Below are positions 1-33,648 of a stretch of 33,648 nucleotides of DNA, piece by piece (the stretch's first letter is position 1; the number at the start of each line of letters is the position of its first letter). The DNA lies in assembly GCA_016928235.1 (NCBI GenBank), contig JAFGLD010000328.1:1-33648 (forward strand), in the 5' to 3' direction. The translations under genes and the position numbers were made by a program. Under the pieces are notes generated by a model. That model had not been told where the DNA came from and ran no database searches. It was given only the letters and a program-made list of their open reading frames with translations. The DNA comes from Anaerolineae bacterium (GTDB lineage: Bacteria > Chloroflexota > Anaerolineae > Aggregatilineales > UBA3940).

Positions 1-1
1 A

Positions 2-643
2 CAGATTAACGGTATTGGTTTCCAACCCAACCTCCCATTGATCGTGCGTCTTGGGCTGCCGGCGACCGGCCTGGATAACACGGTCTATGGTAGTGTGGTT
101 AGCGATGCCTCAGGAAGCTTCGTGGCCCAGTTCACGATGCCCGCAACCTGGCCTGATGGCGCTCCGATCGTTGAGACCAGCCTGGTAGTCGTCATTACAA
201 ACGGTGACGGCAATGCGAAGGCCGGCGCTGAGTTTGTCTATGTGCCGGCGACGGTCCAGCAAGCACCTGCGGTGGATGTTTGCTATATCCGGAACACTCT
301 GGCGCCTGCCCTTGGATTGGCTCCCGATCAGCTCGGAGCCTCGGAGTCTGATGTGGTCGATCCGGTTTCGGGTGTTTCTTATTCTGGGTGCGTTTTGCGC
401 TTCGATGTCAGGAGCCAGTCACCCATGGATGTAGTGCGCACAGCTCTAGGCGATCTGGGATGGCGTGAAGATGCGGCCGGATCCACTGATGGTGTCTCTG
501 TCTTTCGCACCGATATCGGCTTGCTCGTAGTACGTGTCAGCGAGGCTAAATGCACGGAGACACAGGAAGATGGAACTTGCCTGGCCGAGAATATCTATTA
601 CACCATTTCCATTGGCCATGTCACGGACACGACGTCCCAGTAA
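2..643 (+). CDS. Secreted/surface Ig-like protein, 5'-truncated by window edge
   Basis: The frame is already open at base 2, so the gene starts before the window; the TTG at 38 is only the first start-like codon inside it. The visible part has about 213 residues. The first 80 are rich in Val, Thr, Gly and Ala with a beta-sandwich pattern (GFQPNLPLIVRLGLPATG, then DASGSFVAQFTMP), as in Ig/TIG-like repeats of extracellular proteins. The remaining residues form a separate domain with four or five cysteines (DVCYIRN, YSGCVLRF, AKCTE, GTCLAE) that could make disulfides outside the cytoplasm. No membrane segment is seen in this part. It ends 77 bases before the FHA gene on the same strand. The function is unknown; export is inferred from composition, because the signal peptide would lie outside the window. 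Confidence 0.6.
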   Translation, partial: QINGIGFQPNLPLIVRLGLPATGLDNTVYGSVVSDASGSFVAQFTMPATWPDGAPIVETSLVVVITNGDGNAKAGAEFVYVPATVQQAPAVDVCYIRNTLAPALGLAPDQLGASESDVVDPVSGVSYSGCVLRFDVRSQSPMDVVRTALGDLGWREDAAGSTDGVSVFRTDIGLLVVRVSEAKCTETQEDGTCLAENIYYTISIGHVTDTTSQ

Positions 644-720
644 ATCTGGTATCGAAGGGGTGGCTGGGGAACCAATCCCCAGCTGCCCTGACAAGAAATA
701 GACCGGATTGTGGATTTGTC

Positions 721-1452
721 ATGAATCATAATTGCTTTTCACAATTAGAAGATCGGATCCGATATTTTGTCGAAGGATCTATTGTCCAGGATATGCCTCA
801 ACAGTTACATCTACAAAAATTGGTGCTCCAATTGGCCAAATCGATGGAAGAACACAGCTTCCACTCGCAGGACGGCCAGATGTTTGTCCCGAATATTTAT
901 GGCGTTCGGCTGAACCCTCAGGATCACGATACCCTTCTGGATGAACAGCCCGACATTTCCACCACCTTATCGGTGAAACTTCTTGAGCTGGCCCGTGTTG
1001 TGGGGGTATCGTTTACTTCGCCTCCGGAGGTCAGTCTCCAGGTGGATGATGCTTTGTGGCCGCTCCAGGTAGAAGTCAATGCCTGGCATGTGGCAGATCA
1101 TATGGGCTCGACGCAATCCATGCGCCTGCATCAGATTCAGCAGGCAGAGCAGTGTCCGGTCCCGGATGCAGTTCTCGTGCTGAATGGCCAGCATATCCAC
1201 ATCGAGCAGCCTGTCACCAACCTGGGACGCCATCGGGATAATCACATCATCATCGATGACCCTACAGTCTCTCGTCACCATGCCCAGCTCCGTCTGCGTT
1301 TTGGACAGTATGTGTTATTCGATGTAAGCAGCAAGAGTGGTACATCGGTCAACGGCTGCCCGATCCAGGAGGCAACTTTGTGTTCAGGCGACGTGGTCGG
1401 GTTGGGCAACACGAACCTGATCTATATTGCAAATGATCTTGTCGACGGCTAA
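721..1452 (+). CDS. FHA domain protein with FhaA-type N-terminal domain
   Basis: A 243-residue protein. Residues 1-125 resemble the FhaA N-terminal domain (DUF3662 type): ED.IRYFVEGS near the start and a conserved FVPNIYGVRLNP strand at 55-66. Residues 150-240 are a forkhead-associated domain with all the usual phosphothreonine-binding residues visible: LGR at 168-170, SRHHA at 184-188 and NG at 211-212. FHA domains bind phosphothreonine peptides, usually made by Ser/Thr kinases; in actinobacterial FhaA this links to cell-wall regulation. No kinase gene is next to it here. The frame stays open back to 550, but the ATG at 721 fits the start of the domain; no strong ribosome binding site precedes it. 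FHA identity is certain, the biological role is not. Confidence 0.85.
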   Translation: MNHNCFSQLEDRIRYFVEGSIVQDMPQQLHLQKLVLQLAKSMEEHSFHSQDGQMFVPNIYGVRLNPQDHDTLLDEQPDISTTLSVKLLELARVVGVSFTSPPEVSLQVDDALWPLQVEVNAWHVADHMGSTQSMRLHQIQQAEQCPVPDAVLVLNGQHIHIEQPVTNLGRHRDNHIIIDDPTVSRHHAQLRLRFGQYVLFDVSSKSGTSVNGCPIQEATLCSGDVVGLGNTNLIYIANDLVDG

Positions 1453-1566
1453 GCGCAAGTGCGATAGTCCGGATAGTAGTTTGACGGTACTGTGAGCAGG
1501 TCAGGCTAATCAACAAGCTATAAATTTCATCTGTTTCGAATGTCGCGTGGAACGTGGATTATATAG

Positions 1567-1645
1567 TAGACTTTATCTGAAATAACTGAGTTATCCATAA
1601 GATAAGCCGGTTTACGCATAGCGCGCCTATGATTGGTAAAGTTTA
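1567..1645. repeat. MITE family 1, copy A (about 79 bp)
   Basis: It starts TAGACTTTATC and ends with the degenerate inverse GGTAAAGTTTA. The whole element aligns with the reverse complement of copy C (25295-25375): both contain ACTGAGTTA, then ATAAGCCGGTTT, then CGCCTAT at the same spacing. TA flanks both ends, as expected for TA-target insertion. It ends 52 bases upstream of the ATG of the AI-2E permease gene, so it forms part of that gene's promoter or leader. A spurious upstream ATG at 1629 lies inside it. Confidence 0.75.
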
Positions 1646-1697
1646 CTATCATTCTATGCCGGCATATACTGACATCTATTTTGTGGGAGCATCGGCA

Positions 1698-2927
1698 ATG
1701 AGTACCCAACCGGATCTCTATAACAGCGAGGATAGCCCTCATTGGTCATCGACAACGATTGCCATCGTATCTCTTATCTTGCTGATCCTCTTCGGTATAG
1801 CAATCTATGCTTTCCGTATTGTTCTTACGCCGCTTATCGTAGGTGCTATTGTTGCCTATATTTTCCGGCCTGTTGTACGGTTTATTCACCAGCGCACAAG
1901 GTTACCGTATGGTCTTGCATCCGCCCTGGTATATCTATTGTTGCTGGCCATCCTGATCCCGACCATTATCCTTCTGACACCCTCCCTGGTCATGTTGTTG
2001 CAGACATTGCGAGATGAGATCATTCTATTGGTTCAGGGTATCAATGGATTAAGCCCGGATGCAACGATTAAATTTCTGGAATTCGAGTTCAATATCCAGG
2101 ATCTAATACGTGAGTTCAATACACTTTTGAGCAACCTTGCTCGCACAGTGGCATCGCAGTCGTTTGATCTCATCCGCAACGTGGCAGAAATTACTCTCCT
2201 GACCGTCTTTACTGTCCTGATCAGCTTCTACCTGACTTGTGATGCCGATAAGGTCGTCCAGTGGCTTGAAGGGTTGGTGCCTCGTCATTACAAGCGAGAT
2301 ACTCAGTTACTCATCCGTGAGATCGATCAGGTATGGAAGGCTTTTTTTCGTGGACAGATTATTCTGTCAATGGTTGTGACAGCCATCTTGACGGTTGTCT
2401 GTTCGCTTCTGGGACTTCCCTACCCATTGTTATTAGGTATTTGGGGAGGGATGCTCGAATTTTTGCCGAGCATTGGGAATGTGATCTGGGGATTAACAGT
2501 CGTGTTGACTGCGCTGTTCCATGGCTCAACGTATTTGCCGGTCTCGAACACAACGTTTGCGTTAATCGTTGTAATTGCCTATGTGGCGTTTGCTCAAGTC
2601 GATATCAATATCCTCATCCCTAATATTATCGGTAAGCATGTCAGGTTGCATCCCATGGTGGTCATTCTTGGCGTCATCATTGGGATCAATATCGGCGGTT
2701 TTTTAGGGGTGGCGCTGGCTGCTCCTACAATAGCATCGCTCAGGATCATTGGGCGCTACATTTATGCCAAGCTCTTTCGCATGTATCCTTTCCCGATGGT
2801 TGGCCCGCCTTCAGCACCCTGGAGAGAGCGGCTGGCCATGCAGTCGGAGCCGGCGGCATCACCGGACGCATCCCCAGATGATGAAGAAGCGAGTGAACAA
2901 CAGACTGTGAACGCTGTCGAATCATGA
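1698..2927 (+). CDS. AI-2E family transporter (PerM/YdiK-type permease)
   Basis: A 409-residue polytopic inner-membrane protein of the AI-2E exporter family. Hydrophobic segments start at about residues 20, 42 and 71; an amphipathic stretch of about 60 residues follows (LQTLRDEIILLVQGINGLSP), then further helices to about residue 360, and a polar acidic tail. Conserved family blocks are visible, including the Gly/Pro-rich LGLPYPLLLGIWGGMLEFLP and the late block ending LGVALAAP. Members export small molecules or ions; the substrate cannot be told from sequence. I chose the ATG at 1698 because GGGAG lies 8 bases upstream; the longer reading from 1629 begins inside a mobile repeat. The gene ends 13 bases before the convergent kinase gene. 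Confidence 0.88.
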   Translation: MSTQPDLYNSEDSPHWSSTTIAIVSLILLILFGIAIYAFRIVLTPLIVGAIVAYIFRPVVRFIHQRTRLPYGLASALVYLLLLAILIPTIILLTPSLVMLLQTLRDEIILLVQGINGLSPDATIKFLEFEFNIQDLIREFNTLLSNLARTVASQSFDLIRNVAEITLLTVFTVLISFYLTCDADKVVQWLEGLVPRHYKRDTQLLIREIDQVWKAFFRGQIILSMVVTAILTVVCSLLGLPYPLLLGIWGGMLEFLPSIGNVIWGLTVVLTALFHGSTYLPVSNTTFALIVVIAYVAFAQVDINILIPNIIGKHVRLHPMVVILGVIIGINIGGFLGVALAAPTIASLRIIGRYIYAKLFRMYPFPMVGPPSAPWRERLAMQSEPAASPDASPDDEEASEQQTVNAVES

Positions 2928-2940
2928 CAATGACGACAAT

Positions 2941-5091
2941 TCATTCTATAGGGGTTGCTTGTTCTCCGTAATCCACCTCTAATAGGCCAACAAGAGCCTG
3001 TAAACAGTTCAAAACCTCGGCCGGGCGCATCCCTTCAGATCGGTGGATGACGATCCGGCTGTTGTGTTGAGACAGTACGTCCTCTACAAAGCTGGTGGCT
3101 GTCAGCAAGATCACAGGGATGTCGATCAGTGTGGGATCTTGGCTCATCTTCGCAAGGACTTCGAACCCATCGACCTCCGGCATGATCAGATCGAGCAGCA
3201 CGAGGTCTGGACGATGTGCGCGCATGGTCGCCAGCCCATCTTTCCCATCGTAGGCAAAGCGTATTTTGAAGGTTTTTCCACTGGCCTGCAAAACGCGATC
3301 GATCAGCCGGCAGAACCCACGGTCGTCATCGATGATCAATATATCATCGATCTGCCCCAGGCGATTGGCCTCATTCAGCAGGTCTTTGGGAGTGATCGGC
3401 TTGGTCAGGCAAGCTGCCACCTTCAGACTATCAGCCATCCAGGCCTGGCTGGGCAGCGAGCACTCGATGAATGGAACGGGCACAGTTGCATGGTCGACGG
3501 CGTCAAAGTGTTTTCCGGGAGATACATTGCAGATCACAGCCTGGGGATGGTGGATCTCAATTTCTTCGAAAAGCTGTTTGGGATCGCCTACCTGGACAAT
3601 GTCGTATCCCGGTATGTGCCGCTCGATAGTTGTTGCCACCCCCGGATCCGGATCGACAACCAGGATACATGGATGGAATTCCGGCCACGACATTTCTACT
3701 GGGCGAGCACTCGGGACATCACTTTCCGCGCGAGAATCGGGAAGGGGCAGGGTGAACGCAAATATTGAGCCAATTCCGTTCCGGCTCTCGACCCAGATGC
3801 GCCCCCCATGAGCTTCGACAAATCGCTTGCAGATTGCCAGGCCAAGTCCGGCGCCATCGTGCCGGCGCCGCAGCGAGTGATCGACCTGGTAGAATTCCTC
3901 GAAGATGTGCGTGAGTTTGTCGGCGGGGATACCTGCCCCAGTATCGCTGACTGTGATGAGCACCTCTTTAGGAGACAGCTCAGCGATCAATGTTACCTCT
4001 CCCTCTATTGTGAATCGCTGTGCATTGCTGAGCAGGTTAAGCAAGATCTGGCGGATGCGCGTGCGGTCAATGTCCAGCACGGGTAAATCGTCAGGGATGG
4101 CGACTTTGAATGCAACCGATTTTCCTCTGAAGAGACCTTCTGCTATCTCTGCGGCGTTGTGCAGGAGTGTTCCCAGGGCAGTTTGCTCTTTGTTGAGGCT
4201 GAAGCCTACGAAGTCGATGCGTGAGAGGTCGAGGATATCATTGATCATCTCAGACAAATGGCGGCTGCTTCGGTAGATGTGGTAGATGTCCTGGCGGAGT
4301 GGAGGTGTCCAGTTAATCTCCTCATAAATTTCGGGCGAGAAGTACATGACTTCGCTAAAGCCCAGGATCAGGTTCAAGGGAGTACGCAGCTCGTGGCTGA
4401 CATTAGCCGCAAATTGCTCCTTCATATGCCGGGCTTCTTCGGCTTGCTTGCGGGCAAAGTAAAGCTCGCGCTGCGTTCGACGCTGGGTTGCGTAAGCCAG
4501 CTCCAGTGATTTAACCATCCGATTGAGATCTCCCTGCCGATCCCGCGCCAGTTCCAGCATCTCATCCGCTCGCTGCTGCATCGTCCAGGCCCATTGCAAG
4601 GCAGTATATAGTGTGCTCGAGATCATCCAGGCTAACAAAACGCAGACTGTCAACAGGAGCAGGTAAGTCCACATTGAGCAGGGGAGGGAGGATGAAATGA
4701 TGGGGTGCCAGACAGCTACCAGGCCAATGACAGATGCCACGATCAGATGACTGCATGGAATGAGCAATGAGCTGACCAGGATCAAGGGTAGAACCAGGAA
4801 AGCCGGCCAGGAGATACCGGACCAAATCATGGCGATAGCCAGCCCCAGTGTCGTGCCCCAGACCAGCAGATGGCGTTCCAGTGCCGGATATCCGGCAGCC
4901 AGTTTGCGCGTAATCAAACCCAGGAGCAGGAACCCTCCCCACATCCAGAATGCCATAGTAGGGAAATCTTCCTGGGTCAGATCGAGCCACATCAGCAGGC
5001 CGCTTATACATATTAGTAGAATGGCCGAACGTTCTGATAACCGTGAACGCAGCTCTTCAAAATTGCGCTTGCTGCCCTGTGTAACAGACAT
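2941..5091 (-). CDS. Membrane hybrid histidine kinase with two receiver domains
   Basis: A 716-residue sensor kinase. Residues about 20-165 hold several membrane helices with short loops and no large periplasmic domain. A coiled coil runs to about 225, then the HisKA domain with phospho-accepting His233 in NVSHELRTP. The ATPase domain follows with N box NLLSNAQRF, G1 DTGAGIP and G2 GAGLGL. Two receiver domains end the protein. The first starts LVVDPDPG but has Asn in VICNVSPG where the phospho-Asp should be, so it is probably not phosphorylated. The second keeps the acidic pair (IIDDD) and Asp in LLDLIMP but has HRSEG where the conserved Lys is expected. The ATG at 5091 has GAGAGTGAGA upstream and is preferred over the TTG at 5106. 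It lies downstream of the HTH-REC gene, probably co-transcribed. Confidence 0.9.
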   Translation of the reverse strand: MSVTQGSKRNFEELRSRLSERSAILLICISGLLMWLDLTQEDFPTMAFWMWGGFLLLGLITRKLAAGYPALERHLLVWGTTLGLAIAMIWSGISWPAFLVLPLILVSSLLIPCSHLIVASVIGLVAVWHPIISSSLPCSMWTYLLLLTVCVLLAWMISSTLYTALQWAWTMQQRADEMLELARDRQGDLNRMVKSLELAYATQRRTQRELYFARKQAEEARHMKEQFAANVSHELRTPLNLILGFSEVMYFSPEIYEEINWTPPLRQDIYHIYRSSRHLSEMINDILDLSRIDFVGFSLNKEQTALGTLLHNAAEIAEGLFRGKSVAFKVAIPDDLPVLDIDRTRIRQILLNLLSNAQRFTIEGEVTLIAELSPKEVLITVSDTGAGIPADKLTHIFEEFYQVDHSLRRRHDGAGLGLAICKRFVEAHGGRIWVESRNGIGSIFAFTLPLPDSRAESDVPSARPVEMSWPEFHPCILVVDPDPGVATTIERHIPGYDIVQVGDPKQLFEEIEIHHPQAVICNVSPGKHFDAVDHATVPVPFIECSLPSQAWMADSLKVAACLTKPITPKDLLNEANRLGQIDDILIIDDDRGFCRLIDRVLQASGKTFKIRFAYDGKDGLATMRAHRPDLVLLDLIMPEVDGFEVLAKMSQDPTLIDIPVILLTATSFVEDVLSQHNSRIVIHRSEGMRPAEVLNCLQALVGLLEVDYGEQATPIE

Positions 5092-5187
5092 AGATCTCAC
5101 TCTCAATGCATAACTGTCCGGAAATTTGCCTGGGATCGGAAAGACTCCGCGATCACCTTGGGCGAATGAAGAATGATGGCGATTGTG

Positions 5188-6390
5188 TTACACAACACCT
5201 AAATCATGCAAGGCATTCAGGATGCCATCTCGTTGTATCGGTTTAGGTAGGAAAAGTGAGGCTCCCAATGAATAGGCCAGCTCGGGATCGTTGAATACAG
5301 AGCAGATGATGACCGGAATCGAGGTAGTTTGCGGGTAAGTATGGAGCGTCTGGAGCACCTCCCATCCGTCTTTCTGGGGCATCATTACGTCGAGCAGGAT
5401 GGCGTCAGGGATGATGTCCTGGGCTACCCGTAGGCCTTCCTCCCCGGAAGTAGCCGATATGACGCGACAGGCGTGGCTGGACAGATAACGGCCAACCAGG
5501 TCGACCAAGCCTTCATTATCATCGATGACCAGAATAGTCGGCCCATGCCCAACCATGACGACGGAGATGACGCGCCTGTTTGCTGCATCGTCTTCCTGCT
5601 TGAGCGACCAACCCAGACGATCGAGCAGTTGAGAGACAACCAGGTTGGAAACCATATCTTGCCCAGCCTCAGCTGTTGGGGTGTAGCACAGACAAAGGTG
5701 CATGCCTGTCTGGGTGTTTTCGAATGATGTTGTCAGGCGTCCTGGTGTGGCTTGTTGAATAGCATGGCTGAGAATACTGGTAAGAACCTGTTGAGCGATG
5801 ACTTCATCGGTTTGGATAACAATGTTCTCTGCCATTGTCGTGCTCTCCAGTTCGATATTTCGCTGGAGGGCCAATTGTCGGACGGCATTCTGAGTGCGCA
5901 GCAAAACAGCTTGCATGTCGATGATGTCAGGATGCAGATCAAGGCGTTCTACTTCAGCCTCGATGGACGAAAGCTGATCGGCTCTTGGTTCTTGAGACAG
6001 ATCTCCTGCGTATCGATCCCACAAGATGGCAGCAATACTCTCCTCACCATGCCGGAGGTCACGATAGGCCTGCCGGAGAGAGATTCCCAGCTCATGCGCA
6101 GCTTCTTGCACTGTCAAGCCTTCTACATAGCGGAAGTGGAGGAGACTGTGCAGCCGGGCGTGTGGGGCACGGAAGGTTACACCTGGGCCTGGACTGAGGG
6201 TTTCGATTGCGGTCAGGGTTTCCCTCCGTAACCGCTGCGCGGGGGACTCGTTAATGCCCAAATTAGTACCCTGGGCCAGTGGATGTCGCTGCAGGTACGG
6301 AAAATCATAGAGATGCTCTAATATCTGCTTGACTTGTTCGATGAAACGATCAGGTACACCCGCGCTATGTGGCTCTCTGGCTTCGGACAT
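5188..6390 (-). CDS. HTH - degenerate HATPase-like - receiver protein
   Basis: A 400-residue regulator. Residues about 80-125 form a sigma-70 region 4-like helix-turn-helix (GLTVQEAAHELGISLRQAYR). Residues about 160-280 resemble the fold of a histidine kinase ATPase domain (LTSILSHAIQQAT takes the place of the N box), but no glycine-rich G1 or G2 boxes are seen, so ATP binding is doubtful. Residues 285-400 are a full receiver domain: acidic pair Asp290/Asp291, phospho-Asp334 in LLDVMMP, Ser364 and Lys383 in LPKP. The ATG at 6390 is preceded by GGAGGG at good spacing; a GTG at 6405 overlaps that site and is less likely. The hybrid kinase gene follows 96 bases downstream, so a phosphorelay between the two is a reasonable inference. 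A family 1 MITE lies 28 bases upstream of the start. Confidence 0.82.
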   Translation of the reverse strand: MSEAREPHSAGVPDRFIEQVKQILEHLYDFPYLQRHPLAQGTNLGINESPAQRLRRETLTAIETLSPGPGVTFRAPHARLHSLLHFRYVEGLTVQEAAHELGISLRQAYRDLRHGEESIAAILWDRYAGDLSQEPRADQLSSIEAEVERLDLHPDIIDMQAVLLRTQNAVRQLALQRNIELESTTMAENIVIQTDEVIAQQVLTSILSHAIQQATPGRLTTSFENTQTGMHLCLCYTPTAEAGQDMVSNLVVSQLLDRLGWSLKQEDDAANRRVISVVMVGHGPTILVIDDNEGLVDLVGRYLSSHACRVISATSGEEGLRVAQDIIPDAILLDVMMPQKDGWEVLQTLHTYPQTTSIPVIICSVFNDPELAYSLGASLFLPKPIQRDGILNALHDLGVV

Positions 6391-6418
6391 GAATCGACCC
6401 TCCACTGGTTGGTGATAG

Positions 6419-6466
6419 TAGACTTTATCGGCAACAGTGTGACTCAGTCATCTTCGATAAAGTCTA
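6419..6466. repeat. MITE family 1, copy B (48 bp, internally deleted)
   Basis: The ends are perfect inverted repeats, TAGACTTTATCG and CGATAAAGTCTA, each 12 bases with TA at the outer edge. Next to the left end it carries GCAACAG, matching GCAATAG of copy C, and before the right end GACTCAGTCATCTT, matching AACTCAGTGATTTT of copy C. The central 33 or so bases of copy C are missing, so this is a deletion derivative. It lies 28 bases upstream of the start of the HTH-receiver gene. Confidence 0.8.
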
Positions 6467-7107
6467 TTGGCATCATCACGGCTATCTTTAGCTTGCAGCG
6501 CATCATCATGGAATGTCTGTTAGCACGACTTTGTCGTGACGTCTGTTTGCAGTTTACCACATCTCCATCTGCTATTTACTTGCTTGTGTTGGCATGATGC
6601 CACAATGTCATGTCCCTGTCACCTTCCTGGCAAAATCATGTAGACGATGGCAGGGTTGGTCATTTATGATAAAGACAGTCCCACTCTGGGTAAGATTTGT
6701 TTCAACATCGCAAGACTGTTTATTCTCATATTCTGACTTTTTTGCTCGATTAAGTTTGTGATAGTACTTGGGATTATTCCATCTATCTTGTTCCCCATCC
6801 CCAAAATCCCCTCCCTGCCAGCTGAAACAGGGAGGGGAGGGATGAGGGGAAGCGATTTCACCCGATACTCCGGTTTGCTGCCGCGACCTACACAGAGGTG
6901 CCGAGGCCCTGTGAAACCCAATGATTTCCAAAACGCGAAACTATGATATGATGAGAAGTTGTGGGGGAAGCCTTACCACAAAAAGGCTACAAGTCATTTT
7001 CTTCAAAAACTTTCCAGCATCACCACAGCAATTATCATTTGTCATTGACTGATAAGCCAATTGTCTGGCGGCAAAAGCCAAATTTGCTTGTTTATGCCGG
7101 AGAAAGA
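6467..7107. other. Gene-free stretch with one REP-like hairpin
   Basis: No frame here looks coding: the short frames on both strands have no recognisable domain and are rich in rare combinations. The only clear structure is an inverted repeat, CCCCTCCCTG at 6808-6817 and CAGGGAGGGG at 6828-6837, a 10-bp perfect stem with a 10-base loop and no T-run. It resembles the G-rich dispersed hairpins common in this kind of genome. Confidence 0.5.
6808..6837. repeat. REP-like G/C-rich hairpin
   Basis: Perfect 10-bp inverted repeat (CCCCTCCCTG / CAGGGAGGGG) around a 10-base loop. No poly-T follows on either strand, so an intrinsic terminator is unlikely; a dispersed palindromic repeat is the better reading. 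Confidence 0.6.
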
Positions 7108-7234
7108 TATCTTCTCAATCATTAATGGAGCGCCCACCAAGACACCAGGTTTTTTGCGTCTGACTTATTGTTTTCGGTGAGACAAAAATCCGGGTTCTTT
7201 CGTCTCGACATGTCCCCGGTTTGTTGAGAAGATA
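7108..7234. repeat. MITE family 2, copy 1 (127 bp)
   Basis: The left end is TATCTTCTCAATCATT and the right end TTTGTTGAGAAGATA; the outer 11 bases (TATCTTCTCAA) are a perfect inverted repeat. The interior is non-coding. It lies 136 bases upstream of the sugar-binding protein gene. It shares its ends with the copies at 10828, 11092 and 30169 and with the decayed insertion sequence at 22953-23988. Confidence 0.75.
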
Positions 7235-7370
7235 CCGTGAAAGGGGGTGAGGGCAACAGGGAAAAAGAGGATTTATGGGCGGCCTTATAGAGGCTGGAAA
7301 CATCATGACAACATCGGATTGTCAATTTGGATGTGAAATCCACCACATATTTGCAGAGGAGAAGTAGAAA

Positions 7371-8711
7371 ATGAGTAAAAGATTGATTCCTGCCTTGCTG
7401 GTTTGTATGCTGTTGCTGGTGGCCTGCGGTCAGGCTGCAACTACCCAGGCTCCAGTAGAAAAAACAGAAGCCCCAGCAGAAGAGACTGAAGCCCCAGTAG
7501 AAGAGACTGAAGCCCCAGGTGTACAGGTCGAGGTCTTTAGCTGGTGGACAGGCGGTGGCGAGGCCGCTGGTCTGGATGAGATGATTAAAGTCTTCGGCGC
7601 GGCTAATGCCGACATCGAATTTGTCAATTCGGCAGTTGCCGGCGGTGCCGGCACTAACGCTCGCGCTGTTCTGGCCAGCAGGTTGGCAGCCGGTGATCCG
7701 CCCGATTCATGGCAGGCACACGCTGGTCAGGAGATCATCGGTACATATGTTGCCGGTGCCCAGATCGAACCGCTGAATGATTTGTACGAGTCTGAAGGTT
7801 GGATGGATGTGCTGCCCGATACACTCATTCCGCTCATCTCTGAGGGTGACAACATCTACTCGGTACCGGTGAACATTCACCGCGCCAATGTGATGTGGTA
7901 TAACCCGACTGTTGTCGCCGATGCAGGCGTGGAAATCCCCACGACCTGGGACGAGTTCTTCACGGCCTGTGAGTCGATTGAAGCCGCCGACAAGATCTGC
8001 CTGTCGATGGGCGAGCAGTGGACGGCGATGCACTTGATGGAAGTGGTTCTTTTAGGAGAGCTTGGAGCTGATGCCTACAATGGCCTCTGGGATGGGACAA
8101 CTGACTGGGGTAGCGATGAAGTTACAGCGGCCCTGGAGACCTTCAACGAGGTCCTCGGACATGTTAACAGTGATGCTTCGACACTGACCTGGCAGGACGC
8201 CGCTCAGCTTGTTGCCAATGGTGATGCAGCCTTCAATATTATGGGGGACTGGGTCGATGGTTATTTCTCCGGCGATACAACGGGTGGTAACCTGGGTCTG
8301 GTTCCGGGTGAAGGTTACGGATGGGCACCGCCTCCGGGCACCGATGGTGTCTTCCAGTTCCTGTCTGACAGCTTTGTGCTGGCAAGTGGCGCGCCGCATC
8401 CCGATGCTGCTCTGGCATGGCTGAAGGTCTGCGGATCGAAGGAAGGCCAGGAAGCTTTCAACCCGGTCAAGGGCTCGATTTGTGCTCGTACCGATTGTGA
8501 TGCCGATCTGTTCAATGTGTATCTGCAGTCGGCGATGGAAGATTGGGCTACCGATATCGTAGTGGGCAGCCTGACTCATGGTGTGACAGCTAATGACTCT
8601 TTCAAGGACGAGATCAATACTGCTCTTGGTCTGTTCATGGGAGATCTGGATGTGGCGGCTTTCCAGGAAGCCCTGGTTGCTGCTTGTTCATCGGCTGGGC
8701 CTTGCCAATAA
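7371..8711 (+). CDS. Sugar ABC transporter substrate-binding lipoprotein
   Basis: A 446-residue extracellular solute-binding protein family 1 member. Residues 1-19 are a lipoprotein signal peptide ending in lipobox LVAC, so Cys19 would be lipidated and the protein anchored outside the membrane. Residues about 25-47 are a low-complexity linker of repeated EAP-EET units, encoded by near-perfect 30-base DNA repeats. The mature domain begins VEVFSWWTGGGEAAGLDEM, typical of glucose/mannose- or oligosaccharide-type binding proteins, and contains YNPTVV and a PGTDGVFQFLSDSF block seen in that group. GGAGAAG stands 7 bases before the ATG. Two permease genes follow after a gap of 208 bases holding stem-loops. 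A carbohydrate ligand is likely; the exact sugar cannot be read from sequence. Confidence 0.9.
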   Translation: MSKRLIPALLVCMLLLVACGQAATTQAPVEKTEAPAEETEAPVEETEAPGVQVEVFSWWTGGGEAAGLDEMIKVFGAANADIEFVNSAVAGGAGTNARAVLASRLAAGDPPDSWQAHAGQEIIGTYVAGAQIEPLNDLYESEGWMDVLPDTLIPLISEGDNIYSVPVNIHRANVMWYNPTVVADAGVEIPTTWDEFFTACESIEAADKICLSMGEQWTAMHLMEVVLLGELGADAYNGLWDGTTDWGSDEVTAALETFNEVLGHVNSDASTLTWQDAAQLVANGDAAFNIMGDWVDGYFSGDTTGGNLGLVPGEGYGWAPPPGTDGVFQFLSDSFVLASGAPHPDAALAWLKVCGSKEGQEAFNPVKGSICARTDCDADLFNVYLQSAMEDWATDIVVGSLTHGVTANDSFKDEINTALGLFMGDLDVAAFQEALVAACSSAGPCQ

Positions 8712-8721
8712 TATAAAGGAA

Positions 8722-8741
8722 ACTCCTTAAACTCAAGGAGT
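8722..8741 (+). other. Short stem-loop after the binding-protein gene
   Basis: ACTCCTT at 8722-8728 pairs with AAGGAGT at 8735-8741 around the loop AAACTC. It lies 10 bases after the stop codon. The stem contains an AAGGAG sequence but no start codon follows at proper spacing with an open frame. It probably protects the 3' end of the upstream message. Confidence 0.5.
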
Positions 8742-8782
8742 AACAAGTAATGGCGAATGGGCGGTGAAACGCTCCATTTGGC

Positions 8783-8842
8783 CGGAAATGTGCCCACCTT
8801 GTCTGCATCGTTGTTGGCTTGCACAAGGTGGGCACCGTCCGG
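8783..8842 (+). other. Large intercistronic stem-loop in sugar ABC operon
   Basis: GTGCCCACCTTGT (8790-8802) pairs perfectly with ACAAGGTGGGCAC (8823-8835) around a 20-base loop, and CCGG on each side (8783-8786, 8839-8842) can extend the stem across a small internal loop. No T-run follows. A position between binding-protein and permease genes is typical of structures that lower downstream expression or stabilise the upstream message, giving more binding protein than permease. Confidence 0.7.
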
Positions 8843-8919
8843 AGTTGAGCAGATGTCGGCATCGAATTCCTGCGTGACATCTGGCTACTACAGTTCAGTA
8901 TTTTCGAGGAAGAACTACA

Positions 8920-9903
8920 ATGAGCGCCATCAGTGACCGGAATGTGCCATCCGGGCTTCCGCCGTCAGACCGAAGCCGGCCCCACGCTCCCAGACAGGGG
9001 AGACGCTTAGCTTTCACGATCGATCGGATCTTATCTGTTTTGATCGTGTTGCCGTCTATTCTGGCGATATCAATCTTTGTCTATGGATTTATAGCCTGGT
9101 CGGTACGGGTCTCATTGAGCGCCTGGACAAAGGGGCTGATCCCTAACTATACCTACAGCGGCTTGACCCGGTATATCGAGCTACTCAGCGACCGCCGGTT
9201 TGGCATCGATATGCGTAATACGGCTATTTTTACATCATTATTCTTAGTCGTTTGCCTGATCGTTGGACTGTTACTGGCCATCCTGCTCGATCAACGTTTG
9301 AAGGGTGAAGGCTTCTTTCGCAGTATCTTCCTGTTCCCAATGGCCCTTTCATTTATCGTGACGGGTGTGGCCTGGCGTTGGTTGATGAACCCGGCCACAG
9401 GTACCCGGATTAGCGGTTTGAATTTGCTGTTCGATCAGCTGGGATTAGACTTTTTGATTAGCCGATGGCATACTACTCCACCACCTTGGGGCATTGCCTT
9501 TGTCGTCATCCCGGCAGTGTGGCAGATGTCGGGGTTTACCATGGCGATGTACCTGGCTGGACTGCGCGGCATCTCTGACGATCTTCGTGAGGCAGCCCGA
9601 GTGGATGGCGCTAACGAGTTTCAACTCTACCGTTACATTATTCTCCCGCAGCTTCAATCAGTGACACTCAGTGCTGTGATTGTACTGGGACATACATCCC
9701 TGAAGATCTTCGACTTGATCGTTGCCATCTCCCAAAATGACATCAAGTTGGATGTGCCGGCTGTCTACATGTGGCGGACCACTTTTGATGGGAGCAATTA
9801 CTCGCGAGGAGCAGCTATCGGGATTGTTATGCTGATAACCGTAGCGGTGTTGATTGTGCCTTATCTGATCTCCAGTATGCGGTCGCAGGAGGCCAAGCTA
9901 TGA
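8920..9903 (+). CDS. Sugar ABC transporter permease 1 (MalF/UgpA type)
   Basis: A 327-residue inner-membrane permease of the binding-protein-dependent transport family. After a polar N-terminus of about 35 residues, six membrane helices are visible, starting near residue 37. The EAA loop that docks on the ATPase is clear near residue 224 (EAARVDGANEFQLYRYIILP). It would form a heterodimer with the next gene's product and pass the sugar delivered by the lipoprotein encoded upstream. GAGGAAG precedes the ATG. Its stop overlaps the next start in an ATGA (9900-9903), indicating translational coupling. The two DNA-level neighbours and the EAA motif make the assignment secure; the sugar is not known. 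Confidence 0.92.
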   Translation: MSAISDRNVPSGLPPSDRSRPHAPRQGRRLAFTIDRILSVLIVLPSILAISIFVYGFIAWSVRVSLSAWTKGLIPNYTYSGLTRYIELLSDRRFGIDMRNTAIFTSLFLVVCLIVGLLLAILLDQRLKGEGFFRSIFLFPMALSFIVTGVAWRWLMNPATGTRISGLNLLFDQLGLDFLISRWHTTPPPWGIAFVVIPAVWQMSGFTMAMYLAGLRGISDDLREAARVDGANEFQLYRYIILPQLQSVTLSAVIVLGHTSLKIFDLIVAISQNDIKLDVPAVYMWRTTFDGSNYSRGAAIGIVMLITVAVLIVPYLISSMRSQEAKL

Positions 9904-10724
9904 CTTTTGCGCGACGGTTTTCCCGTATTGTGCTCTATGCGCTGCTCATCCTGTTATCTGTCAGCTATTTGTTACCGATTTATCTGATGCTGGTTACCGG
10001 GCTCAAGCCCTTCGCTGAAGTTAATCTACAAACCATGTGGCAGTTGCCGAACCGGATTGCCTTCGATAATTTCCTGGAGGCGTTCGATAAGCTGTGGCCG
10101 CACCTGCGTAACAGTCTGTTTATGGTGCTCCCGGCAGCCCTTATCTCGTCGATGATCGGCTCAGTTAACGGATATATCTTCTCAAAGTGGAAGTTCCGAG
10201 GCGCAGATCTGATCTTTACCCTGATCCTTTTTGGTATGTTTATTCCCTACCAAAGCATCCTGATCCCGTTGGTGCAGTTCATGCAGTTTATTCATTTGCG
10301 AGGCACACTTCCCGGCTTGATCCTGGTTCATATCATTTACGGTATCCCTATTACCTCGCTGATCTTCCGTAACTATTATGCCCAGATATCGACCGAGATA
10401 TTGGAGGCCGGTCGCATCGACGGAGCCGGGCTAATCGGCTTGTATCGATGGATTATGTTTCCGCTCTCGATTCCCGGTTTTGTCGTCGTGCTGATCTGGC
10501 AGTTTACCCAGGCTTATAATGATTTTCTGTTTGCTGTTATCCTGACCAACACTGCCCAATGGCCGGTCACAGTAGCACTCAATAACATGGCAGGCAGTCA
10601 GATCGTCCAGTGGAACGTACAGATGGCAGGGGCTTTGCTGGCAGCTCTCCCGACCTTATTAGTTTACATCTTGTTAGGGCGCTTCTTCGTGCGAGGGTTG
10701 ATGGCAGGTGCCCTGAAGGGCTGA
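9900..10724 (+). CDS. Sugar ABC transporter permease 2 (MalG/UgpE type)
   Basis: A 274-residue permease with six predicted helices and an EAA loop near residue 168 (EAGRIDGAGLIGLYRWIMFP). The N-terminal helix is followed by LMLVTGLKPFAEV, a typical MalG-type pattern. It overlaps the preceding permease gene by 4 bases. No nucleotide-binding subunit gene follows: the next plus-strand stretch is repeats. Carbohydrate uptake systems of this family often share an MsmK-type ATPase encoded elsewhere, which is the likely arrangement here. No clear terminator was seen directly after the stop. Confidence 0.92.
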   Translation: MTFARRFSRIVLYALLILLSVSYLLPIYLMLVTGLKPFAEVNLQTMWQLPNRIAFDNFLEAFDKLWPHLRNSLFMVLPAALISSMIGSVNGYIFSKWKFRGADLIFTLILFGMFIPYQSILIPLVQFMQFIHLRGTLPGLILVHIIYGIPITSLIFRNYYAQISTEILEAGRIDGAGLIGLYRWIMFPLSIPGFVVVLIWQFTQAYNDFLFAVILTNTAQWPVTVALNNMAGSQIVQWNVQMAGALLAALPTLLVYILLGRFFVRGLMAGALKG

Positions 10725-10827
10725 GCAACACCGCGCGTTGGGAGTAGGGTAGGCGGCCGGCGAGTTACCTCCAGTTGCTTGTCCTGTAGGTGATGGAAAC
10801 TAAAGTTCACCTGTCAATGTAAAAACT

Positions 10828-10951
10828 TATCTTCTCAATATCTTGGGGTAGTTCTTGGTTTTTTGACTGTCGACCTGTGATTTGCGCCTAAAAACTGATC
10901 CCTGCTCACCAAGAATTAGCTTGAAGTTACCCCCGGATTATTGAGAAGATA
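10828..10951. repeat. MITE family 2, copy 2 (124 bp)
   Basis: Ends are TATCTTCTCAATA and TATTGAGAAGATA, a perfect 13-base inverted repeat. The right half, read on the minus strand, contains GGGTAACTTCAA, then ATTCTTGGTGA, then ATCAGTTTTTAG, and this aligns with the copy at 30169. It lies between the ends of the sugar ABC operon and the flavodiiron gene. Confidence 0.8.
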
Positions 10952-10997
10952 TGCTGGCACCGTGGGGGTAAGGTCAAACAGCGCTCCTTATACACGC

Positions 10998-11050
10998 TAT
11001 TGCTGCCATACTGCTGCTATACTGCTGCTATACTCCTGCCATACTCCTGG
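10998..11050. repeat. Tandem 11-bp repeat (about 5 units)
   Basis: Units read TATTGCTGCCA, TACTGCTGCTA, TACTGCTGCTA, TACTCCTGCCA and a partial TACTCCTGG. It lies in non-coding DNA between two family 2 MITEs. The variable unit sequence suggests an ageing slipped-strand array. Confidence 0.7.
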
Positions 11051-11091
11051 TCTCCCCACTCCGTGTCCTGTCCCCTTCCGCCCATCCTGGG

Positions 11092-11192
11092 TATCTTTTC
11101 AATCATTCGAGGAACAATGTCTCTGTCACGACTTTTTTACGCATAAAAAGGTCTTGAAGAATGTGACTCTCCCCCTTTTTATTGAGAAGATA
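11092..11192. repeat. MITE family 2, copy 3 (101 bp)
   Basis: Left end TATCTTTTCAATCATT differs by one base from the family end; right end TATTGAGAAGATA is exact. The left end with its CATT extension resembles copy 1 (7108). The interior is shorter than in the other copies and non-coding. It lies 140 bases from copy 2. Confidence 0.7.
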
Positions 11193-11375
11193 CTTTAAAA
11201 ACTTGATTATCGAGTAACAACGAGCAGCTTATCTTCTGAACAGTGACTCCGATTCTAGCAGTTTGCCAAACTTAAAATGTCGGATTGTTAAGCCTCGATC
11301 TGCTGGTCACATTGTCCATAGCGCAAACACCGATCCGGATAACACTGCCGGCTGCATTCCGGCGCTGCGTATTCT

Positions 11376-12545
11376 TCAGAACGCCGCATGTCTGTCTTGG
11401 ATTGCATCGGCAAGCGCATCCAGCTCAGTAAAGACCTCGTCTCGTGGGTGGCCTTTGCACAGCACAGTGCCGAGTATTTCCACTTTCAGGTTGGGTATCA
11501 AGCCGGCGATCTGCTCCGCGGCCTTGGTCCCCCAGCCATAAGATCCAATGACGGCCGCGAATTTTAGCTTGGGGCGCAAGGCATTGGCCAGATGAACGGC
11601 TGAGACCACATTGGGATGCGGCCCCGCGTGAACTGTCGGTGTGCCGATCACGACCGTTGCCGCGTCGACGAGCGCCATGGCCAGCTTGCCGATATCGGTG
11701 GACGACAGCTCGAATTTCTGAACCGTGATGCCTCTCTCAACCAAAGCATCAACCAGGTAGTCTACCATGATCTCCGTGCTGCCGTGCATAGAGATATACG
11801 GAATAACAACAAGATTCGAGACCCGGTCGGACACCCAATCCTCATAGGCTGACAGGATATGTTCAGGGCGGTCATAAATCGGCCCATGACTGGGCGCGAT
11901 TAAGTCAAAGTCGATCTCTTGCATCTTCTTCAGATTATTCTGAATCGGCTTGCGAAACGGCATCATGATTTCGGCATAGTAACGCTTGGCTGCCTCGATG
12001 ATATGTGGCGCGTCCCCGGCATACATGTCGGACATCGCCATGTGCGAACCGAAGAAATCGCAGGAAAAGACAATGCGATCTTCCGGGAGGTAAGTCACCA
12101 TCGTCTCCGGCCAATGCACCCAGGGAGTATAGATGAACTGAAGCGTTTTATCACCCAGGGAAAGGGTCTCTCCATCTTCGACGGTCTTGACGCGCTCAGG
12201 TGGGATATCAAGATGATCGATCAGCAGGCCCTTGGCCTTTGTGGAACACACAAGGACGGCCTGGCTGTACATGTCGAGAATAAGCGGAAGGGTTCCGGAG
12301 TGATCTTGCTCCGCGTGCTGGGAGATGATGTAGTCGATGGTCTCCACGCCGGCCAGTTGGCCTGTCAGGATATCGGCCATTGCCGGATCAACCGCATCGA
12401 TGAGGGCCGTCTTTTCCGACCCTTGAACCAGATAGGCATTGTAGCTGGTTCCGTCCGGCAGTGGGATCAGCGAATCAAACAATCGACGATTCCAATCCAC
12501 GGCTCCGATTAGTTGAACGCCATCGCAAATAGCTCTTGGTTTCAT
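11376..12545 (-). CDS. Flavodiiron protein (FprA-family A-type flavoprotein)
   Basis: A 389-residue cytoplasmic flavodiiron protein, the usual core length. Residues 1-245 are a metallo-beta-lactamase-like domain with all diiron ligands visible: His77, Glu79, Asp81 and His82 in HAEQDH, His144 in VHWPET, Asp163 in CDFFGSH and His220 in PSHGPIY. Residues 245-389 are a flavodoxin-like FMN domain (YISMHGSTEIM phosphate loop, then IGTPTVHAGPHP and GSYGWGTKAAEQI). Such enzymes reduce O2 to water or NO to N2O, with electrons from rubredoxin or a flavoreductase; no rubredoxin domain is fused here. The ATG at 12545 has AAGGAGA upstream. It is the last gene of a minus-strand cluster with an ABC exporter-like pair and a peroxiredoxin-like gene, which supports an oxidative or nitrosative stress role. 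Confidence 0.93.
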   Translation of the reverse strand: MKPRAICDGVQLIGAVDWNRRLFDSLIPLPDGTSYNAYLVQGSEKTALIDAVDPAMADILTGQLAGVETIDYIISQHAEQDHSGTLPLILDMYSQAVLVCSTKAKGLLIDHLDIPPERVKTVEDGETLSLGDKTLQFIYTPWVHWPETMVTYLPEDRIVFSCDFFGSHMAMSDMYAGDAPHIIEAAKRYYAEIMMPFRKPIQNNLKKMQEIDFDLIAPSHGPIYDRPEHILSAYEDWVSDRVSNLVVIPYISMHGSTEIMVDYLVDALVERGITVQKFELSSTDIGKLAMALVDAATVVIGTPTVHAGPHPNVVSAVHLANALRPKLKFAAVIGSYGWGTKAAEQIAGLIPNLKVEILGTVLCKGHPRDEVFTELDALADAIQDRHAAF

Positions 12546-12602
12546 TTGTTGTGTCTCCTTAATGATGATGTGAGGTACATGAATAGCAGACGAGCACAGG
12601 TC

Positions 12603-12621
12603 GGGCGACCGTGGGTCGCCC
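12603..12621. repeat. REP-like hairpin GGGCGACC/GGTCGCCC
   Basis: GGGCGACC (12603-12610) and GGTCGCCC (12614-12621) form a perfect 8-bp stem with a 3-base loop. Related hairpins are at 25163-25182 and 32237-32256. Read on the minus strand the repeat begins with TAGGGGCGACC, and its first three bases are the stop codon of the ABC ATPase gene. Confidence 0.65.
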
Positions 12622-13353
12622 CTACGAATGCCGGCCGCCTTTTGCCAGCTTCAGGATATCCTTGCGGTCTGTGTATATCTTTACCAGCTTGCCATCCTGC
12701 ATCTGTAGAACACGATCCACGTATTCACACATCCGCAAGTCGTGGGTGACCATGATTCCGGCTCGGTTTTGTTCGTGGATCAGCCCTGCGAAGGTCTCGA
12801 CAACCTGATAGGCACGCTCGGTATCCAGGCTGGCGGTCGGCTCATCGGCCAACACGAGGCTTGGGCTATGGATCAGCGCGCGCGCAATTGCCACGCGCTG
12901 TTGCTGACCGCCGGACATCTGCCCTGGAAGGTTATTCAGGCGCTCTCCCAGCCCTAGCCGGGCCAGCAGCTCGCGAGCCCGCATTCTGCCGGCCCGGTCG
13001 AGCTTTTTGTTCAATCGCAGCATCAATTCCACATTTTCCACCGCTGTCAGATAAGGAACCAGGTTGTTGGCCTGAAATGTGAACCCGATCTTCTCCCGTC
13101 GCAGAGCAACGCGGGCGACATCGCTCATCGTGGCCAGGTCTTGCCCGTCGAGCAGGATTTGACCCGAACTGGGCTGCAAAAGCGCGGCCAGTATGGAAAG
13201 CATCGTGGTCTTTCCTGATCCGCTGGGCCCGACGAGGGCAACAAACTCACCGGCTGCAATTTGCAGAGAGACATCATCGACCGCTTTGATAATGCCGGAA
13301 TCGCTGTTGTAAGTTTTGATAACGGATTGGGTTTCAAGCGCGTAAGCTGTCAT
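12622..13353 (-). CDS. ABC transporter ATPase (LolD/MacB type)
   Basis: A 243-residue nucleotide-binding subunit. Walker A is GPSGSGKT at 42-49, the Q loop is at Gln94, the signature is MSGGQ at 146-150, and Walker B is LVLADE at 166-171. The FQANNLVPYLTAVENVEL segment and overall length fit the LolD/MacB/DevA group, which works with FtsX-type permeases as mechanotransmitters or exporters. The start overlaps the stop of the permease gene in ATGA (13350-13353), so they are translationally coupled partners. The stop TAG is supplied by a REP-like repeat that directly follows, so the C-terminal tail may have been altered by that repeat. The flavodiiron gene follows 76 bases downstream. The transported substrate is unknown. 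Confidence 0.92.
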   Translation of the reverse strand: MTAYALETQSVIKTYNSDSGIIKAVDDVSLQIAAGEFVALVGPSGSGKTTMLSILAALLQPSSGQILLDGQDLATMSDVARVALRREKIGFTFQANNLVPYLTAVENVELMLRLNKKLDRAGRMRARELLARLGLGERLNNLPGQMSGGQQQRVAIARALIHSPSLVLADEPTASLDTERAYQVVETFAGLIHEQNRAGIMVTHDLRMCEYVDRVLQMQDGKLVKIYTDRKDILKLAKGGRHS

Positions 13354-14516
13354 GACGATAATCCCAGTGCTTTGAGCGGCTCGATCTTGACCGCGTACCG
13401 GATGGAAACAAGCCCGCCTAACGGCCCGATGAGTACCAGGGCGATGATCGCAACCGCCGCGGATGTGCCGTTAAACACAATTGGGATGGTGGGTGGAAAG
13501 AACAGCGAAAGCAGGAAGGTCAGTAGCCCGCCGACGGCAACACCGATGACCGTGACCACCACGATCTGGATCACAGCAGCCGTTGCCACAATCGGGTTAG
13601 ATGTACCGATGGCTTTGAGAACCCCGATCTGGGGCACCTTCTGCAAAATCTGGATCTGGAAGAACCCCCCAATAACCAGAATGCCGATGAACAGGGTGAA
13701 GCCTCCCTGGGTGTTGAGTGTGCTTTGCTGGGCCGAATACCCGGGCAGCGCCTGGATGACTTCATCGATGGTCGCAGCATCGACTTTCTCGACCTGTCTG
13801 GTGAGCAGCGATCTGACCTGCTCTACCTGGGAGGGATCGGTCAGCTTGACCAGTATCACATTGGCTACCGGGTCTGATGAAACGCCTATCTCCGCCTCGG
13901 ATTTCGGGCGGACGGTGTCCCAGGTATTAAAAGGCACGAAAACGGAAGGCTGTAAGGCATATTGCTGACCGCCGGTGATGCCCACCACGCGCAGCTTGTA
14001 GAATTCATCATCGGTGCCCTGGGTCACTCGTAGAGTCAGCATATCACCGATAGCCAGTTTGCTCCGCAGCGCGGTATTCCGATCGATGATTGCTTCCTTG
14101 GCCTGGCTGGTGCCAAGCTGCTGACCCTCTTCCACCGGCGGCTCGCCGGGCCGGCCCGGCTCCACGCCCAACAGTGCCACTTTTAAGGATGAATTATCGG
14201 CCGGCACGATCAGATTGGCATTGGTGGTGCCGAGCATCCCGGCGTTATCGACGCCGTCTACGCGACGCACGGACAACAGGCGATTGCGCCCCAGGCGGCT
14301 GGCCTGGATCAGAAAATCGGATTTCGCCTGAAAGACGACCAACTCGGCGTCTAATTTTGAGATGTACTCGCGGTTCCCATTGCCTAGCCCCTCGCCGAGC
14401 GCGGCAATGAACAGCACCAGGAGTGTGATCAGGGCGATCACCAGGCTGACCAGCAAGAAGCGGCCACGGTTCCGCCAGACTTCTTTCAATGCCAGATAAC
14501 TTGAAATTGATAGCAT
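13350..14516 (-). CDS. FtsX-like ABC transporter permease (DevC/MacB type)
   Basis: A 388-residue permease: one helix at about 20-44 (FLLVSLVIALITLLVLFIAAL), an extracytoplasmic domain from about 45 to 265, then three helices near the C-terminus (FIGILVIGGFF, then a Val-rich helix, then a final one near 350-375). This 1+3 layout is that of the FtsX/MacB permease family. The ATG at 14516 is supported by AGGAGCGAGGA upstream and by the position of the first helix; the frame stays open to 14717 without a good start. It is coupled to the ATPase gene by a 4-base overlap. No membrane fusion protein gene lies nearby. Export or stress-related envelope work is inferred from the redox genes on both sides. 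Confidence 0.88.
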   Translation of the reverse strand: MLSISSYLALKEVWRNRGRFLLVSLVIALITLLVLFIAALGEGLGNGNREYISKLDAELVVFQAKSDFLIQASRLGRNRLLSVRRVDGVDNAGMLGTTNANLIVPADNSSLKVALLGVEPGRPGEPPVEEGQQLGTSQAKEAIIDRNTALRSKLAIGDMLTLRVTQGTDDEFYKLRVVGITGGQQYALQPSVFVPFNTWDTVRPKSEAEIGVSSDPVANVILVKLTDPSQVEQVRSLLTRQVEKVDAATIDEVIQALPGYSAQQSTLNTQGGFTLFIGILVIGGFFQIQILQKVPQIGVLKAIGTSNPIVATAAVIQIVVVTVIGVAVGGLLTFLLSLFFPPTIPIVFNGTSAAVAIIALVLIGPLGGLVSIRYAVKIEPLKALGLSS

Positions 14517-14544
14517 GGCTTCGTTCCTCGCTCCTAAAGCTTGC

Positions 14545-15150
14545 TCAGCTGACACCAGGACCAACCGGCCCATCGAAGGACTTACCCCACTCTGTTGACA
14601 GCACGCCACTGAGCAGTAAATCCAGAGGGGGATGGTCAGCGATATGCTCATAGTAATATGGCATCTTAACTTTCCCGTCTGTGCCGATGATGAAAGTGCC
14701 GGACATCTGCATGGCATCCTGCCCCGGAGGTGGCAGTTCTACCTCATACCCCTTCTTGCGCGATCGGGATATCGCCGACCAGACCTTCGGGTTTAGGAAG
14801 GTTTGGAACAGATTGCCGGGCTCCAAACCGTAGGCCCGGTAGGCCTTCCTCTCCGGATCAGCCAGGCACAATAAGCCTGGCGCAAACTGCTCAGCAAATT
14901 CGGCGGAGGTCTCTGGCGTGCCCTGCATCACGACCGCGATGTTTAATCCGGCCTGAGCAATCCGTTCTTTCCCGGCCACCAGCTCGTCGAGCATCTCTTT
15001 ACACTGGGGGCAGCCGAAATGCCGCGTGAAAGCAAGCAGCAGCGGCTGCTTTATCCACAGGCTGGAAAGCTGAACCGGTTCTCCCGATGTGTTCATCAGG
15101 GTCAGATCAGGGGCGCTATGGTTGAATCCAATTTGCTTGTTCTTTGCCAT
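14545..15150 (-). CDS. AhpC/TSA-family peroxiredoxin-like protein (AhpC-TSA_2)
   Basis: A 201-residue thioredoxin-fold protein. After an N-terminal strand (APDLTLMNTSGEPVQLSSLW) comes FTRHFGCPQCKEM, with Cys47 and Cys50 forming a CxxC active site. This matches the AhpC-TSA_2 / PRXL2-like group of redox proteins, which have a peroxiredoxin fold with a thioredoxin-like CxxC. A later segment, SGTFIIGTDGKV, is the usual beta-hairpin of this fold. The start at 15150 has GTGGAGAA upstream; the reading could be extended to 15180 but without support. It is the first gene of the cluster with the FtsX permease (28 bases on), the ATPase and the flavodiiron protein. A role in thiol or peroxide metabolism is likely; the substrate is unknown. 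Confidence 0.85.
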   Translation of the reverse strand: MAKNKQIGFNHSAPDLTLMNTSGEPVQLSSLWIKQPLLLAFTRHFGCPQCKEMLDELVAGKERIAQAGLNIAVVMQGTPETSAEFAEQFAPGLLCLADPERKAYRAYGLEPGNLFQTFLNPKVWSAISRSRKKGYEVELPPPGQDAMQMSGTFIIGTDGKVKMPYYYEHIADHPPLDLLLSGVLSTEWGKSFDGPVGPGVS

Positions 15151-15268
15151 GTTTTCTCCACTTAAACAAAGAGAATACATTGATTTAGACTTTTCGGGTT
15201 GAGATGATTTTGGACCATTGTTGTTGTTTTCTTGTTCTGACGCAAAAGGCCAATACCTTTGCCAACCC

Positions 15269-15295
15269 CGTCATTCCCGCGAAAGCGGGAATCCA
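15269..15295. repeat. REP-like ATTCCCGC-gaaa-GCGGGAAT hairpin
   Basis: ATTCCCGC (15273-15280) and GCGGGAAT (15285-15292) form a perfect 8-bp stem with loop GAAA, within the widespread CGTCATTCCCGCGAAAG-type repeat found in many bacteria. A diverged copy in the opposite orientation is at 25458-25484. Confidence 0.7.
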
Positions 15296-15401
15296 CCTAT
15301 CACGCTCGATGACTCCTACTTGCACAAATGACACTTGAGTACATCAATTGGCGACTATGTCGAAGGTTTCATTCTCGATCTTCCAGCGTGTCTTCCCCCC
15401 A

Positions 15402-15611
15402 TCAGATCCCAGGCCTGAAGCTTTCACCGTCACGCTCGATCAGTCGCACTCGACGTTCGAGCTTACTGCGGGGGATTAACACCAAGCGGCCACATGACCC
15501 ACACCTCAGACCAATATCTGCACCCAGCCGGTAAATGTGCCAGCTATTTGCCCCACAAGCATGCGGCTTTTTGAGTGTCAGGATATCATTCAGTTGAAGA
15601 TCGAGCGCCAT
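15402..15611 (-). CDS. DUF951 family small protein
   Basis: A 69-residue protein matching the DUF951 family: DILTLKKPHACGANSWHI, RLGADIGLRCGSCGR and LIPRSKLERRV are the family's three conserved blocks. Cys and His residues (PHACG, RCGSCGR) suggest a metal-binding or small OB-like fold; no function is established. The ATG at 15611 is used; a GTG at 15623 would add four residues. It lies directly downstream of the tyrosine recombinase gene (15 bases), so the two are probably in one transcript. In many bacteria this family is a stable single-copy chromosomal gene, so the association with the recombinase may be fortuitous. Confidence 0.85.
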   Translation of the reverse strand: MALDLQLNDILTLKKPHACGANSWHIYRLGADIGLRCGSCGRLVLIPRSKLERRVRLIERDGESFRPGI

Positions 15612-15626
15612 CGTTGATGCCACATC

Positions 15627-16577
15627 CTATATTCGTAGCGGGCTGTAGTCCACCGCGTTATCGTCCAGATCCAGCGTCTCTCCGATGTAATTGCTGGTTG
15701 TTTGGGGGCTGGCATGACCTAACATTAGCTGCACCTGTTCGATAGTCGCTCCACCTCGTCGGGCCAGCAGAGCCGCCGTCCTCCGCAAGTCGTGCGGCTT
15801 GACGGGCGGCAAAGCAGTCATAGCTGTGTAAGCATTGATGAGCTTGTAGATTGCGTGAGGCGTCAACCCTGCCCGCCGAGTCAGCACCCGCCCATCCTTT
15901 GTGATCGGCACGAAAACATGATGTGTCAGATCGGCCATATCCAACCCGGCTCCCTTGCCCCAATCGTTGAGCAAACGCCAGAGCCACACTGGCAGCTTCA
16001 ACGTCCGGATACGACCATGCTTCCCTTTTAAGTTCGCTATCACCTTGTGCCCGTCAATCTCAGTGATGTGCTCCCAGGTCAACGTGCAAACCTCGGAACG
16101 CCGCAGTCCCAGCGTAAGCAATAGCCCTAGGATAGCCGAATCGCGAATCCCTTTGATAGTGTCCTTTCCCGGTGCATTGAGCAGCAAACGAGCCTGCTGC
16201 GCCGTCAAACGCCTCCCCTGGACCTCGCCCCGAACCTGCGGCGCCTTCACCAGATCGAGTTGGGGCAGCCCTGGCGCCAGGCTAGGTTCGAGCGCAGCAG
16301 CCGTGCGCAGCATCCCCTTGATCGTATTGATGTGAGCCTGCACCGAGCGAGGCGATAGATTCTGATCTTCGCGCAGGTAGGCAACATACTGCTTCAGATG
16401 CGTTACGAATGACGCAGGCTGCTGGGCATCTCGCCACTCAAGAAAGGCGTTCAACCGGCTGGCATAGGCGCGTTGGGTATTTGGAGACATACCGGCAACA
16501 TAGGTTGCCACTGCCTGCTCAAGCAAGGGTGATTGTTGCGGAAATTTGACAATGGACTGTTGTACATCATCGGACAT
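15627..16577 (-). CDS. Tyrosine recombinase/integrase (XerC/D-like)
   Basis: A 316-residue tyrosine recombinase. Residues about 15-105 are the SAM-like core-binding domain (TYVAGMSPNTQRAYASRLNA). The catalytic domain has Arg159 in GLRRSEV, Lys186 in LKGKHGRIR, His262 and Arg265 in PHDLRRT, His288 in LMLGHAS and nucleophile Tyr297 in TSNYIGE, so it looks active. Such enzymes resolve or integrate DNA circles. It is not obviously the housekeeping XerC or XerD; no phage genes are nearby, and no second XerD-like gene is in the window. Upstream lies an inverted repeat (16609-16700) that could be a binding or recombination site. The ATG at 16577 has no strong ribosome binding site. Confidence 0.9.
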   Translation of the reverse strand: MSDDVQQSIVKFPQQSPLLEQAVATYVAGMSPNTQRAYASRLNAFLEWRDAQQPASFVTHLKQYVAYLREDQNLSPRSVQAHINTIKGMLRTAAALEPSLAPGLPQLDLVKAPQVRGEVQGRRLTAQQARLLLNAPGKDTIKGIRDSAILGLLLTLGLRRSEVCTLTWEHITEIDGHKVIANLKGKHGRIRTLKLPVWLWRLLNDWGKGAGLDMADLTHHVFVPITKDGRVLTRRAGLTPHAIYKLINAYTAMTALPPVKPHDLRRTAALLARRGGATIEQVQLMLGHASPQTTSNYIGETLDLDDNAVDYSPLRI

Positions 16578-16608
16578 ATCAGTAACCTTGGCGTTTTGTG
16601 CCTGGAAG

Positions 16609-16700
16609 TAGCGTTTGCCATTATGCTTATCCTTTTATACTATAAGTCATGATATTAAGCAATATAGCTACTTACCATTGAGCATAATGCAAAGGCGCTA
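16609..16700. promoter_or_regulatory. Long inverted repeat upstream of the recombinase gene
   Basis: The left arm TAGCGTTTGCCATTATGCTTA (21 bases, at 16609-16629) is matched in reverse complement by 16679-16700, which reads TAGCGCCTTTGCATTATGCTCA-like on the minus strand (minor indels). The AT-rich spacer is 49 bases. It lies 31 bases upstream of the recombinase start. It may be an autoregulatory operator or a recombinase core/accessory site. Confidence 0.45.
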
Positions 16701-16792
16701 AAATCGCAACACCTTGCCGTCTTTGCCCGCTAATGGCACCCACCAGAGTAAAATGACATGAGCGCCATCTAGCGTGGTCCTGGTAACGAAGA

Positions 16793-17896
16793 TCAGCCAG
16801 TTGTGACCCTGGGGAGCTTGAGTTGTACTGTTGTGTACTTGCCCGGTGAACTGGTGATTGCCAATTGCCCCTCGTGCAGCTCCGCTAGATCCCGTGCAAT
16901 TGTTAGGCCCAGACCCGATCCCTGCTGCTCGTACAATTTGCGTTGGAACTGCATATAGGCCCCTATTCCGGTGATCTGATCGGTGGTCATGCCCCGTCCA
17001 TGATCGGTTATCGATAGGAGCCAGGCGTTACTGCTTAACGATGCTTTGACTTGCACGGGGGTTCCAGATTCAGAGAACTTGAAGGCATTGTCCAACAGTT
17101 CTCGCAGGATTTTCTGTAAGTTTACCTCGGCAATCCGAACCGGCGAATTGACCAGGTTGAGGATCAAATCAGCTTCCCGATCATCATCACTGGCTCTGCG
17201 TAGGGCCATCTGCTGGGTTACTTCGGCAGGAGAGACAGTATCGCCCTCCATGATGACATCGCCCTGACCTGCCGGATCGACTTTGGCAAGCTCAAGTTGA
17301 GCGTACAGCAAATAATTCTCGATCTGCCGATGCAGCCGGGTAGCCGCCTGCCCAACCTTGATCCCGATATCGCGCAGTTCATCGAGGCTCAAGGTATCAG
17401 TATCATCAGCAAGAATAGATGAATAGCCAAGAATGCTGGCTAATGGTGTCCGCAACTCATGCGGCAGAGCGTGAACGATCCCCTCCCGCAGCTCAGACAT
17501 CTGTTGTTGATATCTGTCACGCATCGATTCTTGCTTGTTGAGGCGCGTGTTGATGGCCGTCAACAAATCCTGGGGAGAACATGGCTTAGTGATATAATCG
17601 TCGGCGCCAAGCTCCATGCTTCGACGCATATCTGACCAATCTTCTATGGCGGTCAGGAAAATGAACGGGATGGCAGCCGTTACCGGATCATCGCTCAGTT
17701 GAAGCAGAACACCATAGCCATCCAGCTTTGGCATCACAATGTCGCAGATGATAACATCAGGCAAATGCAGCCTTGCCATCTGGACACCCACCAGCCCATT
17801 CTCTGCCCCAATGACATCGAAATGATGGTACTGGAGGATGCGGACAATGGCTTCCAAAATAGGGAGTTCGTCTTCGATCACAAGCACAGTTGTCAT
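16793..17896 (-). CDS. Receiver - histidine kinase (REC-HK) protein
   Basis: A 367-residue cytoplasmic protein with the receiver at the N-terminus: Asp52 in IICDIVMP, Thr82, and Lys104 in ITKP. A short coiled coil leads to a HisKA domain with His146 in ALPHELRTPLASILGYS. The ATPase domain has N box ELLDNAFKFSESG, G1 DHGRGM and G2 QGSGLGL. There is no membrane segment, so the input is phosphoryl transfer to the receiver or a bound partner. Proteins of this order often act as intermediate relays in Chloroflexota and cyanobacteria. GAGGGAAC precedes the ATG at 17896. It has no cognate response regulator next to it; the recombinase gene downstream is over 200 bases away and probably independent. 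Confidence 0.9.
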   Translation of the reverse strand: MTTVLVIEDELPILEAIVRILQYHHFDVIGAENGLVGVQMARLHLPDVIICDIVMPKLDGYGVLLQLSDDPVTAAIPFIFLTAIEDWSDMRRSMELGADDYITKPCSPQDLLTAINTRLNKQESMRDRYQQQMSELREGIVHALPHELRTPLASILGYSSILADDTDTLSLDELRDIGIKVGQAATRLHRQIENYLLYAQLELAKVDPAGQGDVIMEGDTVSPAEVTQQMALRRASDDDREADLILNLVNSPVRIAEVNLQKILRELLDNAFKFSESGTPVQVKASLSSNAWLLSITDHGRGMTTDQITGIGAYMQFQRKLYEQQGSGLGLTIARDLAELHEGQLAITSSPGKYTTVQLKLPRVTTG

Positions 17897-18061
17897 GATG
17901 TTCCCTCATAGGTCAATTTCTAGCACTAGTTGAGAAGAAATACAAATGAAAGTCAACGATGACATCAGGAAGCTCGGCGAGTTCTTCGCAGGCGGGTAAG
18001 ACAATGCAGTGACAAATGACCAATCATTTCTTGAGAGAGCCGGATTAGCCCCGGAGAAAGT

Positions 18062-19594
18062 TTGGCATACAATAGAAACATGAATACTCGCCCATCATTT
18101 CTTGCTCCCCTAACCACCTTTTACCTGCTCGTCCCAGTACCCTTCTTTGCCTTTGGTTGGCTTCGATACCCTTTTGACTGGCTCACAGCAGCCATTGCGA
18201 TACTAGGAATGGGAGTTACCGCTTGTGTGCTGGTACCGGCCAGTCGGCAGGCTTCTTGGGACAAGCTCAAGCCATTGTTACGTTCGTTCTGGCCGGCCCT
18301 TCTGTTGATCCTGATCTGGACAGGTCTCTCGGGAATCGGTGGCTTTGGCCTGCAAAACGGCGATTACAAATCGCACAATGCGCTGTTGAAGACATTGATT
18401 TTTGATGCCTGGCCGTTGCGAATCACATTTGAGGGAGAGGTTGTCAATATCGTCTATTATGTCGGCTACTATTTGCCGGCAGCAGCCTTCGGCAAACTGT
18501 TCGGCTGGACGGCAGCCAACATCTTTATCTTTATCTGGGCATTGGCAGGTGTATGGCTATCATTTTCATGGTTCCGGCGCATAGGTGGCAATTCCAGAGA
18601 GGAACAATGTTGGTGGAAGCTGCTGTTGGGAGCGCTGGTTTTCTGCATAGCCAGCGGTATGGATGTGATCGGCTATTATGGTTACCAAACCAATCCTTTC
18701 GAGTGGGGCGAACACATCGAGCACTGGGCGGATGTCGTCCAATACACATCACAAACAGCGTTGCTCTACTGGGTACCTCAACACACACTGGCAGCCTGGC
18801 TGGTGGCCGGGCTGACCTATGACTGTCTCGACGATGCGCACAGCTTTCGCTATCTGGGGTTGGCAATCGCCGCCAGCGTGCTATGGAGCCCCTTTGGGAT
18901 GGCAGGCATTGCGCCATACCTGCTTGGGCTGCTGATCGTATTCGTTTGGAAAAAACAGTTTCGGGCTCTGTTTGAATTTTCCTCTTTACCCTTAAATATT
19001 GCCTCACTCTGGCTGGCGGCAACGCACTTACTCTATATCTCATCGAACCAATACGATTTCCCCAGTGGTCTGCTTTGGAACCTGGTCCAGGATCGCAGTA
19101 AATATGTATCAACCCTGGTAGTGTTTTGGCTGTTAGAGTTCGTTCTGTTGACAGGGGTATTGGTATGGCTGGCATATGAGATCAGACGCCATGAGAACGG
19201 TGCTTCAAAAATGCAATGGGGTGTATTGGCACTGGCCAGCCTGGTATTGATGGTATTGCCGCTTTTCAAGATGGGCTATAGCAACGACATTGTCATGCGT
19301 GGCTCGATCCCTTCTCTGCTCGTCCTGTGGGCCTTTGCAACGCGCGTACTGCTGGACGCAACACAGCATCTGAAGCATCGACGCGTGGCGCTGCCATTTG
19401 CTCTGCTGGTGCTCTTTTTGCTCATAGGAAGTTACACGAGCTTTTCAGAAATCGGACGCTCGGTATACCGGATGAGATTGGGGCCACCTGCACTCGGCAC
19501 CGTAAAGCCAATGGCTGAGGCGAGTTACCCTCACATCGTGGCCCAACGGATCGGGCTGGACGATACACTTTTTTATCGCTACCTGGGCCGATAG
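18062..19594 (+). CDS. Large polytopic membrane protein, unknown function
   Basis: A protein of 510 residues from the TTG at 18062 (GGAGAAAG lies just upstream) or 504 from the ATG at 18080. It is very hydrophobic with about 11-12 membrane helices starting near residue 18. Loops contain many Trp and Tyr and a conserved-looking segment GFGLQNGDYKSHNALLKTL before a helix, then WPLRITFEGEVVNIVYYVGYYLPA. Alternating extracellular loops of this kind occur in GT-C-type glycosyltransferases and in unannotated Chloroflexota membrane proteins, but no catalytic motif can be named. It is monocistronic, divergent from the REC-HK gene. I do not assign a function. Confidence 0.75.
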   Translation: MAYNRNMNTRPSFLAPLTTFYLLVPVPFFAFGWLRYPFDWLTAAIAILGMGVTACVLVPASRQASWDKLKPLLRSFWPALLLILIWTGLSGIGGFGLQNGDYKSHNALLKTLIFDAWPLRITFEGEVVNIVYYVGYYLPAAAFGKLFGWTAANIFIFIWALAGVWLSFSWFRRIGGNSREEQCWWKLLLGALVFCIASGMDVIGYYGYQTNPFEWGEHIEHWADVVQYTSQTALLYWVPQHTLAAWLVAGLTYDCLDDAHSFRYLGLAIAASVLWSPFGMAGIAPYLLGLLIVFVWKKQFRALFEFSSLPLNIASLWLAATHLLYISSNQYDFPSGLLWNLVQDRSKYVSTLVVFWLLEFVLLTGVLVWLAYEIRRHENGASKMQWGVLALASLVLMVLPLFKMGYSNDIVMRGSIPSLLVLWAFATRVLLDATQHLKHRRVALPFALLVLFLLIGSYTSFSEIGRSVYRMRLGPPALGTVKPMAEASYPHIVAQRIGLDDTLFYRYLGR

Positions 19595-19872
19595 GTGATA
19601 GTGCTGGATTGTCAAGATAATACGGAGAAAAATTGTCACGGGTTTTTGGCCGGCAACCGGACATCTTCCAACAGTCGAGCATTATATAAACCCCTGGCTG
19701 TTTGTCGGAAAAGTAACTTTGGGTAGTCGTCGGATGAACGAACAAGGCTTTCAATGTCTCAAAATCAGAGATGAGACATGGTTTTAGGGCCCATTTCGGT
19801 AGAACAAAGTCGATTTTTCGACTTCTCCGATAAATTGCTAGATAGCCCCGCGATTTTCCGGGAATAACCATA
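19595..19872. other. Non-coding gap between convergent genes
   Basis: This stretch of 278 bases separates the converging membrane-protein and small unknown genes. Reading frames on both strands are short and have no recognisable domain. No perfect hairpin with a T-run was found, so I cannot mark a terminator. Confidence 0.4.
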
Positions 19873-20292
19873 CTAACGGGGGAAAAGCGCCTTATCCATC
19901 GGCGTGCTTCGCAGAATCTGATCCATGCATACCCACAGATCGTTCCCCGCTGTGCGGCTGAAGCGCAACTCCCATCCTTGCAAGGAACTCAACGCGATGA
20001 TCTCGAGTATCTCTCCAGGGTATTCCTCAACCGTGATTGCGCTCACGATCGGCAATTGGTCAGCAGTCAGGCCGTTCTTTATCACAGGCACTGTCAGACA
20101 AGTCGCTTCTGGGAACAGAAACTGGGTCAGGTAGAGCCACATTATTCGAGCTGCTCCTGCCGTAAGCCGGAGGCTCCTTTTCTCAGCACACAATGAGTCA
20201 AACCTGAGAAGGAACGTATTAGGCACAACAGAATCTTCCCTAAACGTCAAATTTGTTACCAAACCCAATTGATCGAGCTGCTGCCCCAACAT
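19873..20292 (-). CDS. Hypothetical protein, 139 residues
   Basis: It has no recognisable motif. Composition is that of a real soluble globular protein (mixed alpha/beta, seven Arg, several Trp and Cys, no long low-complexity run). Segments such as ITVEEYPGEILEIIALSSLQGWELRFSR look like strand-helix-strand. The ATG at 20292 has AAGGATT about 8 bases upstream. It stands alone between a converging membrane-protein gene and the Nudix operon, more than 230 bases downstream of the latter. It might be orphan or lineage-specific. Confidence 0.55.
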   Translation of the reverse strand: MLGQQLDQLGLVTNLTFREDSVVPNTFLLRFDSLCAEKRSLRLTAGAARIMWLYLTQFLFPEATCLTVPVIKNGLTADQLPIVSAITVEEYPGEILEIIALSSLQGWELRFSRTAGNDLWVCMDQILRSTPMDKALFPR

Positions 20293-20530
20293 CTTCAGAA
20301 TCCTTTACACTGCGCCGGGCGGATAGCCTGGCCAACACAACGTGGGTACCAACCTGCCCACAAACCTATCTACTTCTACCATTATAAAAGAGTTGAGGAC
20401 GGCAATGAATGGGGAATAATCCTAATATAAGTCCCAACGTAACTACTCAGCTATCTGGCGCTGTCGGCTGCCGTTTTGAGTAACTGGGCAAATGTAAATC
20501 TGTGAAACGTGACCCGTGAAAAACGGGATG

Positions 20531-21055
20531 TCATCGCCTGTGGTTTCGAGCTTTCCACCGCTCAATGAGAAGACTAACACTCTCAAAAGCCGCAAGCTCA
20601 TTTGTTGGAAGATCTTCCAGCGCGAAGAAAGCAGCCTCGCTGGCATCGTCCTGAGCGGAGAGCACGCCGCCTACGACTTCACCCTCAAACAGGATTGCAA
20701 TACTGGTTTTGGCCCCTGGGGTTCTATCGCGGCCCAGTATATCAATCACACGCGTGATGTGTATTTCCAGCCCAGTCTCTTCGAGCACCTCGCGGACAGC
20801 CGCCTGGCGCGGGTCGTCATCATAATCGATGTAACCAGCAGGAAAAGCCCACTTTCCCCTCTCAGGGATAACTGCTCGTCGCACCAATAACACACGATCA
20901 TCCTGGATCACAAAGACAACCACCGCAACAACCGGATCGTGAAAGTAGATAAAGGCACATTTCTCGCAGACATGCCGCATTTTGCCAAACTTCAGCCGGT
21001 TGGTGAGAGGATGCCCACAACGAGGGCAGAAATTCATATCTTGAGGGAAAGGCAT
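20531..21055 (-). CDS. Nudix hydrolase with N-terminal zinc ribbon
   Basis: A 174-residue protein. Cys10, Cys13, Cys30 and Cys33 (FCPRCG, VCEKC) form a zinc ribbon, as in NADH pyrophosphatase-like NUDIX proteins. The Nudix box runs from Gly74: G, five residues, then Asp80 where Glu is usual, seven residues, then REVLEETGL (88-96) with the metal-binding REVxEE intact. Nudix enzymes hydrolyse nucleoside diphosphates linked to another moiety, such as NADH, ADP-ribose or oxidised nucleotides; the exact substrate is not clear. Its start is five bases after the stop of the anti-sigma gene, so it is probably the third gene of the sigma operon and translationally coupled. A small hairpin (20513-20527) follows the stop. 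Confidence 0.9.
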   Translation of the reverse strand: MPFPQDMNFCPRCGHPLTNRLKFGKMRHVCEKCAFIYFHDPVVAVVVFVIQDDRVLLVRRAVIPERGKWAFPAGYIDYDDDPRQAAVREVLEETGLEIHITRVIDILGRDRTPGAKTSIAILFEGEVVGGVLSAQDDASEAAFFALEDLPTNELAAFESVSLLIERWKARNHRR

Positions 21056-21060
21056 CGATG

Positions 21061-21993
21061 CTACTTGTGGCGTCGCTTAACAGCCACGCCGGCTGCCAAC
21101 AGTAGGCAAGCCAGAATGATAATCCCGATCAGTGTAACAGCAATCCTGCCTGAGAGGTTAACATTTCCTCCTCGTTCCTGTTCGTCGGTAGTAGAAGTAG
21201 CAGTCAGCTCGGACATTGTAAATGACTGGGACTGGGTTACATCATCTCTCCATATGGAAGAGGCTGTGTCCTGTGTGCCATCGTACTCCCCCGCGGTCTG
21301 TGGAGGTTCCGCCGCGCCAACAGTCTGTGCTGTAGTAGCCGACCTCTGTTCTGATAGCATATCTTCCGGGTCCGTTTCTGAGCCGGGCTGGGTACCTACA
21401 CCGTCTGATGCTGCCTTATCTGTTGCCTGCTGATCGCTCTCAAGGCCGTTGTCACTCCTGCCCATAGTTAAAGTCGGCAATGGAAGAGCCGCGGGAGCCT
21501 TGATCTCAGTGGGTTCTCCCATCTCCTCACCAGACTCTTCGATAACCGCATGTTCATGAGGCGCCTCAGGAGGGACTTCGGTAACCGGAACAGCATTTCC
21601 AGAGGCTGCATCGAGTGCAATCTCGGCTGCCTCAGGAGCTGATGTCATGGCTGCCCCGCCAAATCCCATTCTGATGATCAGGGCTCCTACACATAGCACG
21701 GACAGAATAGTAACACCGACTGTTGCCAGCGAAGGAATACGTAGAGTGGCCCACCAACCAGGCAATTTGGGCTTACTGTAAACTGCCGGATCGAGTGTAA
21801 AGTTGCGTGGAACGCGCACGCGCTGAGCCATCCCCAGCAATGCCGATGTCACCCGCAGTGACTCCAATTCAGCTTGAAGAATTCCCTCCTCTGCAAGACG
21901 CGCTTCGAATGCTGTGCGCTCACGCGCAGAAAGCTCGTCATCCAGGTAGGCATTTAACAAGATCAAATCTTGTTCGGTTAACGGCGTGGTCAC
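21061..21993 (-). CDS. Anti-sigma factor-like membrane protein
   Basis: A 310-residue protein. Residues 1-55 form a helical anti-sigma-type domain (LLNAYLDDELSARERTAFEARL) with no HxxxCxxC zinc motif. A membrane helix is near 86-108, then an extracytoplasmic, acidic, Thr/Glu/Pro-rich segment of about 170 residues with no fold, and a second helix near 282-304 followed by KRRHK. The gene lies 89 bases downstream of the ECF sigma gene, the usual place for its antagonist. The topology with two helices puts the low-complexity loop outside. Binding of the sigma factor is inferred from the N-terminal domain and position. Confidence 0.8.
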   Translation of the reverse strand: MTTPLTEQDLILLNAYLDDELSARERTAFEARLAEEGILQAELESLRVTSALLGMAQRVRVPRNFTLDPAVYSKPKLPGWWATLRIPSLATVGVTILSVLCVGALIIRMGFGGAAMTSAPEAAEIALDAASGNAVPVTEVPPEAPHEHAVIEESGEEMGEPTEIKAPAALPLPTLTMGRSDNGLESDQQATDKAASDGVGTQPGSETDPEDMLSEQRSATTAQTVGAAEPPQTAGEYDGTQDTASSIWRDDVTQSQSFTMSELTATSTTDEQERGGNVNLSGRIAVTLIGIIILACLLLAAGVAVKRRHK

Positions 21994-22082
21994 GTTGAGC
22001 TACCTATTCAATCCTACAATCCACTTGCGTTTTGATTATTGACTCTCATCACATGGCCGACATGTTCGGCGATCTGGTCGAG

Positions 22083-22682
22083 TCATGATCTTTCATTGGT
22101 AAGACGATATGTCGCAGGTAAAAGTTCCTCAAAGTCTTGCAAGCAATCGCGCAGGCGAACCCGCGCCCGGCTCAAGCGCGACTTGACAGTTCCCAGCGCC
22201 ACCCCGGCCGTAGTAGCGATTTCATCGTAGCTGTAACCCTCAATGTCAGAAAGAATAGCTGCTGTCCGCTGATCTTCGGGCAAAGCCTGAAGACAATCCT
22301 GAATGGCAGCCTGGAGTTCCATCCGCTGGGTGTATTGTTCGGGATTTTCGCTTTGAGAGACAAGATGCACATTGGGAGCTTCATCTTCAACATAAAGGGC
22401 ATCCAGCGATGCCTGGGGGCGTCGTTTCCTGCGGCGAAGCTCATCGTAGCAGGCATTGGTTACGATGCGCGATAGCCATGCCCTGAACGATCCCCCTCGG
22501 AAGGTGTGAATCGATCGATAAGCAGCGATAAACGCCTCTTGGGTAGCATCCGAGGCCGAATCGACCTCACCCATAATCCGATAGGCGACGTTATAGACCT
22601 GTTCCTGATAATGTAGCACCAGGGAGTTGTAGGAAGTCATATCGCCTCGTTGGGCATCTTTGATCAGGGCTGCTTCATCCAT
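22083..22682 (-). CDS. ECF-type RNA polymerase sigma factor
   Basis: A 199-residue sigma-70 family protein of the ECF group. Region 2 is at about 20-90 (YNVAYRIMGEVDSASDATQEAFIAAYR, then FRAWLSRIVTNACYDELRRRKRR) and region 4 at about 130-185 (ALPEDQRTAAILSDIEGYSYDEIA, then GTVKSRLSRARVRLRDCL). Regions 1.1 and 3 are missing, as expected for ECF. It would direct RNA polymerase to a small regulon, held in check by the membrane protein encoded next. The start ATG at 22682 is the first in frame. The tRNA-Leu gene is divergent upstream. Confidence 0.94.
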   Translation of the reverse strand: MDEAALIKDAQRGDMTSYNSLVLHYQEQVYNVAYRIMGEVDSASDATQEAFIAAYRSIHTFRGGSFRAWLSRIVTNACYDELRRRKRRPQASLDALYVEDEAPNVHLVSQSENPEQYTQRMELQAAIQDCLQALPEDQRTAAILSDIEGYSYDEIATTAGVALGTVKSRLSRARVRLRDCLQDFEELLPATYRLTNERS

Positions 22683-22765
22683 GCCGATTGCCTGGCCTTA
22701 TGTGTGTTCCTGCCAACTATAAGCCAAGCCGATTATACACGCGATAGATTCGTGGGCAAAAAAAG

Positions 22766-22794
22766 TTGACGATAGGGGCAGGTTGGCATATACT
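22766..22794 (+). promoter_or_regulatory. Promoter of the tRNA-Leu gene
   Basis: A -35 box TTGACG (22766-22771), a 17-base spacer and a -10 box TATACT (22789-22794) form a near-consensus housekeeping promoter. The tRNA starts 13 bases after the -10 box, giving a very short 5' leader. Confidence 0.8.
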
Positions 22795-22806
22795 CTCATT
22801 GCGAAA

Positions 22807-22890
22807 GCCGGAGTGGAGGAACGGAAGACTCGATGGTCTCAAAAACCATTGCCCCCTAAAGGCGTGTGGGTTCGAATCCCACCTCCGGCA
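22807..22890 (+). tRNA. tRNA-Leu (anticodon CAA)
   Basis: An 84-base class II tRNA. Acceptor GCCGGAG pairs with CTCCGGC before discriminator A; D stem GAG/CTC; anticodon stem ATGGT/ACCAT with loop CTCAAAA, anticodon CAA; a long variable arm; T stem GTGGG/CCCAC with loop TTCGAAT. CCA is not encoded. A promoter and terminator flank it, so it is a single-gene transcription unit. Confidence 0.96.
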
Positions 22891-22891
22891 T

Positions 22892-22918
22892 AAAAGACCA
22901 GAGAAACTGGTCTTTTTG
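22892..22918 (+). terminator. Intrinsic terminator after tRNA-Leu
   Basis: AAAAGACCAG (22892-22901) pairs with CTGGTCTTTT (22907-22916) around the loop AGAAA, followed by further T-rich DNA. It starts two bases after the tRNA. Confidence 0.88.
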
Positions 22919-22952
22919 TTTTCTATGCATTCACCACTGGGCACTTTTCAGG

Positions 22953-23988
22953 TACCTTCTCAATAAAACGGGGTAAGTCAAGAACAATTCCAAGACCAGC
23001 CCAGGTTGAGTTGTTTAGCGGCTTGAGTGACGAGAGAGTCCGGGCATGGGATCTGATTCGTTTGGCGGACGCGGTCATGGGCATAGGTGTAAAAGCTGAT
23101 ATCCAGTTGTTTGGAGGTAGCAGCCAGGGTCATAAAGGTATCCCAGGCGCGAACACCATCCGAGGTGCGGGGGCCAAAGCTGACATTTCGTTTTCGAACA
23201 CGCCGTCGAGCTCTCGATTTGGCGGGATTGTTACGCAAAGGCAATTCGGGATATTGCAAGGCGAGGAGCAGTCTTTCCTTTTTAGCCTGGGTCTTGGCAA
23301 TACGTTTATCGAGATCATCGTAACCGGTACGAGTAGAGAATAGGCGGTCGAACGCTTCCTCGCTGAGTGTTCAGACCAGGCAATTGGTCATCCAGCTAGG
23401 TCAGAAAGGTGGCCTCATCCTGGTCTTGCTCGCTGCACCCGCTTCGCAGAATGGAACAATTATCTTGCAACAACTTGTCAGTCTCCAGATAAGCCATCGC
23501 TTCCTGATTTAATCGAAAAGACCGTTCTCGCCCGTTGCGTAGCACATCCAGTACTGCCAGGCGATTTTTGTTGGGGAGCGTGTGATAAGCCGTATACACC
23601 GGGTTGCAGATCGCGTGACAATGCTGATTTTGCCCATTCACTCGCGTCTGAGTGTCATTGATGTGCTGCCAGGGGCTGCTGCGTAAGCCTGCTTCGCAAA
23701 CAGCTTCTTTCTCGGCGTGAAAGATCTCTTGATCCTTAATCAATAGGTTTGAGACTGCCCTTGCCGATATAGGGATACCCACATTGGCCAAGAATTCGAT
23801 GATCTTTGGCTCGCTTGTGTTCATCCCATCATACATCGTTATGACCAATGTCTTATCCCAGGTCCGAACTGCCCCTCATACCCTGCCGGCATCTCTCCCA
23901 GGTAGGTTTGCCGCGTCGACGCCGAATAGTATTTTTTCCTTCCCTTTCTTTGTCTTGTGCTGTGCTTTTCCCCTGTTTATTGAGAATA
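22953..23988 (-). mobile_element. Decayed insertion sequence sharing ends with MITE family 2
   Basis: The left end begins TACCTTCTCAATAAA and continues to GGGG; the right end, read inwards on the minus strand, begins TATTCTCAATAAA and continues to GGGG. They are imperfect inverted repeats and both carry the TTCTCAAT core of family 2 ends. TA sits at both outer edges. Inside, on the minus strand, is a broken transposase reading frame that fills nearly all of the element. Total length is just over 1 kb, shorter than expected, with an apparent internal deletion. The IS family is not certain. Confidence 0.7.
22978..23960 (-). pseudogene. Transposase remnant (DDE-type, IS66-like C-terminal block)
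   Basis: Read on the minus strand. Coding similarity is broken at least three times: a frameshift near 23855 between a PAGYEGQFGPG segment and TMYDGMNTSEPKIIEFL, an in-frame TAG at about 23393-23395 after DEATFLT, and another frameshift near 23350-23370 before EAFDRLFSTRTGYDDLDKR. The C-terminal part (LRNNPAKSRARRRVRKR, then SFGPRTSDGVRAWDTF and TLAATSKQLDISFYTY) resembles the NNxAE...R...G block of IS66-like transposases, with Lys in the position of the usual acidic residue. The N-terminal DNA-binding region appears deleted: only a RRRRGKPT-like piece is left near the right end. The element cannot encode an active enzyme. Family assignment is an inference. Confidence 0.7.
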
Positions 23989-24153
23989 CATGACATTAGC
24001 ATCAAGCACTCAAGAATGTTGCAAACATCATACAAGCTCACTCCTTATGGGACTTCACAACCGGCCCAAAAGATGCTACCCTAGGGTTAAGGTTAAGAGG
24101 ATCATTTGTGCACGTGTCTCGATCTTATTTGAACAGAGGAGGCAACGAACAAC

Positions 24154-25089
24154 ATGAATACCAATACTTTAGACCCTGGACAGCCTGTGGCTATTAGGGG
24201 ACCACGTTATCTTACTGCTAACGAGGAGACGATGCGCTCGTGGGCTATGTGGCTCCACAGCATCGACGAAGTACCTGATATCTACCGTGATTTTTTTGCC
24301 GGTTTGTCTCTCGAACCGGGCACGTTCCCTTATACAGTTCTGATGCCGTCCTATAAGGGCTCATTTATCCGCGCTAAGCCTAAGCTGATCTGCCTGGTGG
24401 GACCGGATATATGCATCGTTGAGCAGCGGCGCAACCAATTGGAAGTAATGCGTTTCCCTTGCGCTGATATCAATTACATCGAATCCGGGAATATCCTGCT
24501 GAGATCCTGGCTCAAGATCAGCGGTATCACACAAGATGGCTTGAGATCCGCCACGCTTCCATTCAACACCGTGACACAGTCCTTTCTCGACCCGTTTATC
24601 GAGACGGTTCGGGCTATTACACCGTCAGGTGTGTCTGCTGACTTCGAGACTGAGCGGGCCAAGTTTTATTATCTGCTCAACGTGCATTTCAAGTTCATGA
24701 ATTACGCGCAGCGCAGCATCCTACCCGGCGAACAGGTCATTACCAGCCTGGTGCAGCAGGAAATCCGGACCAAAGTGCTGAAAACATTTTACCGCGCCGT
24801 CACGCCGGCCCACATCAGCATCTTGACCGACCAGGAATTGATCCTGATCACTGAGGATAGAGAGAGATTCACGCGCCATGGTACACCCTATGGCGGCATC
24901 TGGTACTATATCCCTCTGCGGAAGATCGCCGCTGTGTCACTCACTGAGCGTGATGAGCAGACACTCTCACTATCTGTCCGGATGTCACATAATGACCAGC
25001 TTAGCTCTATTTTTGACAAGACCAATCAGGTAGAAGTGGAATCGCTTGTGGGCCAACTGAAAGAGTTGATAGCTCAGAACGACAGTTGA
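24154..25089 (+). CDS. Hypothetical protein with two PH-like domains
   Basis: A 311-residue soluble protein with no named family that I recognise. Two segments share a pattern. The first (about residues 50-150) reads LEPGTFPYTVLMPSY, then KLICLVGPDICIVEQ, then PCADINYIESGNILLRSWLKISG. The second (about 185-300) reads ILPGEQVITSLVQQE, then HISILTDQELILITED, then IPLRKIAAVSLTERD. Each looks like a bacterial PH domain: a start strand, a detection-type strand, a basic or polar loop, then a strand with I..I..... and a C-terminal helix. This suggests tandem PH-like domains; ligand or partner are unknown. GGAGG lies 12 bases upstream of the ATG. It lies downstream of the decayed insertion sequence and is a single gene. 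Confidence 0.7.
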   Translation: MNTNTLDPGQPVAIRGPRYLTANEETMRSWAMWLHSIDEVPDIYRDFFAGLSLEPGTFPYTVLMPSYKGSFIRAKPKLICLVGPDICIVEQRRNQLEVMRFPCADINYIESGNILLRSWLKISGITQDGLRSATLPFNTVTQSFLDPFIETVRAITPSGVSADFETERAKFYYLLNVHFKFMNYAQRSILPGEQVITSLVQQEIRTKVLKTFYRAVTPAHISILTDQELILITEDRERFTRHGTPYGGIWYYIPLRKIAAVSLTERDEQTLSLSVRMSHNDQLSSIFDKTNQVEVESLVGQLKELIAQNDS

Positions 25090-25158
25090 TAACTCACACT
25101 CGATGATCACGTTGTCGGTCTGCATATAGTTGCCCAAATAAATCTTTGCAGCGAACGA

Positions 25159-25186
25159 GTAGGGGCACGATATATCGTGCCCTTAC
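25159..25186. repeat. REP-like perfect palindrome
   Basis: GGGCACGATATATCGTGCCC at 25163-25182 is a perfect 20-base palindrome; GTAG and TTAC on either side extend it with one mismatch. It belongs with the GGGCG-type hairpins at 12603 and 32237 in design. Confidence 0.7.
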
Positions 25187-25294
25187 GGCGTGTCGATCAC
25201 GCCCTATCACTGCCATGTTCGTCACCAGCGGTTTTTTTACCTGTTTACCTTTTGCGACCAGGTGACAACTTTTCTGGAGAACTATATTAGACAT

Positions 25295-25375
25295 TAGACT
25301 TTATCGGCAATAGGCGTATTATGCATAAAAACCGGCTTATTTTATGCTTAACTCAGTGATTTTCGATAAAGTCTA
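25295..25375. repeat. MITE family 1, copy C (81 bp, full length)
   Basis: Ends TAGACTTTATCG and CGATAAAGTCTA are perfect inverted repeats with TA at the edges. The inside carries a second palindrome, GCATAAAA and TTTTATGC around ACCGGCTTA, so the strand can fold into a double hairpin. It aligns over its full length with copy A in reverse orientation, and copy B is a deleted version. Confidence 0.82.
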
Positions 25376-25457
25376 ATGATTGAGGCTATCCTCCATAGGT
25401 GTCAATTGAAGTGAGATATCACTGGGACACTGTCGGCTTGTAGATCATTGAAGCGTA

Positions 25458-25484
25458 TGGATTCCTGCGCAGGCGGAAATGACA
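25458..25484. repeat. Diverged copy of the ATTCCCGC-type REP repeat
   Basis: TGGATTCCTGCGCAGGCGGAAATGACA matches, in opposite orientation and with two mismatches in the stem, the repeat at 15269-15295. Confidence 0.5.
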
Positions 25485-25585
25485 TGATTGGCCGAGATAT
25501 GTTCAGTTGACACTTATAGACTATCCTTATATTGCAAGTGTTGGTGACATGGTGCGATGCTCTAACTTCATCAGAGAGAGGCTTT

Positions 25586-26149
25586 ATGCATCCAGAACAA
25601 CAGTGTGATGAGGAACTATCCCATCAGCAACGATCTCCCAGATTCAAGCAGATTGCTCAAAGTCTAAGCAAAACTCCCCTCTGGCTTTATATCATTGGGG
25701 GCATCATGCTGGTGATTTTGGCGTGCGGTATGCTGATGGGATCTGTCTTGATTGTACTTGGCCTGTCATCTTCTTCGTTCAACTCAGAGTACTATATCGA
25801 GGGAGGCCCAGGTGAATCTGCCCACCTGAATAATGGGGGTTCGCATCTGTTCACCTTCCCGGAAAGCGCCGCCAACATCGAGAGTGATTGCAGCATCTGG
25901 CAAGAAACACTCATCCAGGTATGGTTCGAGATGGATGCCGGCGAGCTGGAGCCCTTTCTCGATAGTATGCGCTGGGATGTTCGTCCCCTGATACCAACCA
26001 CCGATCCGCCACCGTTTGGAGAGCCACACCCCGATGCCTCATATCTGCATGGCAAATATATTGAATCAGCCAAAAGCTTGAACGTTGGCGTCTGGGTCGA
26101 TACCAGCAGTGTGCCCTACCGCACATTTGTCAGGATATTGTTTTATTGA
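25586..26149 (+). CDS. Hypothetical single-pass membrane protein
   Basis: A 187-residue protein. The first 40 residues are polar, then a membrane helix of about 26 residues (LWLYIIGGIMLVILACGMLM region), then an outside domain of about 120 residues with GGS, PTTDPPPF and a final VWVDTSSVPYRTFVRILFY. No family was recognised. The ATG at 25586 has GAGAGAGG 5 bases upstream; the frame continues upstream to 25532 without support. It is convergent with the CPBP protease gene. A mobile repeat lies 210 bases upstream. Confidence 0.6.
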   Translation: MHPEQQCDEELSHQQRSPRFKQIAQSLSKTPLWLYIIGGIMLVILACGMLMGSVLIVLGLSSSSFNSEYYIEGGPGESAHLNNGGSHLFTFPESAANIESDCSIWQETLIQVWFEMDAGELEPFLDSMRWDVRPLIPTTDPPPFGEPHPDASYLHGKYIESAKSLNVGVWVDTSSVPYRTFVRILFY

Positions 26150-26202
26150 CCATGTCGATGTAATCGCCTAAGGGTTACCACTCAGAACCGCTTCTGAGGC
26201 CG

Positions 26203-26886
26203 CTACCATGATACAGATACAAAAATAGTGAACGTCGAGATGAATAAGTGGATCAAGAATGGGTAGATAAATGATCGTGTCCGCCAGGCTACCCAGCCAA
26301 ACATCATCCCGCCAAAGATGGTGCTGAGCGTCTCCAACGGTGGCTTGGAGATGTGCGCCATGGCAAAGGGGACAGCTTGCAGGATCACCGCGCTTGGCCC
26401 GGCAACCTCATAAAGAGACCACAGCAAGAATCCGCGGAAGAAAAACTCCCAGCCGACCAACTCCAGCGCGGCCGTGGTCAGCATATCGAGTGGGTCGGCA
26501 AAATATTGCGTGTAATATGCCTGCATGTCAGGTGTCTGTCCGGCGAAGTAGAGGATCGGCGCGGCAATGGCCCAGATGATGAGTGTCCACTTTATCCCGG
26601 CACGCCAATCACCCAGTCTGAAGCCGTAATCGGCAGGATGCCGACGGAAGATCAACACAATCACCAATAGAGGAACCAACAGGTAGATGACCAGGTGATC
26701 GTACGCGGAGGCTCGGAGAATCTCAGGCATGGTCGATGTATTTATGAAGTTTGAAGCGCAGTTGTAGTAGTAATCGATCAACAGCAGTGTTGTTGTAATA
26801 ATGATTGCCAGCGTGCTCCTGACCGGCAGCTTGAGGCCAAGGAGATTAAAGATGGGCTGCGGATTTGGCTCGGTAGTTGGTTGCAT
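26203..26886 (-). CDS. CPBP-family intramembrane protease-like protein (variant motif)
   Basis: A 227-residue membrane protein with about six helices. Motif 1 reads GWEFFFRGFLLW (Glu147, Arg151): only the second Glu of the usual EExxxR is present, Trp taking the first place. Motif 2 is FAMAHIS (His178), motif 3 is HLFIST (His213), where the Asn usual four residues later is absent (Ser). Members cleave prenylated or signal peptides inside the membrane, or act as bacteriocin immunity proteins; catalysis by this one is doubtful. The ATG at 26886 starts 5 bases after the previous gene's stop, so the three genes 28701-26203 look like one operon. A longer reading to 26967 would overlap that gene. 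Confidence 0.8.
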   Translation of the reverse strand: MQPTTEPNPQPIFNLLGLKLPVRSTLAIIITTTLLLIDYYYNCASNFINTSTMPEILRASAYDHLVIYLLVPLLVIVLIFRRHPADYGFRLGDWRAGIKWTLIIWAIAAPILYFAGQTPDMQAYYTQYFADPLDMLTTAALELVGWEFFFRGFLLWSLYEVAGPSAVILQAVPFAMAHISKPPLETLSTIFGGMMFGWVAWRTRSFIYPFLIHLFISTFTIFVSVSW

Positions 26887-26890
26887 CGAA

Positions 26891-27673
26891 CTATGACCAC
26901 ACCGACGATTTCTGCCCGCTTGCCAGTGCCAGCCCAAGCCGGATAAGCTGTTCCAGCCTGTCAACATCGACGATCTGTCCTTCGACGATGACCTGGATGC
27001 CTTTGTGCCAGAATATCACCATCATGGCTCGCATTCCTTGTCCGCTGCGCTGGCTCTTCGGCGCCAATTCCAACAGCATCTGTTCGGCATCGGCGTCCAG
27101 AAAACGACCGGCTGCCATTGTGCCGGTTGCCAGGATCGTATAGCGATCACGCAGTGCCTCGCTGCCTTCCTGTACCGGTCGGATGCTCTCTAAAACACTG
27201 GCGTCATCCGGCGAAGCATTTAGAATATCTGTCGCAAAACGGCGCAGGACTATGTGAATCAGGCCTCCAAACTTTTCCGCGATGCTCCCGGATGGAGCAC
27301 CTCCAGTGCCTAGCGACTGAAAGACGCTCCCCATGTTGGGGAGCAGTAGCACTGCTTCGTCGGAGAGCGAAACGGCTTCCGTCCACCAACGGGTGTGTCC
27401 CATGGGGCTATTCGATTCCCCGCTGCTCGATCGTCGCAAAGACTCGATCTGCCAGGAGACACCATTAGTCTCGCCGGTAAATGTGTGTCTCTCGGTGTCA
27501 TCCAGTCGTGAGCCCCGGTAGTGCCAACCGCGTTCCATAGCTAACTGATCCAGCCTGACCAGCAGCTCAGCAAAGCGACGGGCATGGTATCGATTTATGC
27601 CCACTATCAGGGCAACCACCAGGATGGCGAAACCAACAAAGAAGAATATTGGCATCATATCGCTAATAGACAT
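26891..27673 (-). CDS. Hypothetical membrane-anchored protein
   Basis: A 260-residue protein. A membrane helix spans about residues 8-26 (IFFFVGFAILVVALIVGIN); the remaining 230 residues are soluble and presumably cytoplasmic, with a mixed alpha/beta pattern, e.g. RYTILATGTMAAGRFLDADAEQMLLEL and VIVEGQIVDVDRLEQLIRLGLAL. No family was recognised. The pattern of a short anchor, a domain with strand-rich start (RGWHYRGSRLDDTERHTFTG) and a late VIV strand is seen in other Chloroflexota-type proteins. AGGGAAG precedes the ATG. It is between the HEAT-repeat gene (29 bases) and the CPBP gene (4 bases), which suggests joint work. Confidence 0.65.
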   Translation of the reverse strand: MSISDMMPIFFFVGFAILVVALIVGINRYHARRFAELLVRLDQLAMERGWHYRGSRLDDTERHTFTGETNGVSWQIESLRRSSSGESNSPMGHTRWWTEAVSLSDEAVLLLPNMGSVFQSLGTGGAPSGSIAEKFGGLIHIVLRRFATDILNASPDDASVLESIRPVQEGSEALRDRYTILATGTMAAGRFLDADAEQMLLELAPKSQRSGQGMRAMMVIFWHKGIQVIVEGQIVDVDRLEQLIRLGLALASGQKSSVWS

Positions 27674-27702
27674 ATCTTCCCTTTGCTCTACAACAAAGAT
27701 GC

Positions 27703-28701
27703 TTATCGACCATTTAACACTTCATGAAGGGCGATTTTTGCCTCAGGCGCATCGATGGCAGCCAATGCATCGATCACGGCCGTGCGCACCGAAGGATCAT
27801 GGTCAGTGGCCAGCACGTTCACGAGCCGATCCAGGGTTGGTCTGAACTGATCGTCTGTATTGGGCAACCGTGCGAGTTGCGCCCCCAATGCTTCGACAGC
27901 TGCCGCACGCACCGCTTCGTCGCGATCTTCCAACAGCTTGGCCAGTGGCTGGATCGCCACCGGCGCGTTGAGTCGGCCCAGCGCCCAGGCAGCCGATGCC
28001 CGCACTACCTCTTCAGTATCCTGGAGGATGGCGATCAGACGCATGGTCGCCCGGCGATCCCCCAGACGGCCCAGTACCCAGGTAGCTTCTCGACGCGCCC
28101 ACCATTCCTCAGCTGAGAGGGAATCGAACAGCAGTTGGCCAAGCACTAGATCGGCGGGCATCTCTGATAAAATGCGCGCCACCACTTTCCTGGCCCCCAG
28201 CGAAAAGCTGCGCAGCCCGGCAGACAATGCGGCGATGGCCGGCCTGGTTTGCGGATCGGCAGTATCAAAACGCGAAGTAATCGATATCAGTGCCCTCTCG
28301 GCAGCCTGCCGCACCTGATAGGTCGAATCGGCCAGTACATCGACCAGGATAGGAATTGATTCGGCGCCGCCGAGCACTGCTAATGCGTCGATGGCAGCAC
28401 AACGTTGTCCCAGAGTAAAGGTGCCGCGCCAGTTACCGATTTTATGGCGGGCATGGAGAGGGATCACCTGGATTAGCTCGCGGACGTAAACGCCGGTCTG
28501 CCCCATCCGGCTGACATAGTCGATGATCTCGGCTCGTTCTCTGGCTGAGGGGGTATTCAGGAGTGCCTCGATGCGCGATAGGTCGGCTTCGGCGCGGCGC
28601 GCCCCGCCCAGCAGCGGCTCCATCCCGCTCATTGTTGGCGAGTCACCGCCAAGGGATGGTTCCTGGCCGGTGAGGGATGATGAGTAAGCAGTATCCGACA
28701 T
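27703..28701 (-). CDS. HEAT-repeat protein
   Basis: A 332-residue all-helical protein. After about 90 residues with a different pattern, at least six HEAT/PBS-lyase-type repeats run to the C-terminus, including CAAIDALAVLGGAESIPILVDVLAD, ATWVLGRLGDRRATMRLIAILQD, AAWALGRLNAPVAIQPLAKLLED and TAVIDALAAIDAPEAKIALHEVL. Such repeats make a superhelix that binds proteins. No catalytic motif is seen. It is the first gene of the minus-strand operon with the anchored unknown protein and the CPBP protease-like gene, so a scaffold role in that set is possible. Confidence 0.85.
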   Translation of the reverse strand: MSDTAYSSSLTGQEPSLGGDSPTMSGMEPLLGGARRAEADLSRIEALLNTPSARERAEIIDYVSRMGQTGVYVRELIQVIPLHARHKIGNWRGTFTLGQRCAAIDALAVLGGAESIPILVDVLADSTYQVRQAAERALISITSRFDTADPQTRPAIAALSAGLRSFSLGARKVVARILSEMPADLVLGQLLFDSLSAEEWWARREATWVLGRLGDRRATMRLIAILQDTEEVVRASAAWALGRLNAPVAIQPLAKLLEDRDEAVRAAAVEALGAQLARLPNTDDQFRPTLDRLVNVLATDHDPSVRTAVIDALAAIDAPEAKIALHEVLNGR

Positions 28702-28801
28702 ACTTTAGAGGATAGCATACCCCAGGCAGTTTTGCCTACAAACCTGTCGATGATTATTCTCTGGTTCTGATTGTCGCATATACTTTAGTGACAGGTGGCA
28801 C

Positions 28802-29518
28802 ATGATGAGCAGCAGGAGGTTCCCTTTGATCAACCATGATATCGAATGTCCTCAATGTGGCGCGGTGGTCTACTACGAGCTGGATCGCTGCCCGGAGTGC
28901 GGTCTGGATTTCTACCCGCCGGATGATGAGGAAGAGGAAAGTTGGAAGCCGACCAGGTCGAGAGGTTGGGGGCGGTCACTGATAGCGGTTATCGGCGGTT
29001 GGCTGGTGGCCGGCATAGCAGCCTTGATATTGTTCTTCCGGTTTAGTCTCATCGATGCGCAAACGACCGATTGGACAATGGTGGGTCTCATGTTCATCAC
29101 TGTCTCGGCTTTTATGGGCGGTTATATCGTTGTCGCAATTACCAGACATTCTCCCATCCGGCATGGTATTCTTGTCTCGCTTCTCGTCATTGTTGATGCT
29201 GTTCTGATCGAGGCACTGTGGCGGGTCGTGACGATCGATACTCTCGTTCGCCCGTTAACCCTGTTAGCATGGGGATTGATCATCGCGGGCGGGATGGCTG
29301 GTGCGGTGACGTCGATGCAGCTACAGCAACGGGCAGGCCATGCCCATCCGCAAGCAAGCCGCGAAGACGATCTTTATCGAGATTTGCTGGCACGGGTCCG
29401 GCACGATCGAGCGGTGGCTGAGCGGCTGATCGCCTTTGAGAGCCGGCAAAACACTGCTGCTGCGCGCAGCGAGCTTATCAAGAGCGCCATCACCCGCTGG
29501 GAACGGGATAATCGTTAA
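28802..29518 (+). CDS. Zinc-ribbon membrane protein, unknown function
   Basis: A 238-residue protein. CPQCG and CPECG at about residues 16 and 30 form a zinc ribbon, followed by an acidic linker (PPDDEEEESWKP). Then come four membrane helices at about 60-80, 90-112, 120-140 and 148-170, and a cytoplasmic helical tail rich in Arg and Ala. The ATG at 28802 has only GGTGG upstream. In frame at 28826 a TTG is preceded by a perfect AGGAGG (28814-28819, 6 bases), so the real start may be TTG with INHDIECPQCG as the first residues. It is divergent from the HEAT-repeat gene. No function can be named. Confidence 0.75.
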   Translation: MMSSRRFPLINHDIECPQCGAVVYYELDRCPECGLDFYPPDDEEEESWKPTRSRGWGRSLIAVIGGWLVAGIAALILFFRFSLIDAQTTDWTMVGLMFITVSAFMGGYIVVAITRHSPIRHGILVSLLVIVDAVLIEALWRVVTIDTLVRPLTLLAWGLIIAGGMAGAVTSMQLQQRAGHAHPQASREDDLYRDLLARVRHDRAVAERLIAFESRQNTAAARSELIKSAITRWERDNR

Positions 29519-29690
29519 GTTCTGTTGAGCGTTGTCCTGAAAACAGCGGTACAGAATTCGCAGAACTCCGATAGATTTCAGCGAAAGTAGTTACGCTACG
29601 CCTTGACACATTGCCTTCCTCGTGTTTGAGCTAAAGTGCATCTCCTCTCTATCTCACTCATACCTGTCACGTCCGTTGCTTACCGGAACA

Positions 29691-30044
29691 TCAGTCGCCC
29701 GTCTGCCATCGACCGACAAAGTCTTTGATGTAATCATAGGCGAGATCGATTCCGGCTTCTGCCTCCGGATCATCCTGATTGGGCAGTATCTCGATGATCT
29801 CGGCCAGTTCCATTTTGATAGTCTCATAAGCATCATAGGCTTCCCACTCATCTGCCAGTCGACAGATATGAGTCATCCAGCCATAAATACTACAGGTGAC
29901 GGCAAAGGCGCCGTTGTAGATACAGTCACGCTCAAGAGTAATACGCGCGCCACCGGCATATTCCTCGTCGTACACAACGATCCCCTCAGAGCCTGCCTTG
30001 CCTACCATCAAGCCCTCATCGTGCGGGTACCAGAAATATGTCAT
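29691..30044 (-). CDS. Hypothetical protein, 117 residues
   Basis: A small acidic soluble protein (many Asp and Glu, pI clearly acidic) with no recognised motif. It begins MTYFWYPHDEGLMVG and includes ERDCIYNGAFAVTCSIYGWMTH followed by a helical stretch. GGAGC and GAGGTGATC stand before the ATG at 30044. A compact alpha/beta fold like small immunity or Imm-like proteins would fit, but that is speculation. It is single, downstream of nothing on this strand within 300 bases. Confidence 0.6.
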   Translation of the reverse strand: MTYFWYPHDEGLMVGKAGSEGIVVYDEEYAGGARITLERDCIYNGAFAVTCSIYGWMTHICRLADEWEAYDAYETIKMELAEIIEILPNQDDPEAEAGIDLAYDYIKDFVGRWQTGD

Positions 30045-30168
30045 GCTCCGATCACCTCACTTGTCATGGATTTATCGTTCCTGATGATGCCATCCGGATA
30101 CAAACAGCCTGCCGATCAGCCCATCAACTGTACCACACGCAACTTCCAAGACAACATAAAAAGAGACA

Positions 30169-30222
30169 TATCTTCTCAATAATCCGGAGGGGTAACTTCA
30201 ATTCTTGGTGATCAGTTTTCAG
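30169..30222. repeat. MITE family 2, truncated copy 4
   Basis: It starts TATCTTCTCAATAATCCGG, then GGGGTAACTTCAA, ATTCTTGGTGA and ATCAGTTTTCAG. This matches the end of copy 2 (10828-10951, reverse orientation) with small indels. The other terminal repeat is not found, so this copy is one-sided. It runs into a segment bounded by GATCAGTTTTCAG and CTGAGAACTGATC. Confidence 0.7.
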
Positions 30223-30369
30223 TGTTCAGTTTCCTACCGCGCAACATCTACCGTGTTCGTAGGTATGCTTGAACTGAGGCGGCAATACGTGTAGCTTTAG
30301 CCCATCGTCCACTACAAAGTCCTTGTGATCTGCGATCTTTGTTCTGTGACTTTAAACTGAGAACTGATC
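30208..30369. repeat. Segment bounded by GATCAGTTYTCAGT inverted repeats
   Basis: GATCAGTTTTCAGT near 30208 and its inverse ACTGAGAACTGATC near 30356-30369 bound a stretch of about 160 bases of non-coding DNA. The inner boundary coincides with the place where the ccmH-like reading frame ends, so the segment probably entered or rearranged that gene. It might be another small insertion. Confidence 0.45.
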
Positions 30370-30570
30370 ATCTTGGCAGGCTGGGCAGTATAGCTGGCGG
30401 GCAATAGCGTTGACCTGATCATCCGTGATGGGAGGCAAGGCCGTCGGCTCGATGGGATCCTGGGCCAGGACGGTGGGAAGGGCAAAAAGCATCGACATGC
30501 CAAGAAGCAGCAGCAATATATTTCCCACTAGGCATGGCCGTATGCCAGGAGTACACTTTTGGCATTTCAT
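30352..30570 (-). pseudogene. ccmH: Truncated cytochrome c maturation protein CcmH/CycL
   Basis: A 72-residue fragment. A signal or anchor helix is at about 14-36, followed by the start of the CcmH domain: ITDDQVNAIARQLYCPACQ, whose LYCPxC holds the heme-handling thiol pair. The family domain normally continues at least another 50-100 residues, but the frame ends DDQFSV exactly where a GATCAGTTCTCAG repeat begins. CcmH reduces apocytochrome c in the heme attachment pathway outside the membrane. The usual neighbours ccmF, ccmE or ccmG are not in the window. The start at 30570 is chosen for the ATG preceding the signal; a longer reading overlaps the small membrane gene upstream. Confidence 0.7.
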
Positions 30571-30625
30571 AGGCTCTACTCTATCTCGGAGCAAACGCGA
30601 ATCGACCTGATTCCAAACGAGCTTG

Positions 30626-30886
30626 CTATTCTTCCGGTCCCTCTGCCGGCTGCTCTCCTTGCTCCCGGCGGGCTGCGCGCCAGACTGTTCCCAGTGCCAG
30701 GAGTACCAACCCACCGAACAAGAAAGCGTTGATCACCCAATCAGGGGGTAGTGTTACCAGTACAGTCTCTCCACTGAGTTGAAACTGTGTCACAACGGCA
30801 CCAGACTCGTCGTGCCAGCTTCGCAAAACATATAGAACACACCCACCCAGAAGCCCTGCCAGTCCAAACTGCTGAAAAAGGTTCAT
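30626..30886 (-). CDS. Small membrane protein upstream of the ccmH fragment
   Basis: An 86-residue protein with two hydrophobic segments, about 6-21 (FGLAGLLGGCVLYVL) and 50-68 (WVINAFLFGGLVLLALGTVW), a short loop with strands between them, and a charged C-terminal tail (RREQGEQPAEGPEE). GGAGG stands before the ATG at 30886. It ends 55 bases before the ccmH fragment and probably belonged to the same transcript. No family is recognised; a role in cytochrome maturation is possible by position only. Confidence 0.6.
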   Translation of the reverse strand: MNLFQQFGLAGLLGGCVLYVLRSWHDESGAVVTQFQLSGETVLVTLPPDWVINAFLFGGLVLLALGTVWRAARREQGEQPAEGPEE

Positions 30887-30930
30887 CTTGACGCCTCCCG
30901 GAAAGCAAGCTCATGCTTGACAGCATATGC

Positions 30931-31992
30931 TTATGAGCGAGCCTCGATCACGCTCTCCACGTCACCGGCAACTTGAGCCGGCAATGTTGGGGCTTCAGCC
31001 AGTGGCAGGTGGAGAGCTACTTTGCCACGCCGCAGGTAGATCCACAGTATCGTCAGGATGACACCTAATGCCATTGCACCGACACCTAACAACCCTGCCT
31101 CTGGGCCGAAAGCACCTCCTGTCCATAGGTCAGGGCCGCCCTGTTCGATACCAATAAACGTCGTCTGATTCGACGAGATGCCGCTGACCGGAAAGCCAAA
31201 TACATTGCCCTGGAAGAAATTCCAGCTGATGTGCAGCCCGATCGGGATGGCCAGTTCACCGGTCAGGAGGTAGCCTACCGCTAAAAGTATCCCAGCCAGA
31301 AAGATATTGAACGTGCTGATAGCCGTCGCGTTGGGATTACCGAGATGCAACAACCCAAAAATCGCCGATGACAGCAATGTAGCGATCACAATCGCCCAGC
31401 GCGGGCCGAGAAGTTTCCAGTTAAATCCCTCGGCCATATTTGTGAGCTGGTAACCCCGGCTAAATAACTCTTCATTGATGCCAACCAGAATAAATGTAAA
31501 CAATGCGCCCAGGATTGCTATCGCAAAAGCATTGCCTTGTGGTGCCACAAATGTCCTGGTGATCGTTATCCAGCCGGTGACCACCTCCATGCCGAAGATG
31601 ATGGCCATCAGGATTGCCCCCAGGAGCAAGCCGAAGCCAAAGTCGATCCACCAATCTTTGTTAAGATGAAGTCCAAAGTCTACGAATTTGCGCCTGTCCA
31701 GGAATCGCCCAGCCAGCCAGACAGCCCCTACAGTAACTACAAATTGGGCAATCTCGGCGGCAACCAATATCCAGCTTTGCTCCATTAACTGCTCGCTGAT
31801 GAGCATCGGATTAGACAATTGTTCGGCGGTCAGCATCCCGGTTGCGAAACCTATGATCACTGCCGCGACACCAATAATCGCCTGAATGGTGATGAGCAGA
31901 GTGAACCACACCACACCCCAGATTAGCAACCGCCATAGCGCGCGAAGCCGACGCTGTTCGGGATTCCAAAAAATATTGGCAATAAAGGCCAT
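30931..31992 (-). CDS. CPBP-family intramembrane glutamic protease
   Basis: A 353-residue membrane protein with about eight helices. All family motifs are present: Glu174-Glu175 and Arg179 in NEELFSRGY, His216 in FGLLHLGNPN, and His254 with Asn258 in GLHISWNFFQG. These are the active site of type II CAAX prenyl endopeptidase-like (Rce1/Abi) enzymes, which cleave substrates in the membrane. The N-terminal region has a long first pair of helices and a FWNPEQRRLRALWRL start typical of the Chloroflexota/cyanobacterial subfamily. AAGGAGA precedes the ATG at 31992. The start is 54 bases from a family 3 MITE. The substrate is unknown. This is a complete protein, in contrast to the degenerate one at 26203. 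Confidence 0.92.
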   Translation of the reverse strand: MAFIANIFWNPEQRRLRALWRLLIWGVVWFTLLITIQAIIGVAAVIIGFATGMLTAEQLSNPMLISEQLMEQSWILVAAEIAQFVVTVGAVWLAGRFLDRRKFVDFGLHLNKDWWIDFGFGLLLGAILMAIIFGMEVVTGWITITRTFVAPQGNAFAIAILGALFTFILVGINEELFSRGYQLTNMAEGFNWKLLGPRWAIVIATLLSSAIFGLLHLGNPNATAISTFNIFLAGILLAVGYLLTGELAIPIGLHISWNFFQGNVFGFPVSGISSNQTTFIGIEQGGPDLWTGGAFGPEAGLLGVGAMALGVILTILWIYLRRGKVALHLPLAEAPTLPAQVAGDVESVIEARS

Positions 31993-32046
31993 TTCGATGT
32001 CTCCTTATGTAATGGACAGGTGCGTCGCCTGCCCCAACCAATCATC

Positions 32047-32131
32047 TAAGGAATGAGAATTTATTAACTTGCCCAAGCACAGTCCTAATTGCAGGCTCAG
32101 GACGAGAAAGTTATTTCATCCCCATTCCTAA
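32047..32131. repeat. MITE family 3, copy 1 (about 85 bp)
   Basis: Starts TAAGGAATGAGAATTTATTA and ends in TTATTTCATCCCCATTCCTAA, which are inverted repeats with a few mismatches. The interior contains TTGCAGGCT. It aligns over its full length, in opposite orientation, with the copy at 33382-33468. It lies 54 bases upstream of the CPBP protease gene. Confidence 0.75.
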
Positions 32132-32236
32132 GTATATCATTGCCCCATCCCCACCTGTACCAGACGTCGATAAGTCTATCTTGTTGTCAGAACTTGCGCA
32201 TCCTGAATTGGCATCAAAAAGAGATGTTTTAGGGAA

Positions 32237-32256
32237 GGGCGATCCACAGATCGCCC
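32237..32256. repeat. REP-like hairpin GGGCGATC/GATCGCCC
   Basis: A perfect 8-bp stem with loop CACA, near the 3' end of the transglutaminase-like gene. It is of the same design as the hairpins at 12603 and 25163. Confidence 0.6.
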
Positions 32257-32279
32257 CCCTTGTATCGATGTTTGTCTGG

Positions 32280-33173
32280 TCAAACCTCATTGGCCAGTGT
32301 AATGGTAGTTTGGACGCCTCCGGGCCAACTGGTGATGACGGGCGGAACACGCAGTCTGTCATCGTTCTCATAGGTCCCTCGGATTTCGTCAAATGCTGTA
32401 TCGCCGGCAGTGGACAGCGCGGCAGCTCGATCCAGCAAGGCCATCTCTTCTTCGGTCAGGTCGTCGAATGATTGATCGAGCAGCCCCCAGCAATCCCAGG
32501 GCAACAGCTCAACCTTGTTGAGCGCGGCAAAGTCGCGCATCAGATCGCCGCAGACAAACCACAATCCCCACATGTCGAGGATGCCAAAGGTGTTGGGGTC
32601 GGCTTCACCGGCGCGACAGCGTCGCCAGGCTTCACCGCCGACCAGGAACTTGTCCGGTGGCATATCGGATGGGTCGAAGTCGAGGTGAAAGAACTCGCGC
32701 TGTCTCTCATCAATCTGCGCATCGAACATCACCCAGCGATTCTGTTCGGCATTCCAGACCTCACACACCCAGTGATCGAGGTAGCGGCCCGGCTCAAAGT
32801 AGGTAGCAAAACCACATCGGGCGCGGGCCGGGATCCCCTGATGCCGCAGCAGGGCGACCGTCATCGTCGTAAAGTCTCGGCAGTTGCTTATCACCCGCTT
32901 GATGGGGGAACGTGCCATCACGATTGGGCTGTTATCGATTTCTATTGCCCGCGCCAATATGCGTCTCGCCGAGCGGATTTGAAGCTCCTGCTTGCGCTCT
33001 TCGGGTACTTCTACATCATAGAGGTGGGTCAAGAAAGTATGTAACAGGAGCCCTTGGATAACTTTACACAGCGATGGGACATCCAATGGTACATCTTTCA
33101 GTCGATCGGCCTGGTCTTTGAGATCGGTCATCAAGCCGATCTGGGCATAATACGGCAGCAGTTCCGTGGTCAT
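32280..33173 (-). CDS. Transglutaminase-like superfamily protein
   Basis: A 297-residue soluble protein. The transglutaminase/protease-like catalytic triad is visible: Cys98 in ISNCRDFTTMTVALLR, followed by HQGIPARARCGFATYF, then His134 in YLDHWVCEVW and Asp151 in WVMFDAQID. Proteins of this superfamily are peptidases, peptide N-glycanases or transamidases; no family-specific domain was seen after residue 160, where an unknown region of about 135 residues follows. AAGGAGA precedes the ATG at 33173. It stands alone on its strand between two copies of a mobile repeat in opposite orientation. The substrate is unknown. Confidence 0.85.
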   Translation of the reverse strand: MTTELLPYYAQIGLMTDLKDQADRLKDVPLDVPSLCKVIQGLLLHTFLTHLYDVEVPEERKQELQIRSARRILARAIEIDNSPIVMARSPIKRVISNCRDFTTMTVALLRHQGIPARARCGFATYFEPGRYLDHWVCEVWNAEQNRWVMFDAQIDERQREFFHLDFDPSDMPPDKFLVGGEAWRRCRAGEADPNTFGILDMWGLWFVCGDLMRDFAALNKVELLPWDCWGLLDQSFDDLTEEEMALLDRAAALSTAGDTAFDEIRGTYENDDRLRVPPVITSWPGGVQTTITLANEV

Positions 33174-33381
33174 GTTTCTATCTCCTTATGAACTTGTCAG
33201 ATTAGCGGTTGTCGATAGTATGGATGAGTCGTTCACGAGATCTCGGATCAGGGAAGATTATAAACTGTTGGAGATAGGAAAGAATGGGAAGATTGTTGGA
33301 TTTTCAGGAAGGACGCGCTACAATACCTTCACCAATCTGGGAATTTGCTGGGCTGCGCCGCCGCATGGCGGCTTTTTGTTG
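33174..33381. other. Non-coding upstream region of the transglutaminase gene
   Basis: This region has no credible gene; the plus-strand frame from 33166 is antisense-type and without motif. It contains a hairpin with T-run at 33357-33377 and ends in a family 3 MITE. Confidence 0.4.
33357..33377 (+). terminator. Terminator-like hairpin without an obvious gene
   Basis: GCCGCC (33357-33362) and GGCGGC (33367-33372) form a stem around GCAT, followed by five T. No plus-strand gene ends just before it, so it might be a relic or a repeat. Confidence 0.35.
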
Positions 33382-33468
33382 TTAAGGAATGGGGATTAAA
33401 CAACTTTCCCCGCAAAGCCTGCAATAAGGGCTTAATGGATGGGTAAGTTAATAAATTCTCATTCCTAA
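33382..33468. repeat. MITE family 3, copy 2 (about 87 bp)
   Basis: It starts TTAAGGAATGGGGATTAAAC and ends TAAGTTAATAAATTCTCATT plus CCTAA; the ends are inverted repeats. Its reverse complement aligns with copy 1 (32047-32131), including the inner TTGCAGGCT. The two copies flank the transglutaminase gene in opposite orientation, so they also form a long inverted repeat of over 1.4 kb separation. Confidence 0.75.
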
Positions 33469-33612
33469 AGGGGCTCAGGTATAGATCATAGCCGGCCGCT
33501 TATACTTGCCTTTCACCAGCGCCGTGCTTGTGATACAATGAGGCGGCGCTAATGCTTGAACCATAACTGTCAACTTAAGGTCATTTGCCATTTGGATTGA
33601 TGGAAAGCAGAT

Positions 33613-33648
33613 TTGGCAAGCCGAGAAAAAGATCGGGATGTTTTTGAA
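33613..33648 (+). CDS. Possible gene start at the window edge
   Basis: A TTG at 33613 with GGAAAG 7 bases upstream opens a frame MASREKDRDVFE that runs off the window. Only twelve residues are visible, so nothing can be said of the product. Confidence 0.25.
   Translation, partial: MASREKDRDVFE

Follow-up and report, generated by a model that had tools for sequence, protein, structure and literature searches.

Two inverted repeats around a transglutaminase-like gene

The window, by which we mean the whole stretch of 33,648 nucleotides analysed from an Anaerolineae bacterium, carries at 32280-33173 on the minus strand a gene for a transglutaminase-like protein of 297 aa (PF01841 core, E=9.7e-09). 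A short repeat lies on either side of this gene, at 32047-32131 and 33382-33468, and alignment over the whole length confirms the opposite orientation that had been predicted for the two: with one copy inverted they score 100, where the best of 1000 shuffles reached 19, and their arms are 96%, 92% and 88% identical. Both cores take the form GGAATG...CATTCC. The 79-bp core of copy 1, GGAATGAG...CATTCC, occupies 32050-32128 on the plus strand, between the target-site duplications TAA on its left (32047-32049) and TAA on its right (32129-32131), and falls between the stop codon of the transglutaminase-like gene and the start of a CAAX-protease gene, both of which are encoded on the minus strand. 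Copy 2, inverted with respect to copy 1, has an 80-bp core on the minus strand at 33386-33465, and its target-site duplications, also TAA (TTA on the minus strand), lie at 33383-33385 on the left and 33466-33468 on the right.

Each copy is an imperfect palindrome, which bears out the imperfect terminal repeats claimed earlier for each of them. The predicted hairpins are strong, with z=-5.0 for the minus strand of copy 1 and z=-4.2 for the plus strand of copy 2. At about 80 bp, without a transposase gene and with terminal inverted repeats at their ends, the window copies have the general make-up of MITEs. Searching 31000-33648 against Rfam at E<=1 returned a single match, at chance level and outside both repeats.

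We also note that the non-coding interval upstream of the transglutaminase-like gene, 33250-33380, is well conserved in the congener G003 and ends in a terminator-like hairpin on the plus strand (33357-33372). Its folding energy is not unusual (z=0.6) and it has no Rfam match; it is a possible small RNA gene.

A dispersed family with three-base target duplications

The two window copies belong to a repeat family found at about 79 dispersed places in the source genome, a tally compiled by hand from similarity searches and an end-pattern search combined, which takes in truncated copies and three insertion sequence ends; such wide dispersal is likewise typical of MITEs. Similarity searches of the genome gave at least 41 matches with one window copy and at least 40 with the other, and a pattern for one end of the repeat hit 67 sites where the reversed control pattern hit none. 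Most of the single-ended matches, first suspected of marking long elements, are shorter, decayed or nested MITEs. A consensus typed from the copies found 26 matches (of 29 candidates scored) in the congener G003; the seven remaining family genomes had no match at E<=0.01. Copy 2 shares 99% identity with the copy at G000:C297:174-261 over 88 bases, and near-identical sequences of this kind at different places point to past activity of the family.

The sequences immediately flanking the copies are not random. Among 74 copies, drawn mainly from the source genome and genomes of the same genus, the triplets on the two sides of the copy are identical in 45, against a mean of 18.9 and a maximum of 30 in shuffles, while matches of 4 bp or more occur in none of the 74. 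TNA is found on both flanks in 53 copies, 44 of which have the same middle base on the two sides. Such agreement is characteristic of a 3-bp target-site duplication, here of the form TNA, and a duplication of constant length is a further property of MITEs. An exact 3-bp duplication is missing from about 40% of the copies, presumably because they have decayed or their ends were mis-set. The two window copies each have a private TAA/TAA pair, read on the plus strand, and independent insertion of the two is therefore most likely.

These flanks also bear on whether the repeats might instead be palindromes of the REP/BIME type, kept for a role of RNA or DNA structure, for example in stabilising mRNA 3' ends or in termination. 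The strong hairpins (z=-5.0 and z=-4.2) and a nearly always intergenic placement, including that of copy 1 downstream of a stop codon, would fit such a role: the centre of the copy falls inside an open reading frame of at least 150 aa in 6 of 74 copies, compared with 73% of points chosen at random within the loci concerned. However, the hairpin is a consequence of the terminal repeats, and the intergenic bias is explicable by selection against insertions in genes. Target duplications with a constant length of 3 bp would be unexpected for REPs, and the ends of the repeats are common to ISAzo13-family elements. The unit described for REPs in the part of the literature consulted is a palindrome of 20-40 bp with a conserved terminal tag (PMC3733652), which differs in size from the repeats of about 85 bp seen here. 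We consider a REP/BIME origin highly improbable.

Other repeats accompany the family. A second palindromic repeat (TAGACTTTATCGG...CGATAAAGTCTA), probably another MITE family, is present in the window at 1558-1613, 6414-6469 and 25286-25378, and a further copy of it directly follows a MITE at locus L076. A third dispersed repeat (CCCCGGATTATTGAGAAGATAT and variants) occurs in both orientations at 7214-7242, 10930-10959, 11172-11200, 22945-22973 and 30167-30190. In addition, the MITE copy at L073 and L109 (G000:C103) contains another palindrome in its middle (TGTAACTATTCAG...CTGAATAGTTACA), apparently a nested insertion.

Resemblance to ISAzo13-family insertion sequences

Three contigs of the source genome (C13, C94 and C99) end 80-90 bases into an element that starts with TNA-GGAATGAGCATTAAATAACTTTCCC, as would be expected if a multi-copy element had interrupted the assembly. 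On the opposite strand, the last codons of this broken element read VFDDYLPDWNYQAIPLVANGKVI followed by a stop, and resemble the C-terminus of ISAzo13 transposases. Another genome of the class contains a complete relative with similar ends, at L184 (about positions 187-1536). The 406-aa product of this relative ends in VFDDVLPQWNYRALPKGTVI before the stop, comparable to the VFDDYLPDWNYQAIPLVANGKVI of the source genome, and is an ISAzo13-family transposase by both PF07592 (E=3.8e-102) and NF033519 (E=7e-135; 450 bits, cut-off 200). This complete element has an imperfect duplication of its own, with TAA as its left flank and TTA as its right. A further ISAzo13 element, on contig C30 of G003, differs in its outermost bases (GGATCCGTAAAA...) and has apparent TAA flanks, read from the sequence.

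The MITE arms match the insertion sequence end of the source genome at 21-22 of 25 bases (21/25 for the left arm of copy 1, counted by eye). Ends shared with an autonomous element, another hallmark of MITEs, are thus present, with the element of the source genome known only in part. The window copies share both terminal sequence and TNA-type flanks with ISAzo13-family insertion sequences (NF033519, PF07592), and differ from them in being about 80 bp long and in having no transposase gene. On these grounds an ISAzo13-type MITE is the most fitting description of the repeat family. The parent in the source genome is represented solely by the three broken ends and 23 codons, and no PF07592 or ISAzo13 transposase gene was found in the assembled genome; mobilisation of the MITE by an ISAzo13 transposase is for this reason something that we only infer.

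A parent from another DDE family that duplicates 3 bp, such as the IS1031-type IS5 elements, could in principle give similar flanks. IS1031 makes TNA target duplications, and the source genome has three matches to the PF01609 transposase domain. Against this, the ends that match those of the MITE belong to ISAzo13-family elements. The three PF01609 genes were checked, and no convincing MITE-like ends lie beside them. Judged from these PF01609 genes, a parent from another DDE family of this kind has, in our estimate, a very small chance of being correct.

Two further observations concern the elements themselves. The ISAzo13 element on contig C30 of G003 lies directly beside a MITE copy (L201, G003:C30:1-1800), and the reading frame of its transposase is interrupted close to seven consecutive A, by a frameshift mutation or through programmed frameshifting. 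Elsewhere in the class, the genomes G124, G141, G385 and G277 also contain short elements with nearly identical ends, at loci L178, L179, L180, L182, L185, L186 and L189, and some of them are clearly palindromic. These suggest a wider distribution of ISAzo13-type MITEs.

Origin of the inverted pair

The original prediction took the repeats to be mobile, with terminal inverted repeats, and took the pair to form a small composite transposon that can move or invert the gene between them; the first part of this reading stands and the second is not supported. As in composite transposons, two inverted copies surround a gene, and both the inverted orientation and the long matching arms would suit a unit in which the copies jointly move the gene with its leader or reverse their orientation. 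A composite transposon, however, is expected to have one outer target duplication and none private to its arms, whereas each window copy has its own TAA duplication, and the arms do not carry a transposase. This argument is strong though not absolute, as arms that inserted first, followed by later movement of the unit, could leave the same pattern.

Comparison with the congener bears on the same question. Relatives of the transglutaminase-like protein are present in G003 (71% amino acid identity) and in G005 (55%); other relatives, at 28-52% identity, come from records labelled Chloroflexi, Anaerolineae, Proteobacteria, Actinobacteria and others. DNA similarity between the window and G003 covers the gene and its leader and ends at 33383, the edge of copy 2. 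Beyond copy 2, the segment 33487-33556 again aligns to G003 in the same orientation, with a score of 46 against a shuffled maximum of 26. In G003 the gene, the leader and the outer flank of copy 2 thus follow one another in the same order and orientation, without a recognisable copy 2, at a site that has diverged and is not a base-exact empty site. The supposed unit is therefore not absent from relatives as a whole on this side, and the proposed inversion of the gene finds no support, the gene of G003 having the same orientation and being joined to the outer flank of copy 2. The situation on the copy 2 side comes close to that named beforehand as refuting the composite reading, namely conservation of the gene and its orientation in relatives that lack both repeats. 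On the copy 1 side the gene order in G003 differs, with the CAAX-protease gene on another contig, which would be compatible with movement of the unit; the short flanks of copy 1 gave no significant alignment to G003.

Chance also predicts pairs this close. With 79 places distributed at random over 5.35 Mb, ignoring contig ends, 1.5 pairs would be expected to lie no more than 1350 bp apart; 4 were seen, and half of such chance pairs would be inverted. No special cause is needed for the arrangement, with mild local clustering of copies being possible. Given the separate target duplications, the conserved orientation and the flank across copy 2 that is conserved in the congener, a composite transposon or invertible segment is not supported and seems to us very unlikely.

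The two repeats are, with high probability, independent insertions of an ISAzo13-type MITE of about 85 bp on either side of a bystander gene. The similarity of the MITE ends to those of an ISAzo13-family insertion sequence probably reflects descent from such an element. An ISAzo13-family transposase whose gene lies elsewhere would recognise ends of about 25 bp (roughly GGAATGAGNATTNAATAACTTNCCC) and insert the MITE at TNA, whereby these 3 bp would be duplicated. Chance would have placed two of the approximately 79 copies on either side of one gene, in opposite orientation and with 1.3 kb between them, and we infer that the pair has no function.

Bacterial MITEs derived from insertion sequences include the Correia elements, RUP and ERIC. 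Like these, the present family is short, palindromic, high in copy number and intergenic, shares its ends with an insertion sequence and duplicates its target; it differs from them in the family of its parent insertion sequence and in a 3-bp TNA duplication in place of TA. A literature search, under the terms tried, found no paper that links ISAzo13 to MITEs; one paper uses both words in separate contexts. The family may thus be undescribed so far, though a known kind of thing. We would tentatively entertain the broader proposal that these are the first ISAzo13-derived MITEs to be described, that they have relatives across several families of the class, and that ISAzo13 transposases widely amplify short palindromes.

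In what is otherwise routine genome annotation, these findings account for the inverted pair without any special device. They also connect the ISAzo13 family with a high-copy repeat from a little-studied genus, and suggest that the family's target in this group is a 3-bp TNA site.
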